A stretch of 64,000 nt of DNA from Bacteroidota bacterium (GTDB lineage Bacteria > Bacteroidota > Ignavibacteria > UBA10030 > SZUA-254): NCBI GenBank assembly GCA_020056225.1, contig JAGVIE010000044.1, positions 62,001 to 126,000 on the forward strand, in the 5' to 3' direction. Positions 1 to 64,000 of this stretch are shown here, piece by piece (position 1 is the stretch's first letter; each line of letters begins with the position of its first letter). Made by a program: the position numbers and the translations under genes. Below the pieces are notes generated by a model. That model had not been told where the DNA came from. It saw only the letters and a program-made list of their open reading frames with translations, and ran no database searches.

Positions 1-248
1 ATCCTCACAGAATTTAGGATGCGGTATTCGAAAAACAGTTCCGAAAATTCTCCGCCCTTAGAAAGGGCTATCTCTAAAATCTTCCTCATGTCTTCGGGTG
101 AAACGCCGAAGCGTTCTTCGAAGAATGCGGAAGAAGGCGGTGGGATTTTTCCGTGAGCGAGCAAGTCAAACCACATTGCCGATGTAATCCCGGCAGCAAG
201 TCCTGCTCCGCTCTTTCTCAGGAAATCCCGACGATTCATGTCTATCAT
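1..248 (-). CDS. TldD/PmbA-family metalloprotease-like protein, Tat-exported, N-terminal fragment
   Basis: Only the first 82 or so codons lie in the window; the gene runs off the left edge. The start (ATG at 248) has an AGGAGA Shine-Dalgarno about 8 nt upstream on the minus strand. The N-terminus reads MIDMNRRDFLRKSGAGLAAG, a clear twin-arginine signal (RRDFLRK followed by a hydrophobic stretch). The mature part then shows an ILEIALSKGGEFSELFFEYR segment, which matches the opening of TldD/PmbA proteins (family usually begins with a helix ending in a 'ADlffE' motif). Family members are zinc peptidases or peptide-processing factors. The Tat signal suggests a periplasmic variant, common in this phylum. 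Family assignment rests on a short stretch, so it is probable rather than certain. Confidence 0.65.
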   Translation of the reverse strand, partial: MIDMNRRDFLRKSGAGLAAGITSAMWFDLLAHGKIPPPSSAFFEERFGVSPEDMRKILEIALSKGGEFSELFFEYRILNSVR

Positions 249-426
249 ATGTTGTTCTCCTGATAATTTTTTTACTGAAATAATTAATAGATGTCCAAAC
301 TCAAATTTATTATAAGTTAAATTTTAATAGATACAATTTTATTTTCAATACTAAATCGATCGGTAATATTATCAGCGGTTGAATGGTCTTAATAATGATA
401 CGGTCATTGTGGAAAAATGTTAGAAG

Positions 427-472
427 AACTCCGACTTCTGACCCTTTCAAATCAGAGAAAGAAGTCGGAGTT
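427..472 (-). terminator. Stem-loop downstream of the VPS10/BNR gene
   Basis: A perfect 13-bp inverted repeat (AACTCCGACTTCT at 427-439, its complement at 460-472) with a 20-nt loop lies directly after the stop codon of the minus-strand gene ending at 482. The sequence following it on the minus strand is only moderately T-rich (CTTCTAACATTTTT), so it may be an intrinsic terminator or an mRNA 3'-end stabiliser. Confidence 0.55.
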
Positions 473-481
473 ATAATCCGC

Positions 482-3400
482 CTATTCCCCTTTCCACACC
501 GGCACTCTACCGCTTGTCCATGGCGCACCAGCGGCTTCAGCGGCTTGCTCAAGATTCTTCATATCAACTTCAACAAGTGTACGAAGCTTCTGCAACTCGG
601 TTGTAAATTCCGCGTTCGCAATATCGTATGCATCCTGAACTGTTTGGGTTGGGCGTGAAGTAGAGCTGCTCATATCATAGACAGTCTTGTTCACACGATC
701 ACTAATAGATGGTCGTGAGTTTTCATTTCGTGAACGCTTTGTTTGATCCCCTCGAAAGTTGCGGATGATTTCATTAAGCCGCGTCTCTAAGGAGAGCGCA
801 TCACTAACTAAATTATCGACAGGAGATGCAGTTTCGTTTAAAGCACGTTTTATCGAAGTCAAACGAATTTTTATCTCACCAGCTAATTGCGAAGCTCCAC
901 TAAATGCTCTTTGTAATTTTGCAGCTTTATTCTGAAATTCAACCAACATTTTTCGATCTTCAGGAATCATATTTTCCTGTCCCGTAACAAACGCTGTAAA
1001 TGACTGTGGCTCACCAAGGGGAGTTACAATGCCATTCACTTTTTTAGAAAGTGTGATTGTATATTTCCCCGGCATAACCATCGGACCACCTTCGGGTTCA
1101 TCATCACTTCCCGGTGGCGGTGGTGATGCAAGATATGGTAATGGATAACGCAAATCCCATGTAGTTCTATTTATCCCTTTCGAATTTGCACCGGTTAATT
1201 TCCTTACAATGTTTCCATCTCCATCTGTAACAGTCAGCAAAATAGCCGGTGCTTCCTCTTCATCCTCTGTCCTAAGTTCGTCGAAAGTGGGATAACGAAC
1301 AGGTTGCTTTTTCTTTTCTGCTTCCTTCTCCGCTTCCTGACGAATTTCTTTCTTCGTTTTTAAAGCATCTTTGATATAATACGTGAGGGTCGCGCTGATT
1401 GGTGGATTCGGTGTAGTGAAGAACGATTCACCCTGCGTTGCCTTTTTTGAACCGCCGAGTGGATATGCCTGCATAAACATCATCGCGTCTTCGATTGGAA
1501 ATGTAACAACATCTTTTTCAAGCATTTCCTTTTTGATTGAACGAAGCGGTGAATAATCATCTAAAATATAAAATCCCCTGCCGAATGTCGCCAGCACTAA
1601 ATCGTTTTCTCTTTTCTGGATTGCAATGTCACGAACCGCGATTGTGGGAAGTCCGCTTTTAAGTTGAATCCATTTTTGTCCGCCATCAACTGTGAAGAAA
1701 ACACCGAATTCCGTTCCTACAAATAATAAATTTGGATTGATATGATCTTCCGCTATCGCAAGAACAGGTCCGTTAGCTGGAAGATTTCCTTTTATTGATG
1801 TCCACGTTTTACCGGCATCGATACTTTTGAGAATGTATGGATTGAAATCTGCCATTTTATGATTATCGAACGAAGCATAGACTGTATTGAGATCGTGTTG
1901 AGAAGTTAGTAATCGACTGACGAATGTTTTTTCAGGAACGCCAGTGAATTTTTCATATTTCTTCCACGAAGTACCGCCATCTTCGGTAACGTGAATCAGT
2001 CCATCATCCGTTCCTATCAAAATCATACCTTCTTTTTTGGGAGATTCGGATAAAGCGGTACAATTTCCGTAAAGCGATGTTGACGCATTCTTTGCAACAG
2101 CATCAACACTCCAGATTTTTTCCATCACTTCAAGCTGATTGCGGTCAATCTGTCGTGTGAGATCGCCGCTAACCGGTTTCCATGAATCGCCCCGGTCATC
2201 ACTTCTGAATAATTTATTTGCCGCGAAATATAATCGCGTATGACTGTGGGAACTTATGATAAGCGGTGAGTCCCAGTTCCATCGCAATCCCTCTTCCCCT
2301 TTTCCCGGCTGCGGTTGGATTCCAACTTCTTCACCTGTTCGTCTATCGTATCGAACGAGTCCGCCATACTGGCTTTCGCTGTAAACAATATTCGGGTCTT
2401 CCGGATCAACTCGCGATTGGAAACCATCGCCGCCTGTTGTGATGAACCAATCCTGATTGGTTATGCCTGATGCGTTACGTGTGCGTGAAGGTCCGCCAAG
2501 AGTTGAATTATCTTGTGTTCCGCCATAAACATAGTAGAATGGTTTCGAGTTATCGACACAAACATCATAAAATTGTGTTATCGGAAGATTAGCGAAATAA
2601 TCCCATGTCTGTCCGCGATCGTAACTCTCGTACAAACCGCCATCGCTTCCAACAATGTAATGACGTGTGTCATCTGTATCGATCCACATCGCATGGTTGT
2701 CAACATGTTTCGATTTTTCACCGAGACGTGTGAATGTTTTCCCTCCATCATCCGAAACCTGTAAAAATACGTCCATTGAGTAAACCCTATCGACATCTTT
2801 CGGATCGCAATAGATTGTTTGATAATATTGCGGACTTCCTGCAACATATTCGCCGCGCTTTTCCCAGTTTGCGCCGCAATCAACGGAACGGAAGAATCCG
2901 CCCTTTTTTGTTTGTGCTTCAACTATAGCATATAGCACGCGGTTATCGATTGGAGAAATTGCCAATCCAATTCTTCCAACATCACCAGCGGGCAGACCGT
3001 TCTTTAATTTCGTCCATGTTGCACCAGCATCGGTTGATTTGTGGATGCCTCCATCAGGTCCGCCGTCAATTAAAGTCCAAACATGCCTGCGTCTTTGGTA
3101 TGATGCGGCATATATAACATCCTGGTTTTTTGGATCCATCACCAAATCAGTTACACCCGTGTTTTCATTAATGCTTAAAATATTATTCCATGTTTTTCCG
3201 GCATCGGTTGTTTTGAACAATCCGCGCTCACCGCCTGGTCCCCACAACGGACCTTGAGAAGCGACATAAACAATTGATGAATTCCGCGGATCGACAATTA
3301 TGCGGGCAATGTGCTCTGATTTTTTCAATCCCATATTCTTCCAAGATTTTCCTCCATCATCGGAGCGGTAAACACCATCGCCGTAACCAACGCTTCGCTG

Positions 3401-3793
3401 ACTATTATACTCGCCTGTTCCGACCCAAACAACTAATGGATTATTTGGATCGAGAGTTACACAACCGATGGAATAGGAACCTTGATCATCAAATATTGGA
3501 GTCCATGTTGTGCCTGAGTTTGTTGTTTTCCAAACTCCGCCAGAAGCAACTCCGATGAACCAGTTAGATTTGTCGGTTGGATTGATAGCAATAGACGAAA
3601 TTCTGCCTGACATTAGAGCGGGACCTATCGAGCGAAACTTTAGTCCTGAAAATGTACCAGACTGCATCGGGTCTTTTGTTTTTGATGTATCTTCCTGTGG
3701 TGTGGTTTTCTTTGATTCTGCATTTATACCTCCGAAAGCAATCTGCACATTCAACAAAAAGAGGACAGCGAAAATGGTTATTAGAATTTTCAT
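482..3793 (-). CDS. Secreted VPS10/BNR-repeat beta-propeller protein
   Basis: About 1,103 residues. I place the start at 3793 (MKILITIFAVLFLLN), because an AAGGAG sits 8 nt upstream and the protein then begins with a Sec signal peptide; a longer in-frame start at 3814 lacks this. The body is filled with BNR/Asp-box motifs (S-x-D-x-G-x-T-W, for example 'TTNSGTTWTP', 'STDAGATWTK', 'TEDGGTSWKK'), as in sortilin/VPS10 and photosystem-II-assembly-like (YCF48) propellers. The C-terminal third has a beta-sandwich-like part (DGDGNIVRKL...) and a helical tail with a charged KEIRQEAEKEAEKKK segment near the middle. Such proteins are common in Bacteroidota secretomes; substrate unknown. Divergent in neither direction: the next gene upstream (GT2) is same-strand but 86 nt away, so probably its own unit. 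Confidence 0.85.
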   Translation of the reverse strand: MKILITIFAVLFLLNVQIAFGGINAESKKTTPQEDTSKTKDPMQSGTFSGLKFRSIGPALMSGRISSIAINPTDKSNWFIGVASGGVWKTTNSGTTWTPIFDDQGSYSIGCVTLDPNNPLVVWVGTGEYNSQRSVGYGDGVYRSDDGGKSWKNMGLKKSEHIARIIVDPRNSSIVYVASQGPLWGPGGERGLFKTTDAGKTWNNILSINENTGVTDLVMDPKNQDVIYAASYQRRRHVWTLIDGGPDGGIHKSTDAGATWTKLKNGLPAGDVGRIGLAISPIDNRVLYAIVEAQTKKGGFFRSVDCGANWEKRGEYVAGSPQYYQTIYCDPKDVDRVYSMDVFLQVSDDGGKTFTRLGEKSKHVDNHAMWIDTDDTRHYIVGSDGGLYESYDRGQTWDYFANLPITQFYDVCVDNSKPFYYVYGGTQDNSTLGGPSRTRNASGITNQDWFITTGGDGFQSRVDPEDPNIVYSESQYGGLVRYDRRTGEEVGIQPQPGKGEEGLRWNWDSPLIISSHSHTRLYFAANKLFRSDDRGDSWKPVSGDLTRQIDRNQLEVMEKIWSVDAVAKNASTSLYGNCTALSESPKKEGMILIGTDDGLIHVTEDGGTSWKKYEKFTGVPEKTFVSRLLTSQHDLNTVYASFDNHKMADFNPYILKSIDAGKTWTSIKGNLPANGPVLAIAEDHINPNLLFVGTEFGVFFTVDGGQKWIQLKSGLPTIAVRDIAIQKRENDLVLATFGRGFYILDDYSPLRSIKKEMLEKDVVTFPIEDAMMFMQAYPLGGSKKATQGESFFTTPNPPISATLTYYIKDALKTKKEIRQEAEKEAEKKKQPVRYPTFDELRTEDEEEAPAILLTVTDGDGNIVRKLTGANSKGINRTTWDLRYPLPYLASPPPPGSDDEPEGGPMVMPGKYTITLSKKVNGIVTPLGEPQSFTAFVTGQENMIPEDRKMLVEFQNKAAKLQRAFSGASQLAGEIKIRLTSIKRALNETASPVDNLVSDALSLETRLNEIIRNFRGDQTKRSRNENSRPSISDRVNKTVYDMSSSTSRPTQTVQDAYDIANAEFTTELQKLRTLVEVDMKNLEQAAEAAGAPWTSGRVPVWKGE

Positions 3794-3879
3794 GGTAAAA
3801 CTCCTTGCAAGCATTGTAGGTGAATTATCTGATGGACTTCAAGTTCAAGAATTTAATTTATTCAGCAGCCATTTGCAAA

Positions 3880-5160
3880 CTATTTTTCAGCCGGTTTAAC
3901 TTCAAACCTTTCTGTTTTCACCCAGGTCCGCTTCTCTTTCTTGATAACATCGTAGTAGATCGCCCGCCCGACAATATAGATCCACAATTGACAATAAGTG
4001 AAGTACATAAGAATAGTGAGCAGAATATTCGATAATTTATCCTCGCGATCGTAAGAGAGAGCAAGCAGGATCTCCATCAAAAAGAGAACAATACCAACAA
4101 TCCAGACAAGCGTGTAGGGTCCCGGCAAACTGATCCTTACAACATTAAAAACTCCGAGCAGGAATAAAACATCGGAGCAAACAAGAGCAATCAGAAAAAC
4201 ATAGTAAAGCGAAAAAACATAAAGCATCTCGAAAGCCAGAAATTTATTTTTGAATGTCGGGATTTCTTTCAGAAATTTTTTCCCGACATAATTATTTCCC
4301 TGCACCCAACGCGTCCTCTGTTTGATCCATACCGCCCACGATTCCGGCTCCTGCTCATAAGTAATCGAGTAGGGTACAAATTGGATTTTATAACCTTCCA
4401 TATAGATTCGGACACTTAATTCAGAATCTTCCGTAATAGCGTCTTCGTCCCAACCATTCAGTTTGTTAATGAGACTCCTGCGAAGTACTAGATTCGTCCC
4501 GGGAAGAGTTGCAATTTTAAATAATTTCCACCGCCCTGCCTGCAGTATCGACTGGAAACTAAGCGTTTCAATGTTGATAAAACGTGTAAGTAAATTGCTG
4601 TTTTTATTAATTGTACGAAATATTCCCAGGGCGGCGCCTAACGTTTCATCCCGCAACATCTGGATCATTAAATATTTTAACGCAGTGGGATCGGGTGTAT
4701 TGTCGGCATCATACACGGCGATAAATTCGGCGTCGGTTTGTTGAAGTCCGAGATTCAACGCGCGTGACTTTCCTTTCCCGCCTTCTCCCTTCGGAACGTT
4801 AAACAACCGCAGGCGGGAATCTTTTATAGAATATTTCCGCACAATCTCCCCCGTCGCGTCCGAGGAACCGTCGTTAACCACGAGGATATCTAACTTGTCT
4901 GATGGGTAATCGAGCTTAAGCATCGCTTCAGCAGTGTAAGCAATTACTTTTTCTTCGTTATGCGCCGGGATCAGGATTGTTACTTTTGGGAACTCAAACT
5001 GGAGTTTATCGACCCGTTTTTTTTCTTTCCGTGCATTCCTGTAGTAAAAAAAACCGGCAAGAGTCAGGATAAGCTGATAAAAAATCATGAACCAGATCAG
5101 AATTACCGAAAGTAAAAAGATGATGCTCAGGTCGAGTTCGATGAGAGTGGATCCGGGCAT
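3880..5160 (-). CDS. Membrane glycosyltransferase family 2 (BcsA/PgaC-like processive synthase)
   Basis: 426 residues. An N-terminal membrane segment (about 10-37) is followed by a cytosolic GT-A domain (ILIPAHNEE at about 63) and a C-terminal group of membrane helices (from about 305). Processive-synthase signatures are all visible: DAD at 151-153, TED at 243-245 and QRTRW at 281-285 (the Q-x-x-R-W acceptor motif). Such enzymes polymerise and export a polysaccharide such as poly-GlcNAc, cellulose or hyaluronan. The sugar cannot be told from sequence. Transcribed just downstream (93 nt) of a giant DUF2334/glycosidase-like gene, which suggests a synthase plus processing-enzyme pair for an exopolysaccharide, as in pgaB-pgaC. 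Confidence 0.85.
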   Translation of the reverse strand: MPGSTLIELDLSIIFLLSVILIWFMIFYQLILTLAGFFYYRNARKEKKRVDKLQFEFPKVTILIPAHNEEKVIAYTAEAMLKLDYPSDKLDILVVNDGSSDATGEIVRKYSIKDSRLRLFNVPKGEGGKGKSRALNLGLQQTDAEFIAVYDADNTPDPTALKYLMIQMLRDETLGAALGIFRTINKNSNLLTRFINIETLSFQSILQAGRWKLFKIATLPGTNLVLRRSLINKLNGWDEDAITEDSELSVRIYMEGYKIQFVPYSITYEQEPESWAVWIKQRTRWVQGNNYVGKKFLKEIPTFKNKFLAFEMLYVFSLYYVFLIALVCSDVLFLLGVFNVVRISLPGPYTLVWIVGIVLFLMEILLALSYDREDKLSNILLTILMYFTYCQLWIYIVGRAIYYDVIKKEKRTWVKTERFEVKPAEK

Positions 5161-5253
5161 CTATAATAATTCCAATCTTGCGGGAAACAAGAAATAGCCG
5201 TGCGGCATGAGTTTAAAATTCAAATCAAATGTCAATTTAGAAAGTTCCACGCG

Positions 5254-8200
5254 TCAATCTTCTTTATGTCTTGAAAATCTAACCAGCGTATAAAACGTAA
5301 GGAGTGCGGCGCCGGACAGCATTCCGAACCCAACAATAATCCACGATGACCAGAAGCTTGTGACATCTACGCTGTACGAAACCCTCGTTTCCAGAACAGC
5401 AAGCGCTGTGTGTTCACCCGGCGGTAAAACAACACTATAACGTTTGTTGCCTTCAAGAATCGGCGTATCCATTTCTTTGTCATCGACAAATATCGTATAT
5501 GGACGATTGCTGAATGAAGCATAGCATCGCGTTCGGCTCCGATATTTAAATCCAACGCTTCTGTTTGAATTAATCAAATTCAACAGTTCACCAGAAAATG
5601 AAAGCAATCTTCCTGTGGTAGGCGGAGCGGCATAGAAAGGTTCACCGGAATGCTTTTCTGCTATGAGTGTATGCTCGCCGGCAGGCAGAAAGAACATTCC
5701 CCGATCAGATGTCAACCGTTCGCCTGTTGAAGTTCGGATAGCTGAGTATTGTTTGGGTAATTCAAGTACAACCGGAAATGGTGTTTCAATTTTCCATCCA
5801 CCGGGAATATGGCGCATGTTCGCGCGTGCCGATGCCGCATAACTCATCATTCGTAAATCCTGCGGGCGAATACTTGATTCGGAGTACAGCGAAAACCGTT
5901 CAGCGCCTAAAGCCGCAAAATGAACAAGCTGATAACTTTCGATACCGGTTTGTAACAGTGTGGGGAATGGAGTAGGCTTTTTTTCGTCGCGGAATTGGAG
6001 GATATTCAGATCGAGCATAACCGCATCCTTTTCACCGATCAACGATTTATATCGTCCGGCTATTATAAGATATCTTTTTGGCTCTTTCGACCATTCGCTC
6101 TGTGGATCTTCAATCTGCAGGGTAAAGTTATATTTCTTTTTCAATTCATTTATTCTGAGAGCATCGACGCCGTGATTTTTTCGCAGTTCCGGATTTCCGA
6201 CATTATCCATTATAGTTAGGATAATATCTAAGTGCGGTTTTTCTGATTTTATCTCTTCAATCAACGATATAAATTCTTCGTGCAATTTTACCAACCGATC
6301 AACTCGGTACTCTTCATAACGATTCCAGGCATAGGCATTAGTTTTCCAGTAATACTCCGAATTGACATCAAAGAGAAATATCGGATCGAATCCGTAAAGT
6401 TTTTTAAATTCCGCACGGGCAGACGGGTGCATAGGTGTCATTAGGTTTGAATTTTCCGGTCCGTCGGCGCCAGCCTCAAAATAAAGCTCGGCAATATTAA
6501 CGCCGTCCCAATCGTGTTGCATGAGGAACGATCGATACATATCTTTGACTTCTTTGAAACATGCGGTATCTGTAAGAGCAACGGGAAACCGCCACGATGC
6601 ACGTACCGGCTCATCACGGAAATTCAATTCCTGCCAGGCGGGATGATCTTTCCAGAATTTTTCCGAAACATGCGGCGGCTCTAACCACGCATAAACCAAA
6701 ATACCATTTGCATGGCAAAGCTCAATCATTCTTTTATAATCGTAGGTCCACTTTTCATACTGATGCCATCCGACTGCATGAACAATACGAATACCGTCTG
6801 TAACCCAACGTTTAACAAGATCTTCGACACTGATGTTGTGGCGATAACCCGCGTCGAAATACACCTCGAGATTTTCACGGCGTAAAACCGGTCTTAAGTG
6901 GAATACTGCGCGGATATATTCCATGAGATAGGGGAATCTACTGTAACCGTCTTTCGTAACCGGATCGAATCTGATACCGATAAAAATAAATTTTCCCTTG
7001 CCGTATGATCTGCCTATAACAACGGGGGCATCAATTTTTTCTTCAGCGCACAATATCTCATCATCAGGTAGAAAATCGTAACGCGTCATTATCTCCGGAG
7101 ATTTCAGAACCAGCGCGTCTGCCGGATAGAGGCGGTCGCGCATGCGCTCAATTTTTATGTTCGAGTTGGCAAATTTAATTCCAAGCTCATCTGCCAGATC
7201 GTTTTTACCATCCGTGATAACATTACCTCCTTCTTCCAGAAACTGGACGATACGATTATAATCTTTATCCCAGAGACGCCCAACGGTATGGTATGGAATA
7301 ACAAGGAGGTTGTATATATCCAGCGCCGGTAATGTATCCCCGACTAATGTATCGACTTCGATGTTAAGCGAACGAAACGCAGACGCAAAACTCGCCTGGT
7401 TATTGTAAGAGCCACCTTTCGCTTTCGTGTCCCAGACAAGTGCAACGCGGGCATCCGTGTAATCCTCGTCTGTTTTAGTGAAATCCTTCCATAAATTCTT
7501 TACGTCTCCTTTTAGTTGTTCGAACCATGAGAGTTGGGCATCTTTAAATTCGAGCGGCTCGGCTATTAATATCTCCCCCGGTGGAAGTTCAATATTGTCA
7601 TTTATCTCGCCTTTGATTCGCTCCGCCGATACTTCCCGTGTATCAATATCGCCGTTCCGGTGCAGGAATGTTTTCCGATAAAATTGATCATCCAATGAGA
7701 TTTCAAATTTCCGGGATCCCGTGAGCACTAAATGATTATTCATCCTTACGCTGAGATTCAAATCTTTGACATCGATGAATGAATATCCAAGATCGAGGAC
7801 ACCATCGACAAATTCTTCGATGTAATCAATATTAATAAACGAATGTATGAATGCAGAGGCAAAACCATCGCGTACCGCAAGTTGCATCCTGGCACCCTTA
7901 AGCAGTTTCTGAACCGCTTCATTTTCCACTTCACGATTTTCGTCGAGCGGTATATAACCAAGATTTTCAGGAAGAAGTTGCTGACCAAAAAGATCGCGGT
8001 AGATAATGTACGGGAAATACTGACTGTAATCTGCATCGTCAATAACACACCGTTGCTCCATGGCGGTGCTAAAATATTTAGCGAAGATCGGGTAGTCATC
8101 CTGGGAAGCGGTATAATGAGGAGTTTCCCAGATAAGCGGATAGAGATTATTTTTCCAAAATTCTTCTAATCCCATTTTCATTTTCTTCTCGACATACGCT

Positions 8201-9270
8201 TTTGAATCTTCTTTGATTTTTCGATTCGAAGCGGCATCCCAAAACTCATAATCGGTCGCTGTCGTTCCTTGGTATTGATGGGTAATCCCATGCATTACAA
8301 TAGTTGCCCCGCGCGAAACCATGTAGCGAAGCGCATCTACTATTTCTGGTTTGTCCGAAAGACTGACACGCAATCCACGATCAGGGTCGACATAGAACGG
8401 AACTACGCCAACCAAGAATGGAACATCTTTAGAATAAAGCGCGTCTGCAACATCGCGCAGTCGGTCGGGATCTTCAAGAACGGTCACATCTTCTATTCTG
8501 AGAAGCGCCCGATGATTTTCTTCATGCGGCTGACCGAGCAGATCGTGAAGCATATTGGCAAAATAAACATATCGATCCGTCTCCGTTGCCGAAGCGAACG
8601 GTGAATCGGCGATATACATAAAATCTCCGGTACGGACGATGTATGGAACTTCACGCCCCGTTGCCGTGGAAAATGCCGTTGCAATAACATCGGCATCATC
8701 GTGTCTTGAAACATTGATGATGTTTATATTCGGCTCACCTTTTGTAAAGTCTCTTCCTCCGGCTGTAACGATATCGAAATTAGATAAAGTATCCAGCCGT
8801 TCAAATTTGAACCCGAATTTCTTTTCGAGATCGTATTTTTTACCAAAGCGCTCTATGCCGGTGTTCATCCAAACAATCATTTTCTCGGGCGAATACGCAT
8901 CATGCATAAATTTATCGGGTGGATCATAGCGTTTGCTGAATCCGATGAAAAATGTTATGTCGTAATTTTTCATCACGCCGCTTTTATACTCTTCCACGCC
9001 TTCAATTTTATAATCGACATCAAAATGCCCGAGCAGCATTGCAAGCTGGCGTGCATCTCCACGCGCATAATTAGCCGGAATATCACTGCCCTCAAAAAGT
9101 ATAAGTACGCGTTTGGTTTGAGTGAGCGATGGATAAGAAGATAAAATGGTCAGCAAAAAAATGAATAATAATTTAACAACTTGCAGGGGGAAGCGATTTT
9201 TCCGGAATCTATACATCGTTAGCCATGAATAGAAAACGTTGATAAGCGGTGTTAGTTCAAGATTTCTCAT
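5254..9270 (-). CDS. Giant exported DUF2334 deacetylase-like / GHL10-like glycosidase protein
   Basis: 1,338 residues, far longer than single-domain DUF2334 proteins. In order: an N-terminal signal/anchor segment (about 31-50), an alpha/beta region to about 245, a DUF2334 polysaccharide-deacetylase-like domain (from about 255; RIEDVTVLEDP with its paired acidic residues and HGITHQY near 327-333), a class-I glutamine-amidotransferase-like fold ('NLLVIPYHTVGRLW', 'EEGGNVITDGKN'), a TIM-barrel resembling GHL10/family-10-type glycosidases (VGWHQYEKW, ILVYAWLEPPHVSEKFW, DGVNIAELYFE), and one C-terminal membrane helix followed by RHKED. Start is uncertain: no good ribosome site at 9270, and an internal ATG at 9216 would also keep the signal segment. 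With the GT2 gene downstream I infer a role in trimming or deacetylating an exported polysaccharide. Confidence 0.75.
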   Translation of the reverse strand: MRNLELTPLINVFYSWLTMYRFRKNRFPLQVVKLLFIFLLTILSSYPSLTQTKRVLILFEGSDIPANYARGDARQLAMLLGHFDVDYKIEGVEEYKSGVMKNYDITFFIGFSKRYDPPDKFMHDAYSPEKMIVWMNTGIERFGKKYDLEKKFGFKFERLDTLSNFDIVTAGGRDFTKGEPNINIINVSRHDDADVIATAFSTATGREVPYIVRTGDFMYIADSPFASATETDRYVYFANMLHDLLGQPHEENHRALLRIEDVTVLEDPDRLRDVADALYSKDVPFLVGVVPFYVDPDRGLRVSLSDKPEIVDALRYMVSRGATIVMHGITHQYQGTTATDYEFWDAASNRKIKEDSKAYVEKKMKMGLEEFWKNNLYPLIWETPHYTASQDDYPIFAKYFSTAMEQRCVIDDADYSQYFPYIIYRDLFGQQLLPENLGYIPLDENREVENEAVQKLLKGARMQLAVRDGFASAFIHSFINIDYIEEFVDGVLDLGYSFIDVKDLNLSVRMNNHLVLTGSRKFEISLDDQFYRKTFLHRNGDIDTREVSAERIKGEINDNIELPPGEILIAEPLEFKDAQLSWFEQLKGDVKNLWKDFTKTDEDYTDARVALVWDTKAKGGSYNNQASFASAFRSLNIEVDTLVGDTLPALDIYNLLVIPYHTVGRLWDKDYNRIVQFLEEGGNVITDGKNDLADELGIKFANSNIKIERMRDRLYPADALVLKSPEIMTRYDFLPDDEILCAEEKIDAPVVIGRSYGKGKFIFIGIRFDPVTKDGYSRFPYLMEYIRAVFHLRPVLRRENLEVYFDAGYRHNISVEDLVKRWVTDGIRIVHAVGWHQYEKWTYDYKRMIELCHANGILVYAWLEPPHVSEKFWKDHPAWQELNFRDEPVRASWRFPVALTDTACFKEVKDMYRSFLMQHDWDGVNIAELYFEAGADGPENSNLMTPMHPSARAEFKKLYGFDPIFLFDVNSEYYWKTNAYAWNRYEEYRVDRLVKLHEEFISLIEEIKSEKPHLDIILTIMDNVGNPELRKNHGVDALRINELKKKYNFTLQIEDPQSEWSKEPKRYLIIAGRYKSLIGEKDAVMLDLNILQFRDEKKPTPFPTLLQTGIESYQLVHFAALGAERFSLYSESSIRPQDLRMMSYAASARANMRHIPGGWKIETPFPVVLELPKQYSAIRTSTGERLTSDRGMFFLPAGEHTLIAEKHSGEPFYAAPPTTGRLLSFSGELLNLINSNRSVGFKYRSRTRCYASFSNRPYTIFVDDKEMDTPILEGNKRYSVVLPPGEHTALAVLETRVSYSVDVTSFWSSWIIVGFGMLSGAALLTFYTLVRFSRHKED

Positions 9271-9388
9271 AAATCAAGAAACGCATTGATTACGGAATAT
9301 ATATACAAATAGGCAGGCATCTGCTGATTGGTTATTTTGTCTAATCAAAAAATTACCGTTCACTACTTACAGTAAATTGATAAGCAAC

Positions 9389-10828
9389 CTAACTGTTTAG
9401 CAATTTAACTTTTTCTTTTAATATTTCCAACAGAAGATCGATAGTAGCGAGATGGGTACGGAAAGATAAAACGGCAAGACGAAGCGTAAACTTGCCGTCG
9501 AGCATTGTTGATGAGATGAATACCCTGCCGTCGTTCTGCACTTCTTTCACAAGCATCTCATTGAATTTTTCTGCATCTCCTTTTTTCGGAACGTATCGGT
9601 ATGTTACAACCGAAAGATCGGGGAAAGGTCCGCCTTCAAAACCTTCAATTTTCTTTATTTCATCATAAAAATAACGGGCAAGAAGTAATTTTTCTTCAAG
9701 CGCCGCCCGGAACGGTGCAACTCCAACCAATTTAAGTGGAAGCCATAAACGTAAACCGCGAAAATGTTTAGTCAGTTCTGGTGAAATATCTGCCGGCGAT
9801 AATTCATCTTGTGCTTTAAGCGCATCTTGCATATAGTTTGCTTGATACCAGAATGAATCGAATAATTTCTTTTTATCACGCACGAGCACAGCGCCCGATC
9901 CGTAAGGAAGAAATAATCCTTTATGCGGATCCATAACAAGTGAATCTGCTTCTTCCATTCCCCGAAGAATTTTTTTTCCGTCATCACAAAGAACGAAAAA
10001 CGCTCCATACGCTCCATCCACGTGCAACCAGAGATTATTTTGCTTTGAGATTTGTGCAATGACCGTTAGAGGGTCAACAGAGCCGGTATCGGTTGTGCCG
10101 GCAGAAGCGATTATGAGAAAAGGATTTAGCCCTGATTTTTTATCTGCCGCAATTTGCCGTTCAAGCTGGAGAGCATCCATCCGATAATTCAAATCCATAG
10201 GGATATACCGGAGAATACATTCTTTCAGTCCGGCAATGCGAATCGCTTTATCGACAGAATGATGAACTTGTGCAGTCAGATAAATTACAGATCGATCAAA
10301 ATCTTTCGCTTTTAAATTCTGTGCATCCCGAGCAGCAACAATGCCTATTAGATTAGCTATACTTCCACCCGACGTAAGATTTCCGCCAGCTGTTTTGGGA
10401 AGCCCGACAATTTCCGACATCCAATCGAGCAGCATGTGTTCCATCCGAACGGCACCAGGTCCGGCAAAATAGATACCTGCATAGCGATTAAAAATAGAAG
10501 CGAGATAATCTCCGAGAGCCGAAAAATAAATTCCACCGCCGGGAATGTAACCCAGATGCCCGCCGGATGCAGGATTCAATCCGGGACGATCAACGTTATG
10601 TTCAATTAGTTTAATGAGTGAAGAAATCTCTGCGCCGTGTTCGACAATGGGCGATAACAGAATATCTTTACCTTTATCTTCAGTAGAAACGTAAGCGGGA
10701 ATTTGATAGATGCGGTTGAGGAAATCTTCCGAGTATCTTAGAACCTCATCCATTAAAGATGCTCTTTGTTCGGAAGATGGTTCCAATTGAAGGGCAATTT
10801 TTTCGAAGTGTTTAATTTTTTCGATCAT
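9389..10828 (-). CDS. PLP-dependent aromatic-L-amino-acid-type decarboxylase (group II)
   Basis: 479 residues, normal for group II decarboxylases (aromatic amino acid, tyrosine, glutamate decarboxylases). Cofactor-binding motifs are intact: TSGGSIAN (about 152-159), HVDGAYG (269-275, the aspartate that contacts the pyridine nitrogen) and DPHKG with the Schiff-base lysine K303. The N-terminal helical region with 'NPASGGHLGYIPGGGIY' fits the substrate-loop region of the family. The exact substrate cannot be read; tryptophan, phenylalanine or tyrosine are candidates. Not in an evident operon: 37 nt separate it from the TPM-domain gene downstream and about 118 nt from the next gene upstream. Confidence 0.88.
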   Translation of the reverse strand: MIEKIKHFEKIALQLEPSSEQRASLMDEVLRYSEDFLNRIYQIPAYVSTEDKGKDILLSPIVEHGAEISSLIKLIEHNVDRPGLNPASGGHLGYIPGGGIYFSALGDYLASIFNRYAGIYFAGPGAVRMEHMLLDWMSEIVGLPKTAGGNLTSGGSIANLIGIVAARDAQNLKAKDFDRSVIYLTAQVHHSVDKAIRIAGLKECILRYIPMDLNYRMDALQLERQIAADKKSGLNPFLIIASAGTTDTGSVDPLTVIAQISKQNNLWLHVDGAYGAFFVLCDDGKKILRGMEEADSLVMDPHKGLFLPYGSGAVLVRDKKKLFDSFWYQANYMQDALKAQDELSPADISPELTKHFRGLRLWLPLKLVGVAPFRAALEEKLLLARYFYDEIKKIEGFEGGPFPDLSVVTYRYVPKKGDAEKFNEMLVKEVQNDGRVFISSTMLDGKFTLRLAVLSFRTHLATIDLLLEILKEKVKLLNS

Positions 10829-10864
10829 GAAATACAGAAGATCAATATTTTTTCCCGCTAGTGG

Positions 10865-11320
10865 TTATTGTTCTATTATCTCGTTCGAAAGCTCGTCGGT
10901 ATCGTCTGACTTGCGGGGGAAATGTTTCGCAAGCTCGCTTCCAACAGCACGAATCGTTTCAGATATTCCCTGATAGAATCTCCCGCACTTAAAATGTTCA
11001 GACATCTCTGAGGCAAGCCGGTCCCAGGTCCCTACTTCTACTTTTGTATGAATGCCTTCATCGGCTATAATCTGAAATTTACGCTCGGACATCAACAGCA
11101 TGATTAGAACGCCTGTCCTGTCGCGGGTTTTTCCCATTCCAAGCCGATTGAACTCGTTCAAAGCTATTTCAGTCAACTGCAATTTCCTTTCCTTCCAATG
11201 CCGACGGCGGCGAACAACCACACGTATCTCGCCTGAAGTGTACTTCTCAGCTTCGGCAATGACTTCCGAAAGAGATTGCATCTCTGACTTGGATAAAAAT
11301 TTTTCCCCTAATAATGCCAT
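10865..11320 (-). CDS. TPM-domain protein (cytosolic form)
   Basis: 151 residues covering one TPM domain: the central SGEIRVVVRRRRHWKER strand region, the DRTGVLIMLLMSERKFQIIAD block and GTWDRLASEMSEHFK are the family hallmarks. No signal peptide or membrane helix, unlike its neighbour upstream, so it is probably cytosolic. TPM proteins occur beside LemA genes and have been linked to photosystem repair in plants, with phosphatase activity reported for some; bacterial roles are unclear. It is the last gene of a LemA-TPM-TPM set on the minus strand. Confidence 0.8.
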   Translation of the reverse strand: MALLGEKFLSKSEMQSLSEVIAEAEKYTSGEIRVVVRRRRHWKERKLQLTEIALNEFNRLGMGKTRDRTGVLIMLLMSERKFQIIADEGIHTKVEVGTWDRLASEMSEHFKCGRFYQGISETIRAVGSELAKHFPRKSDDTDELSNEIIEQ

Positions 11321-11381
11321 TCGTCAATTCAAAATTAAAAAGTCATAAAATAAAAAAATTTCCGGTAAATGATAACGCTTT

Positions 11382-12164
11382 TCACCAGCTTCCGCTTGCG
11401 CCGCCACCGCCGAAACTTCCGCCGCCGCCGCTGAATCCGCCAAATCCGCCTCCGCCACCAAAACTACCGCTGCTAAAACCACCGCCGCTACCACCGCCGA
11501 AACCTCCCCACCACCATGGGAAGCTCGAATAAGCTCCGCGCGAGCCTACATATCTTCGTCTGCCGCCGCCAAAAAAACCACCTAAAAACATGAACACTAT
11601 AATCAGAATTATGGTTGCCAGAGAATATATTTTTTTTGAATTACGGCTCGACTCACCCTTAAACTCCCCCTTCGTTGCAAGCATTATCGCTTCAATTCCA
11701 TCCTTAATTCCTGTGTAATAATCATCCTGGCGGAATCTCGGCGCGATAATTTTTCGAATGATCTGGTCGCAGATCGCATCCGGCAATGCACCTTCAAGTC
11801 CATACCCGGCATCGATACGCATCTTACGATCATCTTTTGCTATCGTAAGTAGAACGCCATTGTCTTTGCCCTTTTTACCTATCTTATTTTTTTCACAAAC
11901 GCGTATTGCAAAATCTTCCAGACTCATTCCTTCGAGCGATTGGATCATCAGCACAACAATTTGATTTGAAGTCTCCTGCTCGAATTGTGCAAGCATGCCT
12001 TCAAGCGAATGCATTTCATCGGATGAAAGAGATCCGCTGCCATCCGTGATACGATGGCGAATAGCAGGGATGGAAGCATCATCCTGTTGCGCGGATGAAA
12101 TTCCACAGCACAACATGATAAATATAATAATCAACACGATATGTTTTGTTGGACTAAAGTCCAT
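11382..12164 (-). CDS. Exported TPM-domain protein with glycine-rich tail (YgcG-like)
   Basis: 260 residues. Signal peptide (hydrophobic stretch ending near SSAQQ), then a TPM domain (ITDGSGSLSSDEMHSLE; NQIVVLMIQSLEG; DNGVLLTIAKDDRKMRIDAGYGLEG), then one transmembrane helix (ATIILIIVFMFLGG) and a Gly/Ser-rich tail of about 60 residues that is nearly pure GGGSFGG-type sequence. This architecture (signal, TPM, TM, Gly-rich) is the classic partner of LemA. The ATG at 12164 lies inside a repeated palindrome (GGACTAAAGTCC, 12151-12162), so the first five codons may come from the repeat and the real start could be slightly downstream. Confidence 0.85.
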   Translation of the reverse strand: MDFSPTKHIVLIIIFIMLCCGISSAQQDDASIPAIRHRITDGSGSLSSDEMHSLEGMLAQFEQETSNQIVVLMIQSLEGMSLEDFAIRVCEKNKIGKKGKDNGVLLTIAKDDRKMRIDAGYGLEGALPDAICDQIIRKIIAPRFRQDDYYTGIKDGIEAIMLATKGEFKGESSRNSKKIYSLATIILIIVFMFLGGFFGGGRRRYVGSRGAYSSFPWWWGGFGGGSGGGFSSGSFGGGGGFGGFSGGGGSFGGGGASGSW

Positions 12165-12196
12165 AAGTTCCTTTTTCCACGACCGTAAGGTCGCGT
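12151..12196. repeat. Interspersed palindromic element, copy 1
   Basis: GGACTAAAGTCC (12151-12162) followed 14 nt later by the hairpin CCACGACC-GTAA-GGTCGCG (12177-12195). The same two palindromes in the same order occur at 54759-54811. This copy overlaps the start codon of the YgcG-like gene and fills the gap to LemA. Confidence 0.6.
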
Positions 12197-12218
12197 TTAT
12201 TTTTCAATGTCGGCTTAT

Positions 12219-12824
12219 TTAAAATTTTACCTTTGGTACTTTATCAGCGCCGGGCTCCGATTGGAAGTATTGCTTTTGCCCGAAGCCAAACATTCCCGCG
12301 AAAATCGACGTTGGAAATGTGCGAACCCTTACATTATATTCCTGCACAACCTGATTAAATCTCATACGCTCTACCGCAATCCTATTCTCAGTCCCCTCAA
12401 GCTGTACCTGCAACTGTAGAAAATTTTCGTTCGCTTTTAGCTGCGGGTAATTTTCGGCAACCGCTAAAAGTCGAGACAACCAGCTACCCATGCTCGACTG
12501 CGCTTCCTGAAATTTTTGGAAAAGCTGAGGATTGTTCAGAATCTCCGGTGTGACCTGAAGTTTGCCAACACTTGCACGCGCTTCTGCAACTTTCTCGAAT
12601 ACTTCTTTCTCGTGTGCGGCGTATCCTTTTACAACTTCAACGAGATTCGGGATAAGGTCAACCCGCCGCTGGTACTGGTTCTGTACTTGTGCCCACGCCT
12701 GGTTTACGCCTTCATCCGATTTCACGAGCGAATTATACAAACCAGTCGCCCACCCGGCAATAAGTATTGCCAATAAAATAATACCGCCAATGACTGATAT
12801 CAGAATGATTGTATTCTTTTTCAT
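12219..12824 (-). CDS. lemA: LemA family protein
   Basis: About 201 residues. Start taken at 12824 (MKKNTIILISV), where AAAGGA lies about 10 nt upstream; the longer frame to 12869 lacks a sensible N-terminus. One N-terminal membrane helix followed by the long coiled helical LemA domain: 'LVKSDEGVNQAWAQVQNQYQ', 'RRVDLIPNLVEVVKGYAAHEK' and the C-terminal 'YNVRVRTFPTSIFAGMFGF' are the family signatures (NxaWsqvevqlqrRadLiPnLv...N..v..fPs...a..fgf). First gene of the LemA-TPM-TPM set. Function of the set is not established; membrane or envelope homeostasis is a common inference. Confidence 0.92.
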   Translation of the reverse strand: MKKNTIILISVIGGIILLAILIAGWATGLYNSLVKSDEGVNQAWAQVQNQYQRRVDLIPNLVEVVKGYAAHEKEVFEKVAEARASVGKLQVTPEILNNPQLFQKFQEAQSSMGSWLSRLLAVAENYPQLKANENFLQLQVQLEGTENRIAVERMRFNQVVQEYNVRVRTFPTSIFAGMFGFGQKQYFQSEPGADKVPKVKF

Positions 12825-12912
12825 GAAGTTAATTCCTTTAATTTGATTTGATAAACATAAAATTGTCAATGTTGTCTCGTAACCTACTCAAAAATCTTGA
12901 AGTAAGCAATTT

Positions 12913-14151
12913 TCACCGCTTCACGATTCGGATCGCACGGATTCTTTCCAACACAGGAGGGTGCGAATAATTTATAAAGATATAGAATGGATGCGGGGTA
13001 AGATGCGACAGATTATCAGCAGAAAGTTTTTTGAGCGCTTCTATCATCGTTTCTGGTCGTTCAATTGTCTCAACAGAGAAACGATCTGCTTCAAATTCAT
13101 TCTTCCTTGAAAGTGCGTTTAATGCAAGCGAGAGTATAAACTCAATTGGGGTGAAAAGCAAACCGAAAAATAAAAGTCCGGCATAGATCGAAACATTTTG
13201 CATAAAGAACGCATCGAATAATTCCTTATTGCTGATGAACAGCGACATTAGGAAAAACATCACACCCATCTGTACGATACTTATTAGAATTCCCTGAAAA
13301 ATATGTTTCTTTTTGTAATGACCGATCTCGTGAGCAAGTACTGCTACCAATTCAGCAACAGTGTGTTTCTGGATAAGCGTATCAAAGAGAGCGATGCGTT
13401 TATTCTTGCCGAATCCGGTGAAGAAAGCATTCGATTTACTTGAGCGCTTCGAACCGTCCATCATAAAAACATCGCGAAGCGAAAATTGCACCGATTGAGC
13501 ATAAGACAGGATTGCGTTCTTCAACTTACCGGACTCCAACGGCGTGAACTTATTAAAGAGCGGCATAATCCATGTCGGTGCGATGAATTGGATGAAGAGA
13601 ATAAAAACCGAAGCTGTCATCCAGCAATAAAACCAGGCAAGCGAACCGGCATATCCAAAGAAAGCAAGAATTCCAAGTAATAAAGGTCCGCCCAACAATA
13701 CGCCAAGCAGTAATCCTTTGACGATATCGACGATGAATGTTTTGGGAGTTGTTTTATTGAACCCAAACTTTTCCTCGGTTACAAAAGTCGAATAGACATT
13801 GAATGGAAGCGAGAGGATTGAGCGAAACATCAACAGCAGTGCAATGTATATTAATCCTGTAACTAGATCTCCGTACTTCAATTGCCTAACCGCTTGATCG
13901 AGGTAATTAAAACCACCGATGAACCAGAAGATAAGCATTACAAGCAGGCTGAAAGTCGATTCGACGATTCCAAAGTTTGTTCTTATGCGTGTATAATCCT
14001 GGGATTTCGTGTATGATTCAGGACTATAAACTCCCACAAATTCCTTTGGCAAATCAGCGGAAAGAGTTCGCAGATTGAGAAGATCGGCAATTAGATTGAG
14101 TACGTACTCGGAGAGAAGTGCTGCAAGTATGATAACACCGTAAACATTCAT
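12913..14151 (-). CDS. M48-family zinc metallopeptidase (Ste24/CAAX-protease-like)
   Basis: 412 residues with about seven membrane segments, matching Ste24p-type CAAX proteases rather than the shorter HtpX. The zinc site is complete: AHEIGHYKKKH supplies the HExxH motif, and NEFEADRFSVE supplies the third ligand glutamate (ExxxD). The loop motif KRSSKSNAFFTGFGKNKRI is also typical of the family. Likely role: inner-membrane protein quality control. Its first four bases overlap the end of truA (ATGA overlap), so both are translated from one message. Confidence 0.9.
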   Translation of the reverse strand: MNVYGVIILAALLSEYVLNLIADLLNLRTLSADLPKEFVGVYSPESYTKSQDYTRIRTNFGIVESTFSLLVMLIFWFIGGFNYLDQAVRQLKYGDLVTGLIYIALLLMFRSILSLPFNVYSTFVTEEKFGFNKTTPKTFIVDIVKGLLLGVLLGGPLLLGILAFFGYAGSLAWFYCWMTASVFILFIQFIAPTWIMPLFNKFTPLESGKLKNAILSYAQSVQFSLRDVFMMDGSKRSSKSNAFFTGFGKNKRIALFDTLIQKHTVAELVAVLAHEIGHYKKKHIFQGILISIVQMGVMFFLMSLFISNKELFDAFFMQNVSIYAGLLFFGLLFTPIEFILSLALNALSRKNEFEADRFSVETIERPETMIEALKKLSADNLSHLTPHPFYIFINYSHPPVLERIRAIRIVKR

Positions 14152-14948
14152 GCTCGACGATCCAGCGAACTAGTGATTTGCAAAACTGGTATCAGCTCAC
14201 GGAGTACTTTGTCACCTTTATAATAGACACGCTCAAGAAACAAACCCGATGGAGGCGCTGTGAACTTCGCCGGCTCATCCGATTGAACGCGTATGTATTG
14301 CTGAATTTTTTCAATTGATAATTTTCCTCTTCCCGTTTCAACCATCACGCCAACGATTTGGCGGACGAGTTTCCATAAAAAATGAGAGCCAACGATGCGT
14401 ATCAGAATGAGATCGCCGACTTCCTTCATTTGGATCTCGTCGATGAGCACTTTAGTAGATTTTTCTTCCGGATCATCGGTGGTGAACGACTGCAGGTTCA
14501 TCATGCCGACAAATAATTTCGACACTTCATCCATCTTTCGGATATTAAGTTTATCTTTTATCCACCAGACATAACGTTTGCCGAATGCCGTTCTGCGCCG
14601 TGAAATCTGATATAAGTAACTCCGGCAGACAGCATCATGCCGGGCGTGAAAATCTTTGTGTGCTTTCTCAATCTCAATAATATTTATATCGGCTGGAAGC
14701 TCGTCGTTCAACTTCATCCTGATGATTTCAGGAGCAAGCATCGTGTGAACATCGAGGTGTGCAATTTGCAGGAGCGCATGAACTCCGGCATCTGTTCTGC
14801 CTGAGCCGTAGAATTCAACATCATTCGTGTTGAAAATTTTCTTTGCCACATCGAGAAGCTCACCCTGAACAGTGCGGGCATTCTTCTGAACCTGCCAGCC
14901 GCTGTAGCGCGTGCCTTCGTATTCGATATAAACCTTGAATCGTGACAT
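14148..14948 (-). CDS. truA: tRNA pseudouridine(38-40) synthase TruA
   Basis: 266 residues, normal length. The family signature around the catalytic aspartate is present (FYGSGRTDAGVHA, D in GRTDAGVH), with the N-terminal 'YIEYEGTRYSGWQVQKNARTVQ' strand and the C-terminal 'FLWKLVRQIVGVMVETGRGK' helix. It isomerises uridines 38-40 of the tRNA anticodon arm in the cytosol. Upstream member of an overlapping pair with the M48 protease. The starting ATG at 14948 (MSRFKVYIEYEGTRY) is the usual family start. Confidence 0.95.
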   Translation of the reverse strand: MSRFKVYIEYEGTRYSGWQVQKNARTVQGELLDVAKKIFNTNDVEFYGSGRTDAGVHALLQIAHLDVHTMLAPEIIRMKLNDELPADINIIEIEKAHKDFHARHDAVCRSYLYQISRRRTAFGKRYVWWIKDKLNIRKMDEVSKLFVGMMNLQSFTTDDPEEKSTKVLIDEIQMKEVGDLILIRIVGSHFLWKLVRQIVGVMVETGRGKLSIEKIQQYIRVQSDEPAKFTAPPSGLFLERVYYKGDKVLRELIPVLQITSSLDRRA

Positions 14949-14967
14949 TGTAATTTAGCTATTTATT

Positions 14968-15426
14968 TTATGATCCCGCAACACCGGTAAACAGCGATTG
15001 CAGATTAAGCGCCGGTGCTTTTGTTTTACTTGCAAGCGATACATATTCACGCGCGAGTTTATCCTTACCCGCTCCAAGCACAGTACTGACCAATCCGAGC
15101 GCTTCAGCATAATCAGCGGGCGGTAGTTCTTTGATTACGCGCATCCAGATTGCTTCTTCTAAAACATTAAAGGCAGTCTGCACTTCCCATAGATCGAAAC
15201 CCGAAGCATAACGTTCACTGGCAACTGTTTCGGCGTGGGCGATCATCGGTCCTAAATTGCGTTCTTTCACTGCACGTACTGTTAACGTGTACAAAGCTTT
15301 TAGCCGCTGATGTATATGCTCGCTTCCGGCTTTCTGATAACTCTTAAGCTGAGAGCGTTCCATGGACGTAAATGCATCGGCGATAATGGCATCGTGGTGA
15401 TCGTGTAAGAGTTGAGTCAAATTCAT
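14968..15426 (-). CDS. RsbRD-N-terminal-like helical sensor/regulator domain protein
   Basis: 152 residues, all-helical. The pattern LLHDHHDAIIADAFTSMERSQLKSY followed by a conserved 'ASERYASGFDLWEVQTAFNVLEEAIW' segment resembles the RsbRD N-terminal domain (RsbT co-antagonist-like non-heme globin fold) that often stands alone in this phylum. No output domain is attached. It lies 19 nt upstream of truA on the same strand. Role unknown; a sensory or partner-switching function is an inference from the fold resemblance. Confidence 0.5.
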   Translation of the reverse strand: MNLTQLLHDHHDAIIADAFTSMERSQLKSYQKAGSEHIHQRLKALYTLTVRAVKERNLGPMIAHAETVASERYASGFDLWEVQTAFNVLEEAIWMRVIKELPPADYAEALGLVSTVLGAGKDKLAREYVSLASKTKAPALNLQSLFTGVAGS

Positions 15427-15750
15427 AAGAATACCTTCTGGAAATGATAAATATTAGAAACTTTCCGTACTAATATACTGCACTTACGGATGTTATACAA
15501 CTTCATGGTTTACAAAATAGAATTGGAAACTATCCTGGTTTCCAAATTCCCATTTGGGAACTAACTGCGCCACCCTCATTCCCAAAGTGACTTTGGGCAC
15601 GAGCATAAAGCTGGCAAGCTATGAGGGAGAGAAATCTTAACACAGTCCGTACACTCCCGACCCATTTTGTCTTTCCGTGCATTTTCGTTCATGAGTTTAA
15701 CTCCTGAATAGTGAGGGAATGTTGCTAATTGCTGTCATACATTCTCATGT
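15427..15750. other. Intergenic region with hairpin repeats
   Basis: About 320 bases without a gene. It holds three short palindromes: GGAAAC/GGTTTCC near 15530, TTCCCATTTGGGAA at 15547-15560, and the CCCAAAG-TGA-CTTTGGG element listed separately. The rest shows no coding pattern or recognisable promoter. Confidence 0.5.
15573..15627. repeat. REP-like nested palindrome
   Basis: Inner hairpin CCCAAAG (15581-15587) / CTTTGGG (15591-15597) followed by CACGAG, enclosed by an outer inverted repeat CCCTCAT (15573-15579) / ATGAGGG (15621-15627). The form CCCnnn...GGGaACGAG is reminiscent of REP elements seen in many genomes; only one copy is visible here, so mobility cannot be shown. Confidence 0.45.
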
Positions 15751-15942
15751 TTACTCAAGTAAAAACACAATTATTCCAAATATAATAAATCCAACACCAC
15801 CCATGATGAGTCCATTTTTATATTTTTTCCTATCTGGCCATTCGCCTGGTCTGGGTGATCTTTTAGTATCAATAAAAAATTGACGTATCAGAGTAAATAT
15901 TCCGAATAAAACCATTAAGATTCCTAATGTATTCTTACTCAT
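15751..15942 (-). CDS. Small two-helix membrane protein, unknown function
   Basis: 63 residues: membrane helix (TLGILMVLFGIFTLIRQFF), a short polar loop with TKRSPRPGEWPDRKKYKNG, and a second membrane helix (LIMGGVGFIIFGIIVFLL). ATG start with weak upstream signals. I do not recognise the family. It stands alone between the amidase gene and a repeat-rich gap. The clean hydrophobic-polar-hydrophobic layout makes it more likely real than spurious. Confidence 0.5.
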   Translation of the reverse strand: MSKNTLGILMVLFGIFTLIRQFFIDTKRSPRPGEWPDRKKYKNGLIMGGVGFIIFGIIVFLLE

Positions 15943-16011
15943 AATAATATTTCACTTTCCAAAATATAAAGACATATACTAAGCTGAGAGCGCGTGAAAC
16001 GCGAATTGTTT

Positions 16012-17580
16012 CTATTCAGTCCCAGATGCCTGTCCCTCCTTTAAAGATTTCTCATATTCCTGCTTGTACCGCTTCACACCGTTGAAGATCGCTTCGGCAA
16101 TGCGCTGTTGTCCTTTGGCGCTTTTTAAAATTTTCTCGTCATGCTTATTCGAAAGGAACGCCGTCTCAACCAAAACGTTCGGCATAGACGCGCCAACAAG
16201 GACGTAGAACCCCGCCTGCTTCACGCCGTTGTTCGGAATCTCAAGATGTTTTCCCATTTCGCTCTGGAGAATCTCGGCAAACTGCTCGCTGTACTTCACG
16301 TACGCGCTCTGCGCCATAGTGAGCAATATAAAATTCTCTTCGGTCAACTGCTGGTAATGTTTTTCATATCCTTGCTCAAGCTTCACCACTTCATTTTCCC
16401 GCTCGGCGATATGAACGGCGTTTTCAGTTTTACCGGGGCGCAGAAGATAAATCTCGAAACCTGTTTCCGTGCTTTTTTTTCTCGGCATCGAGTTGCAATG
16501 AATGCTGATGAATAGCTTACCTTCATTTTGGTTTGCGATTTGACCACGGCGGTATAACTCGACGAAATTATCCGTCTTACGCGTGTATACAACCTCGACA
16601 TCGGGTAAACCTTTTTCAATAAGCTTACCTAACTTCAGAGCGATTGCCAGCGTGATATCTTTTTCACGTGTCTTGGTTACACCAATTGCACCCGGGTCGT
16701 CGCCGCCATGCCCCGCATCTATCACCACGACATCTAACTTCCATTTATCGCGCTGGTGTTGAAGTTCACGCTCGTAGTTCCGTGCTTTACGCGCCGCCGC
16801 CTGCTCTTGCGTCGGCATTTGAATTGCGATAAGGATGTCGGTTCCGTTTTCTGCGATCATCGGCTCGGCATTGTTTATCAATCCTTTCAATCTTAAAGTA
16901 ATCTGGACTGACGCAGGATATTGAAATGCCAGAATCTGTCTGACGATACCTGTGGGTTTCATATTACGTATAGAATTCACATCGGCGCGAGCGTTAGCGA
17001 GCGTTACGTACAACCAGGTATCGTCGCCTATCTGTTTGGGCCAGCATTCATAATCGGTGAGTTTCTTTGAAGAGCGAATACGGATTAGAAAGCCATTCGA
17101 CTTTTCTTCAAAACTCAAACCGGTTACATCAAAAGACGATTTCGCCGCTACCCTTCCAATGGTGAGCTTCTTTCCATTATAGCTGATCTCTTCCGAGAGA
17201 ACATTTTTTAATATCGGCATCAGAGGATCGATGGGTGCGAAGAATGAATTCACCGCATGAATAACATTAACCGGCAGTTGGAAAAGATTCGCATTATCTT
17301 TCTTATCGACTATAACTACATAAGGATTATTGGCTGTGACCTTTATAGTATATTCATCGGAGCGAAGTTCAAGTTTGTTTGTCTCCGTATTTATAGTTGT
17401 CTGAAAACCTAAGACCTGCGCTAAATCCGTAAGGGATGCGTAGGTGATGCCGTTCTTCGTGAATATTCCGATCTGCGTATTGCGTGAAGGAAATTGAGAG
17501 AACTGCACGGGCAGGGAATTCTGTCCGTAAGAGGTTGCGGCTATCAGAAAACAAAGGCAGAATATGATCTTATTGAGCAT
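16012..17580 (-). CDS. N-acetylmuramoyl-L-alanine amidase (Amidase_3) with N-terminal AMIN-like region
   Basis: 522 residues. Signal peptide (IIFCLCFLIAATSYGQN), a copper-amine-oxidase-N-like/AMIN-type region (about 25-270; 'RNTQIGIFTKNGITYASLTD', 'YASLTDLAQVLGF'), a short linker, then a complete zinc-dependent Amidase_3 domain: VVIDAGHGGDDPGAIG (first zinc histidine), FISIHCNSMPR (second histidine) and VLVETAFLSN (catalytic glutamate). It cleaves the lactyl-Ala bond of peptidoglycan in the periplasm, in cell separation or remodelling. The yajQ gene ends 6 nt upstream of its start, so the two are probably co-transcribed. Confidence 0.92.
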   Translation of the reverse strand: MLNKIIFCLCFLIAATSYGQNSLPVQFSQFPSRNTQIGIFTKNGITYASLTDLAQVLGFQTTINTETNKLELRSDEYTIKVTANNPYVVIVDKKDNANLFQLPVNVIHAVNSFFAPIDPLMPILKNVLSEEISYNGKKLTIGRVAAKSSFDVTGLSFEEKSNGFLIRIRSSKKLTDYECWPKQIGDDTWLYVTLANARADVNSIRNMKPTGIVRQILAFQYPASVQITLRLKGLINNAEPMIAENGTDILIAIQMPTQEQAAARKARNYERELQHQRDKWKLDVVVIDAGHGGDDPGAIGVTKTREKDITLAIALKLGKLIEKGLPDVEVVYTRKTDNFVELYRRGQIANQNEGKLFISIHCNSMPRKKSTETGFEIYLLRPGKTENAVHIAERENEVVKLEQGYEKHYQQLTEENFILLTMAQSAYVKYSEQFAEILQSEMGKHLEIPNNGVKQAGFYVLVGASMPNVLVETAFLSNKHDEKILKSAKGQQRIAEAIFNGVKRYKQEYEKSLKEGQASGTE

Positions 17581-17586
17581 TGGATT

Positions 17587-18084
17587 TTATCTGTAATTTA
17601 CGAACTGGACCGCAAATTTAAAATCAGCCTGACGTATCATCGCCATGATCGACTGCAAATCGTCTTTACTTTTGCCGCTCACGCGCACCTGATCGTCCAT
17701 AATCTGTCCCTGAACTTTTAGTTTCGTGTCTTTGATCATTTTTACGATTAGCTTCGCATTCTCCTTATCGATTCCGTTCTGCAATTTTATTGTCTGTTTT
17801 ACCAACCCGCCTGCCGCCGGCTCAACCGGACTGTAAGTCAGCGCTTTCAGCGGAACGTTTCTCTTCACAAACTTCGATTGCAGAATGTCAATCGTTGCTT
17901 TCATCCGGAAATCATCATCGGAGATTAAGACAATCTCATGTTCCTTCTGCTTCAGCTCGACAGAGGTCTTGGATCCTTTGAAGTCGTATCGCTGGACGAT
18001 CTCTTTTCGTGCCTGGTTGAGAGCATTATCGACCTCCTGCATATCTACTTTGGAAACGATGTCGAATGAACTAGTGTCTGCCAT
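17587..18084 (-). CDS. yajQ: YajQ family nucleotide-binding protein
   Basis: 165 residues, the usual length. Starts [20 protein letters not shown] and keeps '[14 protein letters not shown]' and the C-terminal '[19 protein letters not shown]', all diagnostic. Two ferredoxin-like subdomains; some members bind cyclic di-GMP or tRNA/GTP. Directly upstream of the cell-wall amidase on the same strand. Cytosolic. Confidence 0.95.
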
Positions 18085-18121
18085 GGTTAAATCCTTCGGG
18101 TTATAATGTCACAGCGCAAAT

Positions 18122-18265
18122 TTACTGAATCGAAAACAACGCTTGAAAAAATATCGATATCATCCTCAACCGCGGAAAACTTGTCAACGCGTCAAAGCGG
18201 TTGTGTATCTCTTGCCCTGTCTTTTTATCTTTTGTAATAACTATGATTGATAATGGACGTTTCAT
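18122..18265 (-). CDS. Small ORF, 47 residues, unknown
   Basis: ATG at 18265 with a GGAG 6 nt upstream (gGGAGTAAATTATG), followed by MKRPLSIIVITKDKKTGQEI and 27 more residues to a TAA at 18122. It sits 33 nt after the end of the saccharopine-dehydrogenase-like gene and 37 nt before yajQ, same strand. The well-placed ribosome site is the main support. No family recognised; it may equally be a decayed gene remnant. Confidence 0.3.
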   Translation of the reverse strand: MKRPLSIIVITKDKKTGQEIHNRFDALTSFPRLRMISIFFQALFSIQ

Positions 18266-18298
18266 AATTTACTCCACCCTCTCTCCTTACGGTGAGGG

Positions 18299-19441
18299 TC
18301 AAATTAATGTCTCATTGATTATAATATTTCTCTTCTTTAATTCTTCGATCAGCGGTTCGACAGGCACACACTGTTCAGGCGGTAAAACACCGCGTAAAGT
18401 TATTGTACCGTTCACAACCATCTGAGCAATGATAGATGTTGGAAACGAAGTAGTGCGCATCATCGAGGAGATTTTTGCCCGCTCATCGAAGTAGTCGATC
18501 ATTTCATAAGTAAGGGTGCTTTGCTTTTTGTTTTTCGTTCCCCGTATCCAAACGCGCATAAGTATCAGATCGGGTCCGGTCGAAGGAAGTTTCTTCTTCA
18601 ATAATTCCTGGAATAATTCTCGTGCTGTTCTTAAAGAATTCCCAACCATGATCGGCTCTGAACTTGCGAATCCTAAATCGAGCAGTGTTTTGAATTTATG
18701 GCAATGCCCTGTGTAGCGTATCGTTTTATAATCGAGTTCTTTTACTTTTCCTTTAAACATTTTAGTAAGTGTCGAAATGCCGCCGGATGTATTGAACGCT
18801 TCCACTTTTCCGTACGGCTGAGGAAACTCCAATTCCTCAAGATCAGCCATTGAGTCGACAAGTTTTACTTCACCGTTGCGGATTACTTCAGCCGGTTCGA
18901 GGTATTCATTGATCAGTCCTTCAACAGAGAACACCAGCATATAGTTGAGCGGCGACTGAGGATGTTTGGGTAATCCGCCAACGCGGAGATGAATCTCATC
19001 GACCTTTTCAAATCTTTTTGCGCCGCCAGCGCCAAGTATGGCGGCTAGCCCCGGCGCTAAACCGCAATTAGGAAGAATTAAAACGTTTGCCGCTTTCGCT
19101 TCATCGTGCAGTTCCATCTGTTTATAAACAACGTCCATGTTCCCGCCGAGGTCACAGAAATGTTTTCGGGCTTCAATCGCCGCCTTCGTAAGCGAGAGAT
19201 TATGGCTGTAAGATGTCGCCCCGCATACAACGTCCACTTTTTTCATCAGATCAACAACGTTCTTGTACCGGTTAATATCGAGATTTAGCGGCTCAGTGTT
19301 TTTCCCGATTGATAGTGCAACATTTTTGGCGCGTTCAAAATCGACATCGGCAAGTATAATTTTATCAACGCCCTTTGAATTCGCCAAATCGTAGGCGAGT
19401 GCGCTTCCCATCATTCCCGCACCAACTACAAGAGCTTTCAT
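18299..19441 (-). CDS. Saccharopine dehydrogenase family oxidoreductase
   Basis: 380 residues. Rossmann NAD(P) site MKALVVGAGMMGSALAYDLA at the N-terminus, then 'DVDFERAKNVA' (cofactor-specifying acidic residue) and the 'HFCDLGGNMDVVYKQMEL' and 'ILPNCGLAPGLAAILG' segments typical of saccharopine reductase/lysine-2-oxoglutarate-reductase-like proteins. The C-terminal half carries the substrate domain. Could act in lysine degradation/biosynthesis or in a carboxynorspermidine-synthase-like reaction; substrate cannot be read from sequence. No partner genes of a lysine pathway are adjacent. Confidence 0.85.
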   Translation of the reverse strand: MKALVVGAGMMGSALAYDLANSKGVDKIILADVDFERAKNVALSIGKNTEPLNLDINRYKNVVDLMKKVDVVCGATSYSHNLSLTKAAIEARKHFCDLGGNMDVVYKQMELHDEAKAANVLILPNCGLAPGLAAILGAGGAKRFEKVDEIHLRVGGLPKHPQSPLNYMLVFSVEGLINEYLEPAEVIRNGEVKLVDSMADLEELEFPQPYGKVEAFNTSGGISTLTKMFKGKVKELDYKTIRYTGHCHKFKTLLDLGFASSEPIMVGNSLRTARELFQELLKKKLPSTGPDLILMRVWIRGTKNKKQSTLTYEMIDYFDERAKISSMMRTTSFPTSIIAQMVVNGTITLRGVLPPEQCVPVEPLIEELKKRNIIINETLI

Positions 19442-19616
19442 ATAATTCCCTGTGTTATGAGAGATAATCGTTGAGTGTTGAGGTTAGAGCAACGAGCATG
19501 GAGCGAAGAATGGAGAGCGGTGAGCTTAGAGCTATTTCGTATTTTGATTTTTGACTTTTGCATTGTGAATTATTATATGATGTTCATTATTCATTTTCTA
19601 AGACTAATTTACTCAA

Positions 19617-20255
19617 CTACTTCAATATCTGCCCCGTTTCCATACTCCAGAACAGAAGATCAAGCTCATCCATAGGAATATCGATGTGCATAGAAAACTT
19701 CCGAAATTTTTCCTCGATTTGCAAATAACTCTTAGCCGTTAAAGTTTTAGGCAACCCGCGAAGAACGCCAAACCGCACAAGGTTTCTGAGGATATGGCGA
19801 TCAAGTATGGCAAGATTCCGGTGACCTATATTCCGGAGAAAGTGCGATGACTCCTTCCAGCCCAATCCATTTACGTTCTTCACTAACCAAAGGCGCAATT
19901 CTTCGCTTGATAATCTGCTATTCAATTGTTCCGCAATCAAAGGAAATTGATCTTTTACTGTAATCAGATACCTCGATTTATTTTTGTGAAAGCGGATATA
20001 GCAATCTTTCTGTCTTAGAATCGGCTTCGGATCAATATCTCTAAGTTTGAATTTTTTATCCTTTAGAATTGTAATTACTTTATCCGCATTCACTGCGCTC
20101 GACTGAGGAGTTAGCAGGCAATAGACAAGCTCGTAGAAATAATCTGTTGATGGAACCTGTGAAAAATCTCTAAGTCGATTTCTGATATCGGATTTCAGAT
20201 TTCGGTAATTGGCTTTCAGGTCTGTTAGCGATAGACGTGTGATTTGTTTCTTCAT
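19617..20255 (-). CDS. ogg: Archaeal-type 8-oxoguanine DNA glycosylase/lyase (Ogg2)
   Basis: 212 residues, one HhH-GPD domain without the N-terminal domain of Ogg1. The helix-hairpin-helix and catalytic region reads LVKNVNGLGWKESSHFLRNI (the catalytic lysine in GLGWKES) followed by AILDRHILRNL (catalytic aspartate), and the C-terminus LDLLFWSMETGQILK matches the Ogg2 end, where a terminal lysine contributes to specificity. Ogg2 is best known from archaea and some bacteria; it removes 8-oxoguanine and nicks the strand. Its start overlaps the end of the Nudix gene by 4 nt, so the pair is translationally coupled. Confidence 0.85.
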   Translation of the reverse strand: MKKQITRLSLTDLKANYRNLKSDIRNRLRDFSQVPSTDYFYELVYCLLTPQSSAVNADKVITILKDKKFKLRDIDPKPILRQKDCYIRFHKNKSRYLITVKDQFPLIAEQLNSRLSSEELRLWLVKNVNGLGWKESSHFLRNIGHRNLAILDRHILRNLVRFGVLRGLPKTLTAKSYLQIEEKFRKFSMHIDIPMDELDLLFWSMETGQILK

Positions 20256-20650
20256 TGTGTATGGTTATTATGAATTAATTTTTCTATCACTTCTTTATTC
20301 CCCTCAAGTATATCATAATTTAATAATTCAGCAACCGGAACCCACCGATATGTTTCGAAGACTTTATTGACTACATCGCCCGAATAGGAGTCAATGATAT
20401 AATAGAAGACATCGAATGTTCCGCTGTCGGGGTAAATGTAATGCTGGCGATAGTACAACTTGCCGATCTTAGTTTCGATTCCTAATTCTTCCTTTAACTC
20501 CCGGCGCAAACATTCCTCTGTTGTCTCACCATCATTCACTTTCCCGCCGGGGAATTCCCACTTAAGCGGATAAGGGAGGTTTGGTTTGCGCTGACAAAGA
20601 AGAATTTCATCCTTATAGTTGATTACAATACCAACTGCAACTTTAATCAT
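20252..20650 (-). CDS. MutT-like Nudix hydrolase
   Basis: 132 residues. Complete Nudix box: G-G-K-V-N-D-G-E-T-T-E-E-C-L-R-R-E-L-K-E-E-L-G-I (G5-E7-REL-EE pattern) within a MutT-sized protein, preceded by LLCQRKPNLPYPLKWEFPGG, close to the oxidised-nucleotide hydrolases MutT/NudG. Likely cleans 8-oxo-dGTP or similar from the nucleotide pool. Overlap with ogg downstream makes a two-gene oxidised-guanine defence operon, which supports the MutT-type assignment. Confidence 0.88.
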   Translation of the reverse strand: MIKVAVGIVINYKDEILLCQRKPNLPYPLKWEFPGGKVNDGETTEECLRRELKEELGIETKIGKLYYRQHYIYPDSGTFDVFYYIIDSYSGDVVNKVFETYRWVPVAELLNYDILEGNKEVIEKLIHNNHTQ

Positions 20651-20789
20651 GACAAAAAGATACGGAAACGGTGAAGGAAATACAAAGAATGCGTTTCAGG
20701 CAATGTTTTGATTAGGATTTCTTGGTGTTAATTTAGATATTTACGATTAGGAATCTGCAAACACAATAAACATAATTCCGCTTAGAAAA

Positions 20790-21278
20790 ATGATGAAAAG
20801 AATGCTACTGGTTCTTGGTACAGTTTTTTTGTTCTGCCAATCTGCAAAATGCCAAATTCCATATATCAGTCCCGGCTTAGGATTCTCTTGGGATTTTAAC
20901 GGTCATTTTATTTTAAGTCCTAAAGTCAGCGTTGGTATTTTCGAAAACGGAATATTCTATAACATCACAATTGGGAGGTCATCTTCATCAGACGAGAAGA
21001 TTTACCCGCATTATTATGTTGAAGTACAAAGTGGCAAATTGACGGAACCATCAGATCACAAGAAAACACAATTATTTTTTGGAGGAGGAATTGGTTTTAC
21101 ACTTCCTATTAACAAAAACGATTCAGGTGTGTCTTTCAGGGTTTCTGCATTTACGGGTTATCTACTATTTCTAAATGTGACTGTTATTCATATGGAGAAA
21201 ATCCAAACAGAACTTGGCGGACAAGTAGTTTTACCAATTCCATTGAAGGGTATCGAGTTTGGCCCATTCGGAGGTTAA
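20790..21278 (+). CDS. Exported hypothetical protein, possible small beta-barrel
   Basis: 162 residues, signal peptide MKRMLLVLGTVFLFCQSAKC (start chosen at the second or first Met; both fit). The mature part alternates aromatic/hydrophobic and polar residues with glycines ('GLGFSWDFNGHFILSPKVSV', 'FGGGIGFTLPINKND', 'GVSFRVSAFTGYLLF'), as in outer-membrane strands. The sequence ends with GIEFGPFGG, without a clear terminal aromatic residue. No family recognised. It is divergent from the mutT-ogg pair. Confidence 0.55.
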   Translation: MMKRMLLVLGTVFLFCQSAKCQIPYISPGLGFSWDFNGHFILSPKVSVGIFENGIFYNITIGRSSSSDEKIYPHYYVEVQSGKLTEPSDHKKTQLFFGGGIGFTLPINKNDSGVSFRVSAFTGYLLFLNVTVIHMEKIQTELGGQVVLPIPLKGIEFGPFGG

Positions 21279-21424
21279 TATATGTCTTGGCCAACGTGAC
21301 ATACATGATAGTTAATCTAAATAATGAATTCTATATCCTCAATCATCCATCTTTTAAATATTTTCTCTTTTATTTTTCCTCACTTCTCTGTACATTGTAA
21401 AAACATTATTCAAAGTTAGAACCT

Positions 21425-22282
21425 ATGGCACACGCTACAAATCCACAAGCAGAAGAAATATTAGATAAAGAGTTCAAATGCCTTAACGCCGGCTTCGTGC
21501 GGCTCGTAGATTATATGGGCGGCGATGAATCGATTATTCAAGCCGCACGTGTATCGTATGGCAAAGGAACCAAGAGTGTTAATGAAGACAGGATTCTCCT
21601 CCGCTATCTGATGCGTCATCTGCACACCACACCGTTCGAGATGGTGGAATTAAAATTTCATGTCAAGCTGCCGATCTTTGTCGCGCGACAGTGGATCCGC
21701 CACCGCACGGCAAACGTGAATGAGCTTTCAGGAAGGTATTCTATTATGAAAGATGAGTTTTACCTTCCTTCACCCGAAGTTGTAAAACGGCAAAGTGTTC
21801 GCAACAAGCAGGGACGCGCCGAAGATAATGTTCCTTTAGAACTGCAACAAAAAGTTTTAAACATGCTTCTCGAAGACCAGCGGCATACATATGAACGCTA
21901 TGAAGAATTGCTGAAGGATGAAATCGCCCGCGAGCTTGCGCGCATTAACCTGCCGCTCTCGCTATACACAGAATGGTACTGGAAGATCGACCTGCACAAC
22001 TTACTCCACTTTCTGCATTTACGGATGGATAAACACGCTCAATTTGAAATCCGTATATACGCCGAAACGATGGGAGAAATCGTCAAGCGCGTAGCGCCGA
22101 TGGCATGGGAAGCATTTGAGGATTATGTTTTCTATGGTGAACGATTTTCAAAAACCGAGTTAAAAGCTATTGCAGATAATCTCGACACTCAGAAGATAAC
22201 AAAAGAATATTTAGAGAAATATAATTTGAAGGGTCTTGAAGCAGATGAGTTTTTGGAGAAGCTGAAAAAACTGAAATCGTAA
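21425..22282 (+). CDS. thyX: FAD-dependent thymidylate synthase ThyX
   Basis: 285 residues. The ThyX signature RHR-x7-8-S is present as RHRTANVNELSGRYS (from about residue 92), together with 'HLHTTPFEMVELKFHVKLPIF' and 'NLLHFLHLRMDKHAQFEIR' for FAD and dUMP binding. Makes dTMP from dUMP using methylene-tetrahydrofolate and NAD(P)H. No thyA in the window. Convergent with the TonB gene; no obvious terminator between them. Confidence 0.96.
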   Translation: MAHATNPQAEEILDKEFKCLNAGFVRLVDYMGGDESIIQAARVSYGKGTKSVNEDRILLRYLMRHLHTTPFEMVELKFHVKLPIFVARQWIRHRTANVNELSGRYSIMKDEFYLPSPEVVKRQSVRNKQGRAEDNVPLELQQKVLNMLLEDQRHTYERYEELLKDEIARELARINLPLSLYTEWYWKIDLHNLLHFLHLRMDKHAQFEIRIYAETMGEIVKRVAPMAWEAFEDYVFYGERFSKTELKAIADNLDTQKITKEYLEKYNLKGLEADEFLEKLKKLKS

Positions 22283-22320
22283 AATTAAATTCGGTAGTAT
22301 AAAACACTATGGAAAAACTT

Positions 22321-22824
22321 TCATTTCTTTTCTGAATTATCATTCAGTCTAAATTCAAATTTTAATACCACCCACGATTCAACATCATAGTTTTCCAGCT
22401 TCGCAGGAATGAATTGCCATTTCTTAGCTGCTTCGATGCAGATTGAACTCAGTCCTGAACCTTTACCCTCAATGACTTTTGTGTCTTGAACTTTGCCTTC
22501 CCTGTCAATCAGAATTTTGAGGTAGATGTCACCTTGGATGCCTGCACGTCTGCGGATTTCAGGGTATTGAGGAGTTTTTTGATATATCGGAACGGCTCTT
22601 TTTACAAATTTGTTTTGGAAAATAAGATTCGTGTCTATAAGTGAAACAGTAACGTTGCCATTTTTGATTGGGCGTTCTATCACAACATCAGTAGTGGGAA
22701 TGATTTGTTGGTTACGGGTGATTCGGCATGATAAGAATAGTAAAATGCATAATGGGATCCATAAGAACACTAAATGAGCATGCCTGAATGCAGTTCTTAA
22801 GTTTTCCCTGTCTTTGTTATTCAT
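22321..22824 (-). CDS. TonB-like energy transducer C-terminal domain protein
   Basis: 167 residues. One N-terminal membrane helix (HLVFLWIPLCILLFLSCRI; the cysteine could also make it a lipoprotein) and a C-terminal TonB domain: YPEIRRRAGIQGDIYLKILI (the YP motif), then 'EGKGSGLSSICIEAAKKWQF' and 'PAKL'. No long proline-rich periplasm-spanning stretch, so it is a short version. Overlaps the arfB gene by 8 nt. Partner ExbB/ExbD genes are not in the window. Confidence 0.82.
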   Translation of the reverse strand: MNNKDRENLRTAFRHAHLVFLWIPLCILLFLSCRITRNQQIIPTTDVVIERPIKNGNVTVSLIDTNLIFQNKFVKRAVPIYQKTPQYPEIRRRAGIQGDIYLKILIDREGKVQDTKVIEGKGSGLSSICIEAAKKWQFIPAKLENYDVESWVVLKFEFRLNDNSEKK

Positions 22825-23242
22825 AATTAGCCCGGCGCAATTGTTTGACTACGCTTCTTTTTTTCTTTTCATCGAGTCGTTTCTGTTTTGTTGCCGATGA
22901 CACCTTCGTTATAATCCGCCTTTTCCTTGGCTTCAACGCTTTCTGAATTAGCTCGGTAAATTTTCTGATTGCATCCTCTCTGTTCTTCCATTGACTTCTG
23001 GATTGCTGAGAAACAATGTGCAATAATCCATTTGAATCGATTTGGCTCTTCAGATTCTTGAGGATGATATTTCGTTGTTGGTCTGAAAGAGTGGGTGAAT
23101 CGAAAACATCGAAGAGTAATTCTACTTTTGTTTCAACTTTGTTTACGTTCTGTCCGCCCTTTCCGCCGCTTCGGGCAAACTTAAATCGCAATTCCCCAAG
23201 TGGAATCTCTAAATTTTGGTTGATCTGAATTTTCTCTAACAT
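22817..23242 (-). CDS. arfB: Alternative ribosome-rescue peptidyl-tRNA hydrolase ArfB
   Basis: About 141 residues from the chosen start at 23242 (MLEKIQINQNLEIPLGELRF); AAGG lies 8 nt upstream, and this gives the usual 140-residue length, whereas a start at 23272 adds ten residues. The catalytic GGQ lies in ARSGGKGGQNVNKVETKVEL, and the C-terminus is a basic tail (RKRRIITKVSSATKQKRLDE) that enters the empty mRNA channel of stalled ribosomes. Hydrolyses peptidyl-tRNA on non-stop complexes. Confidence 0.93.
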   Translation of the reverse strand: MLEKIQINQNLEIPLGELRFKFARSGGKGGQNVNKVETKVELLFDVFDSPTLSDQQRNIILKNLKSQIDSNGLLHIVSQQSRSQWKNREDAIRKFTELIQKALKPRKRRIITKVSSATKQKRLDEKKKRSVVKQLRRANYE

Positions 23243-23440
23243 TTCCAATACCTTAATGATCTGATATATCAAATACTAACATACTAAAATACTCAAATAC
23301 TTCAAATCTTGCATTTCCTATCAATCTTTGGTAAGTTAATATACCCTGCTATGCCATCAAGTTTACTATTTTGATGGGATGGTGGGGTGGAGTGTTTTTT
23401 GCCCTGCATAACAATGGAATTGATTTGAGTTTGGTATTTT

Positions 23441-26400
23441 ATGGAAAGAGTAAAGAGCGAAATATTTCAGTCGGCAGTTTTTTTAAATCTCGAAGACGCA
23501 TTAAATAATCTGAAGTTAGGTGAACCGGTACATACTCAAGGGGTAAGCGGATCGCTGCCGGCTTTCCTTGCAACTTATGTGTTCGAGCATCGGCAGTGTC
23601 AGGTTGTATTAATCGCATCCGATGAAGACCGTGCCGAAAAGCTTCGGGATGACTGTGTTGTGTTAGCCGGTGAACTGAATGTGCGTTTCTTCGGTGCCCG
23701 TCCCGATCATCAGGCGCAAATGCTCGATATGTCGTCTTCCATTGCTCAGATAGAAACATTGAATGCGCTTACCACCGGAAAATCATTTATAGTTGTCGCA
23801 TCGCCGAAATCAATCATAGAAAAAGTCCCGCCGACCGATAAGTTCAGCAAAACAATTATTGAAATCGAGAACCATCATGAGTACCATTTCAACAAACTTA
23901 TCGAACAGTTAGAGCAAACCGGATTTGAACGGAAGAATTTTATTGAAACCTACGGCGACTTTGCCGTCCGCGGAGGAATCATCGACGTGTTTCCCTATGT
24001 CGGCGAGAATCCAATCCGTTTCGAGTTCTGGGGTGATACTGTTGAATCGATTCGTGAGTTCGATGTGCTCTCTCAGCGCTCAATACAGGAATTGAAATCC
24101 GCCAGCATCGTCCCGAATTTGACCACGGATGACACGAAAAAAACACAGATATGTACTGATTCATTGTTCAATTATCTCGCTAAAGATGCAATTGTAATTC
24201 TCGATGAACCGGAAACAATTAAACGGGAAATCGAAGAGCTTTTAAGAGAGGGTATTACACATGTTTTAAGTTTTGAAGAAATTATTCAGCACACACAAAA
24301 TTTCTTTACTATTCACAACTCTTATTTCAGAACAAGCGAATCCGAAATCACATTAGATTTTCAATCTCAGTCTCAGCCGTCATTCAACGGCAGCGTTAAT
24401 TTACTTGTAGATCATCTTGCCAAACTGGAAAGCGAAGGATATAAAATTTTCCTTTCGTGCGATACGAAGGACGAAGCGGAACGGCTGAAAGAGCTGATTG
24501 AAGAAGCGGTAACAAAGCCCGATCAACCTCGTACGGATCCGCGATTCAAGATTCAAGATTCAAGTGCGCATATCGCACATCCCATAGCGTACATCAATCC
24601 GGTGTTTGTTTCCGAGGCAGTCCATTCCGGTTTTATCTATCATCCATCGAAAATCGCCGTACTCACAGAACATGAAATCTTCGGCCGTCTCAAAAAACGT
24701 GGTGGCACTAAACGCAGACGCTTCAAAGGATTCTCGCAAAAAGAATTGCGTCAGCTTAAACGCGGCGATTACGTTGTGCATGTGGATCATGGTATCGGTG
24801 AGTTTGCTGGACTTACAAAAATTAAAGTCGGAAACGTAGAACAGGAAGTGATGAAAGTTTTGTTCCTTGAGAAGGATACGCTCTATGTAAATCTCAACTT
24901 CATCAATCGTGTTCAGAAATATTCGTCGCAGGAAGGACACGTTCCGAAGCTCACGAAGTTAGGCGCGCCCGATTGGGAGCGGATGAAGGCAAAAGCCAAA
25001 AGCCGCATCAAAGATATAGCACGCGATCTCATAGCACTATATGCTAAGAGGAAGCAAGAACAAGGAACTGCATTTTCACCCGATTCTCACTGGCAGAAAG
25101 AGCTTGAAGCGTCGTTCATGTATGAAGATACAATCGACCAGGCGACAGCAACTCTCGATGTGAAACATGATATGGAAAGTTCATCTCCAATGGATCGTTT
25201 AATTTGTGGTGATGTCGGTTTTGGAAAAACAGAAGTTGCCGTGCGTGCCGCGTTCAAGGCAGTTATGAATGGGAAACAGGTTGCTATCCTTGTTCCAACA
25301 ACTATTCTCGCCCTTCAACATTACAATACATTTCTCGACCGGCTCAATCGTTATACAACGAGAGTCGAGAATATCACGCGATTCAAATCGAAAAAAGATC
25401 AAACTCGAATCGTAGAAGAAATGAAAAAGGGTTCCATCGATATTGTTATTGGAACGCATCGACTTCTCTCGAAGGATATCGGATTTAAGGATTTAGGTTT
25501 GCTCATCATCGATGAAGAACATCGGTTTGGCGTTTCGGCGAAAGAAAAACTTCGTCAGCTCAAAGCAAGCGTTGATACGTTAGCATTAACCGCTACGCCA
25601 ATTCCACGGACACTGCACTTCTCGCTCATCGGTGCGCGTGATCTTTCGCTCATAAACACACCGCCTCGCAACCGTATTCCGATCATCACAGAAATTATTC
25701 CCGCCACCGACGGCAGGAGAACTCAATGGCAGATTATTCGAGAGGCAATTCTCAAAGAACTTCACCGCAGCGGACAAATATATTTTGTCCACGACCGCGT
25801 TCAGAACATTGATGCAATCGTCGAGCAGGTGAAATCACATATTCCGGAAGCACGTATTCACGTTGCGCACGGACAGATGAGCGGACACCAGCTTGAAAAG
25901 ACAATGTTAGATTTCCTTGAGAAGAAATACGATGTCCTTGTTTGCACAAAGATTATTGAATCGGGTCTTGATATTCCTAATGTCAACACGATCATTATTA
26001 ATCGTGCCGATAGATTCGGACTTGCAGAGTTATATCAATTGCGCGGACGGGTCGGGAGATCGAACATACAGGCATACGCGTACCTTCTCGTTCCACCCAT
26101 AAGTGCACTTCCCAAGCACACTCTTCGGCGGCTATCGGCAATAGAAGAATTCACAGAGCTTGGCTCCGGTTTCAATCTTGCAATGCGCGATTTAGAAATC
26201 CGCGGCGCGGGCAATCTCCTCGGCGCAGAGCAATCGGGTTTCATCATGGAAATGGGCTTCGAGATGTACGAGAGAATTGTGCGCGAAGCTGTCGATGAAT
26301 TGAAACAGGAAGAATTTAAAGATGTGTTTCAAGATTCAAGTCTCAAGTCGCAGGTTGACAAAAAACATGAAACCGTAAACTTGAAACTTGAAACTATCAT

Positions 26401-26890
26401 TGACGCCGACATTGAGGCGCTCATCCCGGATTTTTATATCGAATCAGATACCGAACGCCTCGATCTCTACCGACGTTTATACAAAGCAACGACTGAAGAA
26501 GAGCTTAGATCGATGCGCGAAGAACTCAAAGACCGTTTCGGTGAATATCCCGAAGAAGTGGAAAATCTTTTCCAGCTTGTTGAGTTGCGAACGCTCGCCT
26601 CACGCGCCGGCTTCCCGAAAGTATCGTTGAAAGAAAATGTTCTTACGATTAAACTCCCCGATGAATCTGATATACAATTCTACGGCGAGACAAGCGGGGA
26701 CAATTCTCCGTTCCAGCGATTGATAAAGAAAATCGCACTGGAGAAAAGGAAGGATGTACAGTTGAAGCAGGCGGGGAAAGAACTCACGATTCAAATTATA
26801 CTGGGCATTTTCAAAGAAGCCGGTAAACGAATTGAAGAAGTAAAGATGAAAGTAGAAGAGGTCAGCGCGGCTGTCTCTCGATTGCTCTAA
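23441..26890 (+). CDS. mfd: Transcription-repair coupling factor Mfd
   Basis: 1,149 residues, normal. In order: UvrB-like N-terminal modules, the RNA-polymerase-interacting domain ([17 protein letters not shown] near 445), translocase domain with Walker A ([15 protein letters not shown]), DEEH box ([12 protein letters not shown]), motif III ([11 protein letters not shown]) and motif VI (QLRGRVGRS), and the C-terminal TRCF/D7 domain. ATP-driven DNA translocase that removes stalled RNA polymerase and recruits UvrA. Two low-complexity insertions at domain linkers (about residues 368-375 and 963-985) are made of ATTCAAG-type words and are listed as repeats. No Shine-Dalgarno upstream. Confidence 0.97.
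24544..24564. repeat. ATTCAAG x3 inside mfd
   Basis: Three exact tandem ATTCAAG units within the coding frame of mfd, at the linker before the RNA-polymerase-interacting domain; they encode FKIQDS. 21 bases, so the frame is kept. The same word occurs at 26327 and 55593. Confidence 0.7.
26327..26395. repeat. Word-repeat insertion inside mfd, copy 2
   Basis: TTTCAAGATTCAAG (26327-26340) followed by ACTTGAAACTTGAAAC (26379-26394), that is, direct words and then their near-complement, in the linker between the helicase core and the C-terminal TRCF domain. The length keeps the reading frame. Confidence 0.55.
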
Positions 26891-26935
26891 TCAGAGATTG
26901 CCGAACAGAAGACAAACTAGCTGCTCACAAGAATT

Positions 26936-27355
26936 TCATTCACCGATAACTTGCACAAAAATTTCTCTTGTCCTCAGTCGATTGTCAAAATCGACGAGAA
27001 CAATTTGCTGCCATGTACCCAAACACATATGACCATCGGAAAAAGGAACCGAAATCGACGGTCCAAGTAAGGCGGCGCGTACATGCGCAAACCCGTTTCC
27101 GTCTCCCCATCTTGCGTTGTGATCGTAATGGATGTTTTGCGGAGCTAACCTTTCGATTGCTTTTTTGAGATCTTCAATAACTCCCGGCTCGAACTCAATC
27201 GTTGTGATACCGGCGGTTGAGCCCGGAACAAAGACCACCGCAATACCATTTGAGATATTCGATTTACCGATTGCATTTTCGACTTTCGGCGTTATCTCTT
27301 TTATATCGCTGAAGCCATCCGTTTTTATCTGAAACACCGACGAACAAACTGCCAT
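26936..27355 (-). CDS. YjbQ family (UPF0047) protein
   Basis: 139 residues from the start at 27355 (MAVCSSVFQIKTDGF), which has GAAGGA 8 nt upstream; an upstream ATG at 27370 is less likely. Conserved elements: 'GIAVVFVPGSTAGITTIEFEPG', 'YDHNARWGDGNGFAHVRAAL' (the HNxxxxDxNxxSHl motif) and 'VPFSDGHMCLGTWQQIVLVDFD'. YjbQ proteins show weak thiamine-phosphate synthase activity; physiological role not settled. Convergent with mfd, 45 nt away. Confidence 0.92.
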   Translation of the reverse strand: MAVCSSVFQIKTDGFSDIKEITPKVENAIGKSNISNGIAVVFVPGSTAGITTIEFEPGVIEDLKKAIERLAPQNIHYDHNARWGDGNGFAHVRAALLGPSISVPFSDGHMCLGTWQQIVLVDFDNRLRTREIFVQVIGE

Positions 27356-27429
27356 AATTGATTCCTTCAATAATATTTCTTATCGTGATTCAATTACATG
27401 AAGTTAATTTTTTTATCGAACATAACAAA

Positions 27430-28098
27430 ATGAAAATTCTCGCGCTTACCGACATCCATTCCGCCTACCAAAAGGCAAATGAAATAATTTCCAAAGAATC
27501 TCCTGACGTTCTCATCATAGGCGGGGATTTAACGAATGTCGGTACGATGAAGGAAGCTGAGGATGCACTCAAGAGCTTTCAGAAATTCAATCCAAGACTT
27601 TTATGCCTTGCCGGAAATATGGACTTGCCGCAGCACGACGACTTGTATGATCGTCTGGGTATTTCTCTGAATGCTTGCGGGGTTATTCTTGAACACATTG
27701 GATTTTTCGGCGTATCATCAGCGCCAATATCGCCGCTTCATACTCCATACGAAATAACCGAAAAGGAAATATCCGTCAGGATTCACAAAGGATACAAGCA
27801 AGTTCAGCACACCGCTAAAAAAATTCTCGTATCACACGCGCCGCCGTACGGCACTAAAGTCGATATTATTCATTCGGGTATTCATGTAGGCAGTACCGCT
27901 GTCCGTGAGTTCATTGAAGAACATAATCCTGACGTAGTTATATGCGGGCATATTCACGAGAGCCGCGGGCAAGATATTATAGAAAATACCAGGATCGTGA
28001 ATTGCGGTACTGCAAAGCAGGGAAATTATGTTATTGTGGAAATTCTAGGAGAAAAAATTGAAATTACAAATCTGCAGCATTTCAGTTACAGCTTATAA
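27430..28098 (+). CDS. Calcineurin-like metallophosphoesterase
   Basis: 222 residues from MKILALTDIHSAYQKANEI; the longer in-frame start at 27358 would put a non-family tail on the front. Metal-binding motifs: DIH (TDIHS), GGDLTN, GN-[M]D (AGNMD, usually GNHD/GNxD), SHAPPYGT and CGHIHES. It lacks signal or membrane segments. Substrate unknown (phosphodiester or phosphomonoester). Followed by a strong hairpin terminator. Confidence 0.88.
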   Translation: MKILALTDIHSAYQKANEIISKESPDVLIIGGDLTNVGTMKEAEDALKSFQKFNPRLLCLAGNMDLPQHDDLYDRLGISLNACGVILEHIGFFGVSSAPISPLHTPYEITEKEISVRIHKGYKQVQHTAKKILVSHAPPYGTKVDIIHSGIHVGSTAVREFIEEHNPDVVICGHIHESRGQDIIENTRIVNCGTAKQGNYVIVEILGEKIEITNLQHFSYSL

Positions 28099-28103
28099 AC
28101 AAC

Positions 28104-28130
28104 GAAAGCGGCAAGTTCATTGCCGCTTTC
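28104..28130 (+). terminator. Terminator after the phosphoesterase gene
   Basis: Perfect 11-bp stem GAAAGCGGCAA / TTGCCGCTTTC with a 5-nt loop, 5 nt after the stop codon. The poly-T tract is short, though a T-rich stretch follows after 28150. Could serve convergent transcription from both sides. Confidence 0.7.
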
Positions 28131-28244
28131 TGCGCACATTCATATTCCCGTCTTTTCTTATTTAATTATCCGGGTTATTCTCTTCCCTCTTCTCTTATTG
28201 CTCACCTTTTTTCTCAAGCTGTTTTACGTTGTGTTCATCGACTT

Positions 28245-29576
28245 TTATAACCGGTCTAAAAGCTTTTTAAGTTCTTCACTAGCTTTTGAAATCGTATCCC
28301 GCTCATCAATCGTGCAATATTCTTTTTGCCTATAGACCCATTTGCCATCGATCATAACGGAATCGACATTCTCGGGAGAAGATGAAAACACAATCGATGA
28401 GTATATGTTTGATTGCTCCGAATAAGGGTTTTGAATATGGGAAAGGTTTAGAATTGTAATATCGGCTTTTTTACCAACTTCAATACTGCCGATTTCACTC
28501 TCAAGCCCGAGCGCTTTCGCGCCATTGATAGTTGCAATATCGAAAATAGTTTTGGCATCCATCGCAGCCGGACCATGAAACGGTTTCTGCAACAAAGAAG
28601 CAAGCCGCATTTCCTTGAACATGTCCAAATTATTATTGCATGGCGCGCCATCTGCGCCCAAAGATATTGTTATGTTTTTCTGCATAAGTCTTGGTATGTT
28701 GGCGATGCCGGAGCCAAGCTTTAAATTCGATGAAGGACAGTGAGATATATTGGATTTTGTTGCCTGAAGTATGTTCACCTCATTTTCATTTAGATGAATG
28801 CAGTGAGCAAGACATGAGCGCTCAGACAACAACCCCAGGTGATGCAGAAATTCAACATTATCCATTTTACATCTGCGGCGAACGGTCTCAAGCTCTACCA
28901 GATTCTCGGATGCATGAGTATGAAACAACATACCTGTGAAATCATTGGTCATTTCATAGGCATCACGCATGAGAGTATCCGAACATGAAAGGACAAATCT
29001 CGGGGCAACCGCATATTTAATTCTGTCGTTGTATGTGTTGTGCCAACTTTCGGCAAGAGCGAGAGTCGATTTGAGCGAATCTTTTGTCGGTTCTTTTAAT
29101 CCGGGAAAAATATCGTTCACATCCATCATTGCTTTACCTACAAACGCGCGCAAGCCCGTTTCACTAATCGCTCGGATAATTTCCTCTTCATAGTTGATGC
29201 TTCCCATATCGAGAATAGTTGTCGTCCCCGATCTGATTAGTTCGGCAATTCCAGCTTTCGCTGAATAATACATGGATAGTTCGTTATGCGCGGCTTCCAT
29301 CGGAAATATTTTTTCCCGAAGCCAATCTATGAGTTGAAGATCGTCAGCCAGCCCACGAAATAATGTTTGACAGAGATGCACATGAGTTTGAACGAATCCC
29401 GGAATTATTACCAATCCGCTGGCTTTAAAAATTTCGACATCTGTATTCCGCGTACTCTTGTCTTCGGGGACAATATCTTTAATCCGATTATTGTCTATTA
29501 GAAGCGAGGTGTCCTTGAGGATATCTCCACTGTGATTTCCCGTGATTATTGTTCCGCCTTGAATAAGTATCGACAT
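28245..29576 (-). CDS. Amidohydrolase, MTA/SAH/5'-deoxyadenosine-deaminase (SsnA/TrzN-like) family
   Basis: 443 residues. Metal site: THVHLCQTLFRG (HxH), FHTHASENLVE (third His), HCIHLNENE, and SLGADGAPCNNN with the catalytic aspartate, followed by DMFKEMRLASLLQ. This pattern (GADGaxxnnxlDmfxEmr) is that of 5-methylthioadenosine/S-adenosylhomocysteine deaminases and 5'-deoxyadenosine deaminase, members of the same superfamily as guanine deaminase and SsnA. Hence it most likely deaminates an adenosine-type or other purine/pyrimidine amine. It is 27 kb from the YgeW/YgeY block, so a link to purine degradation is only possible. No operon partners. Confidence 0.82.
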   Translation of the reverse strand: MSILIQGGTIITGNHSGDILKDTSLLIDNNRIKDIVPEDKSTRNTDVEIFKASGLVIIPGFVQTHVHLCQTLFRGLADDLQLIDWLREKIFPMEAAHNELSMYYSAKAGIAELIRSGTTTILDMGSINYEEEIIRAISETGLRAFVGKAMMDVNDIFPGLKEPTKDSLKSTLALAESWHNTYNDRIKYAVAPRFVLSCSDTLMRDAYEMTNDFTGMLFHTHASENLVELETVRRRCKMDNVEFLHHLGLLSERSCLAHCIHLNENEVNILQATKSNISHCPSSNLKLGSGIANIPRLMQKNITISLGADGAPCNNNLDMFKEMRLASLLQKPFHGPAAMDAKTIFDIATINGAKALGLESEIGSIEVGKKADITILNLSHIQNPYSEQSNIYSSIVFSSSPENVDSVMIDGKWVYRQKEYCTIDERDTISKASEELKKLLDRL

Positions 29577-29976
29577 CTAATTACCGATCTTGTTGAATGG
29601 TTATTTTATCTCATGCAATTATTACGGCAGCACGACCATCAAATATAACAAACGTAAAACAAAAAACAAGATATTCTATTAATGATACAATCAGATATAC
29701 TGGAATTTTCCCAGCGCGTTAATCGTTCAATGTTTTTCAATTACTCACGATGCAGGATGAGTGTGCTGCTTCCACTTATGGGTTCATGCATATTGATGCA
29801 AGAGAATAATTTGCAGGTGGGCTGGTTCTGATGCGGTTTATTTAGAGATTATTGAAACAGGCAGAAATAATTGTCACTGTGCGTGCGATTGATATCATAT
29901 AATAAGATAACCCTGATCCCCTATGAGATTGGTATCACCGGATGATTAACCTGAAAAAAAATCTCCCAAACGTATC
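29577..29976. other. 400-base gap, nothing recognised
   Basis: Between the amidohydrolase and the coiled-coil gene, both on the minus strand. No ORF with a credible start, no stable hairpin with a T-tract and no repeat shared with the rest of the window was seen. It probably holds the promoter of the amidohydrolase. Confidence 0.5.
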
Positions 29977-32652
29977 TTAGTTTAACCTCATAGAACGGTA
30001 TCGTCTCAATTTTCCTTCTATTGTGGCAATCAGAAGATCGGGATCCATAGGCTTCGTCAGGTAATCATCGACACCGAGTTGTACCCCGGAGCGGATAATC
30101 ACTCCATCCTGAAGAGCGCTCATAAACACAAATGGAATATTGCGTAAGTTTTCTTGTTCTTGGACAGCTTTAAAAAATTTAAACCCGTCAAGTTCTCCCG
30201 GACCAAATTTAATATCGCTTAATATTAAATCAAACGATTGAGATTGCAACAATTCAAGCGCACTATTTATGTCAGGTGCAGTTAACACATGATAATCACA
30301 ATCGACTAATATATCCTCAAGCGATTTAAGCAGCAAAAGATCATCATCAACTACAAGAAGACGCCCTTTTGTTGCATGCCGTTGGAAACATGAAATTATA
30401 TACGGCTCTAATTTTGTCGCTTCCTCAGGTGTTATGTTGAATTGTTGTTTCAAACTATCGAGCGCTTCAATATTTCGAGCTTCAATTTGACCTGAGAGTA
30501 TTTTCTTCTCTAAATTTTTGGAATATAATTCTAATCGAACATCGGATTCAATCACGAGGTGGTCGTCGAAGGTCAATTCCAACAGTTCCTTCAATTGCAT
30601 TAACGCACGGGCACCATCGACTGAAGGCTGACCACTCTGGTAACATTCCAACATCTTTATTTTGTAGAGCGCTACCCTTTCCGTTTTAGATTCTGGCACC
30701 TTCGCTCCAAGCAGATCCATTTTATTGTCATATTCTTCAGCAATCCTTTCCAGCCGTGATAAAAATGCTTGCTCCATCTCGTTTCTTAAATCGATCCGTA
30801 TTTTTTGGATTTGCTCGTTTTGTTGCTGAATCATCTGCTCGTATTCTGCTTCATATTTTTTCTTCTCGGCTTCGATTCGAGCTTCTGCTTCTACTTGAAT
30901 TTTTCTTCGTTCTTCGTCGATTTGAATCTCGAATTTTTTCTGAAACTCTTTCTCTAATTCTTCTCGATACGCAATCCGTTTCTGCGCAAATTTTTCTTCC
31001 TCAATATCCTGCAAAATACGAAGTTGTTCCTGCACCCGTTTATCAATAACATTATTCAGCTCAATCTGCCTCAATGAATAAGATTCTTCAAGTTTAACCT
31101 TCTGCGCATCAAACTGTTGTCGTAAGGCATCTTCTTCTTTCGAAAACCTCTCCTTAAATTCATCCCGCAACTTAGCCTCAATTTTTTCACGCTCCATCTG
31201 CAATTGCTGCCGGCTTTGTTCCTGGAATAAAGTTTCGGTTTTTCTGAGAGATTCCAGCAACTTACGGTTAAACTCATCCTTCAATGATTGTTCACGGTCG
31301 TTGAATGCCTGCTTTTCTTTCGCTAATAATTCCTCCTGTTCTTTCTTAAACTTTTTCTGAAGATTCTTGATCTCAGATTCATATTGTTCATTCATCTCCG
31401 CTTTCATTTTATTTTTAATGAGCGCGGTTTTTTCCAGATGTTGTTCCTCTAAGCGTTTTCCGGCTTTGACAATTTCGTTTTCAAGTCGATTTTTCTCAGC
31501 TTCGATGATTTTCTCTGCTTCAGCTTGAATCTTTTCGTGTTCTTCGGCAGCTTTACGTTCATATTTTAACTGAAACTCCGATTCAAGTTCCTTGCGGACG
31601 GCAGTATATTTCTTTTCAAACTTCTCTTCCTCGGTTGCCCGCACAAGATCGAATTGATCTTTCACCTTCTTTTCAACATCTGCGTAAAGTTGTTTCTGTT
31701 TTTCTTGAAATGATTCCTCCTGTTTGATCTTCGTTTCATTGAACTCTTTTGAAAGAGACTGCTTTTCTCTTTCAATATCTGTTTTGAATTCTAAGGCTAA
31801 TTCTTCTTTAATTTTCTCCCGTTCAATTTCCAGTTGCCGCCAGTTTTGATCGTGAAAAGCAGTCTCGGTATCATTCAGCACTTCGCGCAGCTTCTGATTG
31901 AATTGGGTTTCCAGCAACCGCTCCTGCTCCTGAAGGGTGGAGTGTTCCCTTGCTAACAATTCCCCCTGTTCATGTTTATAGCGCTGTTCGAGAGATCGTA
32001 AATCATTTTCATATTGACTTACAAGTTCTTTTTTCATTTCATTTTCGATGAAGGCAATCTCAACTTCGTGCTGTTGATTAAGGCGCTCCTCAGATTTAGC
32101 AACCTCTTCATCTAATTTTGTCTGATATTGCTGTTCCAACTGTTTTCGAGCTTCCTCAATCTGATGCTCAAATTTCACTTTGAGCGTTTGCCTCTGATGC
32201 TCGAGCTTCTCATGTTCCTCTGCGAGAGCCTTTGCGGCATGCTCTTCAGCTTTGCGAAGTTCCTGTGTGTATTTCGATTTGTACTCAGATTCAATTTGCT
32301 GGCGAAGTTTCTGCTCCAGCATTTCCCGGCTGACAATATTTTCCTCGTTCAGCTTCGGTGAAATCGGGGGTTTCTGTTTGATTGGATCGGCAGTCGCCTG
32401 GAATCCTGGTTTATGCTTCAATTGACCGTGGGATTTTTTACTTTCGAAGAGCGATATACGTTCTTCAAATGCGATGATGAAGGGATTACGAGGTTCAATT
32501 TTTTTTGCTTCGGCAACTTGGATTTTGGCTTCATCGAACTTTTCCTCGATGATAAGCTTGTCCGCTTGTCTTAAATATTGGCGAAAGATATCCCGGCTTG
32601 AATCCGATGAAATTGAAGGTGAATTCTTTGAAAATGAAATACTATTGTCCAA
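29977..32652 (-). CDS. Giant coiled-coil protein with C-terminal response-regulator receiver domain
   Basis: 891 residues. The start is TTG at 32652 with AAGGGG 6 nt upstream. Residues 22-70 look like a TPR-type helical pair (KLIIEEKFDEAKIQVAEAKK), 75-105 is a Pro/Lys linker, about 105-650 is an unbroken Glu/Lys/Gln-rich coiled coil, 650-760 is a helical linker, and 764-885 is a REC domain: LLVVDDDLLLL (acidic pocket), D813 phosphoacceptor in LILSDIKFG, VFMSALQD (Ser/Thr switch) and DDYLTKPMD (conserved Lys). Residues 186-395 and 396-605 are a gapless tandem duplication. No DNA-binding output domain. Most likely a phospho-controlled scaffold or polar organiser; cognate kinase not in the window. 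Confidence 0.85.
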   Translation of the reverse strand: MDNSISFSKNSPSISSDSSRDIFRQYLRQADKLIIEEKFDEAKIQVAEAKKIEPRNPFIIAFEERISLFESKKSHGQLKHKPGFQATADPIKQKPPISPKLNEENIVSREMLEQKLRQQIESEYKSKYTQELRKAEEHAAKALAEEHEKLEHQRQTLKVKFEHQIEEARKQLEQQYQTKLDEEVAKSEERLNQQHEVEIAFIENEMKKELVSQYENDLRSLEQRYKHEQGELLAREHSTLQEQERLLETQFNQKLREVLNDTETAFHDQNWRQLEIEREKIKEELALEFKTDIEREKQSLSKEFNETKIKQEESFQEKQKQLYADVEKKVKDQFDLVRATEEEKFEKKYTAVRKELESEFQLKYERKAAEEHEKIQAEAEKIIEAEKNRLENEIVKAGKRLEEQHLEKTALIKNKMKAEMNEQYESEIKNLQKKFKKEQEELLAKEKQAFNDREQSLKDEFNRKLLESLRKTETLFQEQSRQQLQMEREKIEAKLRDEFKERFSKEEDALRQQFDAQKVKLEESYSLRQIELNNVIDKRVQEQLRILQDIEEEKFAQKRIAYREELEKEFQKKFEIQIDEERRKIQVEAEARIEAEKKKYEAEYEQMIQQQNEQIQKIRIDLRNEMEQAFLSRLERIAEEYDNKMDLLGAKVPESKTERVALYKIKMLECYQSGQPSVDGARALMQLKELLELTFDDHLVIESDVRLELYSKNLEKKILSGQIEARNIEALDSLKQQFNITPEEATKLEPYIISCFQRHATKGRLLVVDDDLLLLKSLEDILVDCDYHVLTAPDINSALELLQSQSFDLILSDIKFGPGELDGFKFFKAVQEQENLRNIPFVFMSALQDGVIIRSGVQLGVDDYLTKPMDPDLLIATIEGKLRRYRSMRLN
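30838..31467 (-). repeat. Coiled-coil internal repeat, unit 2 (residues 396-605)
   Basis: 210-residue unit that aligns without a gap to unit 1; 91 of 210 positions identical by hand count (43%). Begins KAGKRLEEQH and ends at EKKKYEAEYE. Confidence 0.8.
31468..32097 (-). repeat. Coiled-coil internal repeat, unit 1 (residues 186-395)
   Basis: Begins KSEERLNQQH and ends EKNRLENEIV; paired with unit 2 directly after it. 210 residues is exactly 30 heptads. Residues 120-160 upstream resemble the last 40 residues of a unit, suggesting a partial third copy. Confidence 0.8.
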
Positions 32653-32872
32653 TTTATTCCCCTTATAAAGAAAATTCCCTGTGTTACGATAGTCAACCTT
32701 TTAAGGATGCCATCTTATAATTTTCAATGAGTTAAATATACAAAAATGATAATAAATGTCAAATGATTGAAGTTAGACTCTAATTTATTGGCAGTTATGT
32801 AAATTTGACATTTATCAAAAAAAACGCTAATTTCAGCACAAAAGATATGTTAGATTTTAGAGATATCAAGAG

Positions 32873-33577
32873 ATGAAAATCATTCGAACATATACAAAGA
32901 TTATTGCCTTTCTGATACTGATCAATTCATACTTTGTCAGCGCTCAAATGTATGAAAGAAAAATTATCGAATATGTTAGAATGGTATCAAAAGGACAAAG
33001 CATACAAGTTGCATCGAAGTTACCCGATCTTAAAAAGAAGATCCCTCGTTCGGCAGGATTGATATATATCGAAGGTTTAGTCGCTACCAGAGGAGATGAA
33101 GCAATTCGTTGTTTCAGCATAATCGCCGACAGCTTTCCTCACAGCGAATGGGCAGACGACGCATTGGCAAGGTTATTTGAGTATCATCAAAATTCCGGCG
33201 AACCGAATGAAGCAGAAGGTAATTTCGAACGTCTCCGGTCGGAATACCCTGCATCACCGTATCTCTCAACAAACTATTTGCGGGATATCAGATTCTCTGA
33301 TTATCAACCTCAGCAAGAACAGGGAAACGATTATGCGGTACAAATCGGGGCATTTTCAATCCGAGAAAATGCAGAGAAATTACAGCAGCGTTTCAGTTCA
33401 GAAGGATATAATGCAGATGTATATGAGAATCTCCTCGATGGAAAAAATTTATTGTTTCTCGTTTGGGTAGGTTCCTTCAGCAATAATGAAGAAGCCCAAC
33501 GTGTACAGGGAGAGATAAAAGCAAAATACAATATCGACGGGCTTATCCGTACACGGAGTTCATGGAAAAAATGGTAG
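32873..33577 (+). CDS. Exported SPOR-domain protein
   Basis: 234 residues. Signal peptide (IIAFLILINSYFVSAQ), a short TPR/Ybgf-like helical part with 'GDEAIRCFSIIADSFPHSEWADDALARL', and a C-terminal SPOR domain (YAVQIGAFSIRENAEKLQQR ... FLVWVGSFSNNEEAQRVQGE). SPOR domains bind denuded peptidoglycan glycan strands, typically at division sites. Monocistronic by spacing; divergent from the coiled-coil REC gene. Confidence 0.88.
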   Translation: MKIIRTYTKIIAFLILINSYFVSAQMYERKIIEYVRMVSKGQSIQVASKLPDLKKKIPRSAGLIYIEGLVATRGDEAIRCFSIIADSFPHSEWADDALARLFEYHQNSGEPNEAEGNFERLRSEYPASPYLSTNYLRDIRFSDYQPQQEQGNDYAVQIGAFSIRENAEKLQQRFSSEGYNADVYENLLDGKNLLFLVWVGSFSNNEEAQRVQGEIKAKYNIDGLIRTRSSWKKW

Positions 33578-33776
33578 TATTTTGAAGGTAATAATGAAAA
33601 TAGAATAAATTTATTTTACCGGGCATTTACCATATCTCTCAAAATATCATCGCCTCCCGGTGAGATTTCAGCTCTTGCATATCTCTTAAATTTTGCTAAA
33701 TTATTGCATTAGACAAACTTCCACATCTCTGAATTAAATGGTTGTACCGTTTTTCATTTCGTTGAAAGGAAATAAA

Positions 33777-35849
33777 ATGACTCGAAAATTTTTTATATTA
33801 CTACTCTTCACATTTCTTTCGCTCACTCCCAATTTAACGCTGAATGCCCAACAGAAAAGATCTCTCGAGATTGAAGACCTTTTCCGCATTAAGCGTGTTA
33901 CCGATCCGCAACTTTCACCTGATGGAAAATGGATCGCATTTGTAATAACTGAAGTTGACAAATCCGCAAACAAAATGAATAGCGATCTTTATCTCATTTC
34001 ATCAACGGGCACAGGTATGAGGAAATTTACTTCGCACCCGGGCAACGATGTCAATCCACGGTGGTCACCGGACGGCAAAACGATTGCCTTTGTGTCAAAC
34101 CGTTCGGGAGATGGACAAATATGGCTTATCGGAGTTAATGGCGGTGAAGCTCGACAATTAACAACACTTTCAACTGGTGCGTCAAATCCGGTCTGGTCGC
34201 CGGACGGAAAAATGATCGCTTTTGTTTCAACGGTATCTCCCGAGTTCTCCGATAAACCATTCAAGGAAAGTGACGAGCTAAACAAAAAGAAAGATGAAAA
34301 TAATGCTAAGAGTAAGATCAAGGCTCATATTATGACAAAGCTTTTATATAAGCATTGGAATGCCTGGGTCGACGATAAACGCCAGCATATATTTGTAATC
34401 TCAATTGATGGCGGCGAACCAAAGAATATAACGCCGGGTGATCGCGACGCAGTGCCAACTTCCTCAACATTTTCTGCCGGCGACGATTTTGCTTTTTCTC
34501 CCGATGGGAAAGAAATCGCCTATACTGCTACTCCAACCGATAATGAAGCCTGGAATACTAACCACGATATCTACACTGTATCTATAGATGGAACCGATCG
34601 AAAACAAATTACAACAAATCCCGCGGCGGATGGATTTCCACGCTATTCATCAGACGGAAAATATATCGCCTACCGCGCCCAGCGTCAGCCCGGGTTTGAA
34701 GCAGATAAGTTTGAACTAATGCTCTATAATAGAGCGACGGGTAAAATTGAGAGTCTCTCCGAACAATTCGATGCGACAGTTCAGGCATTTCAATGGACAT
34801 CGGATGGAAGCAGAATTTATTTTGCTTCAGAAGAAAAAGCGAATCAGCAAATTTATTATCTCTCAGTAAAAAATAGAAAGGTTACTAAAATAGTCGAGAA
34901 CGGCGTTAATGGAGATGTGAGTGTTTCTGCCGATGGGAAAACGATTTGCTTTTCCCGCCACACGCTTTCAAGACCAACAGAAATTTATTATTCTTCAGCA
35001 GATGGGAATAATATAAAAAAACTTACCGGTGTAAACGACGAACTCTTCAGCAACATTGTGATGAATGAAGCCGAGAACGTTACTTTCACCGGCGCGGCGG
35101 GTACTCCTATTCAATCGTGGTTAATCAAACCGCCGAATTTTAATCCGTCCATGAAATATCCTCTCGTTTATCTCGTACATGGTGGTCCACAGAATGCGTG
35201 GGAAAACGGTTGGCATTACAGGTGGAACGCACAACTCTGGGCGGCACAGGGATATGTAGTGATGGCGCCCAATGCACGCGGTTCAACAGGGTTTGGTCAA
35301 AAGTTTGTCAATGAGATCAGTAGCGATTGGGGCGGTAAGGCATATGAAGATTTGATGAAGGGTGTTGAGTATGCAGAAACATTGCCTTATGTCGATAAAG
35401 ATAAAATGGCGGCGGCTGGCGCTTCTTACGGTGGTTACATGATGAACTGGTTCGCGACACATACAGGAAAATTTAAAACCATCATCACTCATGCGGGAGT
35501 TTATAATTTCTATTCGATGTATGGAACAACCGAGGAAGTCTGGTTCGATGAATGGGAACATGGCGGAACACCGTGGGATGTTCCTGAGGAGTACAACAAA
35601 TTTTCGCCGCATGCTTACGCAAAAGAATTATTGAAATATAAGACCCCGATGCTCATTATTCACAATGAACTGGATTATCGGGTGCCTGTATCGGAAGGAA
35701 TGCAATTGTTCACCACACTTCAGCGAATGGGAATTAAATCAAAATTTTTGTCATTCCCCGACGAGGGACACGGAGTTCTCAAACCTCAGAACAGCGAGTT
35801 GTGGCATAAGACGGTTTTTGAATGGTTAGCAGATTATCTTAAAAATTAA
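33777..35849 (+). CDS. S9 family prolyl oligopeptidase-type peptidase (DPP/acylaminoacyl peptidase-like), exported
   Basis: 690 residues from the start at 33777 (MTRKFFILLLFTFLSLTP, signal peptide), which has AAAGGA 7-8 nt upstream; an earlier ATG at 33738 is not needed. N-terminal WD40-like/TolB-type propeller with repeated SPDGK(W/T)IAF motifs, then an alpha/beta-hydrolase domain: nucleophile in GASYGGYM, aspartate in HNELDYRVPVSEGMQ, histidine in FPDEGHGVLKP. Serine exopeptidase in the periplasm or outer membrane, typical of peptide-degrading Bacteroidota-like bacteria. Confidence 0.93.
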   Translation: MTRKFFILLLFTFLSLTPNLTLNAQQKRSLEIEDLFRIKRVTDPQLSPDGKWIAFVITEVDKSANKMNSDLYLISSTGTGMRKFTSHPGNDVNPRWSPDGKTIAFVSNRSGDGQIWLIGVNGGEARQLTTLSTGASNPVWSPDGKMIAFVSTVSPEFSDKPFKESDELNKKKDENNAKSKIKAHIMTKLLYKHWNAWVDDKRQHIFVISIDGGEPKNITPGDRDAVPTSSTFSAGDDFAFSPDGKEIAYTATPTDNEAWNTNHDIYTVSIDGTDRKQITTNPAADGFPRYSSDGKYIAYRAQRQPGFEADKFELMLYNRATGKIESLSEQFDATVQAFQWTSDGSRIYFASEEKANQQIYYLSVKNRKVTKIVENGVNGDVSVSADGKTICFSRHTLSRPTEIYYSSADGNNIKKLTGVNDELFSNIVMNEAENVTFTGAAGTPIQSWLIKPPNFNPSMKYPLVYLVHGGPQNAWENGWHYRWNAQLWAAQGYVVMAPNARGSTGFGQKFVNEISSDWGGKAYEDLMKGVEYAETLPYVDKDKMAAAGASYGGYMMNWFATHTGKFKTIITHAGVYNFYSMYGTTEEVWFDEWEHGGTPWDVPEEYNKFSPHAYAKELLKYKTPMLIIHNELDYRVPVSEGMQLFTTLQRMGIKSKFLSFPDEGHGVLKPQNSELWHKTVFEWLADYLKN

Positions 35850-35876
35850 GTAAAACTTAATGATCGAGTAATTACA

Positions 35877-36266
35877 TTGAGTTTTAAATTTAGTTTGAAT
35901 TGGCTTGCTCCATTGTTCGGATTACTTCTGTCGGGTTGCATGAATAGTGAAATAATAAAACCGGATTATGTTGAGGTATACAAAGATCACGATATAGTTG
36001 TGCGCCTAAAGGGCAGTGAAAAGGTCGCCCTAAAAGAAGGACAATACTCCATTAAAGAAAAATTAGGCATCCGCTACATAGAGGGGAACGGTATACGATA
36101 CGCTGTCCAACAGAATGGATCATTGTTATCTCAACCTTTTGAAGGAGCTATATCTCTTGATGAGATACAATCAATCGAAGTTCAAGAATTCTCAAACATT
36201 AAAACATCAATATTAATCGCCATCATATTGGTTCCTGTATCAATAATATTATATGGTCTACGTTGA
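35877..36266 (+). CDS. Lipoprotein of unknown function
   Basis: 129 residues starting with TTG at 35877. Lipobox LLLSGC (LFGLLLSGCMNSE) gives a lipidated cysteine at about 21. The mature part is beta-rich ('VEVYKDHDIVVRLKGSEKVAL', 'GIRYAVQQNGSLL') and ends with a hydrophobic helix (TSILIAIILVPVSIILYGL). No family recognised. Its last bases overlap an upstream in-frame extension of pyrF, whose likely start is 20 nt further on. Confidence 0.55.
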   Translation: MSFKFSLNWLAPLFGLLLSGCMNSEIIKPDYVEVYKDHDIVVRLKGSEKVALKEGQYSIKEKLGIRYIEGNGIRYAVQQNGSLLSQPFEGAISLDEIQSIEVQEFSNIKTSILIAIILVPVSIILYGLR

Positions 36267-36285
36267 TTCAAAATGTAAATTTTAT

Positions 36286-37095
36286 ATGAACTTAATTACA
36301 AAACTTAGGAATATTCAACGCAAGAACAACTCTCTACTTTGCATTGGATTGGATACCGACGTTTCCAAAATCCCGGCATCACTCAAGCATCATTCAAATC
36401 CGCAACTCGAATTCAATCGTCGTATTATTGAAGCGACCACAGATTTGGTTTGCGCTTATAAATTGAATCTTGCATTCTACGAATCGGCAGGCGAAAAGTA
36501 TTATGAGACAATTCAGAAAACGCTCGGGTATATTCCGGGGAAAATCATCACAATCGCCGACGGAAAGCGGGGCGATATCGGCAACACCGCAGAACATTAT
36601 GCAAAAATTATTTTCGATGATTGGAAATTTGACGCGGCTACGGTGAATCCGTACATGGGAAAAGATTCAATCGAACCATTCATCAAAAGCGAAGATCGTT
36701 GTGCGTTCATTCTCGCATTGACATCAAACCCCGGCTCGAAAGATTTTCAATATTTGAATGTCGAAGGCAAACCGCTATACGAGCATGTGGTTGAAAGTGC
36801 AAAGAAGTGGAATGCTAAAAACAACATAGGTCTTGTAGTCGGCGCTACACATCCGGCAGAATTGAAAAAGATCCGCTCCCTTGTTCCCGAAATGCCGTTA
36901 TTGATTCCGGGAATCGGCGCTCAGCAGGGAGAGATGGAAGAAACTGTACGATCGGGCTGTGATCGGAACGGTGAACTCGCGTTAATAAATATAAGCAGAG
37001 GAATTATTTACGCTTCTCAAGCAGATGATTTTAACAAGAGAGCGAGGGAAGCAGCTTTAAAGTATAAAGAACAAATCAATAATTTCCGGGGATAG
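36286..37095 (+). CDS. pyrF: Orotidine-5'-phosphate decarboxylase (long subfamily)
   Basis: 269 residues from MNLITKLRNIQRKNNSLLCI. Family residues: LCIGLDTD at the N-terminus, IIEATTDLVCAYKLNLAFYE, IITIADGKRGDIGNTAEHYA (catalytic D-x-K-x-x-D: DGKRGD), AATVNPYMGKDSIEPF and LLIPGIGAQQG. This is the PyrF type-2 subfamily found in mycobacteria and FCB bacteria. Final step of UMP synthesis. The longer frame from 36253 would overlap the lipoprotein, so I prefer 36286, although no Shine-Dalgarno is seen. Confidence 0.94.
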   Translation: MNLITKLRNIQRKNNSLLCIGLDTDVSKIPASLKHHSNPQLEFNRRIIEATTDLVCAYKLNLAFYESAGEKYYETIQKTLGYIPGKIITIADGKRGDIGNTAEHYAKIIFDDWKFDAATVNPYMGKDSIEPFIKSEDRCAFILALTSNPGSKDFQYLNVEGKPLYEHVVESAKKWNAKNNIGLVVGATHPAELKKIRSLVPEMPLLIPGIGAQQGEMEETVRSGCDRNGELALINISRGIIYASQADDFNKRAREAALKYKEQINNFRG

Positions 37096-37164
37096 ATAAT
37101 ACAGAAACAATAATCAGTATGCAAAAAAGATTTCTATATTACCACCAGAGTTTAAGGAGGAACT

Positions 37165-38700
37165 ATGGACATTCAAAAATTTTCTTTCAACATTCTGGAG
37201 CGTTTCTTAAGACAGCTCTGGAAGAATCAGCTTTTTTCACCAACCAACCTTCATACGACAGCTAATCAACCGGTAGAAATTATCTCGCCGGGAAAATTAA
37301 ATCAGGACGGGGGTCCCGACTTCCTTGATGCGTGTATACGCATAGACGGCATTATTTACCGCGGCGACGTTGAAATTCACCAGCGCAACGACGAATGGTT
37401 CGAGCATAAACATCAGCAAGATCAAAAATACAACTCGGTAATTCTACATGTAATTCTCCACGCCGATGGAAAAACCACATGCCCGACTACCGAGAGCAAC
37501 CGGGCGATACCTGTTTTAGCCATCGACCATTATCTCAATTCTACATACCGTTCGACGTGGGAAAAAATGATTTTAAACGAGCGGGCAGAGCGTCTTACAA
37601 CATTGAGATGCTTTTCGCAAAATGACTCCGTTGAAAGTTCAACCATACAAAAATGGCTCGACAAGTTAGCTGTGGATAGAATCGAATTTAAGGTAAGACG
37701 TTTTGAAGAACGGATAAAAGAAATGATTCAGCGGGAACAATTGCGCGTTAAGGAACCACCGCCCCGCTACGCCGATACGCCATTCGGTCTCAATCCCGAA
37801 GAACTGCCCTCACCAGCACCAAAATATTCACAAAAAGATTATCGGAATATCCGTCTCTGGGAACAGCTACTGTATGAGGGGATAATGGAAGCGCTTGGTT
37901 ATTCAAAAAATCAGGAACCGTTTCTTAAACTCGCGAGAAATGTTTCGTTAAAATTCATCGCCAGTATGTCTGATCATGCATCGCAGGAAGATCAAATTTT
38001 ACACTATGAATCTATCTTGTTCGCTGTGGCAGGTCTCATTCCTTCGCGCGGCGAACTGCTCGACAAAGAGACAAAGAATTATACCCGGCAACTAAGAACT
38101 ATCTGGAAACAATTTCGAAAATTGCATCACAACGAATGTCTTCAAAAATCAGAATGGCAGTTTTTTAGACTGAGACCCGACAATTTTCCCACTATCCGAA
38201 TTGCCGGTATCGCCAGACTTCTATCAAAATTATCCCAGGACGCATTATTCAAAGCCATAATACAAACGACTAAATCCGGTGAGATTAAGAGTAAAGAAAA
38301 GTTTTCATATCTCGCACAACTTTTCATCGTGTCTGCCAATGGTTTTTGGTCGAACCATTATCGTTTCGGTGAACTATCTAATAAGTCGATCCCCACACTC
38401 GTTGGGAAAAACCGTGCAGATGAGATTGTACTCAATGTCGTCATTCCAATCTGTCTGCTCTATGCGCGCGTCTTTAGAGACAAAGACGTCCGGCAGGGAA
38501 CATTAAAAATATTCGATCAATCACCGCCTGTCAGCGCGAACACGATCATAAAAACTATGGAAGACCAACTTATTAAAGGCAGGCTAAAACTCCATTCCGC
38601 GATGCTTCAACAGGGAGCACTTCAATTATATAAATTCTATTGCACAGTTAACAGGTGCAACGATTGTAAAATCGGTCAAGGGCTTAGCATCGAAGGCTGA
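37165..38700 (+). CDS. DUF2851 family protein
   Basis: 511 residues. ATG at 37165 with a strong AAGGAGG about 6 nt upstream, the best Shine-Dalgarno in this part of the window. N-terminal 'QLWKNQLFSPTNLHTTANQP' and 'GDVEIHQRNDEWFEHKHQQD' plus 'SVILHVILHADGK' are the recurrent DUF2851 blocks, and the C-terminus has four cysteine/histidine-like residues (CTVNRCNDCKIGQGL). Widespread in Bacteroidota/Chlorobiota, function unknown. The conserved Cys near the end suggest a metal site. Confidence 0.85.
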   Translation: MDIQKFSFNILERFLRQLWKNQLFSPTNLHTTANQPVEIISPGKLNQDGGPDFLDACIRIDGIIYRGDVEIHQRNDEWFEHKHQQDQKYNSVILHVILHADGKTTCPTTESNRAIPVLAIDHYLNSTYRSTWEKMILNERAERLTTLRCFSQNDSVESSTIQKWLDKLAVDRIEFKVRRFEERIKEMIQREQLRVKEPPPRYADTPFGLNPEELPSPAPKYSQKDYRNIRLWEQLLYEGIMEALGYSKNQEPFLKLARNVSLKFIASMSDHASQEDQILHYESILFAVAGLIPSRGELLDKETKNYTRQLRTIWKQFRKLHHNECLQKSEWQFFRLRPDNFPTIRIAGIARLLSKLSQDALFKAIIQTTKSGEIKSKEKFSYLAQLFIVSANGFWSNHYRFGELSNKSIPTLVGKNRADEIVLNVVIPICLLYARVFRDKDVRQGTLKIFDQSPPVSANTIIKTMEDQLIKGRLKLHSAMLQQGALQLYKFYCTVNRCNDCKIGQGLSIEG

Positions 38701-38816
38701 AAATCGAAAGATATATATTTGATTTTCTAAAAGAAAAGCATTACTTTCTGGCACACGATTAAATTATATTCCCGATCAAATTCAATTAAGATAATTCGAT
38801 AATAAAGGAACAGCCA

Positions 38817-40832
38817 ATGTCACTTCTCGATTCCACAACCGGAAAGCAAATAAAAAATTATTCAATTGATGAGCTGAAAGAACAAGCGAATCTCATGCGG
38901 GGATATAATCTCGTAGCTCTTCATGCGGCTGGTTCTGGCCATGCGGGAGGCACGCTGTCTATTATGGACATCACCGCGGCACTCTATCTGAAAGTTGCAG
39001 ATCACGATCCGAAGAATCCATCGTGGGAAGATAGGGATAGAATCATCTGGTCAACCGGTCATAAAGCTCCGAGCCTTTATCTCGGACTCGCATTCGCGGG
39101 CTTCTGTAAAAAAGAGGACGTGATGTATCTGCGAAAATTGTACTCACCATTCCAGGGGCATCCTCACTGGCTAAAACTTCCCGGCGTTGAATTATCGAGC
39201 GGCTCGCTCGGACAGGGATTAAGCGTTTCTGTAGGCATTGCTCTCGCCGGAAAGTTGAACGGCAAGAGTTATAAAACATTCTGCATCATGGGCGATGGCG
39301 AACAGCAGGAAGGAAATGTTTGGGAAGCGGTAATGGAAGCCGGACATTACAAACTCGATAATATCATCGGCATAGTGGATTTCAACAGACTGCAGATTGA
39401 CGGATGGGTGAAGGATGTTATGAACATCGATCCTCTGGAGGATAAGTATAAAAGCTTCGGCTGGAATGTAGTGCGGATAAATGGACACGATATGAAGCAA
39501 GTGGTCGACACATTAAACAATGCAAAGAAAAATACCGGAAAACCCTTGCTCATCATCGCCGATACTGTGAAAGGCAAAGGTGTCAGCTTCATGGAGGATG
39601 TTGCGGGATGGCACGGTAAGACGCCGAACTACGATGAGATGCTTAAGGGATTGGATGAACTGAAATTGAAAGATAAGATTCCTTATGAGAAACTTCTTGA
39701 GCATGCGAAAGAATATCAGAAAGAAGTGGACAAGATACTCGATTCCAAAATGCCGAAGTTCAAGAAAAATTACTGGTGGAATTCCGACGCTGTTATGAAA
39801 GTAAAGATGGAACCAACCCGAAAAGGTTTTGGTCAATCACTTGCAGAGTATGGAGATGATGACAGAGTTGTTGCGCTTGGTCTCGATATTTCAGGATCAA
39901 TTACGATTAGTGAATTTTATCAGGGAAAACCCGAACGAAAAAAACGATGGATCAGTATGGGAATTGCAGAACAATCTGCGACTGCGGCAGCGGCAGGATT
40001 GGCAAAGGAAGGAAAGCTTCCTGTGCTCGGCACATACGGAACTTTCGCGGCGGCGAGAAATTTAGACCAGATCAGGGTATCTGTGTGTTACGCCAACGTT
40101 AACGTTTTCATAGCAGGCGCGCACGGCGGTGTTTCAGTGGGACCAGACGGTGCGACACATCAGGCGCTTGAAGATTTATTCAATGTTTGCGGATTGCCAA
40201 ACATGTCGGTTGTTGTTCCATGCGATGCAATTGAGACGAAAAAAGCGAGCGATTATCTTTTACTAAAACATATCGGACCCAAGTTCCTCCGCTTCGCCCG
40301 TGAGGCAACACCGATTGTCACTACGGAAGAAACACCGTTTATTTTCGGTAAAGCAAATATTTCCCGGTTCAGAAAAGAAACTGAAAATCTAATTGATGCG
40401 TTCGATACGGTTCTCGCCGAACAATACAAGGATGAGCATGAGAATCTCTCAATCATCGCTTGCGGACCGATGGTGCCTGAGGCGATGCGTGCCGCTTACA
40501 TCCTGAAGAAAGATTTCGGCTGGGAAACGCGCGTTGTAAACATTCACACTCTGAAACCAATCGATGAAACAGCGATAATCCGCGCCGCGAAAGAAACAGG
40601 TGTTGTTATCACGGCAGAAGAACACCAGATCGGCGCGCTTGCGTGGCGTGTGAGCGGAGTTATCACAGAAAGCCAGGAACTCTACGGCAAGCCGATTATT
40701 ACCGGTGCAATTGGAGTGAAAGACCGCTTCGGCGACTCCGGCGCACCGTGGGAGTTGGTAAAAGAGTTTGAAGTAAGCGCTGAGCATATCGCAAAAAAAG
40801 CGGTGGAGTTGATGAAGATAATAAAAATGTGA
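38817..40832 (+). CDS. tkt: Transketolase
   Basis: 671 residues, single chain with both halves. TPP site: GDGEQQEGNVWEAVMEAGHY and NRLQIDG; active-site 'GSGHAGGTLSIMDI' near residue 40; pyrimidine domain with MGIAEQSATAAAAGLAKEG (the catalytic glutamate) and LPVLGTYGTFAA; C-terminal domain with ITAEEHQIGALAWRV. Pentose phosphate pathway/ribose synthesis. ATG with AAAGGA about 9 nt upstream. The gene's last 34 codons or so contain one half of a 61-bp direct repeat (see the findings), whose other copy marks the far end of an accessory segment. Confidence 0.95.
   Translation: MSLLDSTTGKQIKNYSIDELKEQANLMRGYNLVALHAAGSGHAGGTLSIMDITAALYLKVADHDPKNPSWEDRDRIIWSTGHKAPSLYLGLAFAGFCKKEDVMYLRKLYSPFQGHPHWLKLPGVELSSGSLGQGLSVSVGIALAGKLNGKSYKTFCIMGDGEQQEGNVWEAVMEAGHYKLDNIIGIVDFNRLQIDGWVKDVMNIDPLEDKYKSFGWNVVRINGHDMKQVVDTLNNAKKNTGKPLLIIADTVKGKGVSFMEDVAGWHGKTPNYDEMLKGLDELKLKDKIPYEKLLEHAKEYQKEVDKILDSKMPKFKKNYWWNSDAVMKVKMEPTRKGFGQSLAEYGDDDRVVALGLDISGSITISEFYQGKPERKKRWISMGIAEQSATAAAAGLAKEGKLPVLGTYGTFAAARNLDQIRVSVCYANVNVFIAGAHGGVSVGPDGATHQALEDLFNVCGLPNMSVVVPCDAIETKKASDYLLLKHIGPKFLRFAREATPIVTTEETPFIFGKANISRFRKETENLIDAFDTVLAEQYKDEHENLSIIACGPMVPEAMRAAYILKKDFGWETRVVNIHTLKPIDETAIIRAAKETGVVITAEEHQIGALAWRVSGVITESQELYGKPIITGAIGVKDRFGDSGAPWELVKEFEVSAEHIAKKAVELMKIIKM
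40730..40790 (+). repeat. Direct repeat A at transketolase 3' end
   Basis: 61 bases inside tkt encoding the C-terminal GDSGAPWELVKEFEVSAEHI. A second copy at 46509-46569 differs at six positions (55/61 identical) and keeps the same reading frame. Confidence 0.85.
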
Positions 40833-41258
40833 GCTGCTGTTACGGAACGACACCGGAACATATTGCGGCAATAAAAATATCTATGTCAATGCCCACTTTT
40901 CTTTCAGAGATAATTCTTGGTGTAGTGAAGGAAGAATGTTGCGGTGAGATCAAAAAATATATTGACTTTCACACCGTCAAATTATATATTCTTGCTGAAT
41001 AAAATTTTGAGTTGATGACCTGGGGCGGTTTTGGTGAATTAGTTTTCGATTTGGCGCGTTTCTACTTTATATTTCTACTGGAAAACGAAAGACGAACATT
41101 AAATACCGGATGAAACGCAGAAATTGCTTAGATAAGCTAAAATTAAAAAGCGTAATAACAGTTTATCCCGTTCCGAATGTTTTCGGAACGGGACAATATT
41201 GCATCATTACAGATGTGAGGCGTCATTGTGTGCCACCTGTGAAAGGAAATCAAAACTT
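40833..41258. other. Left edge of the accessory region, no gene recognised
   Basis: 426 bases between tkt and the GIY-YIG gene. It contains A/T-rich sequence, one 38-codon open frame without a good ribosome site (not called), and the hairpin at 41166-41193. No attC-like site is visible here, nor an attI or integrase gene. Confidence 0.5.
41166..41193 (+). terminator. Strong palindrome, possible terminator
   Basis: 12-bp perfect stem TCCCGTTCCGAA / TTCGGAACGGGA with a four-base loop. No T-tract follows on the plus strand (ACAATATT); on the minus strand TAAACTGT follows. It may be a repeat-type palindrome rather than a terminator. Confidence 0.4.
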
Positions 41259-41891
41259 ATGAACATTGAATCCATTGAACTCGCCTCCATCTATCGTGAG
41301 ATTCGGTCATGCTATCCGAAGGGCTGTTCCCCGCCTCCGCTACCAGAGAGGGACGAAGAACCATATGTGAAATTCCGGAAGTCATACAAACAAGTCATCA
41401 AGAAAGTACCGCAAACAAACGGTGTTTACCTTTGGTACGCAGTCAGACCGAACAATCAAGTTGAGTACATCTACGTTGGCGAATCCCACAGCAACAAGTC
41501 TGGCTTACGTGGCAGGCTCGACGATGAGTTTCGAAGAACCTATCACGGATTTTGGGCAACTGTTTTTGCAAGTGATAAGTACCTTGAAGAGGCGATCACG
41601 GTTTTCGGTGATCGGACAAGATACAATCCGAAGAAGTCCTACGAAACAGATATTCGCAATGACTACGAACGGCATGGTGCGACACATGTTGTTTTTTGCC
41701 ACGACGTTACCGCTCAACTCAACGTCGTTGCCGTTCAGAACGATTTGATCCAGCTGTTCGACAATCCACGTGGTAACATTAAGGATGTGCGGACAAAACC
41801 TTTGCCCGAGTCTCAACTTTCAGCAGAGGCAAAGGTGATCTACAAATCATTTTGTCAAGCTGTTCAATCTTCACAACCATGCAGTATCTAA
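41259..41891 (+). CDS. GIY-YIG-like domain protein, probable gene cassette
   Basis: 210 residues; ATG at 41259 preceded by GAAAGGA about 10 nt upstream, whereas an upstream ATG at 41199 gives a Cys-rich N-terminus without a family look. The central part 'GVYLWYAVRPNNQVEYIYVG' followed by ES-n-LRGRLDDEFRR has the GVY-x-n-YVG-x-n-R layout of the GIY-YIG nuclease fold. The later catalytic glutamate is not obvious. Single gene followed after 18 nt by an attC-like palindrome, so it is a candidate cassette. Function could be a nuclease-like defence or a host-independent repair protein. Confidence 0.6.
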   Translation: MNIESIELASIYREIRSCYPKGCSPPPLPERDEEPYVKFRKSYKQVIKKVPQTNGVYLWYAVRPNNQVEYIYVGESHSNKSGLRGRLDDEFRRTYHGFWATVFASDKYLEEAITVFGDRTRYNPKKSYETDIRNDYERHGATHVVFCHDVTAQLNVVAVQNDLIQLFDNPRGNIKDVRTKPLPESQLSAEAKVIYKSFCQAVQSSQPCSI

Positions 41892-41909
41892 TGGTGGCAC
41901 ACAACGAAC

Positions 41910-42039
41910 GCCTAACAAGCAAAATAACGACGCTGGAAAAAAAGACCAATGAATAAAAATCCTCGCTCAACAGATTTGTTCACTCGAATGAGATTTGTAT
42001 GTTCACAAAACTGTTGCGTTATTTTGCAGCACGTTAGTT
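41910..42039 (+). other. attC-like site 1
   Basis: R''-like GCCTAAC (41910-41916) then AAGC-AAAATAACG; the far side reads CGTTATTTTGCAGCAC-GTTAGTT (R' at 42033-42039). The two sides pair as TAAC/GTTA + GC + AAAATAACG with extra unpaired bases on the 3' side, which is the attC layout. An inner stem CAACAG-TTTGT / ACAAA-CTGTTG closes the structure. A second GTTAGG at 42058 just before the next gene is an alternative R' box. Confidence 0.65.
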
Positions 42040-42066
42040 GCCATTTTGTGAAAGAACGTTAGGATA

Positions 42067-42792
42067 ATGATCGCCAAACCATTTCATATCATTGTATTGT
42101 GCCTTGTTCTCACACTTGCTTCATGCAAGGATAATTCTATCACACTTGAGGACAGTCAGCCTTCTCTAAAAGGCATAATAGAGAACTGGCTGCCCGGGGA
42201 CAACAAGCTAGACATCTCCGTTGGTCGGAATGGGATCACAGTCATCCTTGATAGCACAACTGTCGATGATAATGGGGCATTTACTATCAAGATGCCATTT
42301 CCCCCTCCACCTGACAGCATGTTAAGACCATTTGTTCCTGAGACTGATTCCAATCAGCATTTTGGAGAGTTTGATGAGCGGATGTTCAGTAACTCTAATG
42401 CGAAGTATGCCTCTCTCTTCTTTCATGTTTACGCGCCTCATCATATCAGCATGGGACTCTACAACGGTAATCAATTCCTAACAACAGATTCCGGTTCAGC
42501 GATTGGAGATTATCACGTGGAATACATTTACTTTAACCAATCAACCGCCATCTCGGGATCATACAGAATCACTTTTTACGATTCTCTGCTTATCAAGCAG
42601 GCAGGGCGTTCCAATTTCATTACAATTTACAATTTACATCTATCCGCAGGATGGAATAGAATTACGACTGTACTTAGAGCCAACGATACGCAGACCAGAA
42701 TTTTTGAAGTTACTAGCGATAGTTTCCATGACACTAAATGGTTTGCTGTTTGGTCAATGTCACGGACTTTTGATTATGCAAAGCTATTCTAG
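42067..42792 (+). CDS. Lipoprotein of unknown function, probable gene cassette
   Basis: 241 residues. Lipobox LTLASC gives a lipidated Cys near residue 20 after a short signal (IIVLCLVLTLASC). The mature protein is beta-rich with proline- and aspartate-rich stretches (MPFPPPPDSMLRPFVPETDS) and ends 'WFAVWSMSRTFDYAKLF'. The start ATG at 42067 lies just after the attC-like box GTTAGGA. No family recognised. Followed after 23 nt by attC-like site 2. Cassettes often carry such unrecognised exported proteins. Confidence 0.65.
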   Translation: MIAKPFHIIVLCLVLTLASCKDNSITLEDSQPSLKGIIENWLPGDNKLDISVGRNGITVILDSTTVDDNGAFTIKMPFPPPPDSMLRPFVPETDSNQHFGEFDERMFSNSNAKYASLFFHVYAPHHISMGLYNGNQFLTTDSGSAIGDYHVEYIYFNQSTAISGSYRITFYDSLLIKQAGRSNFITIYNLHLSAGWNRITTVLRANDTQTRIFEVTSDSFHDTKWFAVWSMSRTFDYAKLF

Positions 42793-42815
42793 ACGTATCC
42801 ACGTCGCCAAACGGC

Positions 42816-42933
42816 AACTAACACGGCAAACAACGACGTACGGAGTTTAAGCATGGACGCTCAATACTTTTGTTCACGAGAATGAGAATTATATGTTCAC
42901 AAAAGTATTGAGTTGTTTGCCGAGACGTTATGC
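42816..42933 (+). other. attC-like site 2 (clearest copy)
   Basis: R''-like AACTAAC (42816-42822) followed by A-CGGCAAACAAC; the opposite side has GTTGTTTGCCG-AGAC-GTTATGC (R' at 42927-42933). The 11-bp CGGCAAACAAC arm pairs exactly and the 3' side has three extra bases, as expected for extrahelical bases in attC. An inner perfect hairpin CTCAATACTTTTGT / ACAAAAGTATTGAG (42869-42910) fills the variable part. Confidence 0.75.
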
Positions 42934-43009
42934 GCAAGAAAAGGTTCTTTTTCAAAGACATTTTGCAACACGCTTTTTCGGACACCAAACACACTAACGG
43001 ACAAAACAT

Positions 43010-43717
43010 ATGACACAACTCCAAACGAATGCAAGAATCGCCGGATTATTCTACCTGCTCATGGCTGTCACCGGTCCTTTCGTGCTCATCTATGTTCCCG
43101 GGAAGTTGTTTGTTACGGGGGATGCAGCCGCAACAGTTGCCAATATCTTTGCCAATCAATTGCTTTTTCGAGCGTATATTGTAGTCGGGCTCTTTTCTGA
43201 GATGTTCTTCATCTTGACTGTGTTGGCGCTCTATCGGTTGCTCAAAGAGGTAAACTGCCAGCTTGCCAAGCTCATGGTGATATTGGTTCTGGTCGAGGCG
43301 CCGTTGGCGTTCTTGGGAGTAGCGAACCAAATTGCCACACTTTCGTTCGTGCAAGGTTCCAATCTGCTGGCTGTATTCGACAAGCCCCAACGGGACGCTC
43401 TCGCCACATTGCTAATCAACATCGATAGACAGGGGGTTCCGGTCTCCGAGTTGTTTTGGGGTCTATGGCTTCTTCCTCTCGCATTCCTTGTCTATCGGTC
43501 GGGCTTTCTACCTCGCTTCCTTGGCGTGTGGTTGTTTTTGAATGGTATCGCATATGTAATAATAAGCTTCATTGGTATGCTGTTGCCGGAACATGTGCAG
43601 ATCGCCAACACTGTAAGCTTTCCGCTTCTTCTCGGCGAAGTAGCATTTTTACTTTGGTTACTGATTGTTGGAGCAAAGCAGAAGCCACTCTCCAAAACAG
43701 TGCCTGACCTCGGATAA
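43010..43717 (+). CDS. DUF4386 family membrane protein, probable gene cassette
   Basis: 235 residues, about six transmembrane helices, matching DUF4386: starts with 'ARIAGLFYLLMAVTGPFVLI', has 'FRAYIVVGLFSEMFFILTV' and 'FLPRFLGVWLFLNGIAYVI'. ATG at 43010 without a strong Shine-Dalgarno. DUF4386 proteins are frequent cassette and island passengers of unknown function. Between attC-like site 2 and the degenerate site 3, same orientation as both. Confidence 0.8.
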   Translation: MTQLQTNARIAGLFYLLMAVTGPFVLIYVPGKLFVTGDAAATVANIFANQLLFRAYIVVGLFSEMFFILTVLALYRLLKEVNCQLAKLMVILVLVEAPLAFLGVANQIATLSFVQGSNLLAVFDKPQRDALATLLINIDRQGVPVSELFWGLWLLPLAFLVYRSGFLPRFLGVWLFLNGIAYVIISFIGMLLPEHVQIANTVSFPLLLGEVAFLLWLLIVGAKQKPLSKTVPDLG

Positions 43718-43805
43718 AGTGCGTGCCGCAATATGCTGATGACATAGACTTTTGCCTGTGTATAACAATCATTAATCCGATACTGGATAATAAAACCGAT
43801 GAATA

Positions 43806-43891
43806 TAAATCCTCGCTCAATATTTTTGTTCACCGTAATCAATTCCTTTATTATTCACAAAAGTATTGCGTGTTTTTGCCAGACGTTCCGC
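43806..43891 (+). other. attC-like site 3, degenerate
   Basis: The inner stem CTCAATATTTTTGT / ACAAAAGTATTG and the 3' arm TGTTTTTGCC-AGAC-GTTCCGC (R'-like, 43885-43891) match site 2, but the 5' arm with the R'' box was not found. The leader words TAAATCCTCGCTCAA also match site 1. Probably a broken site; the cassette boundary is therefore uncertain. Confidence 0.5.
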
Positions 43892-44003
43892 AGCCATTCG
43901 CTCGCGAGTGGTTGCGCAAGATAATGGTGAATCCGTTAATTAGAATCTACATAGAAAATGAATCATCGCTTTACATCCAAATGCAATATCACTTAGGGAA
44001 AAT

Positions 44004-44951
44004 ATGAAGCGCGATAAACTACGTAACTACATCATCGCGCCGTTAACTGTGGTGACATTTTTTTCTCTTGTCAGTGTGATAACATGGTCGGCAGGAGAAA
44101 ACTTTCTGACCATTATCAATTACATTTACATCGGTCTCTTTGCATCGCTCGGCATGTTTCTCTATGCGAAGCTGCCTAAAAACAAAAAGCTCAGAGCACG
44201 CCGGATTTCGATGTTTGCCATCGGATTGCTCCTCTTTCTCGCAATGGGTGTAATGGGACGTATCGACGGTCAGTTGGAAGGATTCTTCTTCTATGGCTTG
44301 GCAGGAATTACTGCCGGAACGGTTTCACATTATCTGATTGCAAAAATTATTGGACCGATCTTTCTCAACCGCGGCTGGTGCGGCTGGGGATGCTGGACAA
44401 TCATGATCCTCGATTTATTCCCATACAAAAGAAGTGACGGTCGGCTAAACGAGAAGTTCGGTTGGATTCAATACCTGCACTTTGCTCTAAGTCTCGGCTT
44501 GGTACTTTTGCTCTGGTTCGGACTTGACTACAGCGTAAGCAGACAGCAATGGGACATCACCGGGATGTACTGGTTTTTAGGCGGTAACATCGTGTACTAC
44601 GCCATCGGAATCAGTCTCGTACTCTTGTTGAAAGACAATCGGGCGTTTTGTAAGTACGTATGCCCTGTCTCAGTGTTTCTGAAAGCGTCCGGTACATTCT
44701 CCTTACTTCGAATCAAGGGCACCAGCAAGCTCTGCGATAGTTGCGACGCATGCACCAAAACCTGCCCGATGAACATCCGTATACCAGACTACATACTTGC
44801 AGGTAAACGAGTGTTATCAACGGAATGTGTGATGTGCCTGACCTGCATAAATACTTGTCCAACCGGTGCGCTGAAAGCATCGCTTGGTTTTGACATCAGC
44901 GGCATAAGTATATTGCAACAAAAAACTATGTTGGAAAAGGAGAATGTATGA
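44004..44951 (+). CDS. Membrane 4Fe-4S ferredoxin-type protein (NapH/RdxA-like)
   Basis: 315 residues. About six membrane helices, a membrane-proximal CGWGCWTIM and CKYVCPVSVFLK motif pair (the Cys-x3-Cys-P quinol/Fe-S relay typical of NapH/CcoG/NosR-type proteins) and a C-terminal pair of ferredoxin motifs: LCDSCDACTKTCPMNIRIPD and ECVMCLTCINTCPTGAL (two CxxCxxCxxxCP clusters). Likely an electron-transfer protein of the inner membrane. Its end overlaps the next gene's start by 4 nt (ATGA), so the two are co-translated. Confidence 0.85.
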   Translation: MKRDKLRNYIIAPLTVVTFFSLVSVITWSAGENFLTIINYIYIGLFASLGMFLYAKLPKNKKLRARRISMFAIGLLLFLAMGVMGRIDGQLEGFFFYGLAGITAGTVSHYLIAKIIGPIFLNRGWCGWGCWTIMILDLFPYKRSDGRLNEKFGWIQYLHFALSLGLVLLLWFGLDYSVSRQQWDITGMYWFLGGNIVYYAIGISLVLLLKDNRAFCKYVCPVSVFLKASGTFSLLRIKGTSKLCDSCDACTKTCPMNIRIPDYILAGKRVLSTECVMCLTCINTCPTGALKASLGFDISGISILQQKTMLEKENV

Positions 44952-46471
44952 ATCAAAATAATCGCGATTCTGTCTTATGGTCTCTTTCTATTCTCACAGT
45001 TGTTATTCACTTGATAATAAATTGGCTGGGAGGATACGGCATCTTCCGAGATGAACTGTATTACATCGCCTGCGCGAATCATCCGGACATAGGTTATGTC
45101 GATCATCCTCCTTTGTCGATTTGGATACTCTCTGTATGGAAATTCTTTTTCGGCGATTCACTCTTTTCAATTCGATTTCTTCCAGCTCTTATCAGCGGAC
45201 TTACGACGTTCATTGTCGGTGCGCTCGCCAGAAATTTTGGCGGCGAGAAGTATGCAGTCATCCTTGCGTGCCTCGCATCGATCTTTGCCCCAATCTTCCT
45301 TGCTTTCTTTGGCTTATTCAGCATGAATGCGTTTGACGTTTTCCTGTGGGCACTCGCGTTTCTCATCGTCCGGAGAATTTCTCAAAACCATCAATCAGGT
45401 TATTGGTATGGGCTGGGATTGATAATCGGACTAGGGGCGTTGAACAAGATCAGCATGCTCTGGCTTGGCGCGGGAATTTTTATCGGTTTACTGATTACTT
45501 CAAACCGTACAGCCCTGCGATCTAAATCTCCCTGGCTCGCCGGATGTCTGGCAGTAGTACTTTTTCTGCCATTTGTTCTCTGGAATATAACACACGACTT
45601 TGCTCATCTTGAGTTCATTCGAAATGCTTCAGCAGAAAAGTATGCGTCGCAAAATCCGGCTACATTTTTCTCCGGCTTATTGTTGATCATGAATCCGCTG
45701 GCGGCACCTCTATGGCTTGCCGGATTCTGGTTTCTCATTGCACGAAGAGAGCATCGCATCATCGGGTTTGCTGTCCTGACAGTCCTTGCGGTCTTGCTTA
45801 TCAACATACATTCCAAGCCGGAATATTTTGCGGCGGCAATGACGGTTCTGGTTCCGGCGGGAGCCGTGCAGATTGAGCGGTTGCTTAAAGGAAAATATTT
45901 CCGTTGGATACGCCTTCCATATGTGATTTGCCTGACCGTATTTGGAATATTCTTAATGCCGTTGACGGTTGATATTCTTCCGGTCGAATCGTTTGTCAGG
46001 TACCAATCTGCGTTGGGAATTACTGCGCCTTCGACTGAAGGTCATCGCTTAAATGATCTCCCACAACATTACGCAGATCGATTTGGCTGGAAACACATGG
46101 CGGAAGTCACCGCCAAAGTATATGCGTCGCTTCCCGATTCGGAGAAACAGAATTGTCTGATCTACGGCAGGAACTACGGCGAAGCCAGTGCAGTTGATTA
46201 CTTCGGAAGAGATTTCGGACTTCCTCCCGCAATCAGTCAGCACAACAGCTACTGGTACTGGAGCCGGAAACATCTAAGACAAGATATGGTATTGATAGTC
46301 ATCGGCGTGACCAAAGATCAGTTGTTGGATGATTTCGACGAGGTTCAAGAAGCCGGGATCATTCAGTCAGACTATGCGATGCCGTATGAAAATGATCTTC
46401 CGGTTTTGATATGCCGGAAACTTAGAAGACCCGTGCTGGAAGTCTGGAACGGAAGAAAAGTTTTTATTTGA
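44948..46471 (+). CDS. ArnT/PMT-like glycosyltransferase family 39 membrane protein
   Basis: 507 residues with about 11 membrane helices. N-terminal 'GYGIFRDELYYIACANHPDI' carries the conserved acidic D-E pair of GT39 enzymes in the first periplasmic loop, and 'GYVDHPPLSIW' and 'FLIVRRISQNHQSGYWYGLG' follow the ArnT/PMT_2 layout. A soluble C-terminal domain (RYQSALGITAPSTEG onwards) is present. Transfers a sugar from a polyprenyl carrier to a lipid or protein; acceptor unknown. Overlaps the upstream Fe-S membrane gene by 4 nt. Downstream only 38 nt separate it from the repeat-B remnant of tkt. Confidence 0.82.
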   Translation: MNQNNRDSVLWSLSILTVVIHLIINWLGGYGIFRDELYYIACANHPDIGYVDHPPLSIWILSVWKFFFGDSLFSIRFLPALISGLTTFIVGALARNFGGEKYAVILACLASIFAPIFLAFFGLFSMNAFDVFLWALAFLIVRRISQNHQSGYWYGLGLIIGLGALNKISMLWLGAGIFIGLLITSNRTALRSKSPWLAGCLAVVLFLPFVLWNITHDFAHLEFIRNASAEKYASQNPATFFSGLLLIMNPLAAPLWLAGFWFLIARREHRIIGFAVLTVLAVLLINIHSKPEYFAAAMTVLVPAGAVQIERLLKGKYFRWIRLPYVICLTVFGIFLMPLTVDILPVESFVRYQSALGITAPSTEGHRLNDLPQHYADRFGWKHMAEVTAKVYASLPDSEKQNCLIYGRNYGEASAVDYFGRDFGLPPAISQHNSYWYWSRKHLRQDMVLIVIGVTKDQLLDDFDEVQEAGIIQSDYAMPYENDLPVLICRKLRRPVLEVWNGRKVFI

Positions 46472-46508
46472 AGGTCAGAACGTCCCTGAGTTTCTTGATG
46501 ACGCGGGG

Positions 46509-46569
46509 TCGGTGATTGCTGCGCACCATGGGAGTTGGTGAAAGAGTTTGAAGTAAGCGCTGAGCATAT
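46509..46569 (+). repeat. Direct repeat B, displaced fragment of a transketolase 3' end
   Basis: Frame-preserving copy of tkt codons (translation GDCCAPWELVKEFEVSAEHI), then immediate divergence. It has no start of its own. Marks the right end of the 5.7-kb segment beginning in tkt. Confidence 0.85.
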
Positions 46570-46825
46570 ATCTGGTATTGAATTGGGAGATTCATCTTAC
46601 TTTGACTTTTGATTTGACAATTTTTAAATTATTCTAACTTATTTTTGACTTTATGATCGGAAGTAAACGTTGATGAAAAACATTTCAATTAGATGAATAT
46701 GAGTTTGATGATTTATGTTACTATGAAAAAGAATAACAACGATATTCGTTTTTACAACTATTGTGCAGTAATTACGCAATGCGGATATAAATAGATAGCT
46801 GTTGTTGCTGTCAAAGGATTAGAAG
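46570..46825. other. Gap between repeat B and the KAP gene
   Basis: A/T-rich, about 256 bases. A 23-codon open frame near 46722 has no ribosome site and is not called. No attC-like palindrome or promoter could be identified with confidence. Confidence 0.4.
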
Positions 46826-49057
46826 ATGACAAATGTTCACGAAGAACAAGGGAAAGTAGAATCGGCTAATACGTTTGTTTCAGATGGAGCCATAACCAAT
46901 CCAAGCCTCGATAGGTTTAGACGATGGCCCTTTGCTTTAAGGATCGCTCAAACTATAGCTACACGTGAAGACCCAAATTGTATCGTCATCGGAATATATG
47001 GCGCTTGGGGAGAAGGAAAGACCACAGTTCTTAACTTCATTCAGCACGAATTGAAGCAATACCCAAACATCATACCTGTTAAGTTTAATCCTTGGCGATT
47101 CGGCGACGAAGCAACCTTACTGAAGAGTTTCTTCAAGACGCTGGCAGATGCACTTAAGAAATCACTATCGACAAGCGTGGAAAAGATCGGCGAATGGCTT
47201 CAGGAGTACGGGGCTATTCTATCACCGATATCACTCACGCTTAGTGGAGTTGTAAGTATTTCACCCGGTGAGGGAACAAAAGAGTTTGGCAAGTCCCTCT
47301 CCGCTGTTGAGCTTGACACTCTCAAAGAGAGGATCGAGAAATACCTGAAGGATGCGAAGGTACGCGTTGTGATCCTGATGGATGATATTGACAGACTCGA
47401 CAAAGTCGAGATTAACAACGTTTTCAAACTCATCAAGCTCACTGCCGATTTCTCGTACACTGCTTACGTTCTTGCTTTCGACAACAGAATGGCGGCGGCG
47501 GCCCTGAGAGAGAAGTACGTTTCGGCTGACACTGACGCGGGTGAGAGTTTTCTCGACAAAATCATTCAGGTTCCGCTTCACCTTCCGAAGGCTGACACGA
47601 TTGCGCTCCGAAAGCTCTGTTTTGAAGGTGTAGAACAAGCCATTCACACAGCGCAAATCGATGTGACACAAGATCAGGCCAATGAGTTTGTCCGCCATTT
47701 CATTTCTGGCTTGGAGATTCGTCTACAGACTCCACGAAGTGCAAAGAGGTATTCGAACGCTCTGCTATTTGCGTTGCCAATTCTAAAAGGTGAAGTGAAT
47801 TCGATTGACTTGATGCTCATCGAAGGTATCAGAGTTTTCTATCCGAGACTCTACACCTTCATACGAGCCAATAGCAATCTCTTCCTGCAATCATCATCCA
47901 AATACTCTGGACCCTTCGGTGAAGATGATAAGAAGAAACAGGCATTACTTTCCAGCGCATTTGAAGGCCTCACAAGTGACGAAGCCCAAGCAGCAACTTC
48001 ACTTCTCAAGGAGCTTTTCCCTTGCTTCGGAAAAATGGGGTACGGTTCGAATTGGGAAGAGACATGGGCAAAGGGAAAACGCATTGCTTCAGAGTTCTAT
48101 TTTGGTCGATACTTCTCCTATGCTATCCCTGAAGGTGATGTGTCCGATGTAGCTATCGAGGATTTCATCTCGAATTTGTCCAAACTCAGTGTTGAAGAAA
48201 TTGTCGTCTCATTGAATGAGATCGTGACTCCACGTAATGCGGATAATCTCGTGCTGAAACTAAGAGATTGAGAAAGCAATCTGCCTTCCGAGAATGCCCA
48301 AAAATTAGGTCTAGCCATTTCTCATTCTGGTGGTCTGTTCCCAAAACCTGAGACACTGTTGTCACACAGTACAGCATTCTCGCAGGCGGCCATTTTAGTT
48401 GCAAGACTCTCACACAACATCTCGATTCGTGAAGAGAGGATCGAATATGCTGAAAAAGTAATCGTTGAGGGCAATCCCCTTTTCTTCTCAGTAGATGCAT
48501 GGCGCTGGTTCAGATCAGACAAAGATACACCAGAAACTGAACGTAAACTTACCGATGCTCAAGAGAACATACTAAGTCATACGTTGGCAGAAAGAATCAA
48601 GGTGACTGCTAAAGAAGGGCCTATGTATATTAGTTACCCGGAGGATTCACCATCAATGCTTGCCATTTGGGCGAATTGGATATCCCGCGATGAGACAAAC
48701 CAATACCTTGCTCAATCGTTCTCACTGGCCCAGCAAAACATTCTTGATTTCCTCAAAACATATCTTTCAACTGCTTGGGGCATGGAATCCGGTCTCCCAC
48801 ACAAGAGTGAACTGAGGAGAGAACAGTATGATTTAATCGTACGCGTTGTTGATGCCGAAATCGTGTTAAAGCACCTACGGTCGATCTACGGAGATGATAT
48901 AGATAAAGCTACCTTTGAGACTAGCGGCTATGACTCAAGTGACAAAACGACGGCATTCCGTTTTTCTTCCATGCATGCACATGTGAAGTCGGAAAAGGAA
49001 ACTCAAAGCTCCGAAAAAACCGGTACGAGGCATCCGAACGACAGTAACGGTAGCTAA
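46826..49057 (+). pseudogene. KAP family P-loop NTPase with one in-frame TGA stop
   Basis: Read through, the frame is 743 residues. Walker A GAWGEGKTT (59-67), Walker B VVILMDDIDR (181-190) and FNPWRFGDEATLLKSFF are the KAP signature; KAP proteins are large NTPases often found in mobile and defence regions. The gene is interrupted at 48269-48271 by TGA (LKLRD-stop-ESNLPSENAQKLG), after which the same frame continues with family-like sequence for 262 more codons; the length is exactly divisible by three, so it is a nonsense change, not a frameshift. The two parts (481 and up to 262 residues) could be produced separately; an ATG at 48359 could reinitiate. Its own stop codon TAA lies inside attC-like site 4. 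Confidence 0.8.
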
Positions 49058-49131
49058 CACGCCAACAACGATGCTCTGTCTTTTGATAGGGAATAGTCGT
49101 CGTTGCTCCATTGTTTTTGCACACGTTATCT
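49052..49131 (+). other. attC-like site 4
   Basis: R''-like AGCTAAC (49052-49058) contains the stop codon of the KAP gene, as is usual in cassettes. The far side is TTTTTGCACAC-GTTATCT (R' at 49125-49131). Arms around GC-AACAA pair imperfectly, so this is the weakest of the paired sites. Confidence 0.5.
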
Positions 49132-49149
49132 GAAATAATCACAACCTAA

Positions 49150-49193
49150 TTACATCTTGCTCATCTCACAAAACACACTCGATTCATCTACTT
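49150..49193 (-). repeat. Detached copy of the methyltransferase 3' end
   Basis: About 44 bases, nearly identical to 51756-51799, the 3' end of the methyltransferase gene. Read on the minus strand it encodes ITKVDESSVFCEMSKM-stop against ITVVDESSVFCEMRKI-stop in the intact gene. Same orientation as the gene, with no upstream coding sequence: a displaced gene end. Confidence 0.8.
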
Positions 49194-49309
49194 TAGTTAT
49201 CTTTTCTCTAATACAAAAATACTCCCAATCTTGTTCTAATTTATTTTACTATATTTTTTAACCGTAACTACTTTCAGTCGTATCATTATAAAAGAATATA
49301 ATAGAGTCA

Positions 49310-49906
49310 ATGAGGAATTTAACGAAATCGGAACAACAAAAGCCTGATTTACCGGAGCTTGTCCGTAAAAGTTTAGACGGAGATATCGCGGCATTCGCGT
49401 TGCTCATGGACTCGCAAAAACAATATGCTTACGCGGTAGCATTCCGGTTATTGCATGACGAAGAAAACTCAAAAGATGTTGTACAGGAAGCGTTTATCCG
49501 GGTTTGGAACAATCTTGGAAAATATCGCAAGGAAATTAAATTCACCACATGGCTCTATAAGATAGTTGTCAATTTGTGCTATGATAAAATAAAAATGAAT
49601 TCACGGCAGAAAAATATTTTTGGTTACACAGGAAATTTATTCGGGAATAATGATATCGCCGACAGTCGGGATATCCATTCGGAAGCCGAGAAATCGGATC
49701 TTTGCGATCATGTTATTTCCGAATCAAAGAACCTGCCTCCGAAAGAATATCTTGTTTTTCATCTACGCGATATTCTGGATTTTTCTATCGAGGAAATCGC
49801 TGAGATGGTTGGAATGTCGATCGGTTCGGTAAAAACAAATCTCTGCTACGCGCGGCGGAGAATCCGTATCGCCGTAAATCGATTGCAGGAAAGTGAGCAA
49901 TTATGA
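49310..49906 (+). CDS. ECF-type RNA polymerase sigma factor
   Basis: 198 residues. Region 2: 'AFRLLHDEENSKDVVQEAFI' then RVWNNLGKYR and FTTWLYKIVVNLCYDKI; region 4: 'FSIEEIAEMVGMSIGSVKTN' then LCYARRRIR (helix-turn-helix for the -35). Group IV (ECF) sigma factor that overlaps its anti-sigma factor by 4 nt. Likely responds to envelope stress or an extracellular signal through the neighbouring genes. Promoter not clear from sequence. Confidence 0.92.
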   Translation: MRNLTKSEQQKPDLPELVRKSLDGDIAAFALLMDSQKQYAYAVAFRLLHDEENSKDVVQEAFIRVWNNLGKYRKEIKFTTWLYKIVVNLCYDKIKMNSRQKNIFGYTGNLFGNNDIADSRDIHSEAEKSDLCDHVISESKNLPPKEYLVFHLRDILDFSIEEIAEMVGMSIGSVKTNLCYARRRIRIAVNRLQESEQL

Positions 49907-50637
49907 ATGAATGCAGAAAAATAGAATCTCTGATATATCTTTATCGCAAAGGCGAGCTATCGGTTGGTGAAAATAAAAATGTTGTTGAGCATACTAGGAA
50001 CTGCGCCCGTTGCCTGGAAATTATACAACAACTGCATTCAATTGATGCTTCACTTTTACCGGTTCGGGAAATAGTGCCGGATTTGTCCGGTGATGCTTCT
50101 CTTGTTAACGAAACGATTAATCGCATTGTGAAAACAAATGTTAACACCGTGACAAGCAAAAAGAAATCTTTGAGTTTAGATGTAATATTCGGTTTGCTGA
50201 GACCCGCTTTAAGTTTTATTGTTTTAGCTGCCACCGTTTTATTTGTAACTCAACAATCGAGTGATGCACGGAAAATATCCGATCTTGAAATACGTTTGCG
50301 AACAATGAAAGGAAACATCGGATCAGATGTTTCTTTTACTAACTCCGATGCGAGAAACATTCTGGGCATAGTAACACCGAAAGTTAAGGAGGATTTTTCA
50401 TCCTCGTTAAATAACGCCGGGATTGGCTTGGATCCAATGCGAATGATTGGTTCGGAACTTTTCGAATTATTCAAAAAGAAAAACGGACTTTTTGATTATC
50501 TATCTTCACGGTATCCTGACCTGTCGAATGTTAATATCGAAGATGGAATCAATGACCGCGAGCGAAAGATTCTGGCTACAGAAGGCAAAGCACTCATGAA
50601 AGATCTTGAACAATTGACACAAGAAGGAGATAAATAA
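49903..50637 (+). CDS. Anti-sigma factor with zinc-finger (ZAS-like) motif
   Basis: 244 residues. N-terminal zinc-binding motif HTRNCARC (H-x3-C-x2-C), the ZAS signature, in the cytosol; one membrane helix near residue 105-125 (LRPALSFIVLAATVLFVTQQ); a periplasmic domain rich in charged helices (RKILATEGKALMKDLEQ). Gene overlaps the sigma factor start-to-stop (ATGA), so it is co-translated and will hold that sigma factor inactive. The next gene begins 2 nt later. Confidence 0.85.
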   Translation: MNECRKIESLIYLYRKGELSVGENKNVVEHTRNCARCLEIIQQLHSIDASLLPVREIVPDLSGDASLVNETINRIVKTNVNTVTSKKKSLSLDVIFGLLRPALSFIVLAATVLFVTQQSSDARKISDLEIRLRTMKGNIGSDVSFTNSDARNILGIVTPKVKEDFSSSLNNAGIGLDPMRMIGSELFELFKKKNGLFDYLSSRYPDLSNVNIEDGINDRERKILATEGKALMKDLEQLTQEGDK

Positions 50638-50639
50638 TT

Positions 50640-51695
50640 ATGAACTCGATCAATAAAATAGCAATCATATTATTACTGCCATTGCTGATTTTACTAACTG
50701 GCTGTCTTGAGGAAAAAGTGGAAACCATAATAAATAGTGATGGCTCGTGCGTGCGAACAATTTCGATGAAACTTCAATCGAAAACCATCCCGGAGAAAGC
50801 ATTTCCGCTCGGCTCGGATGGCTGGTCGGTTGAATGGAAAGTAAGCGGTGACACCAGCGCACCCTATGAATACATCGCTACTAAATCGTTCCGCACACCT
50901 GAAGAGTTCAGCGACGAATATTCATCGTATACTGTCTCCAGAGCTATGCGAATAGATGCTTCAATCGAAAAACGATTTCAGTGGTTTTATACATATATCG
51001 ATTACAACGAGAAGTATCTGTTTATAAATCCATACGGGCATGTACCTGTCACAGATTTTCTGACTTCGGAAGAGATTGAACAATTCCAGCGGGGTGAAAA
51101 CAATGAAGTTTTGAAAAAGAAAGTCGAAGCATGGATAGAAAAAGATAGGTTTGAAGATATTTATATGATATTTATCGAAAACGCAGAAAGATTGAATGAT
51201 CCTGCGATTTCAGCTTCTCTTCTCCGCGAAAATAAAGAACGGTTTTCATATCTAATTTCCAAATACGATTCAATATCGAAAGCTAAAAATAATATTATCG
51301 ATAAAACACTTTCCGAAGATCAGATTATGCTGACTATTTTCACGAACGTTGCAACAGAAATCTTCGGCAAAGCGACAACCGAGAAACTGCGTCCGGCTGT
51401 TCTCCAAATCATAAACTCAGCAGATGCTAAAGAAAAATTGATAAAATTTCCTGACATGTGGGAATATACTACGACCATGACGGGATTGCTGTTGGAATCA
51501 AACGGGCATACAATACAAGGAAACAGCGTTACATGGAAGTTCACCCCCGATCAGGCTAAGGTTGCTCCTTATGTTATGCATGCTTCGTCACGTGTAGTTA
51601 ATGTTTGGGCTTTTATCGTTACAGCCGGCTTGTTATTGTTGCTCGTTCTGATATCGTTGGTTTCTTTTGTGCGGCGTAGACGGAAGGCAGTTTAA
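50640..51695 (+). CDS. Lipoprotein/anchored protein of the sigma operon, unknown function
   Basis: 351 residues. Lipobox LLTGCLEE gives a lipidated Cys near residue 22 after a hydrophobic signal (IAIILLLPLLILLTGC). Extracytoplasmic domain of about 290 residues beginning with 'EKVETIINSDGSCVRTISMK', then a single C-terminal membrane helix (WAFIVTAGLLLLLVLISLVSFV) and RRRRKAV. No family recognised; a beta-rich N-terminal domain followed by helices. Third gene of the sigma/anti-sigma operon, so it may be the target or the sensor of the system. Confidence 0.75.
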   Translation: MNSINKIAIILLLPLLILLTGCLEEKVETIINSDGSCVRTISMKLQSKTIPEKAFPLGSDGWSVEWKVSGDTSAPYEYIATKSFRTPEEFSDEYSSYTVSRAMRIDASIEKRFQWFYTYIDYNEKYLFINPYGHVPVTDFLTSEEIEQFQRGENNEVLKKKVEAWIEKDRFEDIYMIFIENAERLNDPAISASLLRENKERFSYLISKYDSISKAKNNIIDKTLSEDQIMLTIFTNVATEIFGKATTEKLRPAVLQIINSADAKEKLIKFPDMWEYTTTMTGLLLESNGHTIQGNSVTWKFTPDQAKVAPYVMHASSRVVNVWAFIVTAGLLLLLVLISLVSFVRRRRKAV

Positions 51696-51714
51696 ATATA
51701 GTTTCTCTTAGTTA

Positions 51715-51754
51715 AGAACCTCAGGATCTTTTTTGTATAGAATGCTGAGGTTCT
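51715..51754. terminator. Inverted repeat between convergent genes
   Basis: AGAACCTCAG (51715-51724) and CTGAGGTTCT (51745-51754), ten bases, with a 20-nt loop that contains TCTTTTTTGT. It lies between the plus-strand operon end (51695) and the stop of the minus-strand methyltransferase, so it may end transcription from both sides. Confidence 0.45.
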
Positions 51755-51755
51755 A

Positions 51756-52430
51756 TTATATCTTTCTCATCTCACAAAACACACTCGACTCATCCACTAC
51801 TGTAATTTTTACTTCAACATTTAATTCTGATGCCAAAGAAAGAAATTGATCAGGACTTACAGTTGTTGCGGTAAATCTATCTTTACACACAATCACGCCG
51901 TCGCGCGTTTTCTCATAATCTATTTCACCTAACAGTCCCGCCACTGATTGCAATCGAAACCACTCAAGCCGGTGATTCCAGAATTTCTCTGAGTAGCTCG
52001 AGAATAAAATTTTACCGCCCGGCTTGGTTACACGGATGCTTTCTTTTATTAATTCTTTCTGGTCGACGTGGAAAGCGGAGATTCCGTTTTGTATACAAAC
52101 AACCACATCAAATAGGTTGTTGCGGAAAGCAAGCCGAATCGCATTCATTTGCAGAAAGTTACAATTTGAAATATCAGAGCACATTTCTTTTCCCATTAAT
52201 AAACTTGAAAGAGATGTATCAATACCAACAATTGTTTTGGCTCTCTCCGCAAGTAAAGGAAAAATGCGTCCGTATCCACAGCCAAGGTCTAAAACCATAT
52301 CGCCGCTGTGAATATTTTTCAAGACATGGTTTATCTCAGCTTCAAAGTATTGTTGTACACGCGGCGGTGCGATTTCGTAAACACGCTTCAGCCGCTCCGC
52401 AGAAAGTTTATCGCTGTAATAGTCGTTCAT
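51756..52430 (-). CDS. Class I SAM-dependent methyltransferase
   Basis: 224 residues. SAM motif I VLDLGCGYGRIFPLLAERAK (VLDLGCGxGR), then IVGIDTSLSSLL, FDVVVCIQNGISAFH and SIRVTKPGGKILFSSYS. Its ATG follows directly on the stop codon of the beta-barrel gene (TAA-ATG), so translation is coupled. Substrate unknown. The last 44 bases of the gene are duplicated at 49150-49193, see the findings. Confidence 0.85.
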   Translation of the reverse strand: MNDYYSDKLSAERLKRVYEIAPPRVQQYFEAEINHVLKNIHSGDMVLDLGCGYGRIFPLLAERAKTIVGIDTSLSSLLMGKEMCSDISNCNFLQMNAIRLAFRNNLFDVVVCIQNGISAFHVDQKELIKESIRVTKPGGKILFSSYSEKFWNHRLEWFRLQSVAGLLGEIDYEKTRDGVIVCKDRFTATTVSPDQFLSLASELNVEVKITVVDESSVFCEMRKI

Positions 52431-53078
52431 TTATAATTCAATGAGAAGTAATATCTGAACTGAAGTTTCCTTAATATTCAGTTTGTCGGAAGTATATTCT
52501 TTTCCAAAATTGGGACTGTATTGAATTTCCAACCCTACCCCGCGAGCAACCACATCAGGCACCATGAAACCACCGCCAATTGTTATACCATAGGCGCCGT
52601 CACGAAAATGAGTGTATATGCTTGTTTCATTTAGCGCTCTGAGGAAAACATCGAGCCGCGGTCCCGCAATAAAATAGATCTCGCCGAACTGTACATCAAT
52701 TCTTGGTTTCAATAATATTGATAGTGAAAGGTAATCAAGTTCATCTGCAAAAGACTTCGGTCCATCGATACCTTCTGGATGCGCCGGTGTACTCTCGATA
52801 AGTTTAAAGCCAACACCTTTCTGTGTATAATCCAGAGACCCGATTACGCTAAGATTCGAAATATCCAATACCTCCACATAAAAGCCAATATTTGCTCCCC
52901 ATCGATAGTAAGTATTAATATTAATATCAAGACCTGTCGCGTAATCAAAATCCAGTCTTGAAGCAACAGTTCCAATTTTAAGTCCGTATGATCTCACCTG
53001 CCCGGAAGAATCTACAATGAAGATGTATAAGAGCAAGGTCATGAAGATAATACTGAAGAAGATTCTTTGGATTTTCAT
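52431..53078 (-). CDS. PorT-like outer-membrane beta-barrel protein
   Basis: 215 residues with signal peptide (FMTLLLYIFIVDSSGQ) and barrel-type alternation 'IGFYVEVLDISNLSVIGSLD', 'AYGITIGGGFMVPDV', ending with a strand (TSVQILLLIEL). ATG with a clear AGAGGAG about 8 nt upstream. Belongs to the eight-stranded outer-membrane barrel group common in Bacteroidota. It is the first gene of a short operon with the methyltransferase. Confidence 0.78.
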   Translation of the reverse strand: MKIQRIFFSIIFMTLLLYIFIVDSSGQVRSYGLKIGTVASRLDFDYATGLDININTYYRWGANIGFYVEVLDISNLSVIGSLDYTQKGVGFKLIESTPAHPEGIDGPKSFADELDYLSLSILLKPRIDVQFGEIYFIAGPRLDVFLRALNETSIYTHFRDGAYGITIGGGFMVPDVVARGVGLEIQYSPNFGKEYTSDKLNIKETSVQILLLIEL

Positions 53079-53122
53079 ATTACACTCCTCTTTGGATTAT
53101 TTAATTTTATTAACTGACTATT

Positions 53123-54637
53123 TTACTTTTCATCTGAAAGAAACTTTTTCAGAACATTATACCACTTCAGATATGTCTCAAGATAGACTTCCCGTTTCTT
53201 CAGGTTCGGCTCGATCACCTTCACCGGCTTCAATCCGATGAACGCTTCATTGAACGAATTATAAATTCCCGCACCTATGCCGGCTCCGCGCGCCGCGCCC
53301 TGCGAACCATCTGTATTGAAAAGAGTTATTTTCATATTCATCGTCGTCGCAAAAGCCTCACAGAATATCGGACTTAGAAACAGGTTTGAATTTCCCGCTC
53401 GTACTTCTTTGATCTCCATACCAAGCGCCGGCATAATTTCTATTCCGTGCTTCAATGCGAATACAATTCCCTCCTGTCCTGCCCTGAGTATGTGCGCCTT
53501 TGAATGTATATTCAGATCAAGATTACATATTGCCGCACCAACGGATTTGTTTTCCAGCGTTCTCTCTGCCCCGCTTCCATACGGCAGTACTATAACTCCC
53601 TCCGAGCCGGCAGGAATTAATTCGGCAAGCCGGTTCATCTGATTATATGTGAGTGTATCACTTCCAAACGTTACAATGTTTTTCTTCAACCAGCTATTAA
53701 GCAAACCGGTTCCGTGCACATTCAGAAGAACTCCATATCGAGGATCGTACTTTGTGTGGTTGACATGAGCAAACGTATTCACGCGGGATCGTGGATCGGC
53801 AACAGGTTTATCGGTTATGCCGAATATAACACCCGAAGTACCGGCATTGGCAGAATATTCGCCCGGGCGTAAAACATTGAGAACAAATGCGTTAGTAGGC
53901 TGATCCCCCCCACGGTAGGCTACCTTAATTCCCGGTTTCAATCCCAATTCAGTAGCGGCTTTCGGCGTAAGAACACCATGATCGAAGAAGTTTGGAACAA
54001 CATCAGGTATGATAGACGGCTGGATATTATATTGTTTTAAAATCATCTCCGCGATTTTCTCATCGACGAAATCCCACATCATTCCTTCCGAAAGCCCGGA
54101 CGGTGTGGTAAGAATTTCACCGGTCATCATCATGCCGATATACTCGCCGGGAAGCATCATTTTATGAACACGTTTATAGATATCGTATTCGTTTTCCATT
54201 ACCCATTTGAGTTTGGATGCGGTGAAATTTCCCGGTGAGTTAAATAATCTGTGCAGACAAGCATCTTCACCAAGTGAATCGAACGCATGCCCGCCGATTT
54301 CAACGGCGCGGTTGTCGCATCCGAGTATTGAAGGTCGCAGTACTTCAAGATTATTATCTACAAGAACCAATCCGTGCATCTGATATGAAATACCAATAGC
54401 ACTAACATCATCGAGCTTTGAACCGGCTTGTTGTTTTAAAAGAGCGGTTGCAAGCTTAACGTTTTCCCACCAGACAGATGGATGCTGTTCAGCCCATCCT
54501 TGTTCCGGAGTGAGAATCTCAAGTTCTTTTTCCGGTGAGGCGGCAGTCGCAATTACATTTCCTGTTTCACTTTCAAGAAGTGTTGCTTTGATAAAAGAAC
54601 TGCCTATGTCATAGCCAAGTAAATATCCGCATGTCAA
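53123..54637 (-). CDS. FGGY-family carbohydrate kinase (xylulokinase-like)
   Basis: 504 residues, normal. N-terminal actin-like fold 'GYDIGSSFIKATLLESETGN' (phosphate 1), 'WAEQHPSVWWENVKLAT' (active-site region), 'GISYQMHGLVLVDNN', 'GDQPTNAFVLNVLRPGEYS' (GxxD-type catalytic aspartate region), and C-terminal 'FLSPIFCEAFATTMNMKITL' with the adenosine site 'SQGAARGAGIGAG'. Closest in style to D-xylulokinases. It is at the 3' end of the minus-strand block with XdhC, YgeW and YgeY but 197 nt from MocA, so a functional link is uncertain. Confidence 0.85.
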   Translation of the reverse strand: MTCGYLLGYDIGSSFIKATLLESETGNVIATAASPEKELEILTPEQGWAEQHPSVWWENVKLATALLKQQAGSKLDDVSAIGISYQMHGLVLVDNNLEVLRPSILGCDNRAVEIGGHAFDSLGEDACLHRLFNSPGNFTASKLKWVMENEYDIYKRVHKMMLPGEYIGMMMTGEILTTPSGLSEGMMWDFVDEKIAEMILKQYNIQPSIIPDVVPNFFDHGVLTPKAATELGLKPGIKVAYRGGDQPTNAFVLNVLRPGEYSANAGTSGVIFGITDKPVADPRSRVNTFAHVNHTKYDPRYGVLLNVHGTGLLNSWLKKNIVTFGSDTLTYNQMNRLAELIPAGSEGVIVLPYGSGAERTLENKSVGAAICNLDLNIHSKAHILRAGQEGIVFALKHGIEIMPALGMEIKEVRAGNSNLFLSPIFCEAFATTMNMKITLFNTDGSQGAARGAGIGAGIYNSFNEAFIGLKPVKVIEPNLKKREVYLETYLKWYNVLKKFLSDEK

Positions 54638-54758
54638 GATCTAATTGTTCCCTTCCTAATGATTTCCATTTCATGTTATCAGAGTTAATGAATAGCCCCG
54701 ATATTCATGTCGGGGAAAGAATAAACAAGGCATCTGTTTTAACTGCAGATTTTATCTG

Positions 54759-54811
54759 GGACTAAAGTCTGGGGTATTTTTATTTCGTATTCCACGACCT
54801 GAAGGTCGTGG
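54759..54811. repeat. Interspersed palindromic element, copy 2
   Basis: GGACTAAAGTC (54759-54769), then the perfect hairpin CCACGACC-TGAA-GGTCGTGG (54792-54811). Same two parts, same order and a T-rich spacer as copy 1 at 12151-12196. Confidence 0.6.
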
Positions 54812-54834
54812 CTACCCAACGTTAATATTTATTC

Positions 54835-55437
54835 TCACAATGTAAGAATATACTTTTCATAATTTTCCGGTGTATCTATGTTGATAAGCACTCCTTCCTC
54901 CTCTAAAGCAACTTCATGGACTTGCTCAGGATGTTTACGCACAACGCTCCGCGCACCGACATCGAAAGGAGCATTGCGAAGCTCATCAAAAAGTTCTTTA
55001 TTAAATATAACAGGATGCCCTCGTTGACCGTTAAATGTTGGAACGATAATTTTCTTTTTCGATGTCCAATACCCTTGCAATAAATCTATCAAAACGGATT
55101 GTGTAAGAAGCGGGTGATCGACCGGGCAAATCATTGCGCCGTTAACTTCTTCCGGCTCAGTTGAATTTAAATCCAACGCATCTATTCCTTTTATGATCGA
55201 GGTAAGTTGTCCTTTGCTCCAATCTTCATTAAAAACAATTTTCCCATCGAACCATGTAAGAGATTTTCGTATCTCTTCCGCCTCTGCGCCAAGCACTATA
55301 ACGATATCGGTAATTCGAGCCGAGCGCAGAACCTCAACGATATGTTGGAGGAATGTTTTCTCTCCGATTTTAAGTAGAGATTTAGGACTTCCCATGCGCT
55401 GGGAAGAGCCGGCTGCGAGTATAATTCCGGAGATCAT
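54835..55437 (-). CDS. mocA: MocA-family molybdenum cofactor nucleotidyltransferase
   Basis: About 200 residues from MISGIILAAGSSQRMGSPKS (start chosen because the family begins here; the frame extends to 55485). The nucleotide-binding motif LAAGxSxRMGxxKxLL, the acidic metal pair in ICPVDHPLLT and GQRGHPVIF match MocA/MobA-like cytidylyltransferases, which attach CMP to molybdopterin for xanthine-dehydrogenase-family enzymes; some relatives act in selenium-dependent Mo hydroxylase maturation. Follows xdhC in the same direction after 220 nt that contain word repeats. Confidence 0.85.
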   Translation of the reverse strand: MISGIILAAGSSQRMGSPKSLLKIGEKTFLQHIVEVLRSARITDIVIVLGAEAEEIRKSLTWFDGKIVFNEDWSKGQLTSIIKGIDALDLNSTEPEEVNGAMICPVDHPLLTQSVLIDLLQGYWTSKKKIIVPTFNGQRGHPVIFNKELFDELRNAPFDVGARSVVRKHPEQVHEVALEEEGVLINIDTPENYEKYILTL

Positions 55438-55592
55438 ATAATTATCGATTCGAGTTGAATAAATAGATGTCCCAGTAAGTGACACAAATTGGGATTTCAG
55501 GTTTTTTATTGATTAGAATATAATGTGTTGGGAGGTGAAGTGCAAGCGCGGAACGGATGGAAGATCAAAGATGGATGATTGGAGGTTTTATG

Positions 55593-55606
55593 TTTCAAGA
55601 TTCAAG
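55593..55606. repeat. TTTCAAGATTCAAG intergenic copy
   Basis: Same 14-mer as in mfd at 26327-26340. It lies in the low-complexity gap between mocA and xdhC, next to purine-rich words such as GGATGATTGGAGG. Confidence 0.55.
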
Positions 55607-55657
55607 TGATAAGCGCAATAGAACATCAGAATTATGGTAATCCAACTATCCTATCGA

Positions 55658-56755
55658 TTATAATTCAGACATACGCCGGAGCGGCTTATGCATTTCTCTT
55701 CTAATGCAAATCATCTCAGCCGTAATGCTAACCGCAATCTCCTCAGCAGTTGCAGCAGCGATGTCGATGCCGATCGGTGCGTGAACAGATTTCAATCGTT
55801 CCGCCGAAATACCGCGTGCCATGAGGTGCTCATACGTTGTGAGAATTTTCCGCTTACTCCCAATCATCCCGATATACTTTGCATTCGTTTTCACCGCTTG
55901 TTCCAGCACAATCTCATCGTAATTGTGCCCACGGGTAACAATAACAATGTATGTTGATCTGGTGATTTTGAGATTACTAAATACCGAAGTAAAATCTGAA
56001 ACAATTGTTTTATTGGCTTCAGGAAATCTATGAGGGTTGACATATTTCTCTCTGTCGTCAACGACTGTTACATGAAAACCGGCCATCGAAGCGGCTTGCG
56101 AAACGAATTTGGAAACATGTCCACCGCCGAAAATAATTAAGCTCGGATTTCCAACAACCGGTTCTAAAATCATCTCGCCGGATTCGAGTTTTAATCGAAT
56201 GATTTCGTTCCGTTGATAAGCTTGGGAAATGGAGTGGTGGATTAATGGATTTATGGATTGTTGGAGTAGTTTATTGGTTGATTGGCTTTTAAATGTTTCA
56301 ATGCTCCATTCATCCAACTCTCCACTACTCCGTTTAAAGATTACCTTGCTCTCTACTGTATTATCCTTGCTCAACAGAGTTCCAAGAACACAATCTTCCC
56401 CGTCATCTCTCAGCGATTTAATTTTCTGAAATATTGGACTAAAATCTCTCGTGATCGGTTCAATAAGAATATCTAAATTCCCACCGCAGATCAGACCGCT
56501 TTCTATGTCGTCTTCATTTAGAGAAAACGTGAGAATTTCTGCTTTGCCTGAATTATACAACCTGTTGGCGTGGAGAATTACTTCGCCCTCCATGCATCCA
56601 CCGCCAACTGTTCCAATAGATTTTGTTCCGCCATTCGTGATGAGCATTTTTGAAAAAGCAGATGCCGGTGTCGACCCTGATGTTGAGATAATAGTAGCAA
56701 GCATGATGCGATCTTCTTGCTCAAGCGCGGATAATATTTCTCGATATATGTCCAT
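55658..56755 (-). CDS. xdhC: XdhC-family Mo-hydroxylase maturation protein
   Basis: 365 residues, XdhC_CoxI plus XdhC_C. Motifs: 'ATIISTSGSTPASAFSKMLI', GTVGGGCMEGEV (the conserved cysteine that carries the sulfur for MoCo), GLICGGNLDILIEP, and the C-terminal Rossmann part IIFGGGHVSKFVSQAA, 'VTRGHNYDEIVLEQAV', 'YIGMIGSKRK' and 'HAPIGIDIAAATAEEIAVSI'. Binds MoCo and inserts it, sulfurated, into xanthine-dehydrogenase-type enzymes. No such enzyme is in the window. Between the two domains (56222-56335) a run of AATCCA-type words adds about 37 residues (Q, S, N, L, I, H-rich) not usual in the family. Confidence 0.92.
   Translation of the reverse strand: MDIYREILSALEQEDRIMLATIISTSGSTPASAFSKMLITNGGTKSIGTVGGGCMEGEVILHANRLYNSGKAEILTFSLNEDDIESGLICGGNLDILIEPITRDFSPIFQKIKSLRDDGEDCVLGTLLSKDNTVESKVIFKRSSGELDEWSIETFKSQSTNKLLQQSINPLIHHSISQAYQRNEIIRLKLESGEMILEPVVGNPSLIIFGGGHVSKFVSQAASMAGFHVTVVDDREKYVNPHRFPEANKTIVSDFTSVFSNLKITRSTYIVIVTRGHNYDEIVLEQAVKTNAKYIGMIGSKRKILTTYEHLMARGISAERLKSVHAPIGIDIAAATAEEIAVSITAEMICIRREMHKPLRRMSEL
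56222..56335. repeat. Low-complexity word insertion inside xdhC
   Basis: On the plus strand this reads as repeated TGGATT/ATGGATT/GGAGTAGT-type words, with partly mirrored words at the other end (CCATTCATCC, CCACTACTCC). It keeps the reading frame and falls in the linker between the two XdhC domains. Edges are approximate. Confidence 0.5.
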
Positions 56756-56798
56756 TATGTTTCAGAATACACAATTTATGTAACACAACTCTTCGTTC

Positions 56799-57797
56799 TC
56801 ACATGGTCAACGCCATTACTGCTTTACATGTATGCAATCTGTTTTCTGCTTCCGAAAATACCCGCGAATGTGGTCCATCAATCACAGCATCGGTTACTTC
56901 GTATCCGCGGTCGGCGGGCAAACAGTGCATATAAATTGAATCTTTCTTGGTTAGTTTCATTTTTTTCTCGTCGCAAATCCAGTGCTTATACTTTTTCGAG
57001 ATCTCCAAAGCTTTTTCAGGTGTATGAAAAAGAGATTCTATTCCCCAAGATTTTGGGTAAACGATATGAGCACCTTCAAAAGCTTCATCCATCGAATCAA
57101 CGATATCAAACTTTGTTCCATTCTCTTTAGCGGCTTTCTTTGCGTACTCGACTTCACTGTCCATCAATTTATATTCCGGCGGATGCGCGAGAACGACATC
57201 GAGTCCGAATCGTGGCATGAGTGTAATAAGCCCTTGCGGAACGGACATCGGCTTGGCGTAACTCGGCGCGTATGCCCATGAGACGGCGATTTTTTTACCT
57301 CGAAGATTTTTTCCAAACTCTTCTCGAATCGTCATGAGATCGGCGAGCGTTTGGAACGGATGATCTATATCGCACTGCATGTTGAGAACAGGTACGGTTG
57401 CATGCTCTGCAACTTCGCGCATATACGAGTTACCTTCACCTGGGACTAAATCATGACGGATTGAAATTGCGTGTCCGTAGCTTGAAAGAATGATACCCAT
57501 ATCCTTCGGCGATTCACCGTGTGCAACCTGAGAAGTTTCCGCCGCAATAAAGTGAGCATGACCTCCGAGCTGTGTTGTACCGGCTTCGAACGAATTACGC
57601 GTACGAGTAGATTTATCAAAGAAGAAAAGAAAATTCGTTTTATCGGGCAGGTAGCGGTGGGGCTGACCTTTCTTAAATCTTTTTTTCAAATCGGCGGCGA
57701 CTTTAAGCGCTAATTCGATTTCTTTGACTGTCCAGTCTTTTGTTTCGATGTAATCTTTTCCGCGAACGATGTTCGGGAGTTTGGGTAGTTTTGCCAT
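56799..57797 (-). CDS. ygeW: YgeW-type knotted carbamoyltransferase
   Basis: 332 residues. Carbamoyl-phosphate motif STRTRNSF (63-70) and C-terminal YMHCLPAD match the aspartate/ornithine carbamoyltransferase superfamily. YgeW-specific blocks are clear: NMQCDIDHPFQTLADLM, WAYAPSYAKPMSVPQGLI, 'DVVLAHPPEYKL' and IVYPKSWG, closely like the E. coli YgeW knotted enzyme. YgeW belongs to a conserved anaerobic purine/uric-acid degradation gene set and is thought to act on a carbamoylated intermediate. Transcribed just after the deaminase pseudogene (28 nt) and before xdhC. Confidence 0.9.
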   Translation of the reverse strand: MAKLPKLPNIVRGKDYIETKDWTVKEIELALKVAADLKKRFKKGQPHRYLPDKTNFLFFFDKSTRTRNSFEAGTTQLGGHAHFIAAETSQVAHGESPKDMGIILSSYGHAISIRHDLVPGEGNSYMREVAEHATVPVLNMQCDIDHPFQTLADLMTIREEFGKNLRGKKIAVSWAYAPSYAKPMSVPQGLITLMPRFGLDVVLAHPPEYKLMDSEVEYAKKAAKENGTKFDIVDSMDEAFEGAHIVYPKSWGIESLFHTPEKALEISKKYKHWICDEKKMKLTKKDSIYMHCLPADRGYEVTDAVIDGPHSRVFSEAENRLHTCKAVMALTM

Positions 57798-57825
57798 TGT
57801 TTGCCTTTAAAAATAATGATTGAAT

Positions 57826-58257
57826 TTATTTTCCAATATCTTCATTCCACAGTGTCGGCTCCTCGACAATGAATCGTTTCATTATCTCAACACATTCGGT
57901 TAAATCGAGATTGATAACTTCAACACCATGCTCACGCATAAACTTTTCAGAGCCCTGGAACGTTCACGCTTCACCGACGATCACTTTCGGAATGTTGAAT
58001 TGCACAACCGCGCCCCCGCACAAGTAGCACGGCATCAACGTAGAGTACAAAACGGTATCACGGTAACTTCCAACCCGACCGGCATTGATAAGACAATCAA
58101 TTTCAGCATGCTTCATCGTGTTGTCTTCCTGCACTCGGCGGTTGTGTCCGCGTCCGATTATTTTTCCATCACGTATCAGCACCGAGCCAATTGGGATTCC
58201 GCCTTCCGATAATCCTTTCCGCGCTTCGTTAATCGCTTCCTGCATGAATTGATCCAT
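57826..58257 (-). pseudogene. Cytosine-deaminase-type (CodA-like) gene broken by one in-frame TGA
   Basis: Read through, 143 residues from the ATG at 58257, which is 2 nt after the ygeY stop. Zinc site: HAEIDCL (His and catalytic Glu) and PCYLCGG (two Cys); the layout 'TMKHAEIDCLINAGR', 'LYSTLMPCYLCGGAVV', 'VIVGEA' matches yeast-type cytosine deaminase. At 57964-57966 a TGA falls right after VIVGEA, yet the same frame continues with TFQGSEKFMREHGVEVINLD, then 'ECVEIMKRFIVEEPTLWNED', IGK and TAA, exactly the family's C-terminal region. The truncated product (97 residues) lacks the helix and tail that cover the active site in the yeast enzyme, so it is probably inactive, unless the codon is read through. 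Confidence 0.85.
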
Positions 58258-58259
58258 AT

Positions 58260-59453
58260 TTATTTTCCCAAATAAACCTTTGGAAAAGCTGCATACCACG
58301 TACTCGCTTTTACCAAATGCTCAACAGGTATTTGTTCAGTCGCCATGTGAGCATAGATTTCATTTCCGGGACCGAAACCGATACAGGGAATTTTGTGCAT
58401 TCCCATCACTGCAACACCATTTGTGCTGAAAACCCAGCGGTTTACAACTGGCTTTTGTTGGAATAATCCTTCAAATGTTTTTACACCGCTTGCAAGCACA
58501 GGATGATTTTCCGGCAGAAGCCATGTGGGATAATATTTTTTTGTCGGATAAGTTAAACCGCGCCAGCTTGGAACGGCATAATCGAGAACGACAACCTCGG
58601 CATTTGCTTTCTTCACGCTTGGTAATTCCTGAATTTCTTTGACGGCAGATTCCATCGTATCTGTTGCAGCAAGCCGTCTATCAAGATGAATTGTAGATGA
58701 ATCTGCAACCGCGCAGAGGGAAGGAGATGTTGAGCGGATCTCTGCAATTGTAACTGTGCCTTTTCCAAGGAATGGTTCACCTTTCAATCGTTCATTCAGC
58801 TTTTCAATGTCTTGAATAATCGGAGCCATTTTATAAACGGCATTATTGCCGCGTTCCGGCGCTGAGCCGTGGCAAGATATTCCTTTTACTCGAACTTCAA
58901 TTTCCATTCGTCCGCGATGACCGCGGTAAACTCCAAGGTTTGTCGGTTCGGCAATTACAACTACTTCCGGTCGTATTTTATCTTCGTTAATAATATACTG
59001 CCAGCAAAGCCCATCACAATCTTCTTCCTGAACACTACCGACAACATATAGAGTGAAATCGTCTTCAAGTCCGAGTTCCTTGATAATTTTTCCGCCATAC
59101 ACAAGCGAAGCCATAGCGCCCTTCATATCGCACGCACCGCGACCGTAGATGATGCCGTCTTTCATCGCGCCTTTGAACGGGTCTATTGTCCAATTCTCAG
59201 GATTACCAACATCGACCGTATCGATATGTGCATCCATGGCAATGATATGTTTACCTTTACCGATGCGGCCTAAAATATTTCCCATCGGATCGATAGTAAT
59301 CTCATCGTACTTGCACCTTTCCATTTCTTCTTTGATGCGGTAAACTACTTTTTCTTCCTGCGAGCTTGTTGATTTTATGGCAATGATGTCACGGAGGAAT
59401 TGAGAGACCTGGGATTCGTTTTGTTGTGCGGATTTTAATATTTGTTCGAACAT
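58260..59453 (-). CDS. ygeY: YgeY-type M20 hydrolase (selenium-metabolism-linked)
   Basis: 397 residues, M20/ArgE/DapE fold. Di-zinc site: MDAHIDTV (H76, D78), GRGACDMKGA (D109), QEEDCDG (catalytic E143 and ligand E144), then VVIAEPTNLGVYRGHRG and, near the C-terminus, GFGPGNEIYAH. YgeY members are named for their co-occurrence with selenium-dependent Mo hydroxylases and form part of the same purine-degradation set as YgeW; they probably open or deacylate a ureide intermediate. Stop is 2 nt before the deaminase ATG. Intact. Confidence 0.9.
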   Translation of the reverse strand: MFEQILKSAQQNESQVSQFLRDIIAIKSTSSQEEKVVYRIKEEMERCKYDEITIDPMGNILGRIGKGKHIIAMDAHIDTVDVGNPENWTIDPFKGAMKDGIIYGRGACDMKGAMASLVYGGKIIKELGLEDDFTLYVVGSVQEEDCDGLCWQYIINEDKIRPEVVVIAEPTNLGVYRGHRGRMEIEVRVKGISCHGSAPERGNNAVYKMAPIIQDIEKLNERLKGEPFLGKGTVTIAEIRSTSPSLCAVADSSTIHLDRRLAATDTMESAVKEIQELPSVKKANAEVVVLDYAVPSWRGLTYPTKKYYPTWLLPENHPVLASGVKTFEGLFQQKPVVNRWVFSTNGVAVMGMHKIPCIGFGPGNEIYAHMATEQIPVEHLVKASTWYAAFPKVYLGK

Positions 59454-59529
59454 GGATTTAATGATTTAAGATTTTGGATATATAATTGATGATTTAAGCA
59501 ATTGGCCATTGACCGTTGACATTCGAACA

Positions 59530-60081
59530 TTAGACTATTTCAGACAACAACTCTTTCCTCGGCTGAGGAATTACAACTTTATTCACTAGCAATCCTTTTG
59601 CCGCAACCACTGCAGCACCAGCATCAACCGCGGCTTGGACGGCAGCAACATCGCCGGTTAAAGTTACGAATGCCTTACCGCCCAATGCCATTGCTAATCG
59701 AAGCTCAATTAATTGTACCTTTGCCGCTTTCACTGCGGCGTCGGCAGCTTCAATGAGTGATGCAACGGAAAACGACTCTATAATACCAAGCGCTTGAAGT
59801 AAATCAACTTTGCTTGTTCCGGCAATTGCAGGGAAAACAGCGGGATGAACATTCGGTATTATAAACACATCGACGATCGATCCTTTGCCTGTGATTCCAC
59901 CCGCTTGCACGCTTGCCGCAACTGCCGCAACATCGCCTCCGATGAGTACCATGTACTTCCCGGAACATATTGAGCGAGAAAGAATAATTTCCACTTCAGC
60001 GGCTTTTAACATCGCATCTGCGACCTCATAGCCGGCGGCAATACTTGATAGTTCTATAAGACCGATTGAGTTTTTTGTCAT
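59530..60081 (-). CDS. PduT-like tandem BMC-domain (BMC-T) shell protein
   Basis: 183 residues with two BMC domains (about 5-92 and 97-180). The PduT hallmark is present: SRSICSGKYMVLIGGDVAAV, with C39 in the place of the cysteine of PduT that lines the trimer pore and holds a 4Fe-4S cluster; second domain 'GGKAFVTLTGDVAAVQAAVD'. The C-terminal 'GLLVNKVVIPQPRKELL' also matches PduT. Microcompartment shell protein able to pass electrons across the shell. Only shell gene in the window: no BMC-H or BMC-P (EutN/CcmL) gene is here. Confidence 0.9.
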   Translation of the reverse strand: MTKNSIGLIELSSIAAGYEVADAMLKAAEVEIILSRSICSGKYMVLIGGDVAAVAASVQAGGITGKGSIVDVFIIPNVHPAVFPAIAGTSKVDLLQALGIIESFSVASLIEAADAAVKAAKVQLIELRLAMALGGKAFVTLTGDVAAVQAAVDAGAAVVAAKGLLVNKVVIPQPRKELLSEIV

Positions 60082-60122
60082 GGTAGTTAGCTTTTAGCTG
60101 TTTGCTTTTGGGTTTTTGAGAT

Positions 60123-60464
60123 TTAAGTAATGAGTGCATTTATCATCTTTTGTTCAGATGATAGTAGAGTAAAAATATCTAACATTTTTTCTTCGGGGAT
60201 TAAGCCTATTACTTTCAATAAGATTAATTGTGTCTCAAGCTCAAAAGATGAACCTATAGAAATTTCTAAGTAACGCTTGTACTCAATCTCACTGTTGCGG
60301 CTGCAACCCTCTGCAATATTTGAGGGAATCGAAACAGCCGCTCGGCACATCTGTAATTTCAAACCGAACTTCTCTTCTTTGGGCAACAGTTCAACTAACT
60401 TGTAAATACAAGATGCTATCTGAATTCCTTGCTTCCATATTTCTAAAGTTCTAAAATTTCTCAT
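60123..60464 (-). CDS. Four-helix-bundle protein (23S rRNA-IVS/bAvd-like family)
   Basis: 113 residues. RTLEIWKQGIQIASCIYKLV, then CRAAVSIPSNIAEGCSRNS and EYKRYLEISIGSSFELETQL are the classic four-helix-bundle signature ('sRaa.SIpsNIAEG..r.s..ef.rfL.iA.GSl.ElEtQl'). These small nucleic-acid-binding-like proteins are scattered in mobile contexts. The gene sits between the PduS-like and PduT-like genes, and is flanked by inverted AGCTTTTAGC/GCTAAAAGC words (60087-60098 and 60479-60487), which suggests it arrived later. Confidence 0.9.
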   Translation of the reverse strand: MRNFRTLEIWKQGIQIASCIYKLVELLPKEEKFGLKLQMCRAAVSIPSNIAEGCSRNSEIEYKRYLEISIGSSFELETQLILLKVIGLIPEEKMLDIFTLLSSEQKMINALIT

Positions 60465-60493
60465 CTCAAATCTTAAAAGCTAAAAGCCAATTG

Positions 60494-61810
60494 CTAAATG
60501 CTCTCTACTACAATACTTCCATCAACACTCTTCACAACCCCATCAATACTCGCGTGCACTTTCGCACCTAATTTCCCATCCGGAATTTCTCCAATTAATT
60601 GTCCGCGCTTTACCGATTCACCAACTCGAACAGTCGGTTGCGCGGGTGTCCCGATATGTTGAGAGAGAGGAATTGAAACCTGCTTTGGTTTAGATTCTTT
60701 TTTAGTAAATACAGACGGATGATTATACTCTTCGATCCCAAGTCGTTTCATGAGCTGCTTCAATGGTGTACGTCTGCCCTCATACATCGGATGCGGGGTG
60801 ACTTCCTTCCCACCTGACCACTTGATTCCTTTTTCTTTCAGATCAGATTTCGCAGTATCACATGCTTCTTTAGGGTATAGATTCTCCGGACATGCATACA
60901 GAGTACAAAGTCCGCAAGCACAGCAAAGCGATGCATATTGATTCCAGATATGCTCACCGGTCATGGTAAAACCAAGACTACGCATAACTTTATGCGGCTG
61001 AACATCGTAACCTAGAACGTAGCGCGGACAAAGTTCGGTACAGTAACTGCATTGATCGCAGGCAGATTTCCCGATCCGGCGCATCGATTGTTCGGTCTTA
61101 CTCTTTCGCTGGATTAGAATATGTTCTTTCGGAAGAACGATAAGTCCGGCGGTTGTTTTTGTAATCGGCTGATCAAGGTCGAATTCCAACTTTCCCATCA
61201 TAATCCCACCGACAAACACGCCGGCATCTTTCACACTCACACCGCCCGCAAAAGCAATCGCATCTCTGAAACTCATACCAACAGGTACGACGAATGAAGT
61301 CGGATGATTAACAGCACCTGCTACCGTAATAAACTTTTCTGTTACTGGTTGATCTTCAGAGGCAAGAGTAATATTATAGAGTGTCTCGACATTACTTACC
61401 ACAATTCCGATATCAAGCGGAATTCCCTGCGGAGGTATTAATCTTTTTGTCGATTCGTAAACAAGAATGAACTCATCGCCAGACGGATAAAAATCTCCAA
61501 GTAAATGAATCTTGATGCGTGAATTGTGAATCGCGCCTGAGATTGCATCAACCGCTTCTTTGTTTTTTTCTTTGATTCCGACTATACCTTTTTTCGCGCC
61601 TGTAGACTCCATGAGAAGCTTCACACCATCGACAACCTTCTCCGGGTATCGAATCATCACCTCATAATCTTTATGAATCAAAGGCTCGCACTCGGCTCCG
61701 TTAGCGATTACGTACTCGACTTTCGATGCAGCTTTAATGTGCGCGGGAAAACCACCGCCGCCTGCACCGACTATTCCTGCCTGTCGTATTTTTTCCTGAA
61801 TTTTATCCAT
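60494..61810 (-). CDS. PduS-like RnfC-family flavoprotein with 4Fe-4S clusters
   Basis: 438 residues from MDKIQEKIRQAGIVGAGGGG (start chosen here; the frame extends to 61861 without a better site). Glycine-rich flavin/NADH region VGAGGGGFPAH, 'YVIANGAECEPLIHKDYEVM', then two ferredoxin motifs CDQCSYCTELCP and CCACGLCTLYACP, and a C-terminal barrel-sandwich/lipoyl-like domain (VRVGESVKRGQLIGEIPDGK). This is the RnfC core used by PduS, the cobalamin-reductase-like electron donor of microcompartments. Together with the BMC-T protein it suggests electron transfer through a shell. First gene of the block. Confidence 0.85.
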   Translation of the reverse strand: MDKIQEKIRQAGIVGAGGGGFPAHIKAASKVEYVIANGAECEPLIHKDYEVMIRYPEKVVDGVKLLMESTGAKKGIVGIKEKNKEAVDAISGAIHNSRIKIHLLGDFYPSGDEFILVYESTKRLIPPQGIPLDIGIVVSNVETLYNITLASEDQPVTEKFITVAGAVNHPTSFVVPVGMSFRDAIAFAGGVSVKDAGVFVGGIMMGKLEFDLDQPITKTTAGLIVLPKEHILIQRKSKTEQSMRRIGKSACDQCSYCTELCPRYVLGYDVQPHKVMRSLGFTMTGEHIWNQYASLCCACGLCTLYACPENLYPKEACDTAKSDLKEKGIKWSGGKEVTPHPMYEGRRTPLKQLMKRLGIEEYNHPSVFTKKESKPKQVSIPLSQHIGTPAQPTVRVGESVKRGQLIGEIPDGKLGAKVHASIDGVVKSVDGSIVVESI

Positions 61811-62157
61811 ATTGCTGAAAATTGGTAACATAAAGGTAGAAAAACTTCCGGATAGATACAACCGATATAAAGACTCAACAATAAATCCGGCAAAACACTT
61901 TTTATGTTCACTGCAATATCAGTGTTTGATAAGTTGAAGATTGAATATCTTGATTTTCTATTCTAATCTTCTTATTATACCAAATCAGATTTCTAAGCTT
62001 CTACCTTATTATCTTCTAAACATAAAGGTGCGTTTTTCAATGACTGTTTATTTTCATTTCTAAGAGTGGAATATTCTGCTCTTCATTCGATCTTCGTTTC
62101 ATACAGGCATCTTTTCTTTTTCAGATGCTATTTGTAAAATAATATTTTGGAGTTATT
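61811..62157. other. Divergent intergenic region
   Basis: About 350 bases between the PduS-like gene (minus) and the spermidine-synthase-like gene (plus); it must hold both promoters. A/T-rich, no convincing hairpin, operator or riboswitch was recognised. Confidence 0.5.
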
Positions 62158-63768
62158 ATGTCGTTACTTACAATTATCGGCAAAACTGCCTTCTCGGCAC
62201 AACCGGGATCCTCGAAGAAACAAAAACCAGCTCAGGAAAAAAACGAGGGACTTCTCGGTTTGAAGGTATTAGTACTCGTGGCAGGGGCGGTTCTAATGGC
62301 TTTAGAGATCGTCGGCAGCCGTTTACTTGCACCGCATTTCGGCAACTCTGTTTACGTTTGGGGAAGTCTTATTTCCGTTTTTCTGATCGCATTATCATTA
62401 GGTTATTGGGTTGGCGGACATCTTGCAGATCGTAGACCATCACTTTCGTTGCTTATCGGGCTTTGCGTTGTTGTGGCGGCACTAATCTTTCTTATACCGT
62501 GGATCGGTCATCCGCTGTGCCGTTTTATTCTCGATGCAGGATTCGGAGAACAAACCGGACCTCTTGCCGCCGCAAGTATTCTTTTCCTACCTCCAAGTTT
62601 TCTACTCGGAATGGTATCACCATTTTCAGTTAGAATTACCACGAAAAATGTTCAATCCGTGGGCAGAGCGGCTGGTTCATTGTATGCGCTTTCAACTATC
62701 GGCAGTATTATCGGCACACTGAGCACAACATTTTTGCTTATTCCATTGGTCGGTGTATCGTCGATTCTAAAAGGACTAGGAATTACAATGGCATTGCTTC
62801 CTATAGCGGTTGCATTGATGGGGAAAAAGAAAACCGCTACAATTGTCGCGGGCATTATAATCGCATCGATTGGTGTTTCGATCCACTCGATCCCTTCATT
62901 TCGTATTACATCAAATTCGACGCTAATTATCGATGAAGACACACCTTATCATCATATCAGCGTAGTCGATATGGCTAATACCCAGCGCTTCCTGTTGTTC
63001 GATCGTTTCGTCGAGAGCAGTATCCAGCTTCAGCCGCCATACGCGTCAACGGTTGAGTACACAAATTACTTCCACCTTGCTTTTCTTCTGAAACCTGATC
63101 TCAAGAATACGCTCTTCATTGGCGCGGGTGGGGGAATAGGACCGCGGACATTTTCAGCGATCAATCCCGATATGCAAATTGATGTGGTTGATATTGATCG
63201 ACGTGTCCTCGAATTAGCGGAAAGTCATTTTTATATGCCCAAGTCGCCAAAGATCCACCCGATAACTTCTGATGGACGAACATTTTTTCACCGCTCGCCG
63301 GGACCATACGATTGTGTAGTGCTCGATGCATTCACCGTTGGAGGCCGCATTCCATTTCACCTGACAACACGCGAGTATTTCGAATTAGTACGTTCACATA
63401 TGACGCATGACGGCATTTTCGTTATGAATATCAGCAGCGCTTTAACCGGTAAGAAAGGCGAGATATACCGCGCAGTCACGCGCACGCTTCAAGATGTTTT
63501 CCCGCGTGTGTTTATATTTGCAAACGGCTTATCTCAAAAACCCGATCGTGAACAAACACGCAACATCATACTCGTTGCAACTGTTAAACCCAACGACCTT
63601 CACAGAAATGACCTGCTCGCAACTTTACCAAATTATAAAGAACGGACATATATTACGCAGAGTATGATCAGCTTGATGATTGCAAATCTCATCGACCTCG
63701 CACCGAACCTATCTACGACACCTCCACTCACCGACGACCTCGCGCCTATAGAAACAATGAGTTTCTAA
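62158..63768 (+). CDS. Fused membrane/spermidine-synthase-like protein
   Basis: 536 residues. N-terminal six or so membrane helices ('LMALEIVGSRLLAPHFGNS', 'LGYWVGGHLADRRPSLSLLI') followed by a C-terminal Rossmann domain like polyamine aminopropyltransferases: DEDTPYHHISVVD, LFIGAGGGIGPRTFSAINPD (GGGxG SAM-type loop), DVVDIDRRVLELAESHFYM and YDCVVLDAFTVGGRIPFHLT (D-x-x-D-region with the altered DAF). Often called fused MFS/spermidine synthase. True polyamine synthesis is not certain; the substrate-binding YD(V/L)II(S/L)D is changed to DCVVLDAF as in non-canonical members. Confidence 0.85.
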   Translation: MSLLTIIGKTAFSAQPGSSKKQKPAQEKNEGLLGLKVLVLVAGAVLMALEIVGSRLLAPHFGNSVYVWGSLISVFLIALSLGYWVGGHLADRRPSLSLLIGLCVVVAALIFLIPWIGHPLCRFILDAGFGEQTGPLAAASILFLPPSFLLGMVSPFSVRITTKNVQSVGRAAGSLYALSTIGSIIGTLSTTFLLIPLVGVSSILKGLGITMALLPIAVALMGKKKTATIVAGIIIASIGVSIHSIPSFRITSNSTLIIDEDTPYHHISVVDMANTQRFLLFDRFVESSIQLQPPYASTVEYTNYFHLAFLLKPDLKNTLFIGAGGGIGPRTFSAINPDMQIDVVDIDRRVLELAESHFYMPKSPKIHPITSDGRTFFHRSPGPYDCVVLDAFTVGGRIPFHLTTREYFELVRSHMTHDGIFVMNISSALTGKKGEIYRAVTRTLQDVFPRVFIFANGLSQKPDREQTRNIILVATVKPNDLHRNDLLATLPNYKERTYITQSMISLMIANLIDLAPNLSTTPPLTDDLAPIETMSF

Positions 63769-63952
63769 ACCAAACCTTCTTCCCTCGACATCATCAATTC
63801 TCGAAAGATTACTCATTATTTCCGGTCGACTAAAAATCATTGCTATTCTTTCAACAATTCATTACAATACTGCATAATATACGAACACTCAGAATATAAC
63901 ACTATATTTATACGGTTTGTAAATAATCATTCACAATTGGGGTGATTTAGGA

Positions 63953-64000
63953 ATGAAAACAATTCTCGTAGTAGATGATGAAAAAGATATTGCCGACATG
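63953..64000 (+). CDS. Response regulator, N-terminal fragment
   Basis: Sixteen codons, MKTILVVDDEKDIADM, cut by the right edge of the window. The VVDDE acidic-pocket motif is that of a receiver domain. TTAGGA lies close upstream of the ATG. Output domain not in view. Confidence 0.8.
   Translation, partial: MKTILVVDDEKDIADM

Follow-up and report, generated by a model that had tools for sequence, protein, structure and literature searches.

An integron-like gene-cassette array in a Bacteroidota bacterium, linked to Xer-like integrases that lack I2

What kind of element places a hairpin site behind one plus-strand gene after another, in a genome whose profile search yields no integron integrase IntI above the cut-off? 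The question is raised by the window analysed here, a stretch of 64,000 nucleotides that is part of contig C33 in the 3.5 Mb, 62-contig draft genome of a Bacteroidota bacterium. The preliminary description of this DNA took the locus for an integron cassette cluster without an integrase (CALIN), built on attC sites. The present data indicate, with high probability, an integron-like cassette-capture system, in which a Xer-like recombinase lacking the I2 region would act on an attI-like site and on cassettes, usually of one gene, that each carry a hairpin site.

The four hairpin sites proposed at the outset are real. Specifically, covariance model R2, which was trained on 22 full sites that all come from loci outside the window, finds every one of them:

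41911 to 42038, plus strand: recombination site 1; R2 99.3 bits; arms 11/11 with +3 asymmetry; R' GTT at 42033
42817 to 42932, plus strand: recombination site 2; R2 93.0 bits; perfect 11-bp arms; R' GTT at 42927
43761 to 43890, plus strand: recombination site 3; R2 65.9 bits; decayed left arm; R' GTT at 43885
49053 to 49130, plus strand: recombination site 4; R2 24.4 bits, E 0.023; short and degenerate; R' GTT at 49125

A search of Rfam at gathering thresholds gave no match. The shared words noted in their centres (CTCAAnAnnTTTGTTCAC) represent a half-site that is repeated in sites 1 to 3 and on contig C45 of the same genome, which holds about 20 sites in total, spread across a dozen contigs. 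Compared with its own shuffled sequences, site 2 folds with a z of -5.2 on the top strand and -6.1 on the bottom strand, equalled by 0 of 200 shuffles, such that the suggested bottom-strand folding is seen for this site; for sites 1, 3 and 4, folding alone gives no excess over shuffles. The left half of site 3 is decayed likewise in a copy from another genus (G013).

On the top strand, a site of this kind reads (T)AAC and 1-2 nt, then a near-perfect stem of 10-11 pairs, a centre that varies and often contains a second stem, the returning stem, and finally 4-5 nt and GTT; the 3' side is 3 nt longer (the +3 asymmetry). The 30 distinct inner stems share this asymmetry and show several Watson-Crick types at each pair, a covariation that is not counted as independent proof because the sites were picked partly by the complementarity of their arms; independent proof is provided by the circle test and the integrase linkage presented below. 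In the attC sites of class 1 integrons, the spacers measure 5 and 6 nt and a single base is extrahelical. A count of this canonical geometry gave 0 sites in 229 kb of the arrays and 12 in 48 kb of class 1 plasmids, whereas for the new geometry the counts were 43 and 0, respectively. The expectation of cassettes with one gene per site and attC-like imperfect palindromes is supported; the assignment to canonical attC, with R and L boxes, 5-6 nt spacers and an extrahelical base in L'', is not.

The circle test compares the start of a cassette, after the preceding GTT, with its end, before the AAC of its own site, two segments expected to be neighbours in the hairpin of a circularized cassette. 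In most arrays the start is the reverse complement of the end, mostly at 13-15 of 16 positions, as against an agreement of about 6 of 16 in the controls (random pairs and the two flanks of a site itself), and 0 cases pass when the letters of the flanks are shuffled. The 8th base after GTT is unpaired in 32 of the 34 oriented cassettes, which are 400 to 2290 bp long, and on the start side it is nearly always A. The test sets cassette limits without gene prediction; for about 10 of 52 sites a convincing cassette start was not found. The window holds three cassettes, to which a gene further downstream is added here:

41215 to 42032, plus strand: cassette 1; ORF 41259-41891 without Pfam match; start GTGAGGCGTCATTGTGTGCCACC, compared with the reverse complement of the end, GTTAGGCGTTCGTTGTGTGCCACC
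42033 to 42926, plus strand: cassette 2; ORF 42067-42792 without Pfam match; ends complementary at 13/16; inverted repeat I11
42927 to 43884, plus strand: cassette 3; ORF 43010-43717, DUF4386 (Pfam PF14329, 5e-44)
46826 to 49057, plus strand: KAP P-loop gene (Pfam PF07693, 5.5e-51) with an in-frame TGA at 48269-48271

The joined circle junction of cassette 2 has a folding energy of -35 kcal/mol (z -7.1), with a one-sided 3-nt bulge between two stems. Such complementarity of cassette ends is taken to mark circular intermediates joined at GTT, as in integrons, and sites 1 to 3 are the limits of gene cassettes in what appears to be a small, partly decayed array. The rule of one plus-strand gene before each site, which had been stated for all four, holds for sites 1 to 3. 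It breaks down at site 4, where the KAP gene is interrupted by TGA and a cassette start, looked for via end complementarity, was not found; this gene is probably a decayed cassette. Similarity between the DNA of different arrays lies mostly in platforms, integrases and flanks, and the shared unit studied in detail is the DUF4386 cassette. Cassette 3 recurs on contig C29 of G013, a member of the same family and another genus, with 93% identity over 973 bp, ungapped, and there it sits between different sites. The ends of the G013 copy were likewise read as complementary.

The cassettes are flanked by traces of their own platform, which were identified by comparison with other contigs of the genome:

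41085 to 41132, plus strand: 3' relic of an I2-less integrase; codons 287-302, TKDEH*IPDETQKLLR, then the natural stop (tblastn and blastn versus C59, C60 and C34)
41133 to 41214, plus strand: left half of an attI-like platform; ends TTACAGAT right before the cassette join; aligned with the DNA 3' of intact integrases and with other attI copies
43885 to 43918, plus strand: GTTCCGCAGCCATTCGCTCGCGAGTGG element; after the last site of the three-cassette array, and directly 3' of the attI left half in C59

The relic contains one in-frame stop within its last 16 codons, and in blastn its DNA similarity to the platform on C34 extends back to about 40944. The order in the window is hence integrase relic, attI left half up to 41214, three cassettes and the GTTCCGCAGCC element at 43885. 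With an integrase relic and attI in front of cassette 1, the array is therefore a platform whose integrase has decayed and was not always free of an integrase. Intact I2-less integrases are encoded at two places in the genome, on contigs C59 and C52, both outside the contig of the window, such that the proposed genome-wide search for intI ended with these two genes instead of an IntI. On C59, the intact integrase is followed by ...CGTTTTTACAGAT joined directly to GTTCCGCAGCCATTCGCTCGCGAGTGG with no site between, and this arrangement is apparently an empty attI. Further relic platforms are found on C60, C34 and C4, and another attI copy on C45. The GTTCCGCAGCCATTCGCTCGCGAGTGG element is read as the right half of attI or as an element that ends the array; since two copies of the GTTCCGCAG element occur inside the single array C61, it is not simply a unique attI right half.

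The position of attI next to the integrase is conserved, as attI is found 3' of integrases by DNA search. The first cassette starts tens to a few hundred bp past the integrase stop at four loci (L066, L068, L069 and L084) and at the integrase 3' end at a fifth (L067), and a short stem-loop, ending in TTACAG and about 2 more bases, often precedes this first start.

The protein analysis shows how the array-linked integrase differs from IntI. It matches the IntI family model TIGR02249 in two blocks with positions 180-232 absent, and the absence of I2 also appears in an alignment with the IntI proteins of relatives. By sequence, the nearest solved structure is that of the Vibrio integron integrase (2A3V in the PDB), again matched in two blocks, between which about 27 query residues stand against about 67 in 2A3V; the roughly 40 skipped residues include I2. 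The predicted structure (mean pLDDT 80) aligns with the archaeal Xer protein 4A8E (Z 23.1) and with 2A3V (Z 20.9), and the catalytic residues R140, H232, R235, H258 and Y267 are invariant in 10 of 10 aligned copies. As judged from these alignments, the enzyme lacks the additional domain that is specific to IntI (I2, the patch III region). The two intact genes pass the 220-bit cut-off of the XerA-like NCBI family NF040815 with 228.4 and 230.3 bits, and at 186-195 bits the integrases do not reach the XerC and XerD family cut-offs of 330-335. Separate genes of XerC/XerD type exist, with a match above the XerD cut-off in 24 of 25 close relatives, and they form a clade apart from the array-linked integrases in a 55-protein tree that has its root on XerCD. 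Among the matches listed, the nearest named relatives of the integrase of this genome are mostly from Bacteroidetes.

Sites and integrase belong together across genomes. A DNA search with site 2 gave matches in 20 of 198 related genomes, and in several of these a tyrosine recombinase is encoded a few kb upstream of the match, in the same orientation. I2-less integrases at E 1e-60 or better are present in 54 of the 198 genomes of the class, and true IntI in 37 of these relatives. At 34 integrase loci, sites of the new geometry lie downstream on the integrase strand, with 0 upstream; the opposite-strand exceptions are a single match in L080 and an array of Peregrinibacteria that is divergent from its integrase. 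Within the class of the window, every locus with at least 5.6 kb of downstream sequence has at least one site, and the siteless loci have at most 2.8 kb. Contigs end at a median of 1.3 kb downstream versus 12.5 kb upstream of the integrase (39 loci, p 6e-4), as is expected if a repetitive, variable array lies there. Counted by genome, sites (E 1e-4) occur in 34 of the 39 genomes in which an I2-less integrase scores strongly (E 1e-100) versus 25 of the 159 others (p 4e-17), counts that are inflated by shared ancestry; a count based on DNA alone shows the same trend when the window's own family is left out (p 5e-4).

These data bear directly on the ordinary CALIN of the preliminary description, in which cassettes with canonical attC sites would be mobilized by a true IntI that either works in trans or has disappeared in the meantime. 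The AAC and GTT that resemble R boxes, the single gene per site and the occurrence of true IntI in relatives agree with it, as does G065, a genome in which a true IntI occurs with no fewer than 17 sites and an I2-less integrase was not found at E 1e-60 or better. Three further genomes (G049, G046 and G085) likewise have sites and no I2-less integrase at this threshold, and because of these four genomes the possibility of a different enzyme, or of a gene missing from the assembly, has to be kept in view. However, canonical geometry is absent from the arrays, R2 gave zero significant matches on 20 IntI loci and 5 class 1 integron plasmids, and the presence of true IntI does not predict sites across genomes (p 0.69). 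The genome of the window is itself without an IntI over the cut-off, and what adjoins its array is an I2-less integrase relic with attI. An ordinary CALIN is therefore an improbable account of the locus, even though no IntI lies nearby.

A second explanation would have the host XerC/XerD proteins move the cassettes, in the manner of Xer-exploiting integrative elements such as the CTXphi hairpin, and would make the linked third recombinase incidental. The R box and outer arm (TTGCGCATAAC) resemble an arm of dif, and XerC/XerD-type genes occur in nearly all genomes checked. Use of a hairpin site independent of I2 is, moreover, known from CTXphi with XerC (PMC4792948). Yet XerCD are near-universal, whereas the occurrence of the sites follows that of the third recombinase, their position is always downstream of its gene, and attI comes after that same gene, which renders a leading role of the host enzymes quite unlikely. 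Non-mobile palindromic repeats between genes, such as terminators or REP-like elements, would also be placed after genes on one strand, but they are contradicted by the circle test and leave the end complementarity across a gene, the constant +3 asymmetry, the integrase linkage, attI and the shared DUF4386 cassette unexplained, and can be set aside as highly improbable.

The available data are best explained by a model in which the I2-less integrase itself captures cassettes. A cassette would be excised as a circle, the joined ends of which could form one long hairpin, in which a 3-nt bulge on one strand only separates an outer stem of about 15 bp, including AAC/GTT, from an inner stem of about 11 bp. 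This circle junction would be folded or captured by the integrase, possibly as a single strand, with each of the two stems bound as one arm. The cassette would then be inserted by strand exchange with attI or a further site, at GTT or immediately beside it. Polarity might come from the one-sided 3-nt bulge and the conserved unpaired A of the outer arm, in place of the extrahelical bases that are read by the I2 of IntI. For the window, where decay has left just the last codons of the integrase, the two intact copies elsewhere in the genome may act in trans. We infer this reaction, including strand use, exact crossover point and action in trans on the window array, by reasoning from the CTXphi hairpin and XerC, because there an I2-less recombinase uses a hairpin that mimics a duplex (PMC4792948, PMC7790495).

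The new enzymes also raise the question of where I2 came from. I2 has been described as absent from every other protein and as conferring recombination of single-stranded sites, and a sequence of the ancestor was stated to be lacking (PMC7790495, PMC4792948); a literature search of open-licence papers found no earlier description of I2-less or Xer-driven integrons. In the tree, IntI forms a single clade (100/100) that is nested in a larger group of I2-less enzymes, and a candidate-phylum clade falls outside IntI and the array-linked enzymes of the window's class (96/94 for the group that excludes it). Six sites with the new geometry accompany one member of this outer clade, from Peregrinibacteria (JAHFJU010000010.1), and a matching cassette start was seen for 5 of them, weakly in one case. 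Together, this one candidate-phylum array and the rooting of the tree suggest that cassette arrays preceded I2, and the present system may represent the state of integrons prior to the acquisition of the I2 helix. A tentative reading, for which we see somewhat less than an even chance, goes further: cassette arrays would be older than I2, I2-less integrases with attI and cassettes would be the stem of IntI, and such systems would persist in the window's class, in other Bacteroidota and in candidate phyla, and some of the CALINs in databases that lack an explanation would be theirs. The transition at the origin of I2 becomes directly testable with a cassette system whose linked integrase is a relative of IntI without I2. 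Searches that demand the IntI-specific domain would miss I2-less systems, and since 54 of 198 genomes of the class carry the enzyme, considerable cassette traffic may be uncounted.

Taken together, the system appears to work like an integron and to be a distinct variant rather than a member of the IntI type, because two defining features, I2 and canonical attC, are lacking, and two others, attI and, by the sequence evidence, circularizable cassettes joined at GTT, are present. With IntI integrons, both class 1 and chromosomal, it shares an integrase gene, an adjacent attI, mostly single-gene cassettes on one strand, a hairpin site that ends in GTT, cassette joins at GTT and detached arrays. 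Unlike in those integrons, the integrase has no I2 and usually lies upstream on the same strand as the array, the inner stem has about 11 perfect pairs and no extrahelical base, the spacers are 1/4 or 2/5 rather than 5/6 nt, and the cassette ends are complementary over about 16 nt, whereas those of integron cassettes are complementary over about 7 nt. The reverse-orientation integrons of Spirochaetota (mentioned in PMC9668308) reportedly also have the integrase on the array strand, but theirs is reported as an IntI with the additional domain. The XerA-like recombinases of NF040815 are of the same sequence family by its curated cut-off; their family model implies no cassette system, whereas the present lineage is linked to arrays and attI. 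Finally, the CTXphi hairpin with XerC, an integrative element that exploits Xer (IMEX), likewise combines a hairpin site with a recombinase without I2 (PMC4792948, PMC7790495), but there a whole phage genome is integrated via the host XerCD, and here a dedicated integrase is associated with gene cassettes.

In the window, a 61-bp segment at 46509-46569 shares 90% identity with positions 40729-40789, the transketolase gene's 3' end, 5.8 kb upstream, and it looks as if the flank of the attI-like platform had been duplicated. The stretch at 46735-46765, aaaaagaataacaacgatattcgtttttacaacta, is similar to the attI left half and may represent a second, decayed platform preceding the KAP gene:

Window 46826-49057: KAP P-loop gene, broken by an in-frame TGA at 48269-48271

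Beyond this TGA, the KAP reading frame stays open up to a stop codon within the degenerate site 4. Additional attI copies are found elsewhere in the same genome (G000), three of them accompanied by relics of the integrase 3' end:

C60:212-302: attI copy
C34:20177-20234: attI copy
C4, near 53750: attI copy
C45: attI copy

After several sites, in L342 and in L341 (G000:C61), comes a GTTCCGCAG(C/A)CATTCGCTC element, which is itself followed by a small GC hairpin and occurs twice in a single array:

L341, 2299: element copy
L341, 5333: element copy

In the related genome G065, which carries a large site array (L350, contig C265) and a true IntI, no integrase lacking the I2 segment scored above threshold. 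Relatives of the I2-less integrase in Paenibacillaceae (L189, L193, L196) have no sites of the new geometry nearby. More distant I2-less integrases, from a Bacteroidales MAG (L200) and a Chitinophaga pinensis MAG (L195), are each followed downstream by one candidate site of this geometry, and a divergent I2-less integrase in Candidatus Peregrinibacteria (L215, JAHFJU010000010.1) occurs together with six same-geometry sites.
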